From positions 62,001 through 126,000 of the forward strand of contig NZ_CAJXTC010000007.1 of assembly GCF_913060805.1 (NCBI RefSeq): a stretch of DNA of 64,000 nucleotides. The letters run 5' to 3'. Source of the DNA: an uncultured Draconibacterium sp. (GTDB taxonomy: Bacteria; Bacteroidota; Bacteroidia; Bacteroidales; Prolixibacteraceae). Made by a program: the position numbers and the translations under genes. Positions within the stretch are counted from its first letter, which is position 1. The number at the start of each line of letters is the position of its first letter. Positions 1-64,000 of the stretch are shown here, one piece after another. The notes under the pieces were generated by a model, which made no database searches, was not told where the DNA came from, and saw only the letters and a program-made list of their open reading frames with translations.

Positions 1-1812
1 ATCGTACACATATAAAAACTCCCATTCGCGCACCAGTTTGTTGCGTAATTGCCGAAACGGAGTAGTAATTTTAGTGTAGCTGGTATCGTCGTTTTTGTGC
101 AGAACACCTACCTCGTTTTCGGCAATGTACCAGTAATTTCCCTGGAAATCTTTTTCCACATATTTCAGCCGGTTATCCAGGTCGAACATTTCATTTAAAC
201 GTGTATTTTCTTCAAACCGATCATTAGCCGCATTGTAGCTGTAAATTCCGTTAACTGTTGATATATACCACGAATCGTCGATTCTGAGAAGCACATTCAT
301 CAGGTTTGATGGAAGGCCATCTTTTGCACCGTACAGTTTTATATTGGTGGCCGAATCGCGGCTGGCATTTAGCGTAACACGAAATACACCCTTGGCTCCG
401 TGGCTAATCCAGATATCTCCGTTTTTATCTTCCGACAGAAAACGGCTTGACTCGTAAAAACCGGCTATTTCATGCAGAAATCTCCATTCATTATTTTCGA
501 AATGATATAATGATAGGCCGGAAAATTTACCTCCAATTGCATAATCCGGTTCATTTTTTAGCTGGATAAATGTCCATCCTCCCGGTTCATCATTAATCAG
601 GCGTGCCTGTCTTCCGTTTACAACAAAAGTTCCCAGATTGTGACCACACAATAACTGACCGTTCAATACTTTCAGGCTCCAAACCTGTCCCTCCGTTCCG
701 GGAACTATTTTAAAAGGTTCGGTGCCATTTTGCCCGACAGATGAAAATGGCCGGGTAAAAAGTCCCTGGTTGGTGCCCAGATAAAGAATATTATTTTGAA
801 TGACGGAACAGTAACCGGTGCCAATATCTTCGGAGCGGGAGGTATAACTTATCGGAGAATTTAATTCCACGTAATCGATACCATTATCGAGGCCCAGCCA
901 CAAGTTGCCCGATCGATCGTTGCTAAGGCTTAGTATCGTGTTGTTTTGCAGACCGTTATTCCGGTTTAAATGCTGAATGATTTCGCCGTCGGAATTCGCA
1001 ATAATCAGCCCGTTCAATATGGTACCAATGGCCAGGTTGTTCCCATTAAGTTTAACGCCGCAGTACAAAACATCATTTTCGGTTTGTGTGTTGGCAGGAA
1101 CATCCCACTTTTGGAGTTTCCCATTTTTATATTCGAACCATCCTGATTGAGAAGTTCCAATAAGCAAGTGATTTTCGAAAAAACTAACCATTGATTGAAT
1201 TTCATGGTCTTTCAACTCATCGGCCCACGGCACTTTATTTACAAAACCGTTGATATATTCAAATAAACCTACTCCGGGTTCGTGAAAAAAGAGTCGGTTG
1301 TTGATATAGAAAGAATAATAAAATGCCCTTTCAGGTTTTAGAATATTTATTTTGCCATCGTTGTAAATAAAAATATACTGATAAGATTGAAATACAATTC
1401 CATACTGTGTGTCGTAAATTTTCCAAATAACATCAGGGCCGGGAATCTCGTCCGGAATTTTATCGAGTAAACTTGTAAATGCCGGACCGTTTGCTGATGC
1501 GGGATCAAAAATTCCAAAATCGTCGTCCATTCCTATGTAAATCACACCATCGTCATCAATACATACCGAGCGAATATTTGAAGTAGACGACACGTTGTAC
1601 ACATCCCAGTTCCGTCCGTCGAAACGTAGTAAACCAAGATTATTGGCGAAGTACATAAAACCATTGGGATCTTGTGCCACACCCCAGTTTTGCGTTCCTG
1701 CATTATAAACTGCTTTCGGATAAATTAGAATATTAGGGACTCCAATCCTTTTAACTTGTCCAAAAGCAAGCGCGGGGAAAATGAATATCAGTATGAGTAA
1801 AATCTTTTTCAA
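1..1812 (-). CDS. Two-component-type beta-propeller sensor, C-terminus beyond window
   Basis: Reading leftward from 1812 there is an uninterrupted frame of 604 codons that runs off the window. It opens with a hydrophobic signal peptide (KKILLILIFIFPALAFG, residues 2-18). Blade-like repeats follow with the W-[LI] pattern of two-component-regulator propellers (for example LWLGLDNGI and IWISHGAKGV). Such periplasmic propellers normally precede a Y_Y_Y domain and then a histidine kinase (hybrid or plain) or a LuxR-type output; that part is not visible here. The start is a TTG: an in-frame TGA lies two codons upstream and no ATG is available before the signal peptide. It is divergent from the DUF493 gene and lies outside the mobile element. 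A glycan- or envelope-sensing role is inferred from the family only. Confidence 0.82.
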   Translation of the reverse strand, partial: MKKILLILIFIFPALAFGQVKRIGVPNILIYPKAVYNAGTQNWGVAQDPNGFMYFANNLGLLRFDGRNWDVYNVSSTSNIRSVCIDDDGVIYIGMDDDFGIFDPASANGPAFTSLLDKIPDEIPGPDVIWKIYDTQYGIVFQSYQYIFIYNDGKINILKPERAFYYSFYINNRLFFHEPGVGLFEYINGFVNKVPWADELKDHEIQSMVSFFENHLLIGTSQSGWFEYKNGKLQKWDVPANTQTENDVLYCGVKLNGNNLAIGTILNGLIIANSDGEIIQHLNRNNGLQNNTILSLSNDRSGNLWLGLDNGIDYVELNSPISYTSRSEDIGTGYCSVIQNNILYLGTNQGLFTRPFSSVGQNGTEPFKIVPGTEGQVWSLKVLNGQLLCGHNLGTFVVNGRQARLINDEPGGWTFIQLKNEPDYAIGGKFSGLSLYHFENNEWRFLHEIAGFYESSRFLSEDKNGDIWISHGAKGVFRVTLNASRDSATNIKLYGAKDGLPSNLMNVLLRIDDSWYISTVNGIYSYNAANDRFEENTRLNEMFDLDNRLKYVEKDFQGNYWYIAENEVGVLHKNDDTSYTKITTPFRQLRNKLVREWEFLYVYD

Positions 1813-1997
1813 ATCTCAGGTTTGTTGGTAGAATAATAAATTAAAATCAGTTCCTAAAATACAATATTAATATCAAGTGGTGAAATTTGGCGAAAAATCT
1901 AATCTTTGCGCCAGATTTCAGGTTGCTGAACATTGGTATCGATTCAAGATTTTTGGTTTTAAAGTGAACGAAAATAAATGTTTGGCTGTATTAGTAA

Positions 1998-2285
1998 ATG
2001 GAAGAGAAAAATATGAATATTGATAAATATAAAAATCTGCGTTACCGGCTAATGGAAACAGAAAGCTGGCCACTGAAATATATGTTTAAGTTTATTACGC
2101 CTAATGAAGAGGGGAAAGTTGATCAGGTAAAAGCTTTGCTGCCCAAAGAAGGTGAGGTAACTTTTAAGCATACAGCAAGCCTTAAACATGTATCGGTTAC
2201 CTGTGTGGCGCTTATGGAATCGGCCGATAAAATTGTAGAGATCACCGAAAAGGTGGACAAGATTGAAGGGGTGATTGTGCTTTAA
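1998..2285 (+). CDS. DUF493 family protein (YbeD-like)
   Basis: 95 aa, the usual size of the small DUF493/YbeD proteins, which have an ACT-like ferredoxin fold. The conserved beginning PLKYMFKFI followed by an alternating strand/helix pattern and the ending KIEGVIVL fit the family. ATG at 1998 is used; a second ATG six codons in (MNIDKYKN) is an alternative start. The family is widespread and its biochemical role is unclear, with regulatory functions suggested. It is the last intact host gene before the relic and the attachment site, and a hairpin terminator follows 26 bp after the stop. Confidence 0.8.
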   Translation: MEEKNMNIDKYKNLRYRLMETESWPLKYMFKFITPNEEGKVDQVKALLPKEGEVTFKHTASLKHVSVTCVALMESADKIVEITEKVDKIEGVIVL

Positions 2286-2310
2286 GATTAACTGTAAATC
2301 TTGCATAAAA

Positions 2311-2339
2311 AAAAGCAGCTATATTTTGTACCTGCTTTT
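2311..2339 (+). terminator. Intrinsic terminator after the DUF493 gene
   Basis: AAAAGCAG (2311-2318) pairs with CTGCTTTT (2332-2339) around a 13-nt loop. The A/T-rich flanks make it usable on both strands. It sits directly before an att-like remnant, in the same relative place as the tRNA terminator hairpin in the two 123-bp repeats. Confidence 0.6.
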
Positions 2340-2341
2340 CT

Positions 2342-2356
2342 GTGGGCCCACTTGGG
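2342..2356. repeat. Degenerate tRNA 3'-end remnant, possible oldest att site
   Basis: GTGGGCCCACTTGGG matches the tRNA 3'-end block GTGGGCCCACCTGGG of the two 123-bp repeats at 14 of 15 bases and also follows a hairpin. Similarity is lost after it. This is consistent with a third, worn attachment site to the left of the relic. The match is short and half of it is self-palindromic, so chance cannot be excluded. Confidence 0.4.
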
Positions 2357-2584
2357 TGGTCCCTTTGACCGTTTTTTCCAACTAGAAAGGTCTGGAGAAG
2401 TTGGTGCTGGAGCATCTTATAAATTGATTGGCTCATAAATGGCTCAATTGGCTCATAAATGATTCAATATGGACTCAAAAAGAATCGCGCCATAACTGTA
2501 CAAAATTCAATTATGAATACCTCAGAGAAAAAGGATCACCCGTAGAATGTTTGATATACCATGAATATGTCCGATAAGTGGTTA

Positions 2585-2984
2585 TAAATTATTGGATATT
2601 CGGTGAAACCAAAAAATGCACGCTAATGTTGGAAAACAAAATTACTTACCAATCAGCTTGGTTGTGTTGAGTTTAATGAGCAAATAGGTTTTTCAGTCGG
2701 CAAATGCATTGTTGGTTGATTATTAATATAATAAACCTAAAATTGCACAATAAACCAAGTGGGTATATTGTGCAAAAATATGTTTATCATGAAAACTCTT
2801 CAGGAATATATAAAGGAAGTCCTCGGTGAAACACTGGTTGTGAACCGGTTACCTGAAAACGAGGTAGCTAAACTTCCAATGTATGTAACCCCTTTGTATA
2901 CCAGCAAATAAAAAGAATCCTTTCTTTAGATTAAACACGCCAAATCTCTGTTCAGTCCCGAAAATGCTTCCTTCAACATTTTCG
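2585..2984 (+). pseudogene. Relic of metallophosphoesterase / AbiE-like cassette
   Basis: This stretch is a worn, internally deleted copy of 5200-7230. About 2585-2720 matches the 3' end of the metallophosphoesterase gene (4579-5337), with indels. 2743-2775 matches the operator palindrome. 2789-2911 encodes 40 aa (MKTLQEYIKEVLGETL...) matching the N-terminus of the 337-aa antitoxin-like protein and then stopping. 2912-2984 matches the last codons and downstream sequence of the nucleotidyltransferase gene. Gene order and spacing are kept, so it descends from the same cassette. It lies outside the present element, left of its left repeat, and looks like what remains of an earlier integration at the same tRNA. 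Confidence 0.85.
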
Positions 2985-3107
<123 letters not shown>

Positions 3108-3224
3108 CGGGAAAAATTTCTTTTTCATCAATTTTCATTTGTCTGTATATATGAGAAAATCAGATATTTAGATGATTTTTGTTTTGAGACCAAATGGTAT
3201 TTATTTACCTTTATTTGACCATTT

Positions 3225-3243
3225 GTTGTACCTATGTTGTACC
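3225..3243. promoter_or_regulatory. Candidate recombinase arm-type sites (left end)
   Basis: GTTGTACC occurs twice, at 3225-3232 and 3236-3243, 11 bp apart (one helical turn), just before the integrase start. The same 11-bp-spaced pair occurs at 59726-59744 and, with the second box mutated, at 2994-3012. Placement at both element ends next to the integrase suggests arm-type binding sites. An 8-bp inverted repeat CAAATGGT/ACCATTTG (3191-3198/3218-3225) lies immediately upstream. Confidence 0.5.
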
Positions 3244-3256
3244 CTAATTTGATGAA

Positions 3257-4465
3257 ATGATTAGTATTAAAACTGTTTTAAGAAAGAAGAAATTACTTAC
3301 GGGTAAGTACCCCATTTTTTTAAGAATTACCATGAATCGGAAGTCGATATTTTTCCGTACTCCGTATACCTCTTTTGAGAATGAGTGGGACGCTAACCAA
3401 GGCATGTTTACAGTAAAAGCGACCGACCACCTACATAAAAACAGGTTACTGTTTAAGTTTATGGACAGAGCCACAAGTGTGATTACCGAGTTGGAGCAAG
3501 AAAAAGGGTATTATACACTGGAAGAAGTAGAGGGTGCATTGCGTTTAGAAACCAATCCAAACAGCAAATTGTTGTACCCGTTTTGGGAAGAAATAATTGC
3601 AGAACAGAGGCTGGCCGGTAGAACTGGCAACGCAAGGGTGCATGCCGAGGTCCTGACCTCTGTAAAAAGGTTCAGAAATGGCAAAGAGTTAACTTTCTTT
3701 CAAATTACTCCTGAATTTCTGGAAAAGTATGAAGTTTGGTTGCGCTCGCGTGGTGGAACGGGTGGCGGTATAGGAGTAAAAATGAGATGTATACGTGCTC
3801 TTTTTAATACGGCAATAAGGCGCGGATTAGTAAAGGATAATCTTTATCCGTTCCGTGTTTATAAAGTTTCAAAACATAAATCAAATGGAGTAAAGAGGGC
3901 TATAAGTATAGAAGACATTCATAAAATTGCCGGTTTTGATCTAAGCGAACATCCAACATTAATCGATTATCGAAACTATTTTGTATTTAGCTTTTTCACA
4001 CGAGGGATGAATTTTGCCGATATGATGACTTTAGAATGGAATGATATTGTAGATGATAAAATTTACTATGTCCGTTCAAAGACAAAAAGTAAGTTTCAGA
4101 TTAAAATACTTCCTCCTGCCCAAAAAATTATTGATTACTATAGGGCTCAAAATCGCGGGACTAAATATGTGTTCCCAATTTTGCTTCAGGATAAAATGAC
4201 CTTTTCTCATTTGGAGAACCGCAAAAGAAAAATGCTAAAAAGATATAATAACAGGTTGAAGGAAATTGGTGAAGTATGTGAAATTACAAAACCACTGTCA
4301 AGCTATGTGGCACGGCACAGTTATGCCAACTGCCTAAAGCAAAAAGGCATAGCAACCGATATTATTAGTGAATCACTTGGGCATCAGAATTTGGCTATTA
4401 CCCAAGCTTATTTGAAAGAGTTAGACAATACATTGGTTGATGAAGCGATGGAAGTATTATTGTAA
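3257..4465 (+). CDS. Tyrosine recombinase / integrase (element integrase 1)
   Basis: 402 aa, the normal size for Bacteroidota tyrosine integrases: N-terminal arm-binding region, SAM-like core-binding region (about 105-200), catalytic domain (about 220-395). Catalytic signatures: Arg249 in FFTRGMNFADM, Arg353-His354 in SYVARHSYA (Tyr in place of the usual first His, common in this group), His376 in LGHQN and the nucleophile Tyr385 in TQAYLKE. It starts at ATG 3257, 150 bp inside the left att repeat and pointing inward, as expected for the enzyme that inserts the element into the tRNA gene. Candidate arm sites lie in its leader. It would cut and rejoin within the tRNA anticodon stem-loop. Confidence 0.9.
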   Translation: MISIKTVLRKKKLLTGKYPIFLRITMNRKSIFFRTPYTSFENEWDANQGMFTVKATDHLHKNRLLFKFMDRATSVITELEQEKGYYTLEEVEGALRLETNPNSKLLYPFWEEIIAEQRLAGRTGNARVHAEVLTSVKRFRNGKELTFFQITPEFLEKYEVWLRSRGGTGGGIGVKMRCIRALFNTAIRRGLVKDNLYPFRVYKVSKHKSNGVKRAISIEDIHKIAGFDLSEHPTLIDYRNYFVFSFFTRGMNFADMMTLEWNDIVDDKIYYVRSKTKSKFQIKILPPAQKIIDYYRAQNRGTKYVFPILLQDKMTFSHLENRKRKMLKRYNNRLKEIGEVCEITKPLSSYVARHSYANCLKQKGIATDIISESLGHQNLAITQAYLKELDNTLVDEAMEVLL

Positions 4466-4578
4466 AAATTAGAATACTTTTACACCGATGAAACGAGCAT
4501 GGAAGTACTTCGCATAAAAGAAAGTAGTTAAAATGCGAGTTCCATGTGATACCTCTGAAAATAAACAATTTTAATCAC

Positions 4579-5337
4579 GTGAAAATACAATATTGCTCAG
4601 ATTTACATTTGGAGTTTCCAGAGAATAAGAAGTATTTATTGGAGAACCCAATAACGCCAGGTGGAGATATTCTTATATTGGCTGGCGACATTGTACCTTT
4701 TAAGGTTATGAATGAGCACAATGATTTCTGGGATTATGTATCATCTAATTTTCGTTACACATATTGGGTGCCGGGCAATCATGAATATTATTATTCAGAG
4801 ATAGGAGAACGTTCGGGAAAGTTCGTTGAAAAAATACGCAGCAATGTTCTTTTGGTTAACAATACTTCATTTGTACACGATGGTGTGAGATTAATTTTCA
4901 CAACGCTGTGGACTGCTTTGTCGGGAGTTAATCAATTTGCGATACAACAACAACTATCCGATTTCAGGGTGATAAAAAACAAAGGTCGTGTATTTGCCCC
5001 GGATGACTATAATCAAATACATAACTCTTGCTTGAGTTATCTAAAGCAAGAATTAGCTAAAAATAATTGCGAGCAAACCATAGTGGTAACCCATCATGTT
5101 CCAACAATGCTAAATTATCCCGAGAAATATAAAGGCAGTATCTTAAATGCGGCTTTCGCTGTTGAGTTACATGATTTAATCGCGGATTCGGATATTGATT
5201 GCTGGATATTTGGTCACCATCATCAGAATGGTTCTGATTTTACGGTTGGAAAGACAAAACTACTTACCTGCCAGCTTGGTTATGTTGAGTTTAATGAGCA
5301 TATAGGTTTTTCAGCTGGCAAATGCATTGTTGTTTGA
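4579..5337 (+). CDS. Calcineurin-like metallophosphoesterase
   Basis: 252 aa. All metallophosphoesterase metal motifs are present: SDLHLEF near the N-terminus, GDIV, GNHEYYY, THHVP and GHHHQNG. The start is taken as GTG 4579, which gives VKIQYCSDLHLEF with the first motif close to the N-terminus as usual; a GTG at 4546 would add 11 unusual residues. There is no signal peptide, so it is cytosolic. It sits between the integrase and the AbiE-like pair, and the relic at 2585-2984 keeps its 3' end joined to the same promoter and antitoxin start. The three genes therefore travel together. The substrate (nucleotide, nucleic acid or phosphoprotein) cannot be told. Its promoter was not identified. Confidence 0.82.
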   Translation: MKIQYCSDLHLEFPENKKYLLENPITPGGDILILAGDIVPFKVMNEHNDFWDYVSSNFRYTYWVPGNHEYYYSEIGERSGKFVEKIRSNVLLVNNTSFVHDGVRLIFTTLWTALSGVNQFAIQQQLSDFRVIKNKGRVFAPDDYNQIHNSCLSYLKQELAKNNCEQTIVVTHHVPTMLNYPEKYKGSILNAAFAVELHDLIADSDIDCWIFGHHHQNGSDFTVGKTKLLTCQLGYVEFNEHIGFSAGKCIVV

Positions 5338-5363
5338 TTATTAATATAATAAACCTATATTTG
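5333..5363 (+). promoter_or_regulatory. Bacteroidota-type promoter of the AbiE-like operon
   Basis: TTTG (5333-5336), 19-bp spacer, TATATTTG (5356-5363): an exact match to the Bacteroidota TTTG/TAnnTTTG promoter. It starts within the last codons of the metallophosphoesterase gene, 45 bp before ATG 5408, so the pair can be expressed separately from that gene. The operator palindrome overlaps the end of the -7 element. Confidence 0.75.
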
Positions 5364-5393
5364 CACAATAAACTTAGTAGGTTTATTGTGCAA
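5361..5393. promoter_or_regulatory. 33-bp operator palindrome
   Basis: TTGCACAATAAAC (5361-5373) is perfectly repeated in inverted form (5381-5393) around a 7-bp spacer. It overlaps the last three bases of the promoter -7 box and the expected start point. A binding protein there would block initiation; autoregulation by the winged-helix protein encoded next is the obvious candidate. The fossil copy at 2743-2775 keeps the same 33-bp layout with small changes. Confidence 0.75.
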
Positions 5394-5407
5394 AAGACAA
5401 GTTTATC

Positions 5408-6421
5408 ATGAAAACACTTCTGGAATATATAAAGGAAGTCCTCGGTGAAACAATTGTTGTGAACCGATTGCCAGAATACGAGATGTCGAAACTTCCGATG
5501 TATGTAAGCCAAATGTATAGGATTTATACAACCAGACTTTTAGGAATGGAGTTGGTATTGGCACAACTTATTGATGAAGAAAATATATCAATTGCCCAAA
5601 CAGAAAAGCAGATAAGAAATCTAAGAAATCTATTCAATAAAACCGTAGTTCTTTTACTCGACCATGTGGTGTCATATAACCGCATCAGGCTAATAAGAAA
5701 GAAAGTGAATTTTATTGTGCCAGGGAAACAAGTTTTTTTGCCAGAAATGTTGGTTGACTTAAAGGACGGGAACACCACAAAAAGCTCATTTAAAGAAAAA
5801 CAGAAATTAATACCATCAGCACAAGTTATTGTACTGTGCCAGATTTTAGGATTAAGCGAGTCGTGGGATATTGAGCAGAAGCCTTTTAAAGAAATAGCTT
5901 TAAAATTGAATTATTCTCCAATGGCAATTAGCAAAGCAGTTGAGAATCTTCAGGCACTTGACTTAGTAACAGTTGCTGGTGAAAAAGAAAAATTCGTTCA
6001 ATTCAATTACGAAAAGGTAAAGCTTTGGGAAAAAATTGATGAAAATGACTTCTGGAATTATCCGGTGTTTAAACGTGTTTATATCGATTCATTACCTCCA
6101 GGGATAAAAACATGGGACTGCAACACATCTGCCTTACCTGAATACTCAGATATGAATCCGAGCCGACAAAATTATGTGGCTATAGGAAGAACAGAATACA
6201 ATAGATTGAACAAACAAAACTTGCTTCGAAATGCCAATCCTACAGAAGGAAACTATTGTATAGAAGTCTGGAAATATAACCCAGGGATTTTAGCAGATGC
6301 AGCAATTTTTACAGAGCAGACAGTTGATCCTTTATCTTTGTATTTGACTTTGAAAAGTACACCGGACGAAAGGATTGAAATGGCATTGGAACAAATAAAA
6401 GAGAAATACATTTATGGTTAG
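5408..6421 (+). CDS. Winged-helix, AbiEi/MarR-like antitoxin candidate
   Basis: 337 aa, cytosolic. A central segment (about 150-200; VLCQILGLSES through FKEIALKLNYSPMAISKAVENLQALDLV) reads as a winged helix-turn-helix of MarR type. The long C-terminal part resembles AbiEi-type antitoxins found before nucleotidyltransferases. Its stop overlaps the start of the next gene by 8 bp, the tight coupling typical of TA and Abi pairs. The upstream promoter carries a 33-bp palindrome over its -7 region, suggesting autorepression by this protein. I recognise the arrangement rather than a close family member, so the antitoxin role is inferred. Confidence 0.65.
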   Translation: MKTLLEYIKEVLGETIVVNRLPEYEMSKLPMYVSQMYRIYTTRLLGMELVLAQLIDEENISIAQTEKQIRNLRNLFNKTVVLLLDHVVSYNRIRLIRKKVNFIVPGKQVFLPEMLVDLKDGNTTKSSFKEKQKLIPSAQVIVLCQILGLSESWDIEQKPFKEIALKLNYSPMAISKAVENLQALDLVTVAGEKEKFVQFNYEKVKLWEKIDENDFWNYPVFKRVYIDSLPPGIKTWDCNTSALPEYSDMNPSRQNYVAIGRTEYNRLNKQNLLRNANPTEGNYCIEVWKYNPGILADAAIFTEQTVDPLSLYLTLKSTPDERIEMALEQIKEKYIYG

Positions 6422-7181
6422 AGGGCTGGAAATATTCAAAGAGTATTTTAAAGACTATTCTGAAAATTATATAATTATCGGAGGTACGGCATGCGATGTA
6501 ATTATTGACAATGCCGGATTTGAAGCCAGAGCTACTAGAGACATCGATATAATATTAATCGTCGAAGCTTTATCTAAAGAATTCGTTCAAAAGTTTTGGG
6601 AATTCATTAATGATGGTGACTATGAACGGAGAGAAAAAAGTGAAGATGAACGAAAATACTATCGTTTTATTAAGCCAAAAACTGTTGGTTTCCCTCTTCA
6701 AATTGAACTCTTTTCTAAGATTCCCGATTTGATGGACCTGGACGGCGAGCCTCAGTTAACTCCCATTCCTGTTGATGATGATTTGTCAAGTCTTTCAGCA
6801 ATTTTGATGGACGACGAATATTATAAGTTCACCATCGATAATAGCAAGAAGGAAGAAGGTGCCCACTTTGCAGGAACAGAAGCTTTAATTTGCTTAAAAG
6901 CAAAAGCATTTCTGGATTTATCGCAACGAAAACTGGAGGGAGAGAAAATTGACGGTCGGAACATCAGAAAACACAAAACAGATATATTTCGATTGGCTGT
7001 ACTTCTGCCAGCAGAGCACAAGGTTGAATTACCGACCGGAATAAAAAGCGATCTTAAGACATTCGTTGACTCAATTTCCAAAGAATTGCCCGACAATGCA
7101 ATTTTTAAACAAATGGGCATGGGGGCTATCGATGCAGAACCAGTTTTCCAACAAATAAAAATTATCTTTTCTTTAGATTAA
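6414..7181 (+). CDS. AbiEii-like nucleotidyltransferase, toxin candidate
   Basis: 255 aa. The N-terminal third has the Pol-beta-type nucleotidyltransferase signature: IIIGGTACDVI at about 21-31, then the metal-binding DID in ATRDIDIILIV at about 41-43. A third acidic strand (QIELF, about 98) follows. This is the active-site layout of AbiEii/MenT-like toxins, which transfer nucleotides to RNA targets such as tRNA. It starts 8 bp inside the antitoxin-like gene, so the two are translationally coupled. There is no signal peptide. Toxin function is inferred from domain type and context. Its 3' end and about 50 bp downstream are also kept in the fossil copy at 2912-2984. Confidence 0.72.
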   Translation: MVRGLEIFKEYFKDYSENYIIIGGTACDVIIDNAGFEARATRDIDIILIVEALSKEFVQKFWEFINDGDYERREKSEDERKYYRFIKPKTVGFPLQIELFSKIPDLMDLDGEPQLTPIPVDDDLSSLSAILMDDEYYKFTIDNSKKEEGAHFAGTEALICLKAKAFLDLSQRKLEGEKIDGRNIRKHKTDIFRLAVLLPAEHKVELPTGIKSDLKTFVDSISKELPDNAIFKQMGMGAIDAEPVFQQIKIIFSLD

Positions 7182-7397
7182 ACACACCAAATCTCAGTTC
7201 AACCCCGTAAACACTTCCTTCAACATTTTCGGAAAATTTTCAAAAGGAAAAGAAATAAATAATGAATGGAAAAGGCGGAAGTGTTGATGTGGGATTTCAA
7301 AAAGTTTTAACCGGAGTCTACGCAGGTTAATTCATTTTGAAATTAGGATAGTGCGATGGCAGAAATTAACTCTTCCGTTTTTGGAATGAATGGCTTT

Positions 7398-7460
7398 ATG
7401 TCGGAAGCTTTTGAAAACCCGGAGGGCTTGTTTTTCGAAAATGTAAGTATTTTATGAGAG
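7398..7460 (+). repeat. Dispersed repeat copy A (encodes MSEAFENPxGLFF)
   Basis: This 63-bp block matches 52594-52656 in direct orientation. Both can be read as a short peptide beginning MSEAFENP(E/V)GLFF and then diverging to a stop. Copy A can be read from an earlier ATG at 7356 as a 33-residue frame. The two copies bracket the whole PUL cargo and second integrase. I do not recognise the peptide; it may be the tail of a gene split or copied during cargo acquisition. Confidence 0.5.
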
Positions 7461-7568
7461 GGGTTGGTCCCTTTTATTGCCAATCTGTTGTCGACAGTAT
7501 ATGATCTTACACAAAACAGAATAGTTCAATTTGTTTTTTTTACTGGCCATGACAACTACCCTTAAATC

Positions 7569-7655
7569 CTAAACAAACTTTGAACAATTTTCTTTACGTC
7601 CAGAACAAGGACAGGATTTATTTTGCAATGTTCTAGTTATCAGTGATTTTGTCAG
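7569..7655 (-). pseudogene. Relic of a SEC-C zinc-motif C-terminus
   Basis: Minus-strand frame ending at 7569 reads ...NKSCPCSGRKENCSKFV-stop. This resembles the Cys-Pro-Cys...Ser-Gly...Lys...Cys pattern of C-terminal SEC-C zinc motifs, but the paired final cysteine is missing. A stop lies about 30 codons upstream and there is no start, so it is at most a fragment. Confidence 0.35.
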
Positions 7656-8301
7656 TCTGTTTCTCTAATGGTCCCTTTTAGGTAACTCTATAATTACTTG
7701 TTGTTTAATAATTCAAATATCGTTTAAATATACCAAATTTTATGGAGATGTGATAACATGATTTCAAGATTATTGGGAAATTGTTGATTAGAAAGTAGAT
7801 TCATCCACCTATGTTTTCTAATTTAACTAATTCAGATGAATAAGCTTGATTGGCATAATAGATCTCGTAATTAATTATCTCAAGTATAAATATTTTAATT
7901 CTTCAGGAATTCAATCTTAGGAAATAGCTTCAATAAGACATAAATCCGTTAACCATTTAATTTTAATTGAGACTGGTGAAACAGAAACCAAACTCCTGCA
8001 TTTAAAGAGCATACTTATTTCTAAGCATTATGTTCAGCCATTTTGAAAGATCCTGGTTAAATTGTAATAAAAAACAATTTTTTAAAAAAAAATATTACTC
8101 TGGCAATTGAATATTGTTTGTATATATTTGCATGCTGTAATATGCAGTTTAACAGATGTTTGTGTTGCGCGGTGTATTAAGAAAGTTTTCATTTTTGTGT
8201 TAGTTTAGAGTTCTGTCGATAAATTAATTGAACTTTTTTTGATTTTGGATAGTACAGTTAGATTACACTTGCATTTATAAGTCAAACTAAATTAGTAGAA
8301 C

Positions 8302-8910
8302 TTGTCTAGAACTGAAAGCGATATCCGGATATGGCAGAATTTTAGGAAGGGGCACAAGGTGGCTTTTCAAAAAATTTACTTCGATCATTATCGATTTTTA
8401 TATAACTACTGCCGTAAGTTTACGTCTGATACTTCTCTTGTTGAAGATCTGATACAAGATTTATTTATAAATATTTTGGTTCGAAAAGACCGGTTAAGCG
8501 ATACGGATAATATTCGCCTGTATTTGCTTTGTTCCATACGTAGAAGGCTGTTTAAAGCCTTGAACGACAAGGTGCATAAAGTTACAGATTTGTTCGATCC
8601 TCTTAATCCGGATTTTAGTTTTGATGAAGGTATTGAACCTGCGTTTGGCGAAAATGAAGAGGAGAACAGAACGTTGAAAGTACTCTTCAAATCAGTGAAT
8701 AATCTTGGTGCCCGCCAAAAGGAAATTATTTACATGAAATATTTTTCAGGTTTAAATAATAAAGAAATTGCAGAAGTACTTGGTGTATCGTATCAAACAG
8801 TGCGAAATACCTTGTGTAATGCGCTTAAGAATATCCGTAAAGATTTTGATAATGAGCAACCAAAAGGAAAAATGATAGTGCTCCTGAATTTATTTCTGAA
8901 AATGGGATAG
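8302..8910 (+). CDS. ECF sigma-70 factor, first PUL switch
   Basis: 202 aa, RNA polymerase ECF sigma factor of the Bacteroidota PUL type. Region 2 is seen at about 20-85 (FQKIYFDHYRFLYNYCRKF, then LVEDLIQDLFINI). Region 4 is at about 130-185, with MKYFSGLNNKEIAEVLGVSYQTVRNTL as the helix-turn-helix. The start is TTG 8302; a TAG stop lies two codons upstream and no ATG precedes region 2. It lies 45 bp before a FecR-type anti-sigma gene and is followed by an STN-domain SusC, the classic trans-envelope relay in which a glycan in SusC releases sigma from FecR. It likely activates the SusCD pair beginning at 10276. Confidence 0.9.
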   Translation: MSRTESDIRIWQNFRKGHKVAFQKIYFDHYRFLYNYCRKFTSDTSLVEDLIQDLFINILVRKDRLSDTDNIRLYLLCSIRRRLFKALNDKVHKVTDLFDPLNPDFSFDEGIEPAFGENEEENRTLKVLFKSVNNLGARQKEIIYMKYFSGLNNKEIAEVLGVSYQTVRNTLCNALKNIRKDFDNEQPKGKMIVLLNLFLKMG

Positions 8911-8955
8911 TACAATACTGAAGATTCTCTATTTTACTGATAAAGAAAGATTTTA

Positions 8956-10038
8956 ATGCAAAGGAAATATACAGATATCGATGATTTTTTGTTTAGTGAA
9001 AACTACAACGAGTATGTCATTAAAGAGTCGGTTAGGCAGCAAAAGAAATGGAAAGCTTACTTTAAAGAGTTTCCTGATACAAAATATGCTGCCACGCAAG
9101 CTCGCAAAATAATACTTGGATTAGATTCGATGGAGGATTATACTTCTCTAAAAGAAATTCCTGATGTAAAACTTCATAATCAGTTTGAAGATACCTGGAG
9201 TAAGTACCGTGGCGAAAAATCGAAGACCGTTTTATTAAAAACATCAAAGGTTATTTATCGCAGCGTGGCGGCAGCAGCTGCAGTTGTTTTCCTAATGATA
9301 TCATTTACGCTGGTTAATAATTATATCAGCAACAAAAATACAGCACCCGAATATTTTGGAATTTATGTTCCAACAGCTGAACAAAGCAGACTTACACTTC
9401 CTGATGGAACTAAAGTTTGGGTGAACTCAGAAACTGAGATAAAATACTCAAACCAGTTTAACACCAAAGAACGCGATATTATTCTGTTAGGCGAAGCTTA
9501 TTTCGAAGTTGCGCACAACGAAAAGCTCCCCTTTAATGTAATTGCAAACGGTGCAAAAATTAAGGTTACTGGTACTAAATTTAATGTAAAAGGATATGGG
9601 GATGACGATAGTGTTGAAACCGTCTTGCTTGAAGGCAGAGTTGAACTAAGCCGTGTGGGAGATAAGTCGGGAAACAGTATTGAATTAGAACCAGGAGATA
9701 AGGCAACTTTAAATCTAGAAGATAGCAAAGTGTTAATTTCGCGCGAGGATGTTCTGGATGTTATTGCCTGGAAAGATGGCAAGATGGTATTTCGGAATAT
9801 TCCTTTACACGAAGTTTGCAAGACGTTACAGCGACATTTTGATGCAGATATCGTTTTAGCAGGTGATGCTGAGAATTTATACAATCATCCATTTACGTTT
9901 ACCATCGAAAACGAAACTCTCCCAATGATACTCGAATATTTATGCAAGGCTGCACCTCTTATGTACAATACAAAATATATTGATGAAGACGGGCAGAATG
10001 GAATTGAAAAGATTGAATATATAGTGAGTGCCAGATAG
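8956..10038 (+). CDS. FecR-family anti-sigma factor, first PUL switch
   Basis: 360 aa. A cytoplasmic sigma-binding region (1-95) is followed by one membrane segment (about 98-118, VAAAAAVVFLMISFTLV). The periplasmic FecR domain (about 135-250; GEAYFEVAHNEKLPF and TGTKFNVKGY are hallmarks) and a C-terminal DUF4974 domain (about 275-345, MVFRNIPLHEVCKTLQ), which contacts the STN domain of SusC, complete it. It sits between the ECF sigma gene and susC. Length and order are standard. Acts in the inner membrane, holding the sigma factor until the outer-membrane transducer signals. Confidence 0.92.
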   Translation: MQRKYTDIDDFLFSENYNEYVIKESVRQQKKWKAYFKEFPDTKYAATQARKIILGLDSMEDYTSLKEIPDVKLHNQFEDTWSKYRGEKSKTVLLKTSKVIYRSVAAAAAVVFLMISFTLVNNYISNKNTAPEYFGIYVPTAEQSRLTLPDGTKVWVNSETEIKYSNQFNTKERDIILLGEAYFEVAHNEKLPFNVIANGAKIKVTGTKFNVKGYGDDDSVETVLLEGRVELSRVGDKSGNSIELEPGDKATLNLEDSKVLISREDVLDVIAWKDGKMVFRNIPLHEVCKTLQRHFDADIVLAGDAENLYNHPFTFTIENETLPMILEYLCKAAPLMYNTKYIDEDGQNGIEKIEYIVSAR

Positions 10039-10173
10039 ATTAGCCATACAAGGTTTGGCAACAAAAAAACTAAAAATACATACAGCGAGATAAGCATAGT
10101 GCCTTTTTTGGGCATTAAAGTATCTCATAAAACCAAATTAAGAACTAAAAGACTTACCAATGAAATAATACCT

Positions 10174-10210
10174 AAAAAAACGAAATGGAAAGTGCACCAC
10201 CACCTTCCAT
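10174..10210 (-). terminator. Antisense-oriented terminator before first susC
   Basis: ATGGAAaGTG (10185-10194) pairs with CACcTTCCAT (10201-10210), 10-bp arms with one mismatch and a 6-nt loop. The T-tract is on the minus strand (complement of the A run at 10174-10180), so it would end a transcript running against the susC mRNA leader. A TAnnTTTG-like -7 box on the minus strand (10276-10269) overlaps the susC start codon, but no clear -33 box is seen. Confidence 0.55.
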
Positions 10211-10275
10211 CTCAGATCTGAATTTTTACGATAACAAAAAGAATAAAATTGTCAAATTCAAACCATCACAAAATT

Positions 10276-13200
10276 ATGGAAAAAAATCGAAAAATGGTTG
10301 GATCGGATTTTTTGTGTCCCGATCTAACAAAATTGATTAGAATTATGAAACTAACTAGCTTTTTGATATGTTTTGCTGTAGCCCAGGTTTTTGCGGTAAA
10401 TACTTACGCGCAAGTAACTCGTTTGTCGCTTGATATGAAAGGCGTTACAGTTAAAGATGTCCTATTTGAAATTGAAGGAAGTAGTGAATTTTACTTTCTC
10501 TATTCAAACAAACTTATAGACGTAAAACGAAAAGTTGATGTGAACATCAACAATAAAAAAATTGAAGATGTACTTAACGACTTATTTCTTGGAGAAGGTG
10601 TAAAATACCTCATCAATGATCGCCAAATTATTTTGAGTTCTGAAGATTTGCAATTTCGCGATTCTGATAACTTCTTACAGCAATCAAGGAAAGTAACAGG
10701 AACCGTAAAATCCGAAACAGGAGAAACGCTTCCCGGAGTAACTGTGGTTATTCAAGGAACAACAATTGGTACAGTTACAGATATGGACGGAAAATTTTCG
10801 CTGAGTGTTGAAAACAGTTCCCAGGTTCTAGTATTCTCGTTTGTGGGAATGGCAACTCAGGAAGTTTCGGTTGGTAGCCAAAACAATTTTTCGGTTGTTA
10901 TGCAATCGGAAGCAATTGGAATTGAGGAAGTAGTCGCCATTGGTTACGGAACTGTAAAAAAGAGCGACTTAACCGGTGCTGTGGGGGCAGTTAAGGGCTC
11001 GGTAGTGTCCGAACGCCAAACTACTCAGGTTTCGCAAGCTTTACAGGGAGCCATGGCAGGTGTTATGGTAACCCGCGATAATAGTGCGCCTGGAGCTAGC
11101 TCAACCATTCGAATCAGGGGGATTACAACAATCGGTGAGAGTAGCCCGCTTGTAATTGTTGATGGAGTCCCGGTTGGAAGTATAAACGATGTAAACCCGA
11201 ATGACATCGAAAATATTTCAGTACTAAAAGATGCAGCTTCAGCTTCAATATACGGTTCGAGAGCAGCTGCGGGAGTAATCTTGGTTACAACAAAACGTGC
11301 AAAATCGGGCGATCTGTCGTTGGATTATAATTTTGAATATGGTATTGAGAAACCTACAGAAATGGTTGATTATACTGATGCGGTTCGTTATATGCAAATG
11401 GTAAACGAGTTGCGTTGGAACGATAATGGAAATATTGAAGGTGGTGAATACCCAACATACACGCAGGATCTTGTGGACAATTATGCGTCGCTTAATGCTG
11501 AGAATCCTGACCAGTATCCTGATACTGACTGGTCGGCCCTGATATTGAAAGATAACGCACCACGTCAAAGTCATTCGATTGGTATTACTGCCGGATCGAA
11601 AGCCGTTAGAACCAAGGCAATTTTATCGTACGACAAAACAGATGGGTTATACATGGGGCGGAGTTACGAACGGCTGACAGCACGCTTTAACAACGATGTT
11701 AAAATAAATAACGCTTTGTCTGCTTCAATAGACTTTTACGCAAAGAGGTCTATTTCCAATAATCCGAGTAGAGATCCGATGTATAGCATGCGTATAGCTG
11801 CACCAGTTTATGCTGCTGTTTGGTCTAATGGACTGATTGCAGAAGGAAAAGCCGGCGGCAACATTTACGGAGAAATTAAAGAGGGAGGTTATATAACAAA
11901 TTGGTATAATCAGGTCGGTGGTAAAATTGCTTTAGACTTTACTCCGATTGAAGGACTAAAACTTTCAGCTGTTATTTCTCCGCGGTTCAATTACAACAAA
12001 GGAAAAGATTTTCAGAAAAAAGTAGAATATACTAACTACGATGATCCCAATACCTTTGTGGGAACTCTGGCTTATTCTACATCAACAAGTTTAACTGAAT
12101 CGCGTGATGATAGTTACCAGATAACAAAGCAGTTTATTGCAAATTACACAGAGTCTCTGAACGCGCATAATCTGAATCTGATGGCTGGTTATGAGGATTA
12201 CTCCGCATTTTATGAAGAATTGGGTGCCTCAAGCGATCAGTTTGAGCTATCATCATTCCCCTATCTTGACCTAGGAAATGAGAACTACCTAAGCAACAGT
12301 GGAAATGCATATGAGAATGCCTACCGTTCTTATTTTGGCCGTGTAATGTACAATTACAATAACAGGTATTTCGTACAGGGAAATATTCGTTACGACGGAT
12401 CATCTCGTTTTGCAAAAGATTACCGCTGGGGAGCTTTCCCATCCTTTTCGGCAGGTTGGGTAATTTCCGAGGAATCATTTATGCAGGATATTTCATTGTT
12501 ATCATTTCTAAAACTTCGTGCTTCTTGGGGATCATTAGGTAATGAACGTATTGGTAATTATCCATACCAGTCGACAATGGGATATGCACATGCACTTTTT
12601 TACCAGGGGCACGAAGTAGTTTCTGCTCAAACAGCAGCGCAGTGGGCTTATGCAATTGAGGATATCTCGTGGGAAACAACCGAATCGCTCGATTTTGGTT
12701 TCGATGCGGTTTTCTTTGATAACCGATTTCATGTAACGGCTGATTATTACAGGAAAAAAACAAAAGATATGTTACTCGATTTGGAGATTCCTGATTACAT
12801 CGGATTTGATAATCCGGATCAAAATACCGGAGAAATGAAAACTAAAGGCTGGGAGCTGGAGTTAAGCTGGAACGACCGTATTGGTGATTTCTCTTACTCC
12901 GTATCTGCTAACTTATCCGATTTTACATCTGAAATGGGCGATCTTGGAGGTATTCAATTCCTTGGCAGCCAGGTAAAATTCAAGGGTAGTGAATTCAACG
13001 AGTGGTACGGTTACATTTCAGATGGCTTGTATCAAAGGCAGGAAGAGGTGGATAATTCAGCCGTGCTGAATTCGGTTGTAGCTCCCGGCGATATAAAATA
13101 CAAAGATATCAGTGGACCGGATGGAGTGCCGGATGGTATTATCTCTTCAGATTATGACCGTGTGTTACTTGGAGGTTCATTGCCGCGCTACATGTACGGA

Positions 13201-13668
13201 GGTAATATTCGTTTAGGTTATAAAAACTTCGATTTCTCGATGGTAATTCAGGGCGTTGGTAAACAAAACGTTCGGATGAGCAATATGATGGTACAACCAT
13301 TGCTTGACAACTGGGGAAATATGCAGAAAGAAATTGATGGAAATTACTGGAGTGTATACAATTCAGAAGCTGAAAATCTTAGTGTAAAATACCCACGTTT
13401 AACCTATAACAACAGAAGCAATAACTATGCAATGTCGGATTACTGGTTGTTTAACGGAAGATATATGCGCTTAAAAAATATGACACTGGGATACAATATC
13501 CCGACTTCAGTATGTGAGAAGATGAATATCAATAATATCCGTATTTATGGAACTGTTTCAGATATTTTGTCGATTAATAAATATCCAAAAGGATGGGACC
13601 CAGAGGTGTCTGGAAAAGGGTATCCGATTACTGCTTCTTATCTTTTTGGTGTTTCTGTTAAATTTTAA
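10276..13668 (+). CDS. SusC-like TonB-dependent transporter with STN domain (PUL unit 1)
   Basis: 1130 aa from ATG 10276; a TTG at 10249 would only lengthen a charged leader. Signal peptide at about 24-46 (MKLTSFLICFAVAQVF). STN secretin/TonB short N-terminal domain at about 50-120, carboxypeptidase-regulatory-like domain at about 137-215 (GTVKSETGETLPGVTVVIQG), plug at about 225-340 (VVAIGYGTVKKSDLTGAVG, LVIVDGVPVG), then the 22-strand barrel ending SYLFGVSVKF. The STN domain ties it to the FecR protein just upstream, so it both imports oligosaccharide and signals. SusD follows after 12 bp. Located in the outer membrane. The glycan is not deducible. Confidence 0.94.
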   Translation: MEKNRKMVGSDFLCPDLTKLIRIMKLTSFLICFAVAQVFAVNTYAQVTRLSLDMKGVTVKDVLFEIEGSSEFYFLYSNKLIDVKRKVDVNINNKKIEDVLNDLFLGEGVKYLINDRQIILSSEDLQFRDSDNFLQQSRKVTGTVKSETGETLPGVTVVIQGTTIGTVTDMDGKFSLSVENSSQVLVFSFVGMATQEVSVGSQNNFSVVMQSEAIGIEEVVAIGYGTVKKSDLTGAVGAVKGSVVSERQTTQVSQALQGAMAGVMVTRDNSAPGASSTIRIRGITTIGESSPLVIVDGVPVGSINDVNPNDIENISVLKDAASASIYGSRAAAGVILVTTKRAKSGDLSLDYNFEYGIEKPTEMVDYTDAVRYMQMVNELRWNDNGNIEGGEYPTYTQDLVDNYASLNAENPDQYPDTDWSALILKDNAPRQSHSIGITAGSKAVRTKAILSYDKTDGLYMGRSYERLTARFNNDVKINNALSASIDFYAKRSISNNPSRDPMYSMRIAAPVYAAVWSNGLIAEGKAGGNIYGEIKEGGYITNWYNQVGGKIALDFTPIEGLKLSAVISPRFNYNKGKDFQKKVEYTNYDDPNTFVGTLAYSTSTSLTESRDDSYQITKQFIANYTESLNAHNLNLMAGYEDYSAFYEELGASSDQFELSSFPYLDLGNENYLSNSGNAYENAYRSYFGRVMYNYNNRYFVQGNIRYDGSSRFAKDYRWGAFPSFSAGWVISEESFMQDISLLSFLKLRASWGSLGNERIGNYPYQSTMGYAHALFYQGHEVVSAQTAAQWAYAIEDISWETTESLDFGFDAVFFDNRFHVTADYYRKKTKDMLLDLEIPDYIGFDNPDQNTGEMKTKGWELELSWNDRIGDFSYSVSANLSDFTSEMGDLGGIQFLGSQVKFKGSEFNEWYGYISDGLYQRQEEVDNSAVLNSVVAPGDIKYKDISGPDGVPDGIISSDYDRVLLGGSLPRYMYGGNIRLGYKNFDFSMVIQGVGKQNVRMSNMMVQPLLDNWGNMQKEIDGNYWSVYNSEAENLSVKYPRLTYNNRSNNYAMSDYWLFNGRYMRLKNMTLGYNIPTSVCEKMNINNIRIYGTVSDILSINKYPKGWDPEVSGKGYPITASYLFGVSVKF

Positions 13669-13680
13669 AGGCTAGCAATT

Positions 13681-15369
13681 ATGAAAATTAAATTAATATA
13701 TACACTATTAGTACTTCTGGTATTTACGGCTTGTGCAGACCTGGATTTAAGTCCGCTGTCTGAAGGATCAAGCGAGAACTGGTATTCTGATGAGACTGAG
13801 ATAGAAATGGCTATCAACGACCTGTACAGAGAGGTATTCTGGAAAGCAGATGACGATTTATGGACTGACGATATGTTAAATCGTGATGCAACTACTGCCA
13901 TTACAGGAGGAACCTTAAGTGGCGAAGACGTTACTGTTTCAACCTGGTGGGGACATATTTATAAAGCAATAACACGGGCCAATACACTGTTAAAAAATCT
14001 TGATGAAATTACAGATGAAGTTTCGGCTGATAACTTGAATAAGTATAAAGCTAATGCACGATTTAACAGGGCTTCGCAATACTCAATTCTTATTTCACAC
14101 TGGGGCGACGTAATATTTTCAACTGAAATAATTGGTTTGGATGAATCGTTCACCATGTCGAGAACAGACAAGGAAGTAATACTTCAGCAGATTTATGAAG
14201 ATTATGATTTTTCAGCTACATATTTACCTTTAAATTACGGTGGCTCTGAAAATCAACAGGCTACAAAAGGTGCAGCTTTAGCAATGAAAGCCAGAATTGC
14301 TCTTTATATGGGAGATTTTGATATTGCACGCGACGCCGCCAAAGCATGTATGGATTTGGGGCAATATGTATTGGCTGCAGATTATGGCAAAATGTTTTTG
14401 AGTTCAACAAAAAATTCGGAAGAAGCCATTTTTGTAATTCCCCGCTCAGTAGAATTGGGTGTTGCTCCAACATACTGTAAAGGTTTTGCTACACGCAACC
14501 CGGGAGGTTATGCAAGATATTCTCCCTCATATGAGCTATTCTCTTCGTACCTATGTACAGATGGTTTACCTATTGATGAATCGGCACTTTACGATCCGCA
14601 TAATCCGTTTGTAAACCGTGATCCACGTTGTACCGAAACAATTGTTGAATTTCAGACAAGACACCTGGGGTATATGTATCAGCCACATCCCGATTCTTTA
14701 ACATGTTATAATTTTGGTTCGGGAACTTATGTGAAGAATAACGATTCACGAGCAAATAACCAGTATGCTGCTTTTAACGGGCTGGTATATAAGAAAGGAA
14801 TTGATGAAGATTATACGGATGATTGGAAAACAGATCCGGATAGAATCGTTATGCGTTATGCAGATGTATTGTTGATGTACGCTGAAGCAAAAATTGAGTT
14901 GAACGATATTGACCAATCAGTGTTGGATGCAATTAACCAGGTGCGAGCGCGAGCCTATAAAGTAGATGTTGAAGATGTAGCATCATATCCTTCGGTAACA
15001 GCAACTGATCAGGCTGAATTGCGCACAATAATTCGCACTGAAAGACGCATGGAGTTTGCTCTTGAGGGGCTTCGCTATATGGATATTTTACGTTGGAAAT
15101 TAGCAGAACAAGTTTTAAACTTACCTATTTACGGGGTGTTGGATCCTGAAGAGGCAAGAGAAAAATTGGTTAATACCGGATTGTGGTTTTTTGCTAGTAC
15201 TCCTGAAATTGACGAAAATGGAATTGCTGATTTTTCCTCAATGTATAACAACGGATATTTGAAGCTTTTAGCATTACGTGTATTCGATCCAGAAAAAAAT
15301 TATTTATGGCCAATACCTTCGAAAGAGATTCTAATTAACGAGAATCTTGTACAAAATGAAGGCTATTAA
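13681..15369 (+). CDS. SusD/RagB-like glycan-binding lipoprotein (PUL unit 1)
   Basis: 562 aa. Lipoprotein signal with cysteine near residue 18 (VLLVFTACADLDLSP). The N-terminal SusD_RagB region includes EIEMAINDLYREVFW and the helical TPR-like scaffold; the C-terminal part carries RIVMRYADVLLMYAEAKIEL, RTERRMEFALEGLRYMDILRW and the closing YLWPIPSKEIL. All are SusD/RagB hallmarks. It lies 12 bp after SusC and would cap that barrel on the cell surface and bind the oligosaccharide. The unit ends with a strong terminator, so no enzymes are co-transcribed with this first pair. Confidence 0.94.
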   Translation: MKIKLIYTLLVLLVFTACADLDLSPLSEGSSENWYSDETEIEMAINDLYREVFWKADDDLWTDDMLNRDATTAITGGTLSGEDVTVSTWWGHIYKAITRANTLLKNLDEITDEVSADNLNKYKANARFNRASQYSILISHWGDVIFSTEIIGLDESFTMSRTDKEVILQQIYEDYDFSATYLPLNYGGSENQQATKGAALAMKARIALYMGDFDIARDAAKACMDLGQYVLAADYGKMFLSSTKNSEEAIFVIPRSVELGVAPTYCKGFATRNPGGYARYSPSYELFSSYLCTDGLPIDESALYDPHNPFVNRDPRCTETIVEFQTRHLGYMYQPHPDSLTCYNFGSGTYVKNNDSRANNQYAAFNGLVYKKGIDEDYTDDWKTDPDRIVMRYADVLLMYAEAKIELNDIDQSVLDAINQVRARAYKVDVEDVASYPSVTATDQAELRTIIRTERRMEFALEGLRYMDILRWKLAEQVLNLPIYGVLDPEEAREKLVNTGLWFFASTPEIDENGIADFSSMYNNGYLKLLALRVFDPEKNYLWPIPSKEILINENLVQNEGY

Positions 15370-15385
15370 TAGTTTAGTTATTATG

Positions 15386-15412
15386 AAGCCTGCCTGAAAA
15401 GGCAGGCTTTTT
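15386..15412 (+). terminator. Intrinsic terminator after first SusD
   Basis: AAGCCTGCCT (15386-15395) and AGGCAGGCTT (15400-15409) form a perfect 10-bp stem with a GAAA tetraloop, followed by a T run. It ends the first SusCD operon. Confidence 0.93.
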
Positions 15413-15742
15413 CCCGTGTCTTTGATTCCGTTTTTGTTATGTCGTTCTGTTTTCCTCAGTAGATTTTTTCTGAGTTTTCCGGGTAACCGGTAGCAGGCAA
15501 AGTATACTTACTTGCCACTACTATAATGAATATTGGCAGAAAAATTCCACATCTCAAAAATGGAATTGCTACCCGTGTAATATTTTATCACGTTAGATTT
15601 TTAATAGTGGAATTAGTATGGTTGAATAAGCAAAATTCTAACATGTAAGCATATAGCATTGTCTTTCCGTGGGGTGATTTTAAGAGAGAATGATCGATCT
15701 ACATTGCTGTAATTTTCCTGTTAGTTTAAATGAGGAAGAACA
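15413..15742. other. Intergenic region before second sigma factor
   Basis: 330 bp between the terminator and the second ECF sigma gene. No gene is seen, and I find no clear TTTG/TAnnTTTG promoter. It should hold the promoter and leader of the second regulatory unit. Confidence 0.5.
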
Positions 15743-16300
15743 ATGAGAAACTCAGATCAACTTATTTTAAACGAATTACGAAAGAAGAACAAACACGTTT
15801 TTGAGGCAATTTTTTACGAATATCATCAACCTTTGTTAAGGTTTGCCGAACACATTGTTTTTAATCGCGATGTGTGCGAAGATATCGTTCAATCAGTATT
15901 TATATCGCTCTGGGAAAATACAGATTCCATACATATTCATAAATCTTTACAATCATGGCTTTTTCAGGCCGTACGTTACAAAGGTCTTACATATCTGCGC
16001 GATCTTAATATCCACGACAAGCACAAGTTAATCTATCTTGAATACGAAATCTCTGAAATGATAGAATCGGAAAGCAGCGATACTTCAGAACTGGAAAAGA
16101 AAATAAGTAGCGCAATTGAAAACCTCCCTCCCGAAATGCAGAAAATATTTCGCTTAAAATATCTCGAAGGATTAAAAGTGAAAGAAATTGCCACCGAATT
16201 TCAGATTTCAGAAAACACCGTAAAGACCCAGCTAAAGCGCGCGAAACGCAACCTTCGGGCGCAACTTTCAAAGGTGTCATTTATCTACTTTTATTTTTAG
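15743..16300 (+). CDS. ECF sigma-70 factor, second PUL switch
   Basis: 185 aa. Region 2 at about 15-85 (FEAIFYEYHQPLLRFAEHIV, CEDIVQSVFISLWEN). Region 4 at about 115-170 (LPPEMQKIFRLKYLEGLKVKEI, then a HTH with SENTVKTQLKRAKRNL). A typical Bacteroidota PUL ECF factor, only distantly similar to the one at 8302, so the two switches are probably insulated. The FecR gene follows after 104 bp. ATG 15743 is the natural start. Confidence 0.92.
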   Translation: MRNSDQLILNELRKKNKHVFEAIFYEYHQPLLRFAEHIVFNRDVCEDIVQSVFISLWENTDSIHIHKSLQSWLFQAVRYKGLTYLRDLNIHDKHKLIYLEYEISEMIESESSDTSELEKKISSAIENLPPEMQKIFRLKYLEGLKVKEIATEFQISENTVKTQLKRAKRNLRAQLSKVSFIYFYF

Positions 16301-16404
16301 GAATATTTTTTCCTGCTTTTGTCACCCCTTTACATTTTTCATGGGACATTGATAATGTACAGCAGAGCTAAAGCAATTTATTGCAAGTAATTAGGCGCTA
16401 ATAC

Positions 16405-17541
16405 ATGAATAAAAAACGAAATATTGATTTTAGTCTGATCTGGAAAAAAATTCACCAGAATGAGTCTGACGACAGTGAGCTGAACGAGTGGTTAAATGGA
16501 TCGGAAAAGAACATAGCCTTTTTCAAAAATGCCAAAAGGTTTTATTACGGGGGATCAACATTTAAAACCAACCCGGTTTCTTCTGACGCCGCTTTCAAAA
16601 AACTTCGTACGGTAATTATGCGTCACCGTATTATTCAAATTGGGGCATCGGCAGCAGCAATTCTGGCAGTAGTATTTTCAGTTTCTATTCTGCTTAATAA
16701 AACGCACACCGAAGATTTTGTTTCAAGTGCAGAGATTACGCCGGGATCAAACAAGGCAGTTCTTGTGTTGAATAATGGTTCGGAGGTGAATCTTTCAGAG
16801 CGGCAGAAAGTGCTCTTAAAAGAGGAAGATACACAAATAACCAGTAATGGTAAAATGCTTGAGTATCATTCTGCAAAAAAGAAAAAAATACACAAAAAGC
16901 AAATCATTTATAACACATTAAAAGTGCCACGTGGAGGTCAGTTTTTTGTGGTCTTGTCTGACAGTACCTGTGTTTGGCTAAATGCAGAGTCAGAGCTTCA
17001 TTATCCGGTTACTTTTTCCGGTAAAAAAAGGGAAGTTACACTGGTTGGTGAAGCTTATTTTGAGGTTGCGAAAAATGAACATCAGCCCTTTATTGTAGAT
17101 TCTGAAAACCAGAAGATTGAGGTTCTGGGTACATCCTTCAACGTTTCGGCTTACGCAAACAACGAGTTTATAAAAACCACCCTTGTTGAAGGGAGTGTAA
17201 AGATCAACAGCTCTACGCAAGAGGTTTTCCTCGAGCCATCGCTTCAGGCAGTAGTCGATCCCAAAAATGGAAATACAGTTACACTGCCGGTAAAGACTGA
17301 ATTATATACGGGTTGGAAGGAGGGGAATTACTATTTCGAAAATGAAGCGATTGAAACCATCCTGAAAACCATCTCGCGGTGGTACGATTTTGAATACGAA
17401 TTTAAGAAACCGGCTGCAAAAAAGATGAGATTTACCGGAAGTATAAACAGGGAACAAGAACTGGAAAATATATTTAAAATTATTGAAGAAACTCAACAAA
17501 TTAAAATGACTGCCTATGAAAGAAAACTTGTGATTCATTAA
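16405..17541 (+). CDS. FecR-family anti-sigma factor, second PUL switch
   Basis: 378 aa. The cytoplasmic N-terminus (1-70) carries a WKKIHQNESDDSELNEWL sigma-binding-like region. One membrane segment lies at about 73-93 (IGASAAAILAVVFSVSILL). The FecR domain (about 165-270) contains PRGGQFFVVLSDSTCVWLN, GEAYFEVAKNEHQPF and LGTSFNVSAY; a C-terminal DUF4974 (about 300-378) begins NYYFENEAIETILKTISRW. Located between sigma and susC, it relays the SusC STN signal across the inner membrane. Eight bases after its stop comes a hairpin whose T-tract is on the opposite strand. Confidence 0.92.
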   Translation: MNKKRNIDFSLIWKKIHQNESDDSELNEWLNGSEKNIAFFKNAKRFYYGGSTFKTNPVSSDAAFKKLRTVIMRHRIIQIGASAAAILAVVFSVSILLNKTHTEDFVSSAEITPGSNKAVLVLNNGSEVNLSERQKVLLKEEDTQITSNGKMLEYHSAKKKKIHKKQIIYNTLKVPRGGQFFVVLSDSTCVWLNAESELHYPVTFSGKKREVTLVGEAYFEVAKNEHQPFIVDSENQKIEVLGTSFNVSAYANNEFIKTTLVEGSVKINSSTQEVFLEPSLQAVVDPKNGNTVTLPVKTELYTGWKEGNYYFENEAIETILKTISRWYDFEYEFKKPAAKKMRFTGSINREQELENIFKIIEETQQIKMTAYERKLVIH

Positions 17542-17576
17542 AAAAAAAAGCGGCAGATGCTGACATCATCTACCGC
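17541..17576 (-). terminator. Antisense-oriented terminator before second susC
   Basis: GCGGCAGATG (17550-17559) pairs with CATCTACCGC (17567-17576), one mismatch, 7-nt loop. The plus strand has a 9-A run before the hairpin (17541-17549), so the minus strand shows a canonical hairpin plus T9. It therefore terminates leftward transcription in the fecR-susC gap. A minus-strand TAAATTTG (17623-17616) overlaps the susC start codon, the same position as in the first unit. Confidence 0.65.
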
Positions 17577-17622
17577 CAAATACTTTTTAGAATAACCAAA
17601 AGATTAATTCCAAATCAAATTT

Positions 17623-20600
17623 ATGAAAAAAAATGAAGGAAAGGCTTCCCTTTTGGGGAGAAGCATGATTTTACGAACGAAGATTACATTACTCTTTGTA
17701 GCTCTTTTTGTAATGCAGGGTTTCTCCAGCGTGTACTCGCAAACCGAAATATTAAAGCTAACAAAAACAACAGGAACTATCAGTGAGATACTGGAAGCGA
17801 TTGACAGACAAAGCGAATTTCGTTTCTTTTATGCCGCTGATTTATTTGATGAAACCGGAGATATAGAAGTGGAAGAAACTGAGCTTACCATGGATGTTTT
17901 TCTGGGAAAATACATTGCACCACTGGGCTTTCATTATACTGTTACTGACCGAACCGTTATTATTCGTAAAAAGACCGAAGAGCCGGCGGAAACTAAATCT
18001 AAATTAAATGACATTGAGGAAACAATTCCGGTAAAGGGGGTTGTAAGCGATGATATAGGAGCACCACTTCCCGGAGTAACAGTAGTGGTTGTTGGTAGTA
18101 CCCGTGGAGTAATTACAGATATTGATGGAAAGTTTGAGATTGATGTGGAACCAACTGCAAAATTAAATTTCTCTTTTATTGGCATGACTGACCAGCAAAT
18201 TGACGTAAGTAACCGCTCAGTTATAAACGTAACACTTCAACAGAAATCAGAAGAACTGGATGATATTACAGTTGTAGCATTCGGCCGGCAAAAGAAAGAG
18301 AGTGTTCTGGCTTCAATTAGTACGATAAAAACAGAAGATTTAAAAGTGCCGTCGAGTAACCTTACGACTGCACTGGCAGGTCGGATATCAGGATTGATCT
18401 CTTATCAGCGAAGTGGTGAGCCGGGACAGGATGATGCCAGCTTCTTTGTGCGTGGTGTTACTTCTTTCTCGTATGCTTCCGGTCCGCTTATTTTGATTGA
18501 CGGTGTTGAAATGTCGTCATCGGATTTAGCTCGTTTGCAACCTGATGATATCGCCAGTTTTTCGATTATGAAGGATGCTGCTGCAACTGCACTTTATGGG
18601 GCGCGAGGAGCCAATGGTGTTATTCTGGTTACTACAAAAGAAGGTAAAGAAGGAAAAGCAACCATATCTTTTCGTTACGAAACCTCTTTTTCTATGCCGA
18701 CGCAGGAGGTTGATTTAGCCGATCCGGTTACATATATGAAGATGAATAATGAAGCTGTTCTGGCACGCAATCCCTTATCGGCCGTTCCGTATTCTTACGA
18801 GAAAATTGATAATACGATTGCCGGAACCAATCCTTACGTTTACCCGGCTACCGACTGGTATAACATGTTGTTTAAAAACTATACCATAAACCACCGAGCA
18901 AATTTTAATGTAAGTGGTGGTGGTAAAGTTGCTCGCTATTATATTGCCGGAACCTACAACCAGGATAATGGTGTTTTAAAAGTAGACCAAAACAATAATT
19001 TCAATAATAATATCGATTTAAAAAGGTATCTGCTACGCTCAAATGTCAATATTAATATTACAAAAACAACAGAAGCTGTTGTTCGACTGCACGGAACATT
19101 TGACGACTATACCGGGCCTATCGATGGTGGAACTTCATTATATAAAAAGGTAATGCGTTCAGACCCTGTTTTGTTTCCTGCCTATTTTGAGCCCGACGAG
19201 CAATATAGCCATGTTACTCATACTCTTTTTGGGAACTATGATCAAGGACAATACATAAATCCCTATGCCGATATGGTAAAAGGCTACAAAGATTATTCAA
19301 AATCAAAAATGCTCGCTCAATTTGAATTAAAACAGGATTTGAGTTTTGTAACGGAAGGCTTGAGTATTCGTGGACTTTTTAATACCACCCGCTACTCTTA
19401 TTTTGACGTTAGCAGATATTATAATCCCTTTTGGTATTCAGTCGCGAGCTACGATAAACCCACTGACACTTATGTCCTAACGCGATTAAATCCGGAAGAT
19501 GGAACCGAATGGCTTAGCTACGATGAAGGTGCTAAAATTATTTCTTCAACGACCTATGCCGAAGCAGCTATTAATTACGATAGAACCTTTGAAAAGCATA
19601 GTGTAAGTGGTTTGCTGGTTACGCAAATGAGAAATAGAATTGAGCCTAATGCTTCGACATTAGCACTTTCACTTCCGTCGCGAAACCTTGGGCTTTCAGG
19701 TCGTTTTACCTATTCGTATGACAGTCGTTATTTTACCGAATTCAATTTCGGTTATAATGGTTCCGAAAGGTTTGCCGAAAACGAACGTTTTGGATTCTTT
19801 CCATCCGTTGGTGCAGCATGGATAGTTTCAAACGAAGGATTCTGGAACGCGGATATCAGCAAAATCGTTAATAACTTAAAATTGAAGGCAACCTATGGTT
19901 TGGTTGGTAACGATGCAATAGGGGATGCTAACGATCGTTTTTTCTACCTGTCAGAGGTTAACCTTAATAATTCCGGAAGGGGTTTTACCTGGGGGGAAGA
20001 TTCCAAATATTCTGTTAATGGAGTTGGAACATCGCGTTATGCTAACGATCAGATTACTTGGGAAATATCGAAAAAGCTGAATACCGGAATTGAGCTTGGT
20101 CTATTTGATAAGCTTAATATTCAGGCTGATTTTTACACCGAGCATCGCACAAATATATTAATGGATCGTGCCGACATTCCGACAACAATGGGATTACAGG
20201 CTACGCCTCAAACAAATGTTGGAGAGGCAAAAGGTAAAGGGATTGATCTTTCGGCAGACTATCAGCATTCTATTAACAATGATTTCTGGATTACCGGTCG
20301 TGCCAATTTCACATATGCAACATCAAAATTTGAAGTTTACGAAGAGGTTGACAACACAAACACACCCTGGTTATCGCATGTGGGGCAGCCAATTTCGCAA
20401 ACCTGGGGTTATGTCGCCGAACGTTTGTTTATTGATGAGTACGATGTAATTAATTCTCCGACACAAACTTTTAGTGAGTATATGAGTGGCGATATTAAAT
20501 ACCGCGATATTAACGGAGACGGTCAGATAAACTCCTTGGACAAAGTGCCGATTGGGTATCCTACTCAGCCTGAAATTGTTTACGGTTTTGGTATTTCTAC

Positions 20601-21072
20601 CGGATACAGGAACATTGATTTTTCTTGCTTTTTCCAGGGACTTGCAAGAGAATCGTTCTGGATAGATGCATATAACACTGCTCCATTTATTGATACTGAC
20701 GGCAGCTCAAGTACCATATCTAAAAATTCATTGCTACAAGTTTATGCCGATAATCATTTTTCAGATGATAATCCTGACATTTATGCTTTGTGGCCTCGTT
20801 TATCGGACCAATACATTTCTAACAATACACAAACCAGTACCTGGTTTATGAGAAATGGTTCTTTTTTGCGACTGAAATCGGTTGAGTTCGGGTACACACT
20901 ACCTAAAATGCTAACTGAACAGATTGGTATTACAAATCTTAGATTTTATTTCTCGGGAACCAACCTGTTAACCTTTAGCAAATTCAAGCTTTGGGATCCT
21001 GAAATGGCAGGAAACGGATTGGGCTATCCAATTCAGAAGATATTTAATCTTGGTGTTCAGGTTTCATTCTAA
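17623..21072 (+). CDS. SusC-like TonB-dependent transporter with STN domain (PUL unit 2)
   Basis: 1149 aa. Signal peptide at about 18-40 (ILRTKITLLFVALFVMQGF). STN domain at about 50-118 (ISEILEAIDRQSEFRFFYA). Carboxypeptidase-regulatory-like domain at about 140-215 (KGVVSDDIGAPLPGVTVVVV). Plug at about 220-340 (DDITVVAFGRQKKESVLASI, LILIDGVEMSS, GANGVILVTTKEG). The barrel runs to the C-terminal IFNLGVQVSF. As in unit 1, the STN domain indicates sigma/FecR-coupled induction. SusD begins 12 bp later and two more surface lipoprotein genes follow, so this is the main import locus of the PUL. Outer membrane. Confidence 0.94.
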   Translation: MKKNEGKASLLGRSMILRTKITLLFVALFVMQGFSSVYSQTEILKLTKTTGTISEILEAIDRQSEFRFFYAADLFDETGDIEVEETELTMDVFLGKYIAPLGFHYTVTDRTVIIRKKTEEPAETKSKLNDIEETIPVKGVVSDDIGAPLPGVTVVVVGSTRGVITDIDGKFEIDVEPTAKLNFSFIGMTDQQIDVSNRSVINVTLQQKSEELDDITVVAFGRQKKESVLASISTIKTEDLKVPSSNLTTALAGRISGLISYQRSGEPGQDDASFFVRGVTSFSYASGPLILIDGVEMSSSDLARLQPDDIASFSIMKDAAATALYGARGANGVILVTTKEGKEGKATISFRYETSFSMPTQEVDLADPVTYMKMNNEAVLARNPLSAVPYSYEKIDNTIAGTNPYVYPATDWYNMLFKNYTINHRANFNVSGGGKVARYYIAGTYNQDNGVLKVDQNNNFNNNIDLKRYLLRSNVNINITKTTEAVVRLHGTFDDYTGPIDGGTSLYKKVMRSDPVLFPAYFEPDEQYSHVTHTLFGNYDQGQYINPYADMVKGYKDYSKSKMLAQFELKQDLSFVTEGLSIRGLFNTTRYSYFDVSRYYNPFWYSVASYDKPTDTYVLTRLNPEDGTEWLSYDEGAKIISSTTYAEAAINYDRTFEKHSVSGLLVTQMRNRIEPNASTLALSLPSRNLGLSGRFTYSYDSRYFTEFNFGYNGSERFAENERFGFFPSVGAAWIVSNEGFWNADISKIVNNLKLKATYGLVGNDAIGDANDRFFYLSEVNLNNSGRGFTWGEDSKYSVNGVGTSRYANDQITWEISKKLNTGIELGLFDKLNIQADFYTEHRTNILMDRADIPTTMGLQATPQTNVGEAKGKGIDLSADYQHSINNDFWITGRANFTYATSKFEVYEEVDNTNTPWLSHVGQPISQTWGYVAERLFIDEYDVINSPTQTFSEYMSGDIKYRDINGDGQINSLDKVPIGYPTQPEIVYGFGISTGYRNIDFSCFFQGLARESFWIDAYNTAPFIDTDGSSSTISKNSLLQVYADNHFSDDNPDIYALWPRLSDQYISNNTQTSTWFMRNGSFLRLKSVEFGYTLPKMLTEQIGITNLRFYFSGTNLLTFSKFKLWDPEMAGNGLGYPIQKIFNLGVQVSF

Positions 21073-21084
21073 AAAACAGAAAAA

Positions 21085-23019
21085 ATGAAAAAGTTAAAAA
21101 TTACTGTAATATTATTTATTCTGCTTTTCAACTTTGCGTGTTCCGATTATTTAGATGTGGTTCCGGATAATGTCCCCACAATCGATCATGCTTTTTTGGA
21201 CAGAACCAGTGCTGAGAGATATTTAGCAACTTGTTATACGTATTTTCCAAATTTATCCGATCCTGCTGGCGATCCGACCATTCTTGGTAGTGATGAATGG
21301 TGGGCGATCGAAGAGGATCAGTACTTGGGGCGTTCAGCAAATTTTGCTGGACTAAAAATTAAAAAAGGTGAGCAAAATTCGAACAGCCCTTTCTTTAATG
21401 CCTGGGATGGCTACAATGGTGGAAGAGCCTGTTACAGGGCCATTCGCGATTGTAATGTCTTCCTCGAAAATGTCCACAAGGTAGGAAATGACTTAAGCGA
21501 TGCCGAAAAAAGCCGGTGGATTGCCGAAGTAAAAGTGTTAAAAGCGTATTATCATTTTTACCTGATGAGAATGTATGGACCGATACCGTTGGTTAAAGAG
21601 AATTTGCCAATTTCTGCCGGTATTGATGAGGTACGGGTTTACAGAGATTCTTTTGAGGAAGGAATCGATTATATTGTTGGTCTTCTGGAAGAGGCTACTC
21701 CCGACTTACCATTGGAAATTCTGAATGTAAGTACCGAGCTGGGACGAATAACAAAGCCTATAGCATTGGCGTTAAAAGCTCAGATATTGGTTACAGCTGC
21801 AAGTCCTCTGTTTAATGGCAACTCTGACCTTGTGGGTATGGTTGATAGCCGTGGGATGCAGTTGGTAAATTCTGATTACGATCCTGCAAAATGGGTAAGG
21901 GCTGCCACTGCATGTAAGAATGCAATTGATATTTGTTTAATGGCAGGACATGAGCTTTATGAGTTCACCAAGCAAACCAACATCTCTGATTCAACAAAAC
22001 GTTTAATGTCACTACGACATGTGGTTACCGACCGGTGGAACAAGGAGATTATCTGGACGGAGTCAAAATTGAATATGGATGCCTATCAGTATTCTACTAC
22101 TCCGTTCTTTACAGTCGAAGAAGCTCAGTGGGGTCATGTTCACCCATTTATGTATCCTACTTTACGAATGGCAGAGCTATTTTACTCGAGTAATGGTGTT
22201 CCGATTGATGAAGACACGCAATTTGATTACCAGGGAAGGTTCGATACTGAAGCTGCTCCCGAAGAATCGAAATATTACATCCAGCCTGGTTACGAAACTG
22301 CAAAATTGAATATTGGAAGGGAAACAAGGTTTTATGCCAACCTGGCATTTGATGGAGCTACATGGTTTGGAAACGGAAGGTTTAAAGATGTTGGAGATGG
22401 AAACATCAACGAGCAACCCTGGATTATTCGCACCAAAAAAGGTGAGCCACAGGGAAAAACATCAAATCTGAGGTATTCCTCATCAGGTTATTGGGTGAAA
22501 AAAACAAGTCATTTTGAAAGTGTGAGTTCATCGTCATCTTCAAATGTGAGAGTGCGGTCTACATTCCCGATTATTCGCCTGGCCGATCTGTACTTGTTAT
22601 ATGCTGAAGCGCTCAACGAGTCGCTTGATGCCCCTAATCATGAAGTTTATGAATATATCGACAGAGTGCGTGAACGTGCAGGATTACCGGGAGTTGTTGA
22701 AAGTTGGCAAAATGCATCACGCTATCCATCAAAGCCCACCTCTAAAGAGGGAATGCGAGAAATAATTCAGCGTGAAAGAATGATTGAACTTGCATTTGAA
22801 GGGAAACGCTTCTGGGATATTCGCCGTTGGAAAACTGCCCTGGAGTGGTTAAATCAGCCAATCAGAGGTTTAAATCCCGACGGGGAAACAGCTGCGGAGT
22901 TCAATTCGGTAAGGGTAATTTATACACCACATTTTTCAACAAAAGATTACCTGTTCCCAATTCGACAGTATAACATGAGGGTTAATCCTAACTTGATCCA
23001 AAATCCATACTGGCAATAA
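21085..23019 (+). CDS. SusD/RagB-like glycan-binding lipoprotein (PUL unit 2)
   Basis: 644 aa, on the long side for SusD. Lipoprotein signal with cysteine near residue 19 (LFILLFNFACSDYLD). SusD-like features: SAERYLATCYTYFPN, helical repeats, ADLYLLYAEALNE, RERMIELAFEGKRFWDIRRW and the ending LFPIRQYNMRVNPNLIQNPYW. It is paired with the SusC gene 12 bp upstream and would bind the same glycan at the surface. The greater length probably reflects larger loops; I see no extra domain. Confidence 0.94.
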   Translation: MKKLKITVILFILLFNFACSDYLDVVPDNVPTIDHAFLDRTSAERYLATCYTYFPNLSDPAGDPTILGSDEWWAIEEDQYLGRSANFAGLKIKKGEQNSNSPFFNAWDGYNGGRACYRAIRDCNVFLENVHKVGNDLSDAEKSRWIAEVKVLKAYYHFYLMRMYGPIPLVKENLPISAGIDEVRVYRDSFEEGIDYIVGLLEEATPDLPLEILNVSTELGRITKPIALALKAQILVTAASPLFNGNSDLVGMVDSRGMQLVNSDYDPAKWVRAATACKNAIDICLMAGHELYEFTKQTNISDSTKRLMSLRHVVTDRWNKEIIWTESKLNMDAYQYSTTPFFTVEEAQWGHVHPFMYPTLRMAELFYSSNGVPIDEDTQFDYQGRFDTEAAPEESKYYIQPGYETAKLNIGRETRFYANLAFDGATWFGNGRFKDVGDGNINEQPWIIRTKKGEPQGKTSNLRYSSSGYWVKKTSHFESVSSSSSSNVRVRSTFPIIRLADLYLLYAEALNESLDAPNHEVYEYIDRVRERAGLPGVVESWQNASRYPSKPTSKEGMREIIQRERMIELAFEGKRFWDIRRWKTALEWLNQPIRGLNPDGETAAEFNSVRVIYTPHFSTKDYLFPIRQYNMRVNPNLIQNPYWQ

Positions 23020-23135
23020 AAATTGTAAACTTAATTTATGCATGAAATGGAACAAGCATTCAAAAGGACTTTCGTAAGAAATGAAGAAATTGATACGAGT
23101 TCCGGAGTTATGCTAAATTTTTAAAATATAAACGA

Positions 23136-24332
23136 ATGAAAAAATATATTATAAACATTGCGTTTCTTATGTTCTTTGTGTATTCGTGTACTGAGGAACA
23201 GATTGGGCAGTATCCTGTCGACGATATTCCTCCGCAGGAGGTGTTGAATCCGGTTGTGGAAAATTTTAAAGGAGGAGCATCCATAACATATGATCTGCCC
23301 GGTGATAAGGATCTACAGTATGTAAAAGCTGTTTATTCCTTACCAACAGGCGAAGTAAAAGAAAAACTGGCATCATCATTTATTAATGAGTTAACTATTG
23401 AAGGTTTTGCCAGAGCAGCAAAAACGAATGTTAACCTAATTTCAGTAGATAAGAGCAGAAATGAATCGGATCCGGTTATCATTGAAATAGAACCGGCTGA
23501 TTCACCCATTTTCGATGTTTATGCGAGTCTTGCTGTAGTTGCCAGCTTTGGTGGTATTAAAATCACCTGGGAAAACCCGGAACAAAAAGATATTGTGGTA
23601 GGAGTGGTTATTAAAAATGAAGATGGCACCTATGATCAGGTGGAAAGTTTTTATACTTCGGTAAGTAATGGTCTGGGAGCTGTGCGGGGTATGGAACCTG
23701 TGGAAACTGAATTCGGTGTTTATATTCGGGATGTTTACGATAATTACACTGATACGCTTATTACTGTACTCTCTCCATGGGAAGAATCTGAACTGGATAA
23801 GGATCAGTGGCGTGGCTTACCGCTTTGTTCAGAGTTTTCGCTTTCGCAATGGGGAAAACCGATTGAATGTATGTGGGACGGTGCCACAACAAACAGCGAC
23901 TTTTATTATATAAACAGAACATCTTCCACCCCCATATTCTTTACGATGGATCTGGGTGTGACAACTAAACTTTCGCGCTTTAAGTTTTGGGCTCGTAACG
24001 GTTATTATTTTAACCTGCACCATCCAAAGGAGTTTGAAGTTTGGGGAACGAATGATCCGGCTATTGCCAATGCCAACGGTGATGCATGTTCGTGGGATGG
24101 CTGGGAATTGCTATACACGGGCATTTCAGAAAAACCATCTGGCCCAGATGTTGTTTCGCAAAGTAATCTGTCAAGCGAAGATTTGGCTCTGGCTATGTCG
24201 GGTGAAGAGTTTGAGTTTCCATTGGAAGTTCCTGAAGTACGGTACATTCGTTTCCGTACGCTTCGCACCTGGACTGATTCAAATAGCTCATTCATTGCAG
24301 AGTTAACGTTCTGGGGACAGATTAATGAGTAA
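23136..24332 (+). CDS. Surface glycan-binding-type lipoprotein (DUF4959/DUF5126/DUF5000)
   Basis: 398 aa. Lipoprotein signal with cysteine near residue 18 (LMFFVYSCTEEQIGQYP). The N-terminal region PPQEVLNPVVENFKGGASI is typical of DUF4959. A second Ig-like domain (about 120-215, ITWENPEQKDIVVGVVI) matches the DUF5126 position. The C-terminal domain (about 225-395; ITRLSRFKFWARNG-like strands, YIRFRTLRTW) is a discoidin/F5-8-type DUF5000 fold. Proteins of this build follow SusD in many PULs and act as surface glycan-binding proteins. The family assignment is from pattern; ligand unknown. It is in the unit 2 operon. Confidence 0.8.
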   Translation: MKKYIINIAFLMFFVYSCTEEQIGQYPVDDIPPQEVLNPVVENFKGGASITYDLPGDKDLQYVKAVYSLPTGEVKEKLASSFINELTIEGFARAAKTNVNLISVDKSRNESDPVIIEIEPADSPIFDVYASLAVVASFGGIKITWENPEQKDIVVGVVIKNEDGTYDQVESFYTSVSNGLGAVRGMEPVETEFGVYIRDVYDNYTDTLITVLSPWEESELDKDQWRGLPLCSEFSLSQWGKPIECMWDGATTNSDFYYINRTSSTPIFFTMDLGVTTKLSRFKFWARNGYYFNLHHPKEFEVWGTNDPAIANANGDACSWDGWELLYTGISEKPSGPDVVSQSNLSSEDLALAMSGEEFEFPLEVPEVRYIRFRTLRTWTDSNSSFIAELTFWGQINE

Positions 24333-24426
24333 ACACATGGTAAATGAGAGTTAATTTTTATGGAATCAAGTAGTGGTGAAGCAGAACCGATTTCATCAAA
24401 ATCATTAAAATTTAGAATTAAAACAC

Positions 24427-25530
24427 ATGAAAAATATAAAATATTTAGGATTGATATTCGTATCCATGTTTATGATTCTGCTTTCTTGTTCAGATATGAA
24501 TGATGTTCATGATCAATATCTGCGAGATGGTGAAATTATTTACATCGGACGCGTTGATTCTGCCAAAGTTTTTGCCGGCAATGAGCGATTTGATTTACGC
24601 TATTGGATTACTGATCCAAGAGCTAAAGAATTAAAAATCTATTGGGATGAAAAACGTGATTCTGTAGTGGTGCCAATTCCTGAACACTTGGCTTCTGAAA
24701 GTATTGATGTTAGTGTTGGAGATGAAACTCCAATGACTGAGGGAAGTTATACATTTCAATTAGTTTCAAATGATAAAGATGGCCTTACATCAGTTGTTTT
24801 CGATCAGATCGGAAACGTTTATGGTTCAATGTTTCAATCCACCCTAGTTCAACGGTTTGTAAAAGAAACATCATACAATGCAGATAACAACCAGTTAATC
24901 ATTACCTGGGGAGATCCAATGTCAGTCAGAGACATAGGTGTTGAAATGACTTATTTCGAAGGAGATGAAGAAAAAGTTATCGAAATATTGAATGAAGATG
25001 GTACACAAACGGTAATTGATGATTATAATATTGAAAAGGGAGCAACTTTCAGGACAATGTATTTGCCCGAGGAAGGAGCAATCGATACGTTCTTTACAGC
25101 ATCGTCTTCAGTTGAGATCATTCAGAATGTAGCACTGAAGAAAATCGTTACCGCGAGCAGTTTCCTCAGAGAAGGATTTGAGGGATCGAATGCTGTTGAT
25201 GGTGTTATTTCTTCTGCCTCGCGATGGATAACCGTTTCCGATGCAGGACTGGAACACTGGATTGAAATTGATTTGGGACGAGAATATAGTTTAACTTCGT
25301 TTAAGGTGTACAAATACCTATACAACCAGTACCTTATTCCAAATTTTTATTTCCAGGTAAATGTTAGTGGTGAATGGGTAAATGCTACTGAAGTGAATAA
25401 CTTTTTAGGGGAAACCTACACCGGAACTTTTGATGAGGAAATTAGTACAGATAAAGTGCGGATTTTTGTTCCCGATTACGAAGACAACATGGTGAGAATA
25501 ATGGAAATTGAAGTATATGCTAAGCTTTAG
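24427..25530 (+). CDS. Surface lipoprotein with DUF4998 and F5/8-type (CBM32-like) domain
   Basis: 367 aa. Lipoprotein signal with cysteine near residue 21 (MFMILLSCSDMNDVHDQYL). The N-terminal about 30-215 matches the DUF4998 pattern (FDLRYWITDPRAKELKIYWD). The C-terminal about 225-365 is a discoidin-like F5/8 type C domain (KKIVTASSFLREGFEGSNAVDG, HWIEIDLGREYSLTSFKVYK, MVRIMEIEVYAKL), the fold of CBM32. It is the last gene of the unit 2 binding operon and is followed by a structured termination region. It likely helps hold glycan at the cell surface. Confidence 0.8.
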   Translation: MKNIKYLGLIFVSMFMILLSCSDMNDVHDQYLRDGEIIYIGRVDSAKVFAGNERFDLRYWITDPRAKELKIYWDEKRDSVVVPIPEHLASESIDVSVGDETPMTEGSYTFQLVSNDKDGLTSVVFDQIGNVYGSMFQSTLVQRFVKETSYNADNNQLIITWGDPMSVRDIGVEMTYFEGDEEKVIEILNEDGTQTVIDDYNIEKGATFRTMYLPEEGAIDTFFTASSSVEIIQNVALKKIVTASSFLREGFEGSNAVDGVISSASRWITVSDAGLEHWIEIDLGREYSLTSFKVYKYLYNQYLIPNFYFQVNVSGEWVNATEVNNFLGETYTGTFDEEISTDKVRIFVPDYEDNMVRIMEIEVYAKL

Positions 25531-25563
25531 GTAGACAGTAGCTTATAGGGAATAGAGGAGAGG

Positions 25564-25660
25564 AAAGGCTGCATAATCGTATTTTGAATTATTGGATCAG
25601 AATTGCTATCAAATTGAGCTAGAATTCTGTAGAAGTATCCAATTCTTTTGTGTAGCCTTT
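25564..25660 (+). other. Nested stem-loop, complex terminator or RNA element
   Basis: Three nested stems are seen: AAAGGCTGCA (25564-25573) with TGTAGCCTTT (25651-25660, one G-T pair); ATTGGAT (25591-25597) with ATCCAAT (25637-25643); CAGAATT (25598-25604) with AATTCTG (25623-25629). T-rich sequence follows. It separates the SusCD/binding operon from the enzyme operon. It could be an elaborate terminator, an attenuator or a processing site. Confidence 0.55.
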
Positions 25661-25752
25661 TTCTTGTTTTTGAACGTCAGATCGATTGTCCTTTGCTCGT
25701 TTTTAAAGGGTATATATACAAGAAAGAATTTAAACAACTTAAACCATAGTCA

Positions 25753-27798
25753 ATGAATATTTTATATGCAGGCAGTAAAACTGTTTTTAGGGTACTGGTA
25801 AGTGGATTATTTATGGTTGCTTGTTTTTATACAGGGAATGCTCAAACACGGGCAATCCTGAAAAACGACACATTAACACTTTCGAATTCATTAATAAAAC
25901 GACAATTCCTCTGGAATAATGGAGAGTTGTTAGCTTTAAATTTGACAGATATTCAAAGTGGTAAGAATCTGCTTAAAACAGCGAGCAATCCTGCATTTCG
26001 TATTACCGAAAAAATTTCGTTAAAGGAATCATCCTTTAAAACAGAAGAGCTTGCTGCTAACAATCTGCATTACGCCTATTTAAAGGCAGAGGTTATACTT
26101 GATTATGGAACTTTTAAACTGAAACGTATATTTCGGATCCTTGAGAATGTGCCGGCAATCGAGTGCGAAAATTATCTTTGGATAGCGGAGGATTCTGATT
26201 TTGATAGGACGGAAAACTTTCTGCAAACACCGGTTATACTTGAAAATATCGAAACAAGTATAAAGTATCCGCATTTGAAAGCTGTTGAATTTTTCGATAG
26301 AACCGATCAGAATAATAACCTTGTAAAAGAAGAGGACGCGGTGGCATTTACAAATCCTGTGGAGTTAAAAGGTAATTTGTTGCAGATTACTTCTTCTGAA
26401 TTCGGCGAACCGGGTGTTTTTATACTGAAGAAAGCGCCTTGCTCATTTGTGCAGTTAAGTTATCCCGGCTATGATTTTAAGTCGGCCCGAAATTCGATAA
26501 GTGTTGTCGGTGCCGGTATTTCAAACCAAGCCTTAATTAAAGGCGAATGGATAAAACTTTACGGTTCAGTGGTTGGCGTTTTTGATGGCTCCGAACGTGG
26601 TTTTACACACGCTTTGCATTCATATCAGAAATCAATTCGCAGAACTTTTGCCGAACGCGATGAAATGATCATGATGAATACCTGGGGTGACAGAAACAAG
26701 GATGCCAGCATCAGCGAAGCGTTTTTAAAAGCCGAATTGGATGCCTGCGAAAAGTTAGGTGTTTCACATTTTCAGGTCGACGATGGCTGGCAACAGGGAC
26801 TTTCGCAAAACTCTGCTCAGGCGGCCGGAGATAAATGGGATTTGTGGTCGAAAGAAGACTGGGAACCTCATGCAGAACGTTTGCCAAATGGCTTTAAACC
26901 AATCGTAGAATATGCCCGAAAAAAGAATATTCAGCTTGGGCTTTGGTTTGCTCCAAGTAATTATAATAGTTATGAAAACTGGGAGATGGATGCAGAAATT
27001 ATTCTGAATTTATATCACACTTATTCCATTCGATACTTTAAAATTGATGGAACGATGTTGCCCGACAAGCTTGCTGATCATCGTTTACGAATGCTTTTTG
27101 ATAAAGTGTCAACCGAGTCCGATGGAAATATTGTAATCAATCTGGATGCTACAGCCGGCAACCGAGCCGGGTATCATTACCTGAGTTCATACGGCAATAT
27201 TTTCCTTGAAAATCGCTATACCGATTGGGGGAATTATTATCCGCACTGGACGCTTCGAAATTTGTGGCAACTATCTGCCTATGTTCCTACCAGAAATTTC
27301 CAGATTGAGTTTCTGAATAAATGGCGCAATAAAGCCGTTTATGGCGAAGATGATCCATTGGCGCCGTATTTCATTCCGTTCGAGTACCAATTTGCAATTA
27401 CCATGATGGCGCAGCCACTGGCCTGGTTTGAAGGAACCGGTTTGCCGGAAGAAGCAATGAATATTGGAGGTGTCATAAAAAAATACCGCAGCATTCAGGC
27501 CGATATTCACACAGGCGATATTTATCCTATTGGAGACGAACCCAGTGGTTATGGCTGGACAGGTTTTCAGTCGGTTAAAGATGAAAAAAGCGGTTATGTA
27601 CTGGTCTTTCGTGAGAAAAACAAGGAAGCATCCCGGTTGATGAAAACACTGTTGCCTGAGAAAAAAAATATAGTGTTGACACCCGTTTTAGGCCAGGGGA
27701 AACGAATTGAAACCATGCCTGATTCAAACCATGAAATACAGTTAGAGTTACCTGACGAGTTTTCTTACTGTTTATATGAATATACCGTTGAAGATTAG
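25753..27798 (+). CDS. GH36-like (clan GH-D) alpha-galactosidase-type glycosidase
   Basis: 681 aa. N-terminal signal region (VLVSGLFMVACFYTGNAQ), beta-sandwich domain to about 295, then a TIM barrel starting MMNTWGDRNKDASISEAFL with HFQVDDGWQQ. The clan GH-D nucleophile is Asp432 in YFKIDGTM and the acid/base is about Asp491 in NRYTDWGNYYP. Size and architecture match GH36 or related alpha-galactosidases. The long divergent N-terminal half leaves alpha-N-acetylgalactosaminidase or another alpha-glycosidase possible. It starts the enzyme operon; the next gene begins 24 bp after its stop. It would remove alpha-linked side chains, probably in the periplasm. Confidence 0.78.
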   Translation: MNILYAGSKTVFRVLVSGLFMVACFYTGNAQTRAILKNDTLTLSNSLIKRQFLWNNGELLALNLTDIQSGKNLLKTASNPAFRITEKISLKESSFKTEELAANNLHYAYLKAEVILDYGTFKLKRIFRILENVPAIECENYLWIAEDSDFDRTENFLQTPVILENIETSIKYPHLKAVEFFDRTDQNNNLVKEEDAVAFTNPVELKGNLLQITSSEFGEPGVFILKKAPCSFVQLSYPGYDFKSARNSISVVGAGISNQALIKGEWIKLYGSVVGVFDGSERGFTHALHSYQKSIRRTFAERDEMIMMNTWGDRNKDASISEAFLKAELDACEKLGVSHFQVDDGWQQGLSQNSAQAAGDKWDLWSKEDWEPHAERLPNGFKPIVEYARKKNIQLGLWFAPSNYNSYENWEMDAEIILNLYHTYSIRYFKIDGTMLPDKLADHRLRMLFDKVSTESDGNIVINLDATAGNRAGYHYLSSYGNIFLENRYTDWGNYYPHWTLRNLWQLSAYVPTRNFQIEFLNKWRNKAVYGEDDPLAPYFIPFEYQFAITMMAQPLAWFEGTGLPEEAMNIGGVIKKYRSIQADIHTGDIYPIGDEPSGYGWTGFQSVKDEKSGYVLVFREKNKEASRLMKTLLPEKKNIVLTPVLGQGKRIETMPDSNHEIQLELPDEFSYCLYEYTVED

Positions 27799-27822
27799 AA
27801 TAAATTTCCTGAGTTTGTTAGC

Positions 27823-29346
27823 ATGCAGATAAAGATGCCATTATATGGTTCCTGTTTCATAATCCTTGTTTTAATTTTCGGTTTATGTGCATGTAATGTG
27901 GAAAAACAAAAGGAACAGAATTTAAAACAAACCAAACGAATAACACTCCTTGGTTTGGGAGATTCGATTACCGAAGGAGGAGAAGCTTTTCATTCGTATC
28001 TGTTTCCGTTGTGGGAGCGTTTATTTACCGCTGGCTACCAGGTCGATTTTATCGGGCCGCGAAGTAGTAAATGTCGCATCGGGCAAATTAAACATTGTGG
28101 TTTTAGCGGAAAAGATGCTGAGTTTCTGGACACACAAACCGATAGCATTTACCGCACATTTCCGGCTGATGTGGTGTTGCTTCATTCCGGTCACAACCAT
28201 TTTAATTCCGAAAGTCCGGTTCAAGGAATTGTGAAGGCTCAAAAATCAATAATTACCAAAATATTGGCCATTAATCCTGATGCAAAAGTTCTGGTTGCAA
28301 ACGTTATTGAAAGTGGCAAGTTGCCTAAATATGCCTATCTCCCTGAGTTGAATCAGAAGATTGAGAAGATGGTGGATGAGTTGAATCTTCCAAATGTTAT
28401 TTTAGTAGATCAGTCAAAAGGTTTTAAATGGGAAAAGCATAGCATCAACGATAAAGTGCATCCAAATTCTGATGGTGCTGAATTAATGGCTAATGTATGG
28501 TTTGAGACTTTAAAAGAGATTCTACCAGAGCCTGCACATGCTTTTCAACCGGAAGTAGTAAATTATAAAACTACAAAACAAGGAAGTTTAGATCTTCATA
28601 TTTTTAATCCTGAAGATTTCTCTGAAAAGCAGAAGCATCCGGCGATTGTATTCTTTTTCGCCGGTGGCTGGAACCTGGGAACGCCCTTGCAGTTTTATCG
28701 CGAATGTGCCTATTACGCATCAAAAGGATTTGTAGCTATTTCTGCCGATTACCGTATCAATTACCTTAACCACTCAACACCATTTGAAAGTGTGGAAGAT
28801 GCCAAAGATGCAATTCGCTGGGTTTGTGCAAATGCCGATGAGTGGGACATTGATCCGCGGCGTATTGTTGCAGCAGGGGCTTCTGCCGGTGGGCACTTGG
28901 CAGCCGCTACCGGAACGCTGAGAGAGGAGGGAGCAAATGATTGTAAACCGAATTTATTGCTGTTGTATTACCCGGTTATCGACAACAGTGAAAATGGTTA
29001 TGGCCCCGACACGATTAGAAGTAACTATCAGAAAATATCGCCTCTGCATAATATCGATTCAGAAACGCCACCGGCACTTTTTATTCTGGGAACTGAAGAT
29101 CCGTATATTCCGGTAAATACTGCCAAGGTATTTCAGGCGCGTATGGAAGAAAATGGAGTTGAGTGTGAACTACATCTTATTGAAGGAGCCGGACACCCGA
29201 TTTTTTATTATTCGAAGACTTTGACACAGGAATTTTACACCATTAGAAAACTCACCGATGAGTTTCTTTTCAAGTATGGCTATCTGAATAAATTTCGGAA
29301 GGGGAACAATAATGGCTGGTACAAATTGGATAAAACAGCATTATAA
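27823..29346 (+). CDS. SGNH esterase - alpha/beta hydrolase fusion
   Basis: 507 aa, lipoprotein-like start with cysteine near residue 22 (LIFGLCACNVEK). Two complete hydrolase modules. Residues about 38-235 are an SGNH/GDSL fold: nucleophile Ser48 in GLGDSITEGG, HSGHNH in the block III position, and the Asp-x-x-His block V in NDKVHPNSDG. Residues about 245-490 are an alpha/beta hydrolase: FFAGGW oxyanion region, nucleophile Ser354 in GASAGGH, acid in LGTEDPYIPV, and His in GAGHPIFYY. Both folds occur in carbohydrate acetyl- or acyl-esterases, so removal of two ester types from the glycan is plausible. The next gene's long frame overlaps its 3' end. Confidence 0.82.
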   Translation: MQIKMPLYGSCFIILVLIFGLCACNVEKQKEQNLKQTKRITLLGLGDSITEGGEAFHSYLFPLWERLFTAGYQVDFIGPRSSKCRIGQIKHCGFSGKDAEFLDTQTDSIYRTFPADVVLLHSGHNHFNSESPVQGIVKAQKSIITKILAINPDAKVLVANVIESGKLPKYAYLPELNQKIEKMVDELNLPNVILVDQSKGFKWEKHSINDKVHPNSDGAELMANVWFETLKEILPEPAHAFQPEVVNYKTTKQGSLDLHIFNPEDFSEKQKHPAIVFFFAGGWNLGTPLQFYRECAYYASKGFVAISADYRINYLNHSTPFESVEDAKDAIRWVCANADEWDIDPRRIVAAGASAGGHLAAATGTLREEGANDCKPNLLLLYYPVIDNSENGYGPDTIRSNYQKISPLHNIDSETPPALFILGTEDPYIPVNTAKVFQARMEENGVECELHLIEGAGHPIFYYSKTLTQEFYTIRKLTDEFLFKYGYLNKFRKGNNNGWYKLDKTAL

Positions 29347-29401
29347 AAGTAAATATCTGAAAAACGGAATATACATGTTACAGGAAAAAATCAATAAAGC
29401 T

Positions 29402-31255
29402 ATGAAATACACATTCTTAATTACTTTTTTATTTTGCTCATTTTTGCTTTCAGCACAAAAAAACTCAGTGCTTATTGAAGCCGAAAGTTTCAGTGAGAAA
29501 GGTGGCTGGGTTGTCGATCAGCAATTTATGGACCTAATGGGATCGTCGTATCTGATGGCCCATGGAATGGGAGTTCCTGTGCCCGATGCAAAAGCAACAA
29601 TTATGGTTCCTTCAACCGGAGAATACAAGGTTTTTGTACGCACGTTCAACTGGACTTCGCCATGGTATAAAGGCGAAGGTCCCGGGAAGTTCAAACTCTT
29701 GATCAACGGTAATCCTGTAGGCGATGTTTTAGGAAATTCAGGTTCTGAGTGGATGTGGCAAAGAGCCGGAGAGGTGAACATACCGAATAAAGAAGTAACG
29801 CTAAGTTTACACGATCTGACCGGCTTTAACGGCCGTGTAGATGCAATTTATCTTACAAAAGGCGATGTTGTACCTCCTGCAGATTTGGCGTCGCTGACCA
29901 GGTTCAGAAATAAACTGCTTGGTTTACCCAAAAAACCAACAGATGCGGGTGAATTTGATTTAGTGGTAGTCGGTGGCGGTGTGGCTGGAGTGTCTGCTGC
30001 AATATCCGGTGCCCGACTGGGAATAAAAGTGGCACTTATTCAGGATCGCCCGGTTTTAGGAGGAAATAACAGTTCTGAGGTTCGTGTACATTTGGGCGGT
30101 AGAGTTATGGTTGAGCCTAATCCTTCACTGGGTAAGATCGTTAATGAAATTGGGCCAACCAAAGAAGGAAACGCCCAGCCTGCAGCTTATTACGAAGATG
30201 ATAAGAAAATGAGCATGGTACTGGCTGAAGAAAATATTACATTGTTTGCAAGTTGTCGGGCTTTTGCTGTAAAAAAGAAAAGTTCGCGGATTACACAGGT
30301 AATTGCTAAAAATATCGAAACCTCGGAAGAATTATCTTTTTCTGCTCCCTTGTTTGCCGATTGTACCGGTGACGGAACCATTGGTTATTTGGCAGGAGCC
30401 GACTTTGCAATGGGCCGTGAAGGACGGAATGAATACGACGAACCCAGTGCCCCAGAAGTTGCTGACGGTATGACGATGGGTGCTTCTGTTCAGTGGTATT
30501 CGCGCGAAGGTGAAAATGCAAGTTCATTTCCTGATTTTCAATATGGAGTTGAATTTAATCAAGCAAATACACAGCACGTAACAATGGGAGAATGGACCTG
30601 GGAAACCGGTATGAACTATGATCAGATTTCAGAATTCGAACGAATCAGAGATTATGGATTGTTGGTCGTGTATTCCAACTGGTCATTCCTAAAAAATCAC
30701 AGTGCGGAGAAAGATAAATACCAAAACCGAAAACTTGCCTGGGTGGCCTATGTTGCTGGAAAGAGAGAGTCGAGGCGATTAATGGGAGATGTGATTCTAA
30801 AAGAGCAGGATCTTACTGATTATGTGGTTTATCCTGATGGCTCAGCACCAACTTCATGGAGTATCGATTTGCATTACCCCGATCCTATAAATACCAAACA
30901 CTTTCCTGAAAATGAATTTAAATCAATTGCTGTTCATAAAACCATTCATTTATATCCAATTCCTTATCGTTGCTTTTATTCGCGCAATGTGGATAACCTT
31001 TTTATGGCCGGACGAAATATTAGTGTAACGCATGTTGCGTTGGGAACGGTTCGCGTGATGCGTACCACAGGGATGATGGGCGAAGTAGTAGGAATGGCCG
31101 CATCTATTGCAACTGAACATGATACTAATCCGCGCGGAGTTTACGAAAACTATTTGGGTGAGCTAAAAAGTTTAATTGATAATGGAGTTGGTAAGTACGA
31201 CATGGAGAATGCACAGGAATATAACATGGGAAGAACTTTAGGACCCAAAAAGTAG
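29402..31255 (+). CDS. Secreted FAD-dependent oxidoreductase with N-terminal CBM-like domain
   Basis: 617 aa from ATG 29402, chosen because MKYTFLITFLFCSFLLSAQ is a clean signal peptide; upstream in-frame starts (29312, 29375) would bury it. Residues about 25-165 form a carbohydrate-binding or golvesin-like beta-sandwich (VLIEAESFSEKGGWVVDQQF). From about 185 comes the FAD dinucleotide fold (FDLVVVGGGVAGVSAA, RPVLGGNNSSEVRVHLGG) of the FAD_oxidored family (PF12831), ending with NLFMAGRNISVTHVALGTVR. Members accompany PULs and PL/GH genes; the substrate is generally unknown. Here it could act with the Gfo/Idh and DUF1080 proteins in oxidative sugar processing (inference). Confidence 0.78.
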   Translation: MKYTFLITFLFCSFLLSAQKNSVLIEAESFSEKGGWVVDQQFMDLMGSSYLMAHGMGVPVPDAKATIMVPSTGEYKVFVRTFNWTSPWYKGEGPGKFKLLINGNPVGDVLGNSGSEWMWQRAGEVNIPNKEVTLSLHDLTGFNGRVDAIYLTKGDVVPPADLASLTRFRNKLLGLPKKPTDAGEFDLVVVGGGVAGVSAAISGARLGIKVALIQDRPVLGGNNSSEVRVHLGGRVMVEPNPSLGKIVNEIGPTKEGNAQPAAYYEDDKKMSMVLAEENITLFASCRAFAVKKKSSRITQVIAKNIETSEELSFSAPLFADCTGDGTIGYLAGADFAMGREGRNEYDEPSAPEVADGMTMGASVQWYSREGENASSFPDFQYGVEFNQANTQHVTMGEWTWETGMNYDQISEFERIRDYGLLVVYSNWSFLKNHSAEKDKYQNRKLAWVAYVAGKRESRRLMGDVILKEQDLTDYVVYPDGSAPTSWSIDLHYPDPINTKHFPENEFKSIAVHKTIHLYPIPYRCFYSRNVDNLFMAGRNISVTHVALGTVRVMRTTGMMGEVVGMAASIATEHDTNPRGVYENYLGELKSLIDNGVGKYDMENAQEYNMGRTLGPKK

Positions 31256-31276
31256 AATTACACAAAACAGCATTAA

Positions 31277-33448
31277 ATGGTTAATGATAGAAAACTCACC
31301 AGTTATATACAGCTGGCGATAGTAATTGTTTTGTTTATTGGTTTTGCAACAGCGTGCACCCAAAATGAAAAGGGTAACGATCCATTAAACAGTCGGATAA
31401 ATGGACTTGTTGCTCAAATGACCCTGAACGAAAAGCTGGGGCAACTCTCTCAGCGATTTGTTGAGGATATAGATCAGGAATTACTTGATGATATTAAGGC
31501 CGGAAAGGTTGGGTCGGTGTTAAACGGAGGAACCAATTTTGTTTCACCGGAAGAGCGAAACCGCATACAGCAAGCTGCTGTTGAAGGTTCTCGATTAGGA
31601 ATTCCGATCATTTTCGGCCACGACGTAATTCATGGATTTCGTACGATTTTTCCCACTTCGCTGGCTCAATCGTGTAGCTGGAATCCGGAACTGGTTCGCA
31701 AGGCAGCTTCTATTGCCGCGTTGGAATCTTCTGCTTCCGGTGTCGACTGGACTTTCGCGCCGATGGTAGATGTCTCGCGAGACCCGCGCTGGGGAAGAAT
31801 TGCTGAAAGTTACGGTGAGGATACTTATTTGAATTCAGTGCTTGGAGCTGCTGCTGTTAAAGGATTTCAGGGCGAGGATTTAACTGATGAAAGAAGCGTG
31901 GTTGCCTGCATGAAACACTTTGTTGGATACGGTGTTGCCATGGGGGGACGCGATTATCAATATACTGATATCTCTGAAAGAAGCATGCACGAAGTTTATT
32001 TGCCATCGTTTAAAGCGGGGGTTGAAGCCGGTGCTTTAACGGTGATGAGTTCTTTCAACGATATAAACGGTGTGCCGTCGTCGGCAAATAAAAAATACCT
32101 GCGCGAAACACTAAAAGAAAAATGGGGCTTTGAAGGTTTCGTGGTTAGCGACTGGGACGCGGTCTCAGAATTAATTCTGCATGGTTATGCCGCTGATTCA
32201 GTAAGTGCCGCTGTCAGGGCTCTGGAGGGAGGCGTTGATATGGAAATGAAAACACTGACCTACCGAAAATTGAAAGGTCTGGTTGAAAATGGTCAGTTTC
32301 CGGAATCGATAATTGACGAAGCAGTTAAACGAATTCTTTTTGTGAAAATGAAAAAGGGACTGTTTCAAAATCCTTATGTTGATACAACCCGGATGAGCCG
32401 TGAATTACTTACAAAAGAATCAAGGGAGTTTGCGCGTAAAGCTGGTCGCGAGTCGATGGTGCTTTTAAAAAATGAAAAACATGTACTTCCGCTTACCGAG
32501 AAAATAAAATCGGTAGCTGTTCTTGGTCCTTTTGCCGAAGAATCGGAGTTAATGGGTTGGTGGAAATCCACAGGAAAAACTAGCGATGTGATTACGCCGT
32601 TAGACGGCTTAAAAGCTAATGCCCCTCACGGACTTCAGGTAACAACAAAAGTGACCAATGCAACCGATGTAGTAATTGTTTGCCTGGGAGAACCTTATAA
32701 TATGTTTGGCGAAAATCATAGCCGTTCAGATATTCAGCTATACAAAGATCAGGAGGAGTTGCTAAAGAAACTAGCCAAAAGTGGAAAGCCGGTTATCACG
32801 GTAATCTTTAACGGGCGGCCATTGGATTTAAGTAATGTTGTCCCGGTATCGGATGTTGTATTACTGGCCTGGCATCCGGGAACTGAAGCCGGAAATTCAT
32901 TAGCCGATGTGCTGTATGGAAAATACAATCCGGCGGGAAGATTAACCACCAGTTTCCCAAAATCAGTGGGACAACTGCCAGTATTTTATAATCACCGGAG
33001 TAGTGGCAGACCACAGTCTAACGATTATGAAGATTTGAATGCTCAGCCGCTTTTCCCTTTCGGTTACGGACTAAGTTACTCTTCGTTTAAATATGATGCT
33101 TTGCACTTATCGGCAAAAACACTTTATACCAACGATTCATTAGTAATTCAGGCTAAAATTACCAACGAAAGTGAGTTGGCCGGAGAAGAAGTGGTTCAAT
33201 TGTATATCCGCGATTTGGTCGGCTCAACAACGCGTCCTGTTAAAGAACTGAAAGGATTTAAAAAGATTTGGCTGGACGCTGGTGAGTCAAAACTGGTAAG
33301 TTTTATACTAAAACCGGAAGAACTGTGTGTGTTGGATGAAAACTTCGAACCAAAGCTTGAAGCCGGAGAATTTCAACTTTGGCTGGGACCAAACTCCAAG
33401 GAGGGGCTTCAGGGAGCTCTCGAACTGGAAACAACGCCAAAGAATTAA
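31277..33448 (+). CDS. GH3 beta-glucosidase-type lipoprotein
   Basis: 723 aa. Lipobox cysteine at 27 (LFIGFATACTQN). The GH3 N-terminal barrel holds the substrate-binding FGHDVIHGFRTIFP and KHFVGYG, and the catalytic nucleophile Asp292 in GFVVSDWDAV. The C-terminal alpha/beta sandwich (about 380-600) and fibronectin-III-like domain (about 630-715, ELAGEEVVQLYIRDLVGS) are complete. Size matches the BglX-type family. Likely cleaves beta-linked glucose (or xylose) from oligosaccharides in the periplasm. Same strand and close spacing with the neighbouring enzyme genes indicate one operon. Confidence 0.9.
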   Translation: MVNDRKLTSYIQLAIVIVLFIGFATACTQNEKGNDPLNSRINGLVAQMTLNEKLGQLSQRFVEDIDQELLDDIKAGKVGSVLNGGTNFVSPEERNRIQQAAVEGSRLGIPIIFGHDVIHGFRTIFPTSLAQSCSWNPELVRKAASIAALESSASGVDWTFAPMVDVSRDPRWGRIAESYGEDTYLNSVLGAAAVKGFQGEDLTDERSVVACMKHFVGYGVAMGGRDYQYTDISERSMHEVYLPSFKAGVEAGALTVMSSFNDINGVPSSANKKYLRETLKEKWGFEGFVVSDWDAVSELILHGYAADSVSAAVRALEGGVDMEMKTLTYRKLKGLVENGQFPESIIDEAVKRILFVKMKKGLFQNPYVDTTRMSRELLTKESREFARKAGRESMVLLKNEKHVLPLTEKIKSVAVLGPFAEESELMGWWKSTGKTSDVITPLDGLKANAPHGLQVTTKVTNATDVVIVCLGEPYNMFGENHSRSDIQLYKDQEELLKKLAKSGKPVITVIFNGRPLDLSNVVPVSDVVLLAWHPGTEAGNSLADVLYGKYNPAGRLTTSFPKSVGQLPVFYNHRSSGRPQSNDYEDLNAQPLFPFGYGLSYSSFKYDALHLSAKTLYTNDSLVIQAKITNESELAGEEVVQLYIRDLVGSTTRPVKELKGFKKIWLDAGESKLVSFILKPEELCVLDENFEPKLEAGEFQLWLGPNSKEGLQGALELETTPKN

Positions 33449-33479
33449 TACTTAAATTTCTGACTCGAATAAACTTGTA

Positions 33480-36134
33480 ATGAAATCAAATGAACTAATA
33501 ATAAGCCTGTTGCTGTTGTTGCTAAGTACAATGTCTCAGGCGGCACGAATTGATTTAACGATCAATAATAAATGGAAGTTTTACAAAGGAGAATTAGAAG
33601 GGCCCGAGATGTGGGAAACGGTAAAATGGGACAATTTAACCATTCCACACTCGTACAACACAGAAGATATTTATGACGAGCCAACGGGTTATTATCGTGG
33701 CGAAACCTGTTACCGAAAGGAGCTGACTAATTTGCTGAAAGGGCAGGAGTATTCGCTGTATTTCGAGGGAGTAAATCAAGAGGCTGAGGTGTATGTTAAC
33801 AATCAACTGGCAGGCACACACAAAGGAGGTTACACCGGGTTTGTTGTTCCAATTTCTGCCTTTTTGAACGACGATGGCACGAACATCATCTTCGTAAAAG
33901 TAAATAACAGATTTAGTAAAGACATTCCTACTTTGAGTGCCGATTTCAGTTTTATGGGAGGGATTTACCGCGATGTGCATTTGATTGCCACTCCTTCGGT
34001 TCATTTTGCTTTAAACGAATATGGCTCGTTGGGGGTATACATTTCTTCACCGGAAGTCTCCGAAAAGAAGGCCAAGATTAAGGTTCAGGCACTTGTTCAA
34101 AACGATTCAGATAAAAAGAAAGATGTAAAAGTTTCTATTTCTATAAACGATGCCAATGGAAACATTGTAAGTAAATTCGACCGTGAAATTTCAGTTTCGG
34201 CAAATGAAACAGAAGAGTTTTTGGCCGATATGCCGGAATTGGAAGCGCCAAATTTATGGTCCCCTGATTCTCCCTATTTGTACCAGGTGGAATGTCTGTT
34301 GTGCGAATCAGGTTCTGATGAAGTTATTGACGAAGTTTCATCAGCATATGGAGTGCGGTGGTACGAATTTGATGCCGAAAAGGGTTTTTATATCAACGGT
34401 GAATTTTGCAAATTGATAGGACCAAACAGGCATCAGGATTATCAGGGGCTGGCAAATGCCTTACCCGATGCCTTGCACGAAAATGATGTGCGCTATCTGA
34501 AAGAAATGGGAGCTAACTACCTTCGGATTGCGCATTATCCGCAAGATCCTAGAATCCTTGAATTGTGTGACAAGATTGGAATAATTACTTCTGTTGAAAT
34601 TCCGATTGTAAATTACATTACTGAATCGGAAGCCTTTTATAACAATTGCAAGCACATGATGAAGGAGATGATTCATCAGAATTTCAATCATCCTTCAGTT
34701 GTAATCTGGGCTTATATGAACGAAGTTTTGATCAACGATTTATACAGCAAACAACCGGAAAGACGTGAAATTTATATAGAGAATTTGTGTCATTTGGCCG
34801 GAGAGCTGGATTTGATAGCTCGTAGCCTGGATAGTGAGCGATATACAATGATTCCTAATCATGGCGATTTCTGGAAATACAACAATGTCGGGCTCACGAA
34901 GATCCCGATGATTGTGGGTTGGAACCTGTATCAGGGTTGGTATGGCGACGATTTAAATAAGTTTCAGGAATACCTTGAGATGCATCATTGGATACTGCCG
35001 GATAAGCCGGTTATTGTTACCGAATACGGTGCCGGTGCAGACCCACGTTTGCGCTCCGACCATCCTGAACGTTTTGACTTCTCATTGGAATACGAACAGG
35101 TTTATCATCAGCACTACATAAAAGAGATAATGAAGCGTGATTTTGTTGTTGGTGCAAACGTATGGAATTTGGCTGATTTTAGCTCTGAATACAGGGGCGA
35201 CTCCGATCCTCACATCAACAGCAAAGGACTGATGAGCCACGACCGTCGCCCAAAAGATTCGTATTTATATTATCAGGCGGCCTTATTAAAAAAGCCTTTT
35301 GTGGCAGTTGCATCGAAGATTTCTCCTTTTCGTTCGGGTATTGCAGATCGCGACAACGAAAATATTTGTACAAAACGAATAGAAGTATACAGCAATCAGC
35401 CGGAGGTTGAGTTGTTTCAAAATGGAGTTTCGTTGGGCGTTAAAACGATTGATAATTTTGTCGCCAGTTGGGAGGTGCCATTTACGAATGGTAGCAATAT
35501 CCTGCAGGTAAAAGCTGCTTCCGGAGTTCAGGATTTTCATAAAATACAGTTTAAAATTCAGCCCAACCAGGTTTCAACGTTTAATGTAAATCAGAAATTA
35601 TGCATTTCGTTTGGCGATGTCAGAGAATTTTGGGACGACCTGACCAATGAGGTTTGGATTCCTTCGAAGGAATATGAAAAGGGAAGCTGGGGAACAGTTG
35701 GTGGCGAAACTTTTCGGCTAAATAATGGGAAAAGTTATGGTGCAAATAAAGAGATTTTTGGTACTTCAAATGATCCGATCTTTCAAACTCAACAAGAAGA
35801 CATTGGGTCTTTTAAAGCCGATGTTCCAACAGGGGAATATGAAGTAACTTTACATTTTGCCGAGATCGCCGTAGAAAATGGACAAACGATCAGTCAGTAC
35901 GAAGTAGGCATGAAAAGTGGAGAAGTGGCTAAAAACACAAAACGGATTTTTAATGTGTACATCAACGATAAACTAGTACTCGATCATTTGAATATGGCTA
36001 AAGATTATGGCATTAACACTGCTGTGAGTTTTAAAATTCCGATGTATGTAAAAGGCAATTCGTTGAATATTCGTTTCGAGGCTGTGGAAGGGTATCCCGT
36101 TTTAAACGCTCTGGAATTACGAAGAAAATATTAG
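33480..36134 (+). CDS. GH2 beta-galactosidase-type enzyme with C-terminal malectin domain
   Basis: 884 aa. Signal peptide (LIISLLLLLLSTMSQA). GH2 sugar-binding domain (about 20-165), immunoglobulin-like domain (about 180-285), TIM barrel (about 290-590). Acid/base Glu415 in WAYMNEVL and nucleophile Glu515 in VIVTEYGAG are present. A linker domain follows, then a malectin-like carbohydrate-binding domain (about 735-880; FRLNNGKSYG, GEYEVTLHFAEI, FNVYINDKLVLDHLNM). The family covers beta-galactosidase, beta-glucuronidase and beta-mannosidase; the exact sugar is not readable. Probably periplasmic or surface-exposed. Gene 32 bp after the GH3 gene. Confidence 0.88.
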   Translation: MKSNELIISLLLLLLSTMSQAARIDLTINNKWKFYKGELEGPEMWETVKWDNLTIPHSYNTEDIYDEPTGYYRGETCYRKELTNLLKGQEYSLYFEGVNQEAEVYVNNQLAGTHKGGYTGFVVPISAFLNDDGTNIIFVKVNNRFSKDIPTLSADFSFMGGIYRDVHLIATPSVHFALNEYGSLGVYISSPEVSEKKAKIKVQALVQNDSDKKKDVKVSISINDANGNIVSKFDREISVSANETEEFLADMPELEAPNLWSPDSPYLYQVECLLCESGSDEVIDEVSSAYGVRWYEFDAEKGFYINGEFCKLIGPNRHQDYQGLANALPDALHENDVRYLKEMGANYLRIAHYPQDPRILELCDKIGIITSVEIPIVNYITESEAFYNNCKHMMKEMIHQNFNHPSVVIWAYMNEVLINDLYSKQPERREIYIENLCHLAGELDLIARSLDSERYTMIPNHGDFWKYNNVGLTKIPMIVGWNLYQGWYGDDLNKFQEYLEMHHWILPDKPVIVTEYGAGADPRLRSDHPERFDFSLEYEQVYHQHYIKEIMKRDFVVGANVWNLADFSSEYRGDSDPHINSKGLMSHDRRPKDSYLYYQAALLKKPFVAVASKISPFRSGIADRDNENICTKRIEVYSNQPEVELFQNGVSLGVKTIDNFVASWEVPFTNGSNILQVKAASGVQDFHKIQFKIQPNQVSTFNVNQKLCISFGDVREFWDDLTNEVWIPSKEYEKGSWGTVGGETFRLNNGKSYGANKEIFGTSNDPIFQTQQEDIGSFKADVPTGEYEVTLHFAEIAVENGQTISQYEVGMKSGEVAKNTKRIFNVYINDKLVLDHLNMAKDYGINTAVSFKIPMYVKGNSLNIRFEAVEGYPVLNALELRRKY

Positions 36135-36164
36135 CACATAAAAAACGTGGCAGAGTATAGAAAT

Positions 36165-37256
36165 ATGGCTAAGCGTTTGTGGATTCTGGTTGTGATCGTC
36201 TTCGGCGGATTGTTCTGTCTTTCCTATTTAGACGTGGAAAGTACACAGGAAAACTTTCTGGACTGGGAAGGCGAGCGCGTTTTGCACACGTTTAATGACA
36301 CTGCCGATGCTTCTTCTGATCAGCAAATTATTGAATTGCAGGATGCCAATGGAATGCCGCTGTGGTTTGGCCGGCATTTTTATAAAGACGTATGTATTTC
36401 GGGGAAATGCAAAATGATCCGTCTCTGGCTATTTTGGGATGGCGCCGGTAATTATCTCGGCTTTCAAGTGCCAGAGGACGAGCCATTGACAAAATCAGAT
36501 CACACCATTTTTGAGCACAAAGACTACATTAAACTGGATGATATTTTAAAAGATCCTTCGTCCATTCTTAAAAAATTAAAACAGGAGGATTTGGTAATTA
36601 TTCCTGATTCGATAAAAAATCCTTATGAACTGGATGGCTATACGGCAGCTACTCAGCCGGCTTTGGCAGAGGTTGTGGTGAAAGATGCGGTTTACTCGTG
36701 TCATACGCTTTGGCACACGGTTTATGGCCCTACACAACAGGAAATATTTCGCTTGCTGGATGAACGGACTGATGCTGATTTTCTAACGCAAATGCTTAGT
36801 TCAAACAAGTCCGAAAAAATTATCTGGGCGATTGAAACAATTGAAAAGCACAGGGAGTATCACGCAGAGTTTTATCCACGGATCATAATATTCATAAAAT
36901 CAGAAGATGACTTGCTGGCAGAAACCGCACTGGATTATTTTCAGAAAGATGAGTTGAAAGATGAGCAGGTTAAAAAGCAGCTAGTCGATGAAATGCCTTT
37001 TTTCTCGGCAAGAACAAATGTTGAACTGATTTGGCGACTTATAGAAAATGGAGGTGTTTTGGAAGAAATTTTCCTGCAACTTCTGCGATTTGTAAAAGAG
37101 GGAAAACTTCAGGTTACCTCGCTCAACTTGGTCTACCAGCTTTATCAACCGGATTTTTTTGAGAATAGAGAAATCGAGACACTGTTAAATAACTTTTTAA
37201 AGGATAAAGATGCCTATGTGCGCACTTTAACGCAAAAGGTTTTGGAAATAAAATAG
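36165..37256 (+). CDS. Unknown membrane-anchored protein with HEAT-like C-terminus
   Basis: 363 aa from ATG 36165 (a GTG at 36147 would add six residues). One N-terminal membrane segment (RLWILVVIVFGGLFCLSYL). The middle part contains a cysteine pair in VCISGKCKMIRLWLFWDG and the motif DAVYSCHTLWHTVYG. The C-terminal half is helical and acidic/basic-rich (EKIIWAIETIEKHREYH, LLNNFLKDKDAYVRTLTQKVL), reminiscent of HEAT-type repeats. I do not recognise a named family. It lies 31 bp after the GH2 gene and 9 bp before the CstA gene, so it probably works with that transporter. A thiol or electron-transfer role is possible but unsupported. Confidence 0.7.
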   Translation: MAKRLWILVVIVFGGLFCLSYLDVESTQENFLDWEGERVLHTFNDTADASSDQQIIELQDANGMPLWFGRHFYKDVCISGKCKMIRLWLFWDGAGNYLGFQVPEDEPLTKSDHTIFEHKDYIKLDDILKDPSSILKKLKQEDLVIIPDSIKNPYELDGYTAATQPALAEVVVKDAVYSCHTLWHTVYGPTQQEIFRLLDERTDADFLTQMLSSNKSEKIIWAIETIEKHREYHAEFYPRIIIFIKSEDDLLAETALDYFQKDELKDEQVKKQLVDEMPFFSARTNVELIWRLIENGGVLEEIFLQLLRFVKEGKLQVTSLNLVYQLYQPDFFENREIETLLNNFLKDKDAYVRTLTQKVLEIK

Positions 37257-37264
37257 GATTTAAG

Positions 37265-38719
37265 ATGATTACATTTATTATTTCGGTAGCGGTTTTGGTA
37301 GCGGGGTATTTTATTTACGGAGGCTATGTTGACCGCAATTTTAAAAGTGACCAGACAAGGCCAACTCCTGCAATTGAAAAGAATGACGGAGTGGATTATG
37401 TGCCTCTGAAAACAAGTAAAATCTTTTTGATTCAGTTTTTGAATATTGCTGGCCTTGGACCAATTTTTGGCGCTATTGCCGGAGCAATGTGGGGGCCGGT
37501 AGCTTTTATCTGGATTGTTTTGGGTTCCGTTTTTGCAGGAGGAGTGCACGATTATTTTTCGGGCATGCTTTCAGTACGGCATGAAGGAGAAAGTATTCCC
37601 GAAATTGTAGGGAAATATCTGGGTGTTGGCGTGAAGAATTTCATGCGGATTTTCGCGTTAGTATTGCTGATTTTGGTTGGGGTGGTTTTTGTAAAAGGCC
37701 CTGCAACAATTCTTGCCGGACTTTCGGGTGTAAAAGCCTTTTATTGGATCTTCATCATATTCCTTTATTACATTCTGGCCACCATGATTCCCATCGATAA
37801 ATTAATTGGGAAAATATATCCATTCTTTGGCGGTTCGTTACTGGTAATGGCAGTAGGAATTTTTGCAGTATTACTTTTCGGAAATTATTCGATTCCCGAC
37901 CTTACTCCGTCAACGTTTTCCAATATGCATGCGAATCCCGGTAAATTCCCAGTATTTCCGATGTTGTTTATTACTATAGCTTGTGGAGCGATTTCGGGTT
38001 TTCATTCTACGCAATCGCCATTAATGGCCCGCTGCCTGTCGAATGAAGCTGATGGGAAGAAGATATTTTATGGAGCTATGATCACAGAAGGAATTGTTGC
38101 ATTGATTTGGGCTGCTGCTGCCATGGCTTTCTTTGGAGGAGTGCGCGAATTAGGCGAAACAATGGCTCAGCCGGGGCACAATGCAGCCTGGGTGGTCAAC
38201 CAGATTTGTGACACCATGCTGGGAAAAATAGGCGGATTGCTCGCGATTATCGGAGTGGTTGCAGCCCCAATTACATCGGGCGACACTGCATTTCGGAGTG
38301 CACGATTAACCATTGCCGATACATTCAATTTTAAGCAGGGGAAACTGGTGCAACGGCTTGTTATAACCATTCCCATTTTTATTGTGGCAATCATGCTTAC
38401 AACAATCAACTTCGATATTATTTGGCGATATTTTGGGTGGTCGAACCAAACGCTGGCAACCATTGTACTTTGGACTGCCTCAGTTTATATGCTTATCAGA
38501 GGCGAGAACTTTTGGATCGCACTTATACCCGCAATTTTTATGTCCGCAGTGGTGACGACTTATATTTTGGTTGCACCAGAAGGTTTGATGTTGCCCTATT
38601 CTTTGTCGGTATTTATAGGGTGTGTTGTAACAATTATTCTGGCCGGATATTTTTTCTTTTTACGATCAAAAAAGGTGGTTCCCGGCCGTTTAAAAAAGAG
38701 TTCTGTAAGGAGTAATTAA
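37265..38719 (+). CDS. CstA-family transporter (carbon starvation protein-like)
   Basis: 484 aa, strongly hydrophobic with about 13-16 membrane segments. Family motifs near the N-terminus: GYFIYGGYVDRNF, DYVPLKTSKIFLIQFLNIAGLGPI, GAIAGAMWGPVAFIW and GGVHDYFSGMLSVRHEG; later GFHSTQSPLMARC and TSGDTAFRSARL. This is the shorter CstA form common in Bacteroidota. Characterised relatives import pyruvate or peptides under starvation; a CstA inside a glycan operon is unusual. It begins 9 bp after the unknown membrane-anchored protein. Inner membrane. It might take up a monosaccharide-derived acid released by the oxidative enzymes of this cluster, which is speculative. Confidence 0.87.
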   Translation: MITFIISVAVLVAGYFIYGGYVDRNFKSDQTRPTPAIEKNDGVDYVPLKTSKIFLIQFLNIAGLGPIFGAIAGAMWGPVAFIWIVLGSVFAGGVHDYFSGMLSVRHEGESIPEIVGKYLGVGVKNFMRIFALVLLILVGVVFVKGPATILAGLSGVKAFYWIFIIFLYYILATMIPIDKLIGKIYPFFGGSLLVMAVGIFAVLLFGNYSIPDLTPSTFSNMHANPGKFPVFPMLFITIACGAISGFHSTQSPLMARCLSNEADGKKIFYGAMITEGIVALIWAAAAMAFFGGVRELGETMAQPGHNAAWVVNQICDTMLGKIGGLLAIIGVVAAPITSGDTAFRSARLTIADTFNFKQGKLVQRLVITIPIFIVAIMLTTINFDIIWRYFGWSNQTLATIVLWTASVYMLIRGENFWIALIPAIFMSAVVTTYILVAPEGLMLPYSLSVFIGCVVTIILAGYFFFLRSKKVVPGRLKKSSVRSN

Positions 38720-38775
38720 TTAAATGAGTTTAGAGGCTAACTAGTAGTCATTCAGCACTATTGGTATTAAAATAA

Positions 38776-41904
<3,129 letters not shown>

Positions 41905-41955
41905 ATATAACCAACAGAAAATAACTTTAGAAGTAACATAAACAAAATTTTAAGA

Positions 41956-43359
41956 ATGAAAAATTCAATAAAACTGATATTACAAACATTCGTTGCTGTG
42001 ATATTTTTGATGAGCTGTAAAACCCAATCAGACAAAGGGAGTTGGAAACAACTTTTTAATGGGGATAACCTGAACGGTTGGACAGTTTTAAACGGTACCG
42101 CCGAATACAAGGTTGAAAATGGCGAGATAGTGGGAACATCCAAAACCGGAACACCCAATACATTTTTGGTAACCGAAAACAATTACGGAGATTTTATTTT
42201 GGAATACGAAATGAAAATGGATGAAGGATTGAATTCCGGCGTTCAGATTCGTAGCAACAGTTTACCTGACTATCAAAACGGTCGTGTACACGGTTACCAG
42301 GTTGAATGTGATGACTCCGACCGGGCCTGGTCAGCAGGTATTTATGATGAAGGGCGTCGGGGATGGCTCTATCCGCTGGAATACAACAAATCAGCAAAAA
42401 GTGCATTCAAAAAGGGGCAATGGAACAATTATAGGGTTGAAGCCATTGGTAATTCTATCCGAACCTGGTTAAATGGAGTTCCCGTAGCAAATCTGGTTGA
42501 CGATAAGACGGCTGAAGGATTTATTGGATTACAGGCGCATTCTATTGGAAATAATACCGCACATGCTGGCAAGGAAATTCGATGGAAAGATGTTCGCATC
42601 ATGTCCGAAAATCTGGATGAAAATCGTATAGAAATGCCAGAAGAGGTGGCTGAGGTGAGTTACTTGACTAACAAACTCACGCAACGTGAGCAAGAAGAAG
42701 GCTGGAAACTGCTTTGGGATGGAAAAACGACCAAAGGCTGGCGTGGTGTAAAGTTGGAAAACTTTCCAGAAAAAGGCTGGCATATCGAAGATAGTAAACT
42801 GGTGGTTGAAAATGCCGATGGAGCAGAGTCGGGTAACGGTGGCGACATTATAACAATTGAACGTTATAAAAATTTTATTCTCGAAGTGGATTTTAAACTT
42901 ACTGAAGGAGCCAACAGTGGAATAAAATATTTTGTACAGGGAAACATTAATCAAGGAGAAGGCTCAGCAATCGGATGCGAGTTTCAGCTTCTGGATGATA
43001 AAAACCATCCCGATGCAAAGCTTGGTGTTCTGCGTAATCGCACATTAGGATCCTTGTACGATCTGATTCCGGCTGACGGAAGCTATTTCGATCCAAACCT
43101 GCAGGTTAAACTATTCAATGGAATTGGTTCGTGGAACCGGGCACGTGTTGAAGTTCGCGGCAATAAGGTGAGCCATTTTCTGAACGGAATAAAAGTGGTA
43201 GAATACGAGCGTAATACACAAATGTGGCAGGCACTGGTCGATTATAGCAAATATCAGCAATGGGAGAATTTTGGAGATTTTGAAGACGGACACATTCTCT
43301 TGCAGGATCATGGAAATGAGGTACAGTTCCGCAATATTAAAATTAGACCATTGGATTAA
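41956..43359 (+). CDS. Tandem DUF1080 (3-keto-disaccharide hydrolase) lipoprotein
   Basis: 467 aa. Lipoprotein signal with cysteine near residue 22 ([13 protein letters not shown]). Two DUF1080/3-keto-disaccharide-hydrolase domains (PF06439) in tandem: about 32-217 ([48 protein letters not shown]) and about 243-465 ([45 protein letters not shown]). Work on Bacteroides showed such proteins cleave 3-keto-glycosides made by Gfo/Idh/MocA dehydrogenases. The adjacent gene encodes just such a dehydrogenase, supporting an oxidation-then-cleavage route. The double domain is longer than single-domain members and may have two active sites or one catalytic and one binding domain. Confidence 0.86.
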
Positions 43360-43405
43360 TTCTGCCCGGTTAGCCATTAAGAACAAATCAAAAAAAGTTA
43401 TTGAG

Positions 43406-44830
43406 ATGAATAAAACAGCGAATCATAACCGAAGAGCATTTATTAAAAAAACATCACTAGGATTAGGAGCAGTAACTATTCTTCCGTCCTATGTCGTTTT
43501 TGGAAAACCAGGAAGGGTAATGCCCAACGATAAAGTTAACCTCGCTTTCTGTGGAATTGGAAACCGGGGAGGACAGATTCTTAAAGATTTTATGAATACG
43601 GGAATGGTAAATAATGTTGCCATGTGCGATACTGATATGGGAGCCAAACATACACAGGCCTCCATCGATGCAAATCCAAAAGCAACACAATTTCAGGATT
43701 TTCGTTTGATGTTCGATAAAGCAGCGAAGACATTTGATGCTGTTGTTGTTGGAACACCCGATTTCTCGCATTTCCCGATCACTATTCTTGCTATGTCGAT
43801 GGGGAAGAACGTGTATACGGAAAAACCCTTGACACGCACTTTTCAGGAATCGGAATTGCTGATAAAAGCAGCTAACAAATATAAGGTTGCTACGCAGATG
43901 GGCAACCAGGGGCACTCGGATGCTAACTATTTTCAGTTTAAAACCTGGGTGGAGAAAGGTATTATAAAAGACGTAACAAAAGTGGTGGCGCACATGAATA
44001 GTGCACGTAGATGGCATGGATGGGACACTGGCATGAAGACTTTCCCAAAAGCTGAAGCAATTCCTGGAACATTGGATTGGGATACTTGGTTGGGCACATC
44101 GCAGCACCATGATTATAACCACGATTTTATAAATGGGCAATGGCGATGCTGGTACGATTTCGGTATGGGAGCACTAGGCGACTGGGGAGCTCATATAATT
44201 GATACCATTCACGAGTTTCTAGATTTGGGCTTACCATACGAGGTTGATCCGGTAATAGTAGAAGGCCATAATCCGCTGTTTTATCCGCAGGCAACTACGC
44301 TCGATTTTAAATTCCCGAAAAGAAAAGGTATGCCACCGCTTACAATAAGCTGGTACGACGGAGTAGATAACCAACCCGAGCTGCCCGAGAATTATGGCAA
44401 ATCAGAATTGGCAGCTGATATTCCTGCTACAAGTACAGGTCAGATCGAAACACGAAACCTGAACCCCGGCAAAATCATTTACAGCAAAGATCTTGTTTTC
44501 AAAGGTGGTTCTCATGGTACCACATTATCTATTCTGCCATCAGAAAAAGCAGAGGAAGTTAAAAAGCATTTACCAGATGTACCAGAAAGTCCTTCCAACC
44601 ACTTTGAAAACTTTGTGTTGGCGTGCAGAGGAGAGGAGAAAACGAGGTCACCGTTTGAAGTATCTGGTCCACTCAGCCAGGTTTTTGTGTTAGGGACATT
44701 GGCACAACGACTGAATACTAAAATAAAATTCGACAGAAAATCAAAACAAATTACGAACAACAGATTGGCGAATGAGCTATTGGTTGGAACACCTCCTCGA
44801 AAAGGATGGGAGGAGTTTTATCGATTATAA
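43406..44830 (+). CDS. Tat-exported Gfo/Idh/MocA oxidoreductase
   Basis: 474 aa from ATG 43406 (NRRAFIKKTSLGLGAVTI is a twin-arginine signal, so the in-frame extension back to 43271 is not used). Rossmann fold starting VNLAFCGIGNRGGQIL, dinucleotide region, then the EKPLTRT motif (YTEKPLTRTFQESELL) typical of the family. The C-terminal substrate domain includes WYDFGMGALGDWGAHIID. Export with a folded NAD(P) cofactor is usual for this subgroup in Bacteroidota. Next to the tandem DUF1080 gene (46-bp gap), it is the likely 3-position dehydrogenase of a 3-keto-glycoside route. Periplasmic (inferred). Confidence 0.87.
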   Translation: MNKTANHNRRAFIKKTSLGLGAVTILPSYVVFGKPGRVMPNDKVNLAFCGIGNRGGQILKDFMNTGMVNNVAMCDTDMGAKHTQASIDANPKATQFQDFRLMFDKAAKTFDAVVVGTPDFSHFPITILAMSMGKNVYTEKPLTRTFQESELLIKAANKYKVATQMGNQGHSDANYFQFKTWVEKGIIKDVTKVVAHMNSARRWHGWDTGMKTFPKAEAIPGTLDWDTWLGTSQHHDYNHDFINGQWRCWYDFGMGALGDWGAHIIDTIHEFLDLGLPYEVDPVIVEGHNPLFYPQATTLDFKFPKRKGMPPLTISWYDGVDNQPELPENYGKSELAADIPATSTGQIETRNLNPGKIIYSKDLVFKGGSHGTTLSILPSEKAEEVKKHLPDVPESPSNHFENFVLACRGEEKTRSPFEVSGPLSQVFVLGTLAQRLNTKIKFDRKSKQITNNRLANELLVGTPPRKGWEEFYRL

Positions 44831-44880
44831 ATCCTTTGACAAAAAATGCATTGTGAATCTGTGAGAATTGAGCTAATAAA

Positions 44881-45852
44881 ATGATAAGAATGAATAAAAT
44901 ACATTTTAGAAAATATACAGAGCGGATTTTAGCTATACTGTTTATTCTGTTTCTTACATCGGTAACAGGATACTCAGCTAATTTACAAAGAGCAGAAAAG
45001 CCAACTGAAATTGCAAACGGTCAGCCATTATTCAAGAAGAATAAGACGATACGCATATTAGCGATCGGAAACAGTTTCTCGCAAGATGCCGTTGAGCAAT
45101 ATTTGTATGAATTGGCTGATGCTGAAGGTATTTTTGTAGTGATTGGAAATTGTTACATTGGCGGTTGTTCCTTGGCAACTCACTTGAAAAATGCAACAAA
45201 AGATAGTCCAGTATACGACTATCGAAAGATTGAAAATAGCACAAAAACTAACCGTCCGAAGACCAGTCTGGCAGAAGCTATCGCTGATGAAAAATGGGAT
45301 TATATAAGTTTACAACAAGTGAGCAGTAATTCGGGGCAATACGAGACTTTTAAAAAATCGTTGCCCGGGCTTGTTGATTACGTTAAAACACATGCAACAA
45401 ATCGGAAAATGAAAATAATGCTGCACCAGACCTGGGCGTATGCTAAAAACTCAACGCACAAGGCTTTTCCGAATTACAATAATGACCAAGATGAAATGTA
45501 TAAATCTTTAGTTGACGCGATAGACCGTGCTGCAGATTTGGTTGATATTGACATTATAATTCCTTCGGGAACAGCTATACAGAATGGTCGCACATCGTGT
45601 ATTGGAGATCATTTCAATCGTGATGGTTACCATCTTGAAACAACTTACGGTCGGTATACTGTAGCATGTACGTGGTTCGAAAAGATATTTAAGAAGAACG
45701 TAACGCGTAATTCTTATGCTCCTGCAGGAGTAGATTCGTATAAAATTGAAATAGCTCAGCATGCTGCACATGCAGCAGTGAAGAATCCTGATGAGGTAAC
45801 TGATTTGAAAAAATATGAAGCAGAATCTGTTGAGGAAGGAATGTTGGAATAA
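44881..45852 (+). CDS. DUF4886 (SGNH-like) secreted protein
   Basis: 323 aa with a signal peptide (ERILAILFILFLTSVTGYSA). The core begins IRILAIGNSFSQDAVEQYL, the DUF4886 signature in which the GNSFS serine sits where SGNH hydrolases have their nucleophile. WDYISLQQVSSNSGQY and GDHFNRDGYHLETTYGRY follow, the last carrying the Asp/His region. Such proteins are common in PULs and are probably carbohydrate esterases, though few are characterised. Last plus-strand gene of the cargo operon, 50 bp after the Gfo/Idh gene, then a bidirectional terminator. ATG 44881 is used; the ATG at 44890 is equally possible. Confidence 0.82.
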   Translation: MIRMNKIHFRKYTERILAILFILFLTSVTGYSANLQRAEKPTEIANGQPLFKKNKTIRILAIGNSFSQDAVEQYLYELADAEGIFVVIGNCYIGGCSLATHLKNATKDSPVYDYRKIENSTKTNRPKTSLAEAIADEKWDYISLQQVSSNSGQYETFKKSLPGLVDYVKTHATNRKMKIMLHQTWAYAKNSTHKAFPNYNNDQDEMYKSLVDAIDRAADLVDIDIIIPSGTAIQNGRTSCIGDHFNRDGYHLETTYGRYTVACTWFEKIFKKNVTRNSYAPAGVDSYKIEIAQHAAHAAVKNPDEVTDLKKYEAESVEEGMLE

Positions 45853-45895
45853 GCAGGCTGTTAAAAAGAGCCACTTTATATGTTTCGGGTTAAAC

Positions 45896-45926
45896 AAAAA
45901 AGGCCTCGCGTTGCGCGGGCCTTTTT
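45896..45926. terminator. Bidirectional terminator between convergent operons
   Basis: AAAAAGGCC plus TCGCG pairs with CGCG plus GGCCTTTTT around a 3-nt loop (one bulged base). A on one side and T on the other let it work in both directions, matching its place between the plus-strand enzyme operon and the minus-strand GH5 gene. Confidence 0.9.
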
Positions 45927-45972
45927 CATTCCTCAAACTAAGAAATTGAAATTTATATTGCCAGATCTATAC

Positions 45973-47697
45973 TTAATTCTTGATCATTTTTGTTGTGAAG
46001 CGATTGTGTTGATTCAGTAAGGTCACAAAATATATTCCTGGCGGCATCTGACTTATTCCAATCTGGTTTAAGTGTTCACTTAATTGTTTTGACAAAACAA
46101 TTGTGCCGTTGGCATTACTAATTATCAGTTGTTCAAAATCATCGGAGTTACTCACGCATAATTGATTTGTGGCAGGATTGGGAAAGACCTTTGTTTTTAC
46201 CTCGGCGTGAAGGGAAACTGTGGTTGGCGTTTCTAATTCTATCGCTTCAAGAATGATTGATTCAAAATAGATATCCGAATCAGAAGCTCCCAAATCGAAT
46301 TTAATGCGTGCATTGTTATCGTCTTTTGTCATGTTGAAAGTGTAAGAATACTCTTCCAGAATATCGTTCAGGGTAATTGTGTTATAATTGCTGTATGCTC
46401 CCCAGGGGGCAGCACCCTCGCCAACATATGCAGTAATGGAACGTTCGTTGTCAGCCCGTGCCTTAAAACGAACACGGTATTTCTTTCCGGCTTCCAGTTT
46501 TACATTGTATTTTACCAGCTGAATATGCCACTCCGAGCTACTGGCCGTTGAAATGGAAATTACCATTTGGTCGTTTTTATCCTGTTGTGTGGATACTGCA
46601 CCACTATTATTTCTCAGGTCCCATTCTGAATTTCCCCTCGAAAAATCAGATGTATACACCGGTGTTGCAGCATAATATGCGGCTTCGGGCATTGGATTGT
46701 GTAGTAAGGCATCTACCAAAAAATTGTAATATCTGTTGGTAATTGGGTTGTAAATGCCATAGCCGTCACGAAATTCCCAGTATGCCCAACTCCAGCCTTG
46801 CGACTCGACATATCTCGCTATGTAAGTTGTCCATTTTTCCCGCGAAGCATCGTCAGCAGTACTATAAGAACCAAATTCCCCGATATGAATGGGAATATTC
46901 TGTTTCTCCTCTAACGTCTTTAACGGAGCAAAATCATTTTGAACTCGTTGGCGTTCAGGTTCTGTGTTGTTCCATTTTGTGCCTAGCCATGCATCTGAAC
47001 CTTCAATCCAACTAGCACCTTGACCGGTAAAACTAAAGGGATTGTAGTAGTGGATGGTTAGAATAATGTTTTCATCGTCCGGAAGCTCTAGTTCTGAGAT
47101 ACTGCCAAGACCTCCCCAGTCGGCAGAGCCAATCGAAACAATCCGGTCCGGACTATCAATGCGAATGGCAGCAAGTGCATCGGATAAAAATATATTCCAT
47201 TTATCGGGAGTAAGGTGACCGTGCGGTTCGTTTAATATCTCGAAAATCAATTTATAGGAGTAGTCTTTAAAGTACTCAGAGATCTGCTTCCACTGCGAGA
47301 GAAAGCGTTCTCTTTGTCCATTGGGATCATCAAAAAGTGCCTCGTGATGGTGCATATTTATGATAGCAAACATTCCATTATTGAGGCAGGAATCAACCAC
47401 TTCTTTTATCTGATCCAGAAATTGGGGATTAATGTTGTAAGGTGCTTCCGGATTGCTACGTCCTTCGGGTTCCCAGCGAATAGGAATACGCACATGATTA
47501 AAACCGAGATTGGCAACCATTTGGGCATACTCAGGTTTCCATTTGCCACTGCTTACCGAGTTACTGAAGCCTTCAAACATACCACCAAAGTTTATTCCAC
47601 GCCCCAGTTGTTTATTGAGCTCGAAAGCATGTTCTCTGTTTTGCGCATAAATCGAAAAGTGAAATAGAAATAAAAGTGAGAGTAGTTTAAGTTTCAT
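45973..47697 (-). CDS. Secreted GH5 endoglycanase with CBM and T9SS sorting domain
   Basis: 574 aa. Signal peptide (LKLLSLLFLFHFSIYAQ). GH5 catalytic barrel at about 25-335: GRGINFGGMFEG, HVRIPIRW, MHHHEALF, acid/base Glu157 in FEILNEPHG, nucleophile Glu274 in IHIGEFGSYST. Then a CBM4/9-like beta-sandwich (about 350-490, FSRGNSEWDLRN) and a C-terminal type A T9SS sorting domain (about 500-574, KVFPNPATNQLCVS, PPGIYFVTL). It would be secreted and attached at the surface, cutting the glycan backbone before SusCD import. The sub-type (cellulase, xyloglucanase, mannanase) is not readable. It is alone on the minus strand, convergent with the main operon, so probably separately regulated. Confidence 0.9.
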   Translation of the reverse strand: MKLKLLSLLFLFHFSIYAQNREHAFELNKQLGRGINFGGMFEGFSNSVSSGKWKPEYAQMVANLGFNHVRIPIRWEPEGRSNPEAPYNINPQFLDQIKEVVDSCLNNGMFAIINMHHHEALFDDPNGQRERFLSQWKQISEYFKDYSYKLIFEILNEPHGHLTPDKWNIFLSDALAAIRIDSPDRIVSIGSADWGGLGSISELELPDDENIILTIHYYNPFSFTGQGASWIEGSDAWLGTKWNNTEPERQRVQNDFAPLKTLEEKQNIPIHIGEFGSYSTADDASREKWTTYIARYVESQGWSWAYWEFRDGYGIYNPITNRYYNFLVDALLHNPMPEAAYYAATPVYTSDFSRGNSEWDLRNNSGAVSTQQDKNDQMVISISTASSSEWHIQLVKYNVKLEAGKKYRVRFKARADNERSITAYVGEGAAPWGAYSNYNTITLNDILEEYSYTFNMTKDDNNARIKFDLGASDSDIYFESIILEAIELETPTTVSLHAEVKTKVFPNPATNQLCVSNSDDFEQLIISNANGTIVLSKQLSEHLNQIGISQMPPGIYFVTLLNQHNRFTTKMIKN

Positions 47698-47983
47698 CCT
47701 TGAATAATTTTGTTTAGTTGTTGAATTTGTGTATCATTTTTATTTAAAATCTTCGTAATAAATGTCTCATAAGGAGGATGAAAGGGTGACAGCAAGGAAA
47801 AAATATATTAATAACAAGCATTGATACGGGTCCTAATCTATGTAGGCTTGCAACTCATTTCATAAATATATTTAGATTTACAATATTCTATTTGGATATT
47901 TGTAAGTTTTCGGTTTTGAGTGTTTTAATCGGTTCTCACTTGCTTGATTAAAGATTCTGGTAACTTAAAACTGGCTTCGAAGT

Positions 47984-48009
47984 TTCCTGTATCAAATTTG
48001 ATACAGGAA
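47984..48009. promoter_or_regulatory. 26-bp perfect palindrome
   Basis: TTCCTGTATCAAA followed directly by its exact complement TTTGATACAGGAA, with no spacer. Too symmetric for chance in short non-coding DNA. Fits a dimeric regulator or recombinase site. Its right arm runs into a 12-bp tandem array. Confidence 0.6.
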
Positions 48010-48038
48010 GTGCTACTGGAATTGCGACAGGAAGTGCG
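48003..48038. repeat. Three 12-bp tandem repeats
   Basis: ACAGGAAGTGCT, ACTGGAATTGCG and ACAGGAAGTGCG lie end to end (units 1 and 3 differ at one base, unit 2 at a few). The first overlaps the right arm of the 26-bp palindrome. Confidence 0.65.
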
Positions 48039-48320
48039 TTGGTAATCGAGAAAGTAAATCTTTCGCCCACGAAAAAAAGAGCTATTAAAAGTTTTTTAGA
48101 TTTCCCTATACCACGGCATATCACACTCCCAGCCTTCAATTCACCTCCATTTGTTAATACTTCATGGAACCGGCGTTGTTTTGTCTTTATATGTGAAAAG
48201 CCTTAGGCATCACACGGAAAGAACAGCCCCTTTGTTTCACGGCAGGACTGTACTTTCCTGCAGCCTGCCCACCTATCATGTTGTTGTAGTTATATAAATT
48301 TGAAAGGTGGAAAACAAAAA

Positions 48321-48485
48321 AAGAAAGCCAAAGTTAGCCATCCTTCGCACCATCCGTCCCATATTTAAATACAAGGCTAAAGTAAATGCCCTGACTGTAT
48401 AAACTGAATACGGAGCTTAAAGGCTAATAGTTTTCAAGGCAGCCTTGTATTTAATCCCGGATGGCAAGTCTAAGACTTTCTTTTC
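48321..48485. repeat. 165-bp imperfect inverted repeat
   Basis: Paired segments from outside in: AAGAAAG (48321-48327) with CTTTCTT (48476-48482); GCCATCC (48337-48343) with GGATGGC (48459-48465); AAATACAAGGCT (48367-48378) with AGCCTTGTATTT (48441-48452). The loop is about 60 nt. A plus-strand pyrimidine run follows. Could be an RNA, a cruciform site or an element end. Confidence 0.6.
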
Positions 48486-48635
48486 TTTTTTTTCTTTTTT
48501 TCTTCTCTTTTGGGGATATTTTATTTTACAAAATAAAATCAATAGAGCCTGTTTTCATATTCTTAACCTCAGGTGAATGATTTAGTTGGTGGGGGAGGGG
48601 TTGGCAAGATGTGATCTTGTTTCACAAAATCCCTT

Positions 48636-48697
48636 GTGCCTATCCGGCACGGACTTTTAATCTGTCGATTAAAAGCTTGATTAATTCTTCGAATTAA
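48636..48697. repeat. Cluster of three consecutive hairpins
   Basis: GTGCC-tatcc-GGCAC (48636-48650), CTTTTAATC-tgtc-GATTAAAAG (48654-48675) and TTAATTC-ttc-GAATTAA (48681-48697), all perfect stems placed head to tail, 35 bp before the integrase terminator hairpin. No T-tracts follow, so they are not ordinary terminators. Confidence 0.6.
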
Positions 48698-48731
48698 GGT
48701 TTTTGAAGAAATATGAAATGTTTTTTAAAAA

Positions 48732-48764
48732 CAATGTCCATTGCGATTTAGGCAACGGACATTG
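48732..48764. terminator. Terminator-like hairpin after integrase 2
   Basis: CAATGTCCATTGC (48732-48744) pairs with GCAACGGACATTG (48752-48764), 13-bp arms with one mismatch and a 7-nt loop, 12 bp after the integrase stop on the minus strand. An A-rich plus-strand stretch precedes it, giving T-rich sequence downstream on the minus strand. Confidence 0.75.
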
Positions 48765-48776
48765 AAATGTTATTCA

Positions 48777-49997
48777 TCAAATTGCTTTTTTCTTTTCACT
48801 AAGTCTTGTTTGAAGCAAATCCATATCTTCTGAGATTTTCTGATCCAGAACTTTTGTATAAATCTGGGTTGTTTTTAACGATGTGTGTCCAAGGATTTTC
48901 GAGACAGTTTCAATAGGAACTCCGTTTGCCAATGTTACAGAAGTTGCAAAAGTATGCCTGGCGATATGCATCGTAATGTCCTTATTGATGTTGCAGATAT
49001 CACCCAATTCTTTGAGGTAACTATTCATTTTCTGATTAGTTAAAACTGGAAGCAATTTTCCGCTATTTTCGTTTTTCGGATAGTTCGAATATTTATTTAA
49101 GACTCTTTTTGCTTCAGGTATTAGTGGAATCCGGCAACGATTGCTGGTCTTGGTCCGATCAATAATAATCCAGTCTTTTTTGTCGATCCCTTTATGCAGA
49201 TGACTTTTGTTTAATTTATAAATATCAGAATAAGAGAGACCGGTGTAACATGTAAAAACAAAAATATCGCGAACAACTGAAAGACGTTCAATCTGTATTT
49301 CTTTTTCCTCTATTCGTGTAAGTTCTTCAATCGTCAGAATTTCTCTATGCGTCGGCTCAAGTCCTACCTTATACTTATTGTATGGATTTTTTGAAATATG
49401 CTCCATAGAAATAGCCAGGTTTAGTACTCTTCTTAAATGTTTATGGTAATTCCATGCTGTATTCTGATGGACTTTAAATTTTTGTTTTAGATATACATCA
49501 AAAGCATCTAAAAATGTAAATTTTATTTTTTCAACAGGGAAGTCACTTTGTTTATACTTATATCGGATAAAAGTTGCCAGTCTTTTTCTCGACGACTTAT
49601 AATGTTTGTACGTCTCCATTGAGTAGCCTTTATTTAATTTAGCAAGGATACTTTCAAGGTAATAATCGAAAATCTCCAATATTCCTTTTGAGTTAGTTAC
49701 TTGTAATAAATAATCCTTGATTGTTTTTACTGAATAATCTTCTCCGCTTGATCTTAATTGATTGAAATAATCTTGAATTTCGGTTTTTAGTTTATCAAGT
49801 CTTTCATTGACAGTATACGCATTCGGAGCGCGGTCTTTAACTCTTCCTTTTGCGTCACTCCAATGTTTGGGTTGAATAAACAATCCGGTGGAAAGATCTA
49901 CTCTTTTTGATTTAACCGTGAATCTGACATAGATGGGCAGTTGACCATCATCATTTAACCTCGATTTTCGAGGATAAAAATGGATAATAACTCTCAT
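48777..49997 (-). CDS. Tyrosine recombinase / integrase 2 (CTnDOT-like type)
   Basis: 406 aa. Arm-binding N-terminal domain (MRVIIHFYPRKSRLNDDGQL), SAM-like domain (about 105-205), catalytic domain (about 215-400). The first catalytic arginine is replaced by serine in CYTGLSYSDIY, as known for IntDOT-type enzymes. HIARHTFAT, LGHTSLKTTQIY and the nucleophile tyrosine are present. It differs from the integrase at 3257, which has that arginine. It is far from either tRNA repeat and I find no tRNA fragment beside it, so it may derive from another element captured with or before the PUL. Triplicate GGGACC boxes lie upstream. Confidence 0.9.
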   Translation of the reverse strand: MRVIIHFYPRKSRLNDDGQLPIYVRFTVKSKRVDLSTGLFIQPKHWSDAKGRVKDRAPNAYTVNERLDKLKTEIQDYFNQLRSSGEDYSVKTIKDYLLQVTNSKGILEIFDYYLESILAKLNKGYSMETYKHYKSSRKRLATFIRYKYKQSDFPVEKIKFTFLDAFDVYLKQKFKVHQNTAWNYHKHLRRVLNLAISMEHISKNPYNKYKVGLEPTHREILTIEELTRIEEKEIQIERLSVVRDIFVFTCYTGLSYSDIYKLNKSHLHKGIDKKDWIIIDRTKTSNRCRIPLIPEAKRVLNKYSNYPKNENSGKLLPVLTNQKMNSYLKELGDICNINKDITMHIARHTFATSVTLANGVPIETVSKILGHTSLKTTQIYTKVLDQKISEDMDLLQTRLSEKKKAI

Positions 49998-50134
49998 AAT
50001 TACCTCCTTTTAAATTGTTAATAAATGATTCCGGTTGATGCTTAAAACTACTGAATATTGAGTAAAATGAAAACAGTAAATAGTACCAAAAAGAATCAAA
50101 TAAAATGTTAAAAATCAAATAATTATAGAGTTTC

Positions 50135-50183
50135 GAGGGACCATGATTTTGTGAAAACTGCTATGGTCCCTCTGTGGTCCCTC
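50135..50183. promoter_or_regulatory. Triplicate GGGACCA sites upstream of integrase 2
   Basis: GAGGGACCAT (50135-50144) is inverted at 50163-50172 (ATGGTCCCTC), and TGGTCCCTC recurs at 50175-50183. The group is 140-190 bp upstream of the integrase start, between it and the Xre regulator gene. Candidate recombinase or regulator binding sites. Confidence 0.5.
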
Positions 50184-50231
50184 CAAATAAGGCTATATAT
50201 GGCCTTTATTGGTATTTTACTAAAAATTAAA

Positions 50232-50259
50232 AGCGCTTAAAATCAATGATTTAAGCGCT
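50232..50259. terminator. Terminator between Xre gene and integrase 2
   Basis: AGCGCTTAAAAT pairs with ATTTAAGCGCT (one bulge) across a 5-nt loop. Downstream on the minus strand the sequence is T-rich, so it would end the Xre transcript; a T run on the plus strand makes it potentially bidirectional. Confidence 0.65.
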
Positions 50260-50307
50260 CTGCTGTTTTTTAGTTTCTTAAAATGTGCCCAGAAGTAGGA
50301 TTAGTAT

Positions 50308-50517
50308 CTACTTTTTGGTAGAAATCAATAGTTCCCTTACATCAACCTCAAGTACTTTAGCTATTTGGAATAATGTTTCTATTCTAGGCTGCATTTCGTT
50401 TCTACACCATTTAGAAATAGTTGTTCTATTCATATTGAGTTCATCTGCAAGCCAGTTATTTGTTTTTCCTTTTTCTGCTAAAACGGCTTTAATACGATTA
50501 AATATATGTCTATCCAT
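50308..50517 (-). CDS. Xre-family HTH transcriptional regulator
   Basis: 69 aa, essentially a single Cro/C1-type helix-turn-helix: IFNRIKAVLAEKGKTNNWLADEL then NRTTISKWCRNEMQPRIETLFQIA. Size matches the small Xre proteins that control mobile-element genes. A TATATTTG -7 box lies on the minus strand at 50543-50536, about 20 bp before the start; I do not see a -33 match. It is divergent from the large HEPN-like gene at 50822 and codirectional with the integrase, a sensible place for an element-lifestyle regulator. Confidence 0.87.
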   Translation of the reverse strand: MDRHIFNRIKAVLAEKGKTNNWLADELNMNRTTISKWCRNEMQPRIETLFQIAKVLEVDVRELLISTKK

Positions 50518-50821
50518 TGTTAATCACTTATTATGCAAATATAAAGACTTTAAATAGCATGCTTTTGGCATTATTTTATGCCCTGCTGTATTCATTTAAA
50601 TATTTTTAATATCTTTGTTTAGCTTTTAAGGCATATTAATATCCTAAGTGGGATTTTTTTGAATATTTTGAAAACAAATATCTAGATACTGAATATGCCA
50701 AATCGGACCTTGAGAAAGTAGTCCTACCACATTGAGGGAATATTAATGCAATGCATGATTCTTTAGGTATCATGAAAGATCAAAATGGATTATTAACCAA
50801 CACAAATAAAAAAATAGAAAG

Positions 50822-52531
50822 ATGAATTATCCGAAATTACAGAAAAATATGTCGTCTGTCCAATTGGAAAAAGAAAGTCCAGATAAAAACTTCCTGTTTG
50901 CTAAATGTCTTTCTGATACGAAAACAAACACAGAATCAGGATTCTCAAAGGTGGAGAATAAAGCATTAAGAGAAAAACTATACCAGTTAATCCGCGAATT
51001 CCCGATAGTCTACATTTTCTATTACACGGCCAAAACAAGTGAACCTTCACACATTACGATTATTACTTCCGACCCCAAACAAGTGGAAAAGATAGAATCC
51101 CGAAAATGGATTCGTAACAGAAGGAATGAGAGCAATACATTATTTCATGTTATTTTCCATGGGAAGATGAATTTTGAATACCGTACAGGTAATCCCTTTA
51201 TGGCCTGCTATTGCCGGAGGTCAGCCATCAAATATCAAAATCCAAAGGCAAAAGACTGTCCCGAAACCGACTGGGCCTCCTTTAAAAAGAGTTTTAAAAG
51301 ATACAGGGAAAGTTATTATCATGACCGGGATATCCTTTTATCCGAAGCCAATCGTTTTCAAAGCCGAGGTTCGCTTACGGCAATGTTTATTTCCTACCTG
51401 GACATTTATGAATATACTATCCGTTTCCTTGAAATCCTCTTTATCGGGCATGCCTTTGATACTCTTGACTTGCATGAAAGAATCAAACAACTAGCTCATT
51501 TTGTCCCCCGCATTGATGGAGTATTTGTTAAAAAAAGCGGGAAGGAGTATTACCTTGTTTCGGAACTCGAAAAAGCTAAAGAAGTGGCAGAAAATGGAGA
51601 TGAAGTGCAGCTCAATGAAAGTTTATTTGAAAGTATTGTTGAAGCAGAGCTGCAACTTCACAAATTGGTTTCAGATCGTTTTCTGGAGCTTAAAAAACAA
51701 CTTAAATCCGATGCTCTGATACAAAAGAGTACTGACGATACCGGTTCTTCAACAGAAGATAAAGAGCTTTCTTCTATAATTTCTAAGGTAGTAGAAATTC
51801 ACGAGGTTGAAGAGATCTATTTATTTCATCAGTCCAAGAATCATTATACAACTACCTATTTTCTTCTAATAATCGGAAAAGGTCTTGGAACAGAAATTCT
51901 GAATCAGATCGGGCAACCTGTAAAAGCAAAATCTGAAGGTAAACTAGAGGTCGTGCTTATTGGACACACCCGGATTTGGATTCAGACAAATCTGTTTTAT
52001 CATCAGGCTTTTTTCAAAAAAGTAATGGTGCCGGAAAACCTTAGGTATCAATCCAATAAAAATCATCCTGCCATTCACTGGGAAAATCCTTATACACCTG
52101 AATATCCTGATTTAGACCATTATTACCTGTCTTCAATAAAAATGGCGGCTCAGTATTTTATTTTAAGAGACAATACAGAGGATGACAATATGGAAGGATT
52201 GGGCGAATTATTTGGTCGTGCTGTACTAAGAATATTAAGGACTTTTATTTATTCAAAGTTAAGCTACCTCGCTCATTATCTACCAGCTTCTAATTTTTGG
52301 AGACTCTGTGTATACGCTGAACCAAGGCTTGAGAAAATGGAGTTTCTATTTGAAAAATGTAGTGGAGAAAACTTCTTTACAGAACTGGGTAACTACAATC
52401 GGTTTTACCATGGGATTTCAATGTTAACTACGGATAAACTATTTTTCATGGATGAAATTCTACAGTTGCTACAGCAGAAACTAGAAGCGGCTTATTTCGT
52501 CATTAAGGATATAAATTCAGACGTATCATAG
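50822..52531 (+). CDS. Large protein with two HEPN-like halves, function unknown
   Basis: 569 aa, cytosolic. It reads as two related halves. The N half (about 50-235) has a strand-rich part (VYIFYYTAKTSEPSHITII) and then a helical part (GSLTAMFISYLDIYEYTIRFLEILFIGHAFDTL). The C half (about 325-540) repeats this with EIYLFHQSKNHYTTTYFLLII and YYLSSIKMAAQYFILRD...LRTFIYSKLSYLAHYL. The helical parts resemble HEPN domains and the strand parts the nucleotidyltransferase partner that often accompanies them, but neither carries a clear nuclease or transferase motif. It stands alone on the plus strand within the mobilization module. Alternatives are an RteC-like regulator or a defence protein. Confidence 0.55.
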   Translation: MNYPKLQKNMSSVQLEKESPDKNFLFAKCLSDTKTNTESGFSKVENKALREKLYQLIREFPIVYIFYYTAKTSEPSHITIITSDPKQVEKIESRKWIRNRRNESNTLFHVIFHGKMNFEYRTGNPFMACYCRRSAIKYQNPKAKDCPETDWASFKKSFKRYRESYYHDRDILLSEANRFQSRGSLTAMFISYLDIYEYTIRFLEILFIGHAFDTLDLHERIKQLAHFVPRIDGVFVKKSGKEYYLVSELEKAKEVAENGDEVQLNESLFESIVEAELQLHKLVSDRFLELKKQLKSDALIQKSTDDTGSSTEDKELSSIISKVVEIHEVEEIYLFHQSKNHYTTTYFLLIIGKGLGTEILNQIGQPVKAKSEGKLEVVLIGHTRIWIQTNLFYHQAFFKKVMVPENLRYQSNKNHPAIHWENPYTPEYPDLDHYYLSSIKMAAQYFILRDNTEDDNMEGLGELFGRAVLRILRTFIYSKLSYLAHYLPASNFWRLCVYAEPRLEKMEFLFEKCSGENFFTELGNYNRFYHGISMLTTDKLFFMDEILQLLQQKLEAAYFVIKDINSDVS

Positions 52532-52593
52532 ATTGGTCCTAAGGTTGACATTTGTTGAACTGAAAAGTCTTAAGAACTTTGGAGTGATAGGTC

Positions 52594-52656
52594 ATGTCAG
52601 AAGCTTTTGAAAACCCCGTTGGCTTGTTTTTTTTAAATCAGATTTTTATGAGAAGG
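52594..52656 (+). repeat. Dispersed repeat copy B (encodes MSEAFENPxGLFF)
   Basis: Partner of 7398-7460 in the same orientation; the first ~40 bp are nearly identical, then they drift. The short frame MSEAFENPVGLFF ends after 21 codons and has an upstream stop. It follows the HEPN-like gene by 60 bp. Confidence 0.5.
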
Positions 52657-52756
52657 TAGTACGCAAATGAGATCTAACAACCATTAAATAGGGGCATATT
52701 AGGTGAGAGGATCTAGATGAATATTAGGAAATTACCTCTTAAAAGTAATTATAAAA

Positions 52757-52786
52757 AAGCCGGCTCAAACTATGCTAAGCCGGCTT
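52757..52786. terminator. Bidirectional terminator with doubled AGCCGGCT
   Basis: AAGCCGGCT at each end around a 12-nt loop, each copy itself palindromic, with A and T runs outside. It serves the convergent HEPN-like gene (plus) and the 68-aa gene (minus). Confidence 0.8.
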
Positions 52787-52811
52787 AATTAATTTCTGCA
52801 CGAAATAGATT

Positions 52812-53018
52812 CTATCCTGTATGGCAAGGGCGACTACAATAATAGCAACCATTAACCTGATTGTAATATTTGCGTGCTTCCTTCACTGCATCTGCACAAT
52901 TATAGAAAAAGCCAAGGTAAATCCTATTCTCGTCCAATGGCATGTAGCTGCAACCAGTTTCATGTACCTCGTGGTCTCCGTTTGTCTGGGCATTTTTATT
53001 TACGTAGTAATTTGGCAT
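52812..53018 (-). CDS. Small cysteine-rich conserved protein
   Basis: 68 aa. Pattern YYVNKNAQTNGDHEVHETGC, then NRIYLGFFYNCADAVKEA and a final CYYCSRPCHTG. The histidines and cysteines (H17, H20, C23, then C-x2-C-x3-CH) look like a zinc site. I recognise this as a recurrent small protein of many bacteria, often in accessory regions, without known function. It is the last gene of a minus-strand series. Confidence 0.75.
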   Translation of the reverse strand: MPNYYVNKNAQTNGDHEVHETGCSYMPLDENRIYLGFFYNCADAVKEARKYYNQVNGCYYCSRPCHTG

Positions 53019-53178
53019 TACGTATCAACTTTGTGTTATGAAAATGTTTTTTCATATACAATACAGGAATGAGAAAAATAATATCATTCCTGTATGGTTA
53101 TCAAGCACTCGAATAGAGTATGGTCAGTAGTTCAGCTCAACTTCAAAAAGTTGGCATTTGTTCCCGAAATAGTTCTGG

Positions 53179-53310
53179 TTACTTTTTTCTTTTTTCCCTT
53201 TGCGATAAAGCACTGCCTGCAGCAGTTTTACTTGCTTTGCCTGTTCTTCCATCACGCAAAACTTTGGAAGCTGCTGAAGCCGCCTTTTTGCTGGTAGCCT
53301 TTTTAGCCAT
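53179..53310 (-). CDS. 43-aa Lys/Ala-rich histone H1-like small protein
   Basis: 43 aa, beginning MAKKATSKKAASAASKVL, then RDGRTGKASKTAAGSALSQ and a basic tail. Very basic and low complexity. The RDGRT and AAGSALSQ segments resemble a small conserved protein found on plasmids and genomic islands of unrelated bacteria. A DNA-binding role is suggested only by charge. ATG at 53310 has an AG-rich leader; the frame upstream ends 4 bp before it. Confidence 0.6.
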   Translation of the reverse strand: MAKKATSKKAASAASKVLRDGRTGKASKTAAGSALSQREKRKK

Positions 53311-53313
53311 CTT

Positions 53314-53578
53314 TTAACCCTCCAATGGTTTTATCACTAACCCAATTAATACAGTTGGACTAATCCCTGCTGGAAAATTTCTTTTGGCTAATTGTCTGAA
53401 ATAATTACTTTTGCGGTCGCAAAACAGAAAAGTACCATCAGGCGTAGGTTGAAATTTCCCTTCAACAATCCTGATGGTCTTTTGTTCAATAATAGTGCCG
53501 TTCCATTTAATTGTTATTACCTGCCAATTTTTCCCAATAAATGGCAGTAAGATAAACAGAAAAGTGACTAATTGGCAT
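53314..53578 (-). pseudogene. Small gene with apparent frameshift
   Basis: A minus-strand frame ending at 53314 encodes ...WQVITIKWNGTIIEQ...FCDRKSNYFRQLAKR...IGLVIKPLEG with protein-like composition, but has no ATG, GTG or TTG at its 5' end. The only nearby ATG (53578) lies in another frame that runs on as MPISHFSVYLTAIYWEK and then diverges near a GGGAAAAAT run. A one-base change there would join them into about 87 aa. It could be a broken gene, a sequencing slip or slippage-dependent. It sits 3 bp upstream of the 43-aa gene. Confidence 0.35.
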
Positions 53579-53596
53579 TATTGTTAATTAGTCCGA

Positions 53597-54358
53597 TTAG
53601 GCATTCATAAATGACAAAGTTAGATCTATATCTGTTAGATATTTAATTGAAATAGGTCTTTTATAAAAACGTTCCTTTTGTTTTAGTGACTGAGAAATAT
53701 AATTATCAAATACTAATTCCCAGTTTCTAATTATTGGAAATCCAAATACATGTCCTAAATAATATGTGTCAAAGAATCCATGCTCATCATCTAAATACAC
53801 GAACTTTTTTTGAAAATAAAAATTGGGTTTTTGGGGTTCATCTTTAGAGCTTAACAGGAAAGGAACTTTACTTTGATAATAAAGGACCGGATAGTCTCCG
53901 ATGTTAAACCGTGCAAATTCACGGATAAAGTCATATTTGTCATCCCTGGAATTTCCATTCACTCTCTCGTTTTCTTCTAAAAATATTTTGTAGATACTTC
54001 TTTTAAACTGATGACAAAGAATTGATTGAAACCCTGTTTGTAATTTGAAAGATGGTTTAACATCAATTCTGTTCTTCACAAAATCAACATTGAAATAAAC
54101 TGATTTGAATCTTGATAATGCTTTGTTTTTACCTATATTACTTTTACCAAGAAGTCTTGCTCTAGTTATATTGAAAGTTTCTTTGAAAACAAGTTCAATT
54201 GGGGGAACGCCATCGTGATTTGCTCCAAAGAAATGGTTACAGCTATCACAAACATTTTCGCATATTTCAGTACCTCCCATAGACTGTGGGACAATGTGGG
54301 CCTTTTTATTGAAAGAAATATGAGGGGTACTTTTATTACACCAAATACAAGTTTTCAT
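53597..54358 (-). CDS. HNH endonuclease-type protein
   Basis: 253 aa. The N-terminus has a C-x2-C (TCIWCNKS), then KAHIVPQSMGGTEICENVCDSCN, giving the His-Asn zinc/metal layout of HNH proteins with the second C-x2-C. The long C-terminal part (about 60-253) is unrecognised. Such proteins occur in mobile elements and in restriction or homing roles. The full set of catalytic residues is not certain. It is codirectional with the Mob genes. Confidence 0.75.
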   Translation of the reverse strand: MKTCIWCNKSTPHISFNKKAHIVPQSMGGTEICENVCDSCNHFFGANHDGVPPIELVFKETFNITRARLLGKSNIGKNKALSRFKSVYFNVDFVKNRIDVKPSFKLQTGFQSILCHQFKRSIYKIFLEENERVNGNSRDDKYDFIREFARFNIGDYPVLYYQSKVPFLLSSKDEPQKPNFYFQKKFVYLDDEHGFFDTYYLGHVFGFPIIRNWELVFDNYISQSLKQKERFYKRPISIKYLTDIDLTLSFMNA

Positions 54359-54411
54359 ATGTTAGATTTGTAAACGAAAACTAATAAAAGAAATCAGAAG
54401 TTGAAAATATT

Positions 54412-54684
54412 TTACATAATTAACAAGATAATAACTGCGCCAAATAATATCCAAAACCACCTCGGAATAACAACACTCTTTTCCAACTTCCGCTTATGAT
54501 CTTCCAAAAGTTGTTCCAGTTTGTTAGTGTCCACACCTATTTTAACTTTTGTTGTTTTAAGAATCTGTAATTGCCTGGCAATTTCAGGAGCAATCTCATT
54601 TATATTCTCAGTGGTTTGTTTGAGTGTTTCAATTTCGGAGGTTAAAATCTCCAGTAATTTTTGTTGCGATAAATTTTTTCTCAT
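54412..54684 (-). CDS. Coiled-coil protein with C-terminal membrane anchor
   Basis: 90 aa. Long charged helix (LLEILTSEIETLKQTTENIN...NKLEQLLEDHKRKLEK) then one C-terminal membrane segment (FWILFGAVIILLIM). It lies 4 bp after the MobA stop and is translated in the same operon. Small tail-anchored proteins in this position accompany relaxases in Bacteroidota mobilizable elements; a link to the mobilization complex is inferred. Confidence 0.7.
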   Translation of the reverse strand: MRKNLSQQKLLEILTSEIETLKQTTENINEIAPEIARQLQILKTTKVKIGVDTNKLEQLLEDHKRKLEKSVVIPRWFWILFGAVIILLIM

Positions 54685-54688
54685 GGTA

Positions 54689-55483
54689 TTAAAAGCTTAT
54701 TCCAAAATCCCTTGAAGGACGGTTTTGTTGTTGTTGTTTTCTTTGTTTTTCTCGTTCAGCACGGTACATCATTTCATAATTTTGCAGAATCTGTTTTTGC
54801 AGATTGGCAGCACTAAACTCCCGGCCAACACTACTGCCTTTTATGGTTTCCTCTCCAATCTGGAATTTCAACCCAACAACTTTTCCATCAGAGGCAATTC
54901 TCCTGTGCGTTTGGATTCCATACTCTTCCATCAATTGGGCATAATCATTAATATCTCGGGGCATTACTGTCAAAACCCGTAGGTGGGCTTCTTTAATGTA
55001 GTTGCCCAGTCGTTGTTCTTTTTGCTGCTGAATTTCTTTGGCAGTAGTAAATCCCCATTCTTTAGCCACACTTTCAGCAATTCGCTGCACCTTTTTGCTG
55101 ATAAAGTGGTCCTTGTACGCTTTCCCGTCAAAATCAATACGGTTGACGAAAATGTGCAGGTGCTTGTGTTTCTCATCGGTATGCAGAAAAGAAATAAACT
55201 GATGATCGTCCAATTTCATGCGTTTCAGAAAGTCTCCGGCCAGTTTTGCAAAATCAGTATTGTTAAGTTTATCACCGTCAGGAATGGATGGACTTAAAAC
55301 CATGGAAAAAGTATTCTTCCCGCACTTGGAATTCAGGTTCTGAAAAATCCTGAACTCCGTTGCAATTTCTCTGGGAGTTTCGCCTGCAACTTTATTCCGG
55401 CTGATCTCCTTGGCTCCGGGCTTTTTCATGGCGTAATTGACAGCATTAACCGTATGTGAGATGCTTTTTGCTTTTCCGATCAT
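54689..55483 (-). CDS. mobA: MobA relaxase
   Basis: 264 aa. A Relaxase (PF03432)-type protein: candidate catalytic Tyr17 in VNYAMKK, conserved N-terminal IGKAKSISHT, and the metal-binding triad FLHTDEKHKHLHIFVNR (His101, His106, His108, His110). C-terminal basic Gln/Arg-rich tail. It would nick oriT and lead the strand into a helper's conjugation channel. Start overlaps the MobC stop by 4 bp. No coupling protein or secretion genes are present, so the element looks mobilizable. A compact member; many relaxases are longer. Confidence 0.9.
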   Translation of the reverse strand: MIGKAKSISHTVNAVNYAMKKPGAKEISRNKVAGETPREIATEFRIFQNLNSKCGKNTFSMVLSPSIPDGDKLNNTDFAKLAGDFLKRMKLDDHQFISFLHTDEKHKHLHIFVNRIDFDGKAYKDHFISKKVQRIAESVAKEWGFTTAKEIQQQKEQRLGNYIKEAHLRVLTVMPRDINDYAQLMEEYGIQTHRRIASDGKVVGLKFQIGEETIKGSSVGREFSAANLQKQILQNYEMMYRAEREKQRKQQQQNRPSRDFGISF

Positions 55484-55794
55484 TGCTCAAACTTTCCAAG
55501 GTGGATTTTAATCAGTTTAATTACTTCTTCCAGTTCCCGGAGAATGGTTTCATTCTTATTAAAATGTTTGCTTCTTACCAGGTTCCCAATGGCCGTAAAG
55601 TTGCGATGGTAGGAGTGCAGGTTATTGTACACCTCCAATTCTTCGGGAGAAAAACGCAGAGTTACTTTCATGTTCAGGGATGCCCGTCGGGCAAACTCAC
55701 TGGTACCTAAACCACATTCCTGTGCAGCCAATGTGATGGCTCTTTTTTCGATATTGCTAACTCTAAACGAGATATATTTTGTTCGAACTCTCAT
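55480..55794 (-). CDS. mobC: MobC-type relaxosome accessory protein
   Basis: 104 aa. Ribbon-helix-helix-like start (YISFRVSNIEKRAITLAAQE, then GLGTSEFARRASL) followed by a helical MobC region (NNLHSYHRNFTAIGNLVRSKHF). Typical partner of MobA, assisting oriT binding. Overlaps mobA by 4 bp (ATGA). The oriT-like hairpin is just upstream of its start. Confidence 0.88.
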   Translation of the reverse strand: MRVRTKYISFRVSNIEKRAITLAAQECGLGTSEFARRASLNMKVTLRFSPEELEVYNNLHSYHRNFTAIGNLVRSKHFNKNETILRELEEVIKLIKIHLGKFEQ

Positions 55795-55840
55795 GATTTT
55801 TGAACTTTAAAATTGTAAATTTTACCTGCGCTGTGCGCCC

Positions 55841-55898
55841 CTTTGCGAGCCTGGGAGCAAAGCGAGAGATGCCCATGGTGCAACCTGGGCACCTCTCG
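55841..55898. promoter_or_regulatory. Candidate oriT (hairpins upstream of mobC)
   Basis: CTTTGC/GCAAAG (55841-55846/55857-55862) is followed by CGAGAGATGCCCA (55863-55875) paired with TGGGCACCTCTCG (55886-55898), 13-bp arms with one mismatch. It lies 47-104 bp upstream of mobC between the Mob and primase genes, the usual place for an oriT in Bacteroidota mobilizable elements. No T-tract follows, arguing against a plain terminator. The nick site is not identifiable. Confidence 0.6.
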
Positions 55899-55905
55899 AC
55901 ATGGC

Positions 55906-56790
55906 TTACCACGGAGACCTCCGCAGACGTTGGTTTCGGGCTATCAACAGCTGATTCAGATCTTTTGTGTTTTTATAGATGGCCGACATATCGACACTGT
56001 TCGTTAGATCGGCCAATAACTGTTTGGTCGCTTTTTTACCAGCTGAATCATTATCGAGATAGAGACCAGCTTTCGGATAAGTTTGGGCAATCTTATGGAT
56101 GCGGTTGATAAACGAAACAGAATTCAATACTAAAAAATCTGATTGGTGTGGTAAGCCAGGATAAAGCATTAGCAAACTAAAAAAATCAAACATGCCTTCG
56201 GTAACACTCAACAATTGTTTACCTGTTGTGAAATAGGAAAAGTCTTTTGGTGCTGCAGCATTTTTATAATACGGATTTCGAAGTTCCCAGCCTCCCGAAA
56301 CATTCTCCAAACCTAAAGCGAAGTATCGTTTTTGATTAATCGAATAATGAACCTGGCTGGCAAATCGTGCCGCAGTTTTTATATCTATTTTTCTTTCCGA
56401 TAAATATTTGATCAAAGCCGGGTGCCGAATGGGGAGGATCTTATCGATCCGGATTTCCGGCTCAGGCGTTGGCGTAACCACATTATTCTGCTGTTGAAAA
56501 GAGAAAGATGGAATGTTTTTAGACAGAATCGCCAGTGCTTCACTGACACTGCAGCTGTTATTCATTTCGATTACCAGATCGATAATGTTTCCACCTTTGC
56601 CAATTCCATGATCGAACCAGCGGTTAAGAACTTTGGAAACCTTAAATGAGGCTTCATTTTCCTTTCTAATCGGGCTAAGGTACCAGGCTGAATGTTGGTT
56701 TTCTTTAACCGGTGAGTATCCGGATCTTTTCAGAAATTCTGTTATCGGAATTTCACGGGCTGTATCGCATTGTAGTTTTTCTTTTTTCAT
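55906..56790 (-). CDS. Toprim-domain DNA primase-like protein
   Basis: 294 aa. The N-terminal CHC2-like segment (IPITEFLKRSGYSPVKENQ, then SFKVSKVLNRWFDHGIGKGGNIIDLV) keeps the fold but lacks the full cysteine set. The Toprim domain follows with VTEGMFDFFSL and GLYLDNDSAGKKAT (metal-binding Asp-x-Asp). Such short primases occur in Bacteroidota mobilizable elements beside relaxase genes and support replication after excision or transfer. An iteron-like cluster lies just upstream. Confidence 0.85.
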   Translation of the reverse strand: MKKEKLQCDTAREIPITEFLKRSGYSPVKENQHSAWYLSPIRKENEASFKVSKVLNRWFDHGIGKGGNIIDLVIEMNNSCSVSEALAILSKNIPSFSFQQQNNVVTPTPEPEIRIDKILPIRHPALIKYLSERKIDIKTAARFASQVHYSINQKRYFALGLENVSGGWELRNPYYKNAAAPKDFSYFTTGKQLLSVTEGMFDFFSLLMLYPGLPHQSDFLVLNSVSFINRIHKIAQTYPKAGLYLDNDSAGKKATKQLLADLTNSVDMSAIYKNTKDLNQLLIARNQRLRRSPW

Positions 56791-56819
56791 CAGTAGTATT
56801 TCTGTTATTTTTTGATAAA

Positions 56820-56962
56820 TTGATGAGAGGATAGCTAATTCATCTCTCTATCAGCTGCTTATATCTTATCAATTTCTCATCGTTTCATCATTTTGTTTTT
56901 TGTATTTCTTTCCTGTTCTCATCATTTTTTATTTTGATGAATGTTTGATGAGATTTTGATGA
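56820..56962. repeat. Iteron-like TGATGAG cluster
   Basis: TGATGA(G) occurs at 56821, 56935, 56946 and 56957, and its complement (C)TCATC(A) at 56876, 56885 and 56919, all in the 204-bp gap between the primase and helicase genes; two more short forms lie in the flanking coding ends. The density suggests binding sites for a replication protein, or a low-complexity AT-rich origin. Confidence 0.45.
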
Positions 56963-56994
56963 GCAGTTAATCTTTTTATTTTCAACAGCATAGT

Positions 56995-58200
56995 TTACTC
57001 ATTCATCAATTCATCAAAATTTTCCAATAAAAATTCCTTTTTCACCGTGTAAAAGCGACCGGTATCGGTTTCCCTTGTTATCTCTCCCCGGTTCCAGATG
57101 GCAAACTTTTCGTAGGTCAGCGAATTGGATTTTGGAGTAAGCTTCCATTCTTTTTTCAGCAAGTGTCGGATTTGTGTGAGGTCAGTTTTTACCCTTGTTT
57201 GGTTGACGGCAAACATGGCATCCTGGGGACAAAACTCCACTTCATCCAAATCATACTTCTCCATTACCATAAATAAAATACTGGCCAGTTCTTTCTCTAC
57301 CCGGCTTCTGTTATGCCGGATAAGGTTTTGTAAAGCACGGGTTCTGATTTGAGCAGGAGTAAACCACATCCGGGTAAATCGAGGAGATGAAAGTTTCCTG
57401 TTGTCTAAAAAGAAAAGAAAGGCAGGTATCTCCTTAACCAGTTTATCTAATAGATCAGTATCTTCAGTTTCAAACTTTGAAATCTTTCGTACCCAGAAAC
57501 GTTCTTCGGCAGCATCAATTTTTATGAAATTATCTTCGTTATTACTGCATAGAATAAACTTTCCAAAGAATTCTACCTCGATCTTGTCTTTACCTTTGGC
57601 TTCCATTTTATTGTGGTTGGTAGTGCTGAGGTATTTAATCCGCTCGGTCAGTTCTTCTTTATTAAAAAGAACTTCATCGATACAGATCAGAAGTTTATTC
57701 GCCCAGTCGGAATTAAACTGGCTTCCAAAACTATCGTTTGTCAGGTAGGTAAGGTTATTTTCAAAAATTGCTTTAAGCCATTTCAGAAAAGTACTCTTCC
57801 CGGTTGACCTTTCCTTTGACACAAGGCAAAGAATCGGAAGAATATGCACCGGTTTTTGATAAAGCAACTGCAAATAATCCAATCCCAGTTCGTATTGATT
57901 TCCGAAAATGTGTTTTACAAAAAGTGTTGAAACATCAATTGATCCTTTCTTTGGTTTGTTGCTCAAAGGTGAGTACTTGTTGTAGAAACCCGAGCAGACC
58001 TGTTTGAAATTGATATGATTGGGAATACAAGTAAACCCATCATATTTCGGAATATCCGCCACATAAGTTTTTCCAAAATCCTGTTTTATGGTATCGATGT
58101 TCCATGGCACAAGAATTTCGTTAAAATCTCCCGAAATGGTGGGAGCTTTAACTTTCTTGAAATAGGAAGTTCCAACACGGATATACGGCATATCGCTCAT
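56995..58200 (-). CDS. SF3-type helicase (DUF5906-like)
   Basis: 401 aa. Walker A in VSKERSTGKSTFLKWL (about 128-143), Walker B in LLICIDEVLF, and the superfamily 3 sensor region KFILCSNNEDNFI. The C-terminal part (about 290-401) is a winged-helix-like region. Matches the primase-helicase proteins of Bacteroidota mobilizable elements. With the Toprim primase it would replicate the excised element. It follows the HTH gene by 18 bp. Confidence 0.85.
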   Translation of the reverse strand: MSDMPYIRVGTSYFKKVKAPTISGDFNEILVPWNIDTIKQDFGKTYVADIPKYDGFTCIPNHINFKQVCSGFYNKYSPLSNKPKKGSIDVSTLFVKHIFGNQYELGLDYLQLLYQKPVHILPILCLVSKERSTGKSTFLKWLKAIFENNLTYLTNDSFGSQFNSDWANKLLICIDEVLFNKEELTERIKYLSTTNHNKMEAKGKDKIEVEFFGKFILCSNNEDNFIKIDAAEERFWVRKISKFETEDTDLLDKLVKEIPAFLFFLDNRKLSSPRFTRMWFTPAQIRTRALQNLIRHNRSRVEKELASILFMVMEKYDLDEVEFCPQDAMFAVNQTRVKTDLTQIRHLLKKEWKLTPKSNSLTYEKFAIWNRGEITRETDTGRFYTVKKEFLLENFDELMNE

Positions 58201-58218
58201 TTCAAAATGTATTTGTGG

Positions 58219-58530
58219 TTATGCTTTTCTGTTCCTTGATAATGAGTTGTTGAATTCTTCTTCCGCTTCCAGTTCATCTCTGGAAATACCCATTAGCCAG
58301 AGATCTATGTCTTTTTTATAAAAGAACTTTTGCCGGATGTTGGCATTGGTACCGGTTGGAATAAGTTTTTTACTGAGCAGTTTGTAAATTTTGCTTTTGG
58401 ATAGCCCGGTGTACTGAGCCAGTTCTTCAACATTAAAAACGGTTTTGTTTTCTGCCAGTAGGGTTTTGATTTGTTTTAATTCATTTAGAACTTGTTTGGA
58501 AATAAATGCTTGATTTTCCATAGGTGACAT
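58219..58530 (-). CDS. HTH protein, excisionase-like
   Basis: 103 aa. Central MerR/excisionase-type helix-turn-helix: FNVEELAQYTGLSKSKIYKLLSKKLIPT and RQKFFYKKDIDLWLMG. In Bacteroidota mobilizable elements this gene type precedes the helicase and primase genes and acts as an excision or regulatory factor. Its position near the right end, once circularised, lies close to the left-end integrase. Alternative: operon regulator only. Confidence 0.82.
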   Translation of the reverse strand: MSPMENQAFISKQVLNELKQIKTLLAENKTVFNVEELAQYTGLSKSKIYKLLSKKLIPTGTNANIRQKFFYKKDIDLWLMGISRDELEAEEEFNNSLSRNRKA

Positions 58531-58649
58531 ATTTTTAATGATTAATGACGCTAGATGCGTGAAAACTTCATTAGCAAATATGTAACTGTATGTGGCAGTA
58601 AATCAAGAGGGTAATTTGAATTACGGGCTAATTACGGGAGAAATACCGT

Positions 58650-59342
58650 CTATCGAAAAAGTATTTTCTGAAAGGCCTGTAGGTTTTCAGAAAATTCCGT
58701 TTCACTTTCATTCACAAACTCTGAAAACCGCGAGTTCAAACTCGTCCTTTTAACTTCTGAGCCGTTCAATGTGAAGGTTGATTCAATGAATTTAAAGAGT
58801 TGCTCTTTACGCTCTTTTTTGAAATGTCTGATTCCTCCATTAATAAGCAGGTGAAGAATGCGAAGCAGCTTTTTATAATCAGCTGCAGTCCGATTATCGG
58901 AAACCAAACAAAAATCGATTTTATTATTTGGTCTGAGATTGTTTAAAACCAGGTTAATATTTTCCATTTCAGATTCTGAGAATCCAATATTTGACAAAGG
59001 AATTCCGTTCAAATTACTTCTGTTAAATTGAAAATTGGAATGCAAACTTGTTCTTTCCAGTCTTTTGGCTTCATGGATTGAGCCGATCAATAGTAATACA
59101 AGGAAGAGACAAAAAACGATAGTGAATGTATAAGTTAGAGTCTTGACAATCGGAAATCCAAATATTAGAAATACCATAAGAAGCACGATCAAACTGAATA
59201 GTATAATTGAAACGACCATGGAAGTATGACTTCTAAAGATTCGCTTATAAAGGAGCCTCCTGCCTCTTTGATTAAAATAAAATATTAGCTGCCCTGTTTT
59301 TTGAATAATTGTTTCCATGTTTATTAGCTTCCAGAGTGACAT
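58650..59342 (-). CDS. Unknown protein with two membrane segments
   Basis: 230 aa. Two hydrophobic segments (VVSIILFSLIVLLMVFLIF and LTYTFTIVFCLFLVLLLIG, about 42-88), then a cytosolic domain with SESEMENINLVLNNLRPNN and TAADYKKLLRILHLLINGG, helical. No family recognised. ATG at 59342 or at 59318 (METIIQKTG) may be the true start. It is the outermost gene at the right end of the element, upstream of the HTH gene, possibly an element-encoded membrane sensor or exclusion protein (speculative). Confidence 0.65.
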   Translation of the reverse strand: MSLWKLINMETIIQKTGQLIFYFNQRGRRLLYKRIFRSHTSMVVSIILFSLIVLLMVFLIFGFPIVKTLTYTFTIVFCLFLVLLLIGSIHEAKRLERTSLHSNFQFNRSNLNGIPLSNIGFSESEMENINLVLNNLRPNNKIDFCLVSDNRTAADYKKLLRILHLLINGGIRHFKKERKEQLFKFIESTFTLNGSEVKRTSLNSRFSEFVNESETEFSENLQAFQKILFR

Positions 59343-59716
59343 CGACCATGTTTTCTTTTCTCAAGAGCAGAAGGTCATATTCTAAAATTAAAGAATAGGA
59401 TTGATGAAATCAAATGAAAATTGATGCCTAAGTATGAATTGGTATTACCTGGCATTATTTGTCTTAACAGAATGTTTAACACGTATTAGAATACATTAAA
59501 TAGAACCAAATATTATCGAATTTTTACAATGTTTAGTCGACTTGATATTTATGGATTTAAAAACAGGTTGACTATCCGATCAATTTAATTTTTAAACTAA
59601 AATCCCTAAATTTATAGTCTGGAACCTAAAAAATGAAGCACGGATTTAACCATATCAAATTAAAAGAAAGCTGTTACCAGTTTTTGGGATGTGGTAGCAC
59701 TGTGTTTGATGGGGAA
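59343..59716. other. Right-end non-coding region of the element
   Basis: 374 bp between the last element gene and the right att repeat. No gene; AT-rich with no strong hairpin. Probably contains the promoter of the 230-aa gene and recombinase contact sequences. Confidence 0.5.
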
Positions 59717-59877
<161 letters not shown>

Positions 59878-59966
59878 AAAATGTAATGTTATATACAATT
59901 TTCGGGGTGCAAGTTTACAAATTTGGACGAATATACGCAAGCATTTCCCGAAAATTAGACAAACAA

Positions 59967-59994
59967 AAAGGTGCCCGCTATTGCAGACACCTTT
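59967..59994 (-). terminator. Terminator of the Gfo/Idh gene
   Basis: AAAGGTG (59967-59973) pairs with CACCTTT (59988-59994) around a 14-nt loop, with T-rich minus-strand sequence after it (complement of AAACAAAAA). It is 22 bp past the stop at 60017. Confidence 0.75.
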
Positions 59995-60016
59995 CGCATA
60001 TCTTTTAAAACTGAAT

Positions 60017-61507
60017 TTATGCCGGCATATCAGGTAAACTCCAAGGCTTACGGTAAGTATGCTTGATCAATTCAGCTGCAAATTCTTTTGCAGGAACAGG
60101 ATCAGTCCAGGTTTTAGTAAACGTTGGGTGACCATCGTGAATTTCAAAACCGTCTTTAATGACAGTTTTAATTTCTTCACTGTCGGTAAGGTTGGTGAAT
60201 TGCATGTTTTCGCCATCCCAATCCAGTTCTTTATTCAGTCCTTGTAAACGAACACCAAGAACTCCCATAACAACCATTTCGTTGAATGGTCCTGCTTCTT
60301 TAAAGTCAGATGCAGTTGGAACACGGTTCTCAGCACTTTCTTTACATGCGCGTACCCAATCCATTTCGTGGCTGGTTTCTACGCGACGACGGAATTTCGG
60401 AGCATCAGGAGTACGACCCGACAATAACCATGGGTTTACACCGTAACATCCGCAAATCAGTTTGTCTTTTGTTCCGTGGAAAATTACGCCACCACCCTGA
60501 TCGTTAGGATTTTTACCATCTGGCCATCCTTCAGGAAGCATTGGCTTAATACCGCCGTCGTACCAATGTACATCAACTTGAGGAAGCGTGTTTTTCTTCA
60601 AGCCTTTCCATGGTTTATCGGCATTTGCTTTACGTTCCGGGTAAGTTAGTTTTACCGACTGAGCAGTAGGAGCACAGTCTTGTAACAACAATGTTGAGTT
60701 TCCTTGAGTGTGAATAGGATAACCTAAATCAAGCCCAACGAATACCGGGTGAAGAATATGGCAAGCCATATCGCCTAGTGCACCTGTACCGTAATCCCAC
60801 CAGCCACGCCAGTTCCATGGGTGGTAAACCTGGTTGTAAGGACGCATTTTTGCAGGACCGGTAAACAGATCCCAATCCAAAGTTTCCGGAACCCAGTCGC
60901 CTCTTTCAGGAGTGTTCAATCCCTGAGGCCAGATAGGACGGTCGGTAAATGCTTCAACTTTTGTTACTTCACCAATTTCGCCGTTAGCTAACCATTCCGA
61001 AGTAAGGTTTACACCTTCGCCCGATGAACCCTGGTTACCCATCGATGTGGCAACCTGGTACTTGTCGGCCAGTTTGGTAAGTAAGCGCGATTCGTAAACG
61101 GTGTGAGTTAATGGTTTTTGCACGTAAACGTGTTTACCCAATGTAATGGCATGCGATGCGATAATGGCGTGCGTATGATCGGCAGTAGCTACTACTACAC
61201 CATCAATGCTATCAGCCATTTCGTCGTACATTCTACGCCAGTCTTTGTACTTTTTCGCACCCGAGTAATTCTCGAATACAGGTGCTGCATACTTCCAGTC
61301 AACGTCGCAAAGTGCAACGATATTTTCCGACTGAAGATTTCTGAGGTTTGAATTTCCCATTCCTCCAATACCAACGGCAGCAATGTTTAATTTGTCGCTT
61401 GGTGCTTTATGACCAAGACCTGCTACTGCGTGGCGCGGAACAATTGTAAATCCTGCAGCGGCTGCTGCTGTTGTACCAAGAAATGCTCTTCTTGATACAG
61501 ATGTCAT
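60017..61507 (-). CDS. Tat-exported Gfo/Idh/MocA oxidoreductase (host flank)
   Basis: 496 aa from ATG 61507. The twin-arginine signal VSRRAFLGTTAAAAAGF directly follows this start; upstream in-frame ATGs at 61525 and 61579 would make a long leader. Rossmann motif LNIAAVGIGGMGNSNL, family motif YVQKPLTHTVYESRLL, and the C-terminal domain with WWDYGTGALGDMACHI. Substrate unknown. It is outside the mobile element, right of the tRNA, and shares general layout but low identity with the cargo enzyme at 43406. The host therefore has its own periplasmic sugar dehydrogenase of this family. Confidence 0.88.
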   Translation of the reverse strand: MTSVSRRAFLGTTAAAAAGFTIVPRHAVAGLGHKAPSDKLNIAAVGIGGMGNSNLRNLQSENIVALCDVDWKYAAPVFENYSGAKKYKDWRRMYDEMADSIDGVVVATADHTHAIIASHAITLGKHVYVQKPLTHTVYESRLLTKLADKYQVATSMGNQGSSGEGVNLTSEWLANGEIGEVTKVEAFTDRPIWPQGLNTPERGDWVPETLDWDLFTGPAKMRPYNQVYHPWNWRGWWDYGTGALGDMACHILHPVFVGLDLGYPIHTQGNSTLLLQDCAPTAQSVKLTYPERKANADKPWKGLKKNTLPQVDVHWYDGGIKPMLPEGWPDGKNPNDQGGGVIFHGTKDKLICGCYGVNPWLLSGRTPDAPKFRRRVETSHEMDWVRACKESAENRVPTASDFKEAGPFNEMVVMGVLGVRLQGLNKELDWDGENMQFTNLTDSEEIKTVIKDGFEIHDGHPTFTKTWTDPVPAKEFAAELIKHTYRKPWSLPDMPA

Positions 61508-61766
61508 TTTTGATTTTTCCTCCATAACAATATTAGTTTTAATCGGATAGGTATTAAATATTCTTGAAAATTGTTTCAAAAAACGGTTAAATATAATGAT
61601 AGTTCAGGGCTTTTCAATAAAGAATGTTGTGAAACAAGCAGAAAAACGGAAATATAATTGCTCTTGGCGAAGCAGTATTTTTCAATCTTGTTTGTAAAGA
61701 AACTTCAACATCAGACTTTTACTGCTTTTTGTATAGCTTCTGTCTATTCCGCTTAAAAAAAATCGA

Positions 61767-61798
61767 TTTGACACGCGCTGTATTTCAATTTACTTTTG
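61767..61798 (+). promoter_or_regulatory. Promoter of the peroxiredoxin gene
   Basis: TTTG (61767-61770), 20-bp spacer, TACTTTTG (61791-61798): a match to the Bacteroidota promoter. It ends 33 bp before ATG 61832 and shows that the start at 61796, inside the -7 box, is not used. Confidence 0.8.
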
Positions 61799-61831
61799 AA
61801 TCAAAATTTAAAAATCAAAAAACGAAAAATC

Positions 61832-62356
61832 ATGAAATCTGTAGGAGATAAATTTCCAAAGTTTAAAAAGCAAGCAGTTTTAGCCGACAACCAATTCGGA
61901 GAAGTAACATCAGAAGATCATAAAAAAGCAGGCAAGTGGATGGTAATCTACTTTTACCCGAAAGACTTTACTTTTGTGTGCCCAACCGAAATTGTGGAGT
62001 TCAACAACAACCACGCAAAATTCGAAGAGTTAAATGCTGAATTATATGGTGTATCAACCGATACTGCCGAAGTTCACCTGGCATGGAAATCGAACGATCC
62101 GCGTTTGGCAAATCTTACTTACCCATTAATTGAAGATACTTCTAAGTCATTGTCCAAAAAATTGGGTATCTTACAACCTGGAAGCGTTGCTTACCGTGCT
62201 ACATTTATTGTTGATCCTGAAGGAAAAATTCAGTGGGTAAACTGTAATAACGATGCTACCGGCCGTAACGTTGGCGAGGTATTAAGAGCTTTGGAAGCTA
62301 CACAAAACCCTGGACTTACAGGATGTAACTGGCAGCCAGGCGAAGCAACATTATAG
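61832..62356 (+). CDS. ahpC: AhpC/TSA-type peroxiredoxin
   Basis: 174 aa from ATG 61832 (MKSVGDKFPKFK). Peroxidatic cysteine in DFTFVCPTEIVEFN, the conserved WKSNDP and YPLIEDTSK blocks, and a C-terminal resolving cysteine in LTGCNWQPGE. Reduces hydrogen and alkyl peroxides in the cytosol. ATG chosen from the promoter position. Followed 24 bp later by an OsmC-type gene, forming a small oxidative-defence operon in the host flank. Confidence 0.9.
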   Translation: MKSVGDKFPKFKKQAVLADNQFGEVTSEDHKKAGKWMVIYFYPKDFTFVCPTEIVEFNNNHAKFEELNAELYGVSTDTAEVHLAWKSNDPRLANLTYPLIEDTSKSLSKKLGILQPGSVAYRATFIVDPEGKIQWVNCNNDATGRNVGEVLRALEATQNPGLTGCNWQPGEATL

Positions 62357-62380
62357 TAGAAAACTTTAAACTTAAGAATT

Positions 62381-62806
62381 ATGTCAGTAAGAAAAGTAAA
62401 CTCAGTTTGGAACGGAACTCTTAAAGAGGGAAAAGGAAATATGAACATCACCGGTTACAGCGGGCCGTTTACTTTTGCATCTCGTTTCGAGAATGGAAAA
62501 GGAACAAACCCAGAAGAACTGGTAGGTGCAGCACACTCAGGTTGTTATTCAATGTTTTTGGCAGCTTTAATAAGCGGCGAAGGATTAACTCCTGAAAGCG
62601 TTGAAACAGAAGCAGCAGTTACATTGGGCGAGTTGGATGGCGGGCCAGCCATTACCAACATCAAATTAACCAACGTAACAAAATGCGAAGGTTTAACGCA
62701 AGAGAAATTTGCCGAGCTGGCAGCAGCTGCAAAAGCAAAATGCCCAATCTCGCGTTTGTATGCCGGTGGTACTGCCGAAATTGAATTAGACGCAAAATTG
62801 GCTTAA
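62381..62806 (+). CDS. OsmC-family peroxidase
   Basis: 141 aa. OsmC/Ohr fold with the two catalytic cysteines in AHSGCYSMFLAAL (about 51) and AKCPISRLYAGG (about 125), and the glutamate-rich RFENGKGTNPEELVGA segment. Reduces organic peroxides using thiol partners. In one operon with the peroxiredoxin gene. OsmC proper rather than Ohr is suggested by the short N-terminus. Confidence 0.88.
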   Translation: MSVRKVNSVWNGTLKEGKGNMNITGYSGPFTFASRFENGKGTNPEELVGAAHSGCYSMFLAALISGEGLTPESVETEAAVTLGELDGGPAITNIKLTNVTKCEGLTQEKFAELAAAAKAKCPISRLYAGGTAEIELDAKLA

Positions 62807-62830
62807 GAAGAAAAAGTTATAATTGCATAT

Positions 62831-62861
62831 AAGGAGGGAGTCAGAGATGGCTCCTTTTTTT
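62831..62861 (+). terminator. Terminator after the peroxiredoxin/OsmC operon
   Basis: AAGGAG (62831-62836) pairs with CTCCTT (62851-62856), 14-nt loop, then a T run. Ends the two-gene operon. Confidence 0.8.
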
Positions 62862-62967
62862 ATTTGAAGATTTTTACCTGGCCCTTTGTCATTCCGGGCA
62901 TAGCGAGGAATCTGTATCAATTATATAGGAGGTTTCAGGATAGTTATGTGCACTTGAATTTACTTAC

Positions 62968-63023
62968 CACGAAGAACACAAAGACTCAAAGTCTAAAAAA
63001 CTGAGGATTAGAATTTCTTCGTG
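62968..63023. repeat. Inverted repeat with CACGAAGAA arms
   Basis: CACGAAGAA (62968-62976) and TTCTTCGTG (63015-63023) with an inner AGACT/AGTCT pairing. It resembles a repetitive ACCACGAAGAACACAAAG-type sequence that is dispersed in many Bacteroidota genomes. Host flank, between convergent genes. Confidence 0.5.
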
Positions 63024-63046
63024 TCCTTAGTAGTATTCCTCTTACT

Positions 63047-63799
63047 CTACTTATCCATCCACCGCTTAAACCCCGAAACCTTATCGCGGCTAACGATAAC
63101 ATCTTCGTCCAGTTCGGTAGCCAGCTTTAATTTTAGTCGGGTGGAGGAGTAGCCCACAATTTCGTTAATGCAGTTAATGTTTACCAGGTAATTCCGGCTG
63201 ATGCGGTAGAACTGATCGGGATCGACCATTTTTTGCAGCTGATCGAGTGAAAAGTCAAGATCGTAGGTTTTACCTTCCATAGTTTTTATAAAAGTGCTGC
63301 GCTCCTGCACAAAAAAGCAACAGATCTTACTCACCTGAATAGACTGAAAACGGTTCCCAATTTTAATAAAGAACCGCGACTTGTAAGTTCTCGATAGCTG
63401 TTCGATCACTTTAGCCACTTTATCTTCCAACAACTGGTGCTGACCATACAATTCCGTATACTTCTCCAAAGCCGAGCGCAACGCTTCCAGCTCGATAGGT
63501 TTTAGCAGGTAATCAACACTGTTTACTTTAAAGGCACGAATAGCGTACTCGTCAAAAGCAGTGGTGAAAATTATCGGGGCTTTAATTTCCAGCTCATCAA
63601 AAACTTCGAACGAAAGACCATCGTCGAGCTGAATGTCCATAAAAACCAAATCGGGAGCAGGATTCTCTGCAAACCAATTCACCGATTCTTCCACCGATTC
63701 CAACACCGCAAGCACCTCCGCCTCGGGGGCGATGGTATTTAATTGCTGCATCAGTTTTTCAGCTGCCAGGTGCTCGTCTTCTACAATTACTACCTTCAT
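63047..63799 (-). CDS. LytTR response regulator
   Basis: 250 aa. Receiver domain (1-120): VVIVEDEHLAAEKL, phosphoacceptor Asp in DLVFMDIQL, Thr/Ala in IFTTAFDEYA, Lys in YLLKPIEL. C-terminal LytTR DNA-binding domain (about 145-250): KIGNRFQSIQVSKICCFF, FYRISRNYLVNINCI. Its start overlaps the kinase stop by 4 bp, so the pair is one operon. Target genes are unknown. Right host flank. Confidence 0.92.
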   Translation of the reverse strand: MKVVIVEDEHLAAEKLMQQLNTIAPEAEVLAVLESVEESVNWFAENPAPDLVFMDIQLDDGLSFEVFDELEIKAPIIFTTAFDEYAIRAFKVNSVDYLLKPIELEALRSALEKYTELYGQHQLLEDKVAKVIEQLSRTYKSRFFIKIGNRFQSIQVSKICCFFVQERSTFIKTMEGKTYDLDFSLDQLQKMVDPDQFYRISRNYLVNINCINEIVGYSSTRLKLKLATELDEDVIVSRDKVSGFKRWMDK

Positions 63800-64000
63800 T
63801 TGCTTTGCTCGTTAAGTTTTAAAGGCACTTTCACAATAAATTCATCAGCAGTTTCCTGTATTTCTACCTCGCGTTTCAGGATGAGCTTACAGCGTTCGTT
63901 CAGGTTTTTTAACCCGATTTTCGATGAGGCGGCCAGTTGCATACGTTGGCGCAGATCGTTGCGTACCACCAGCTTGTCCATTCCTTCAAAATGAATGGTG
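63796..64000 (-). CDS. LytS-like sensor histidine kinase, C-terminal end only
   Basis: The frame enters from the right window edge, shows VRNDLRQRMQLAASSKIGLKNLNERCKLI (the SSKIGLKNLNER segment is the ATP-lid G2 box of HATPase domains in LytS-type kinases) and stops at 63796. It overlaps the LytTR gene by 4 bp. Partner kinase of that regulator; its N-terminal part is outside the window. Confidence 0.82.
   Translation of the reverse strand, partial: TIHFEGMDKLVVRNDLRQRMQLAASSKIGLKNLNERCKLILKREVEIQETADEFIVKVPLKLNEQSK

Follow-up and report, generated by a model that had tools for sequence, protein, structure and literature searches.

A candidate cis-antisense RNA gene in a Prolixibacteraceae fecR-susC gap and its hairpin family at FecR-linked importer loci

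Excerpts of PMC7366714, PMC11697453, PMC10994844 and PMC9723704 report that in B. fragilis the antisense RNA DonS (Cao et al. 2016, J Bacteriol 198:2410) acts as a repressor of its own PUL through a mechanism not yet known, that ten others oriented like DonS have been detected in B. thetaiotaomicron, five of them validated by Northern blotting, and that 32 PUL-associated antisense RNAs were later found in that species, with negative or positive correlations to their own susC. Given the positive correlations described in these excerpts, repression by PUL antisense RNAs is not universal. The part of PMC11697453 drawn on here further describes, along with RbpB, the FopS sRNAs of B. thetaiotaomicron, which block translation of a SusC-type importer by pairing near the start codon.

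We analysed a stretch of 64,000 nucleotides (the window) from the 5.48 Mb genome of an uncultured Draconibacterium sp. Unit 2 of this window carries, all on the plus strand and in this order, genes for an ECF sigma factor (15743-16300; Pfam Sigma70_r2 and Sigma70_r4_2), the anti-sigma factor FecR (16405-17541; Pfam FecR and FecR_C, with a PF16344 match), the TonB-dependent glycan importer SusC (17623-21072; TIGR04056 at 1022 bits, Plug and CarbopepD_reg_2) and SusD (21085-23019; Pfam SusD_RagB). Between the end of fecR at 17541 and the susC ATG at 17623 lies a gap of 81 bases (17542-17622). Judged from its sequence features, this gap quite likely encodes a small cis-antisense RNA, about 70 nt long, that covers most of the susC leader and probably represses susC. 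A search against Rfam gave no match above the gathering score in the gap, the sole match in the window being a tRNA at 59798-59871.

The candidate RNA lies on the strand opposite to the susC 5' leader within the PUL. As far as the excerpts describe them, DonS-like RNAs are likewise short and encoded divergently to a susC homologue of a PUL, and DonS itself represses its locus. The lengths cited for them are 78-128 nt; about 70 nt is predicted here, with a 5' end inferred from the promoter box. DonS differs in its host, Bacteroides rather than Prolixibacteraceae, and the likeness is one of description, not of DonS sequence. Like FopS, the predicted RNA would be a small RNA acting on a SusC-type importer near the start codon; unlike FopS, which in the part of the source used acts in trans via a shared seed and is multicopy, it would be antisense to its own neighbour. 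PULs with DonS-like antisense RNAs are typically under ECF sigma/anti-sigma control, and unit 2 shares this arrangement, with sigma and FecR genes immediately upstream of susC according to Pfam. In terms of architecture rather than sequence, the candidate also resembles CopA and Sok of plasmid and toxin-antitoxin systems, which are short, fully complementary antisense RNAs with a terminator hairpin acting on the facing mRNA leader. The RNA predicted here is short, fully complementary to the facing leader and equipped with a terminator hairpin, whereas the module to which it belongs is tied to ECF/FecR-controlled importers. PUL antisense RNAs as a kind are already known in Bacteroides; what is added is a hairpin shared across a class, together with a promoter whose position is fixed on the start codon. 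Neither a shared hairpin nor a class-wide spread was described in the portions consulted of the literature on PUL antisense RNAs, in and beyond Bacteroides, where a flavobacterial transcriptome paper goes no further than indicating possible follow-up, and we make no claim of priority, as Cao et al. 2016 is represented here through citing papers.

Promoter box and terminator at FecR-linked susC genes

On the minus strand, the gap contains a stem-loop of 11 pairs with a loop of 7 (17549-17577), which was read from the sequence, folded and matched by a covariance model, and which reads GGCGGTAGATG-ATGTCAG-CATCTGCCGCT from 17577 to 17549. It is followed by a run of ten T (17540-17549) that overlaps the fecR stop codon at 17539-17541. 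The initial annotation had counted nine T; the first of the ten closes the stem, leaving nine free. Folding of the minus strand gave -17.7 kcal/mol (z -4.6), a value equalled by 0 of 200 shuffles, while the sense strand gave -11.1 kcal/mol (z -2.5). Between 8000 and 27000, 22 terminator-like sites were listed, compared with a shuffle mean of 14.1 (sd 3.8), in a list that is apparently sorted by G-C pairs; the unit 2 hairpin stands first and a related minus-strand hairpin of unit 1 (10181-10214) second. The unit 2 hairpin is not a chance structure, because it tops this 19-kb list and is also ranked first in the 5.48 Mb genome by a model built without any sequence from that genome (see below).

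The initial annotation had also placed a TAnnTTTG box over the susC ATG, and an exact minus-strand match is present at 17623-17616. This -7 box of the putative antisense promoter, TAAATTTG (17616-17623, minus strand), has its first T opposite the A of the ATG; in unit 1, the pattern is matched by TAATTTTG (10269-10276, minus strand) over the susC ATG at 10276. Box and terminator together predict an antisense RNA at 17541-17611 on the minus strand, about 70 nt long, with an uncertainty of 3 nt in either direction at its 5' end; in several paralogues the predicted RNA is longer. Written on the sense strand as [CT]AAAnnTATG, the box occurs at the first ATG of 2 of the 36 window ORFs of at least 150 aa, both of them susC (ATG 10276 and 17623), and at 13 of 2119 window ATGs of any kind. 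The -33 element had been called weak, and indeed unit 2 has no TTTG at the expected place. Nor was a conserved -33 TTTG found in 34 FecR-linked starts from the same genome and family, where GG at +23/+24 is seen instead. In these 34 starts, the minus strand reads TAnnTTTR, with TA in 34/34 and an eighth base of A in 19 and G in 15; the choice of starts favours the TA count, since five of the 29 family starts were left out (L096, L108 and L112, whose start seemed wrong, and L115 and L117, in which the box is absent), all five being retained in the 109-junction count below. A consensus sigma-70 scan of the region was uninformative for Bacteroidota. The exact -7 box and the hairpin with its T10 fit a housekeeping-type promoter and a rho-independent terminator of the RNA's own, a -33 element not having been found.

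Within the surrounding genome, 43 SusC genes exceed the TIGR04056 cut-off, 41 with the N-terminus in the match and two without. Ten of the 41 lie directly after a FecR gene, and at nine of these ten a minus-strand terminator with an energy of -14.5 kcal/mol or lower lies 72-116 nt before the ATG. At this threshold none was found at the 31 other susC genes, whose strongest minus-strand site reached -10.1. One FecR-linked susC (L024) has neither box nor terminator, and in another (L052) the box pattern is absent.

We extended the count to FecR_C loci from family, order and phylum samples and to SusC relatives from the family; of 88 FecR loci, five without a forward ORF downstream of fecR were set aside. 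In the own-genome and 109-junction counts, both strands were scanned for terminators by one rule; the 109-junction count omits L068, which has no ATG, and allows the box at up to four in-frame ATGs. Box and terminator were found at 8/10 and 9/10 of the FecR-linked genes of the same genome, at 24/29 and 26/29 of those in the family, at 14/16 and 12/16 of the family STN-type SusC genes, at 13/25 each of the order FecR junctions and at 8/29 and 13/29 of the phylum FecR junctions. Outside the class (n=14), phylum junctions showed no box and one minus-strand terminator (L134), the 15 class junctions accounting for the rest. Non-FecR susC genes of the same genome had a box in 1/31 and a terminator in 1/31, and family non-STN genes in 1/12 and 0/12, never together. 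Overall, the [CT]AAAnnTATG box is present at 67/109 FecR/STN starts versus 2/43 non-FecR susC starts. At the 109 junctions, minus-strand terminators number 73 versus 7 on the sense strand, with sense terminators at 3/43 of the others. Both signals occur at 61 of the 109, the box only at 6, the terminator only at 12 and neither at 30 (Fisher p 1.3e-11), a value given without correction for relatedness over paralogues and orthologues that are not independent. The order and phylum junctions alone gave 18 with both, 3 with box only, 8 with terminator only and 25 with neither (p 1.5e-5), so that at least one signal is missing from 36 of these 54.

A sampled genus (f93/g164) is probably Bacteroides, since Rfam Bacteroides-1 matches two of its genomes, one of them above the cut-off, and likewise the B. 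ihuae control. One of its 30 loci lacked a forward ORF and was dropped. Among the remaining 29 junctions, minus-strand terminators were found at 20 and sense terminators at 1, and the box lies on the ATG at nine, all with a minus-strand terminator. In five more (L325, L326, L334, L338 and L354), an exact TAnnTTTG lies at -53 to -62 and overlaps no ATG; all of these, too, have a minus-strand terminator. At three others the exact match falls elsewhere (L330 at -8, L350 at +42, L348 at +60); given these stray ones, single TAnnTTTG matches can be due to chance.

One hairpin family and the strand under selection

The hairpins of units 1 and 2 had been taken as non-homologous. This does not hold, because the covariance model R2, which contains no sequence from the same genome, finds both; they belong to one family with the core GGGARRTG-loop-CAYTTCCC. 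The antisense case is stronger for it. R2 was built from 29 units, two more having been dropped for poor alignment. At E <= 1 it matched 13 places in the genome, the best eight being FecR-SusC junctions, and ranked the unit 2 hairpin first (E 1.2e-5) and that of unit 1 fifth (E 0.0023) genome-wide; with 150 of 4022 candidates scored, it missed one of nine own sites (L048). In the probable Bacteroides genus, 10/30 loci matched at E <= 1. At E <= 0.001, a match was found in 9/99 phylum genomes, the own genome included, and the 15 places listed comprise 4 own ones, 4 beside FecR (three in G080 and one in G066) and 7 that are not. R2 is insensitive at a distance. An earlier model, R1, matched mostly its own training rows in this genome and was excluded as evidence.

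The stem GG and CC are kept at 47-51 of 59 units from genome, family and order, the other positions varying with their partner; these units, and 13 more from the phylum, were picked from minus-strand matches and are not strand-blind. Covariation was assessed in 40 of the 59 chosen by hand, the 19 omitted having been left out partly for register and partly needlessly and the 13 phylum units being excluded. In this hand-picked set, both-side changes occur in 11/11 pairs, and 96.5% of cells are paired versus 43-53% when slid. Between box and hairpin there is little conservation.

We then asked which strand the repeats favour, using the best inverted repeat of each unit and scoring G.T and A.C alike; 60 of the 67 box-positive units had such a repeat. 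G.T cells, which pair only in a minus-strand RNA, numbered 65, versus 3 A.C cells, which pair only in a sense RNA. By unit, 47 preferred the minus strand and 3 the sense strand (p 3.7e-11), and the T-richer tail was on the minus side in 56 and on the sense side in 3 of 59 decided units. Among non-FecR susC controls, 16/43 had a repeat, with wobble cells at 19:19 and T tails on the minus side in 4 and the sense side in 10. All 85 units without box or without FecR gave 38 minus and 28 sense wobble cells. Selection has therefore acted on a minus-strand RNA; neither a sense attenuator nor a DNA dyad would yield G.U cells at 65:3 and T tails at 56:3.

Alternative readings and a proposed mechanism

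It is highly improbable that the hairpin is a sense-strand attenuator, another 5' leader structure of the susC mRNA, or a DNA dyad for a regulator. The inverted repeat does fold on the sense strand as well (the -11.1 kcal/mol given above), but a sense RNA should carry sense G.U cells and a dyad should favour neither strand, and the wobble cells, the T tails and the 7 sense versus 73 minus-strand terminators at the 109 junctions all lie the other way. The outcome named beforehand as contrary to an antisense role, a hairpin found only as part of the sense transcript, is thereby disfavoured. Another reading takes the AAATTTATG box as nothing but a translation-initiation context of SusC, with a terminator that stops stray antisense transcription. 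The box does contain the ATG, and A-rich sequence ahead of ATG is common in Bacteroidota. We nevertheless find this improbable: the box is confined almost wholly to FecR/STN starts and tied to the terminator, and the five shifted junctions of the probable Bacteroides genus have it off the start codon yet keep the hairpin, so that the box is more than a signal for translation.

Two further readings are harder to set aside, though we doubt both. FecI-type -35 elements read GGAAAT, which the sense arm of the hairpin, GGGAAATG, resembles, so the ECF sigma promoter of susC may lie within the arms as well, one sequence serving as antisense terminator and as sense promoter. In most of 72 units the loop lies at -55 to -108, close to the susC mRNA start of BT_3983 at 77 nt before the ATG, as derived from the part of PMC11697453 used here. 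Further, anchoring on the hairpin reveals no other conserved element, and a conserved sense promoter sought outside the hairpin in the 59 hairpin-anchored units was not found. This sharing is on balance unlikely; no -10 element can be distinguished from the stem, and the strand-biased wobbles indicate selection on an RNA whatever else acts. Somewhat less unlikely is transcriptional interference, in which an antisense promoter firing over the susC start would restrain sense transcription while the terminator would shield fecR and the sigma gene from read-through. The fixed register of the promoter box on the start codon in many units, a terminator right at the fecR stop and the poorly conserved sequence between box and hairpin are in its favour. 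A plain insulator, however, needs no common stem, yet the GGGARRTG/CAYTTCCC core recurs across families and the class.

We therefore return to a cis-antisense RNA, the reading originally proposed, which gains support from the co-occurrence of box and terminator, the minus bias of terminators, wobbles and T tails, and the boxes off the ATG, as well as from the PUL antisense RNAs of this geometry in B. fragilis and B. thetaiotaomicron. Counting against it are the missing -33 box, an eighth box base that is more often A than G, the own-genome exceptions L024 and L052, the many order and phylum junctions with an incomplete set of signals, and the positive correlations in B. thetaiotaomicron. The sequence itself shows the signals, their strand, their conservation and their tie to FecR-linked susC genes. 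Beyond that, we infer that RNA polymerase with the housekeeping sigma factor would start on the minus strand near 17611, directed by the -7 box that covers the susC start codon, and stop at the hairpin and T tract (17577-17540), giving an RNA of about 70 nt. This RNA would match, by full complementarity, the susC leader between about -13 and the fecR stop codon and would most likely pair with susC mRNA made under the ECF sigma/FecR pair. Pairing would hinder ribosome binding beside the AUG and expose the duplex to RNase, so that SusC would be kept low until the sense transcript outnumbers the antisense RNA.

Distribution of the hairpin in Bacteroidota

We consider it somewhat probable that unit 2 exemplifies an old antisense module of the class Bacteroidia, with the GGGARRTG-loop-CAYTTCCC core and a promoter in fixed register with the start codon, present at many ECF/FecR-linked susC genes, and at most of those in its own family, in free-living and gut members alike. 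The stem variant would be particular to each importer, and downstream of the start codon an mRNA hairpin may accompany the module. If this is true, each glycan importer would possess a private RNA off-switch. The presence of the module with a common hairpin at FecR-SusC junctions in Prolixibacteraceae as well as in Chitinophaga, Pedobacter and Flagellimonas suggests that glycan import in Bacteroidota has a general layer of control. The module supplies a search model and the exact bases for mutation.

Using the hairpin-only pattern GGGARRTGN{5,8}CAYTTCCCNNTTTTT, we scanned 84,980 species with one genome each and obtained at least 119 loci. By the names of the sequence records, the 119 loci listed divide into 80 from Bacteroidota and 39 others, which include one without identified taxon and one from Kapabacteria, a group placed in Bacteroidota by some taxonomies. 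Among the matches listed, FecR/SusC junctions account for 43/80 Bacteroidota loci and 0/39 others; SusC, FecR and the box were sought at these 39 and none was found. For 36 of the 80 listed Bacteroidota loci, a SusC match follows within 400 nt downstream, with FecR on the other side in 35; seven more listed loci adjoin FecR, but their SusC is truncated or matches only further in, and four of these seven read by eye as STN-type SusC starts. For the other 37 listed Bacteroidota loci, the box was present in two (L229 and L239), with decayed-looking frames, and absent from 35. At the 43 listed junction loci, the box lies on the ATG in 38, and the hosts listed include Chitinophaga, Pedobacter, Parapedobacter, Flagellimonas, Croceivirga and Niabella as well as Saccharicrinis, Puteibacter, Draconibacterium, Prolixibacter and a Tannerella MAG.

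Folding downstream of the susC start codon

The second-unit susC carries a fold region at 17644-17664, within its codons at +21 to +41 relative to the ATG, and the equivalent place folds in relatives too. Sense-strand folding from +6 to +55 had a mean z of -2.25 in 67 FecR/STN-linked susC starts with the predicted antisense promoter box on the ATG (box-positive units) compared with -0.67 in 43 non-FecR susC starts (one-sided p 2e-6), while the corresponding minus-strand means were -1.32 and -0.26, respectively. Stronger folding directly 3' of the ATG thus marks FecR-linked susC mRNAs relative to non-FecR susC. Inverted repeats scoring at least 14 after the ATG were equally frequent in both sets (47/67 and 30/43), with median scores of 17 and 15, and their wobble pairs were sense-biased in the controls as well (15:3 units, compared with 25:7 for box-positive units).

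Extended SusC N-termini and the predicted antisense promoter

In the second unit, a long N-terminal stretch ahead of the signal peptide core was noted in the region 17623-17690, as in the other FecR-linked susC genes of the same genome. Here, 18-25 residues precede the core in all ten FecR-linked SusC proteins, whereas the median is 8 for the 31 non-FecR-linked SusC proteins, seven of which reach at least 18. The predicted antisense promoter lies within or adjoining these codons. At five junctions from a genus that is probably Bacteroides (L325, L326, L334, L338 and L354), the box is found 53-62 nt 5' of the ATG, as if former N-terminal codons had turned into leader.

Departing loci and hairpin loops

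Only one FecR-linked susC of the window's own genome (L024, G000:C10) lacks both box and terminator. Two loci from the species-wide hairpin scan, in Arenibacter (L229) and Pedobacter (L239), combine hairpin and box with no intact susC frame immediately behind, and are possibly remnants of decaying susC genes. Among the matches listed, and compared by eye, loops of SusC-linked hairpins are frequently TTGNCG or its reverse complement CGNCAA, a preference that could reflect a kissing-loop constraint; many loops of matches without a SusC link differ from these motifs.
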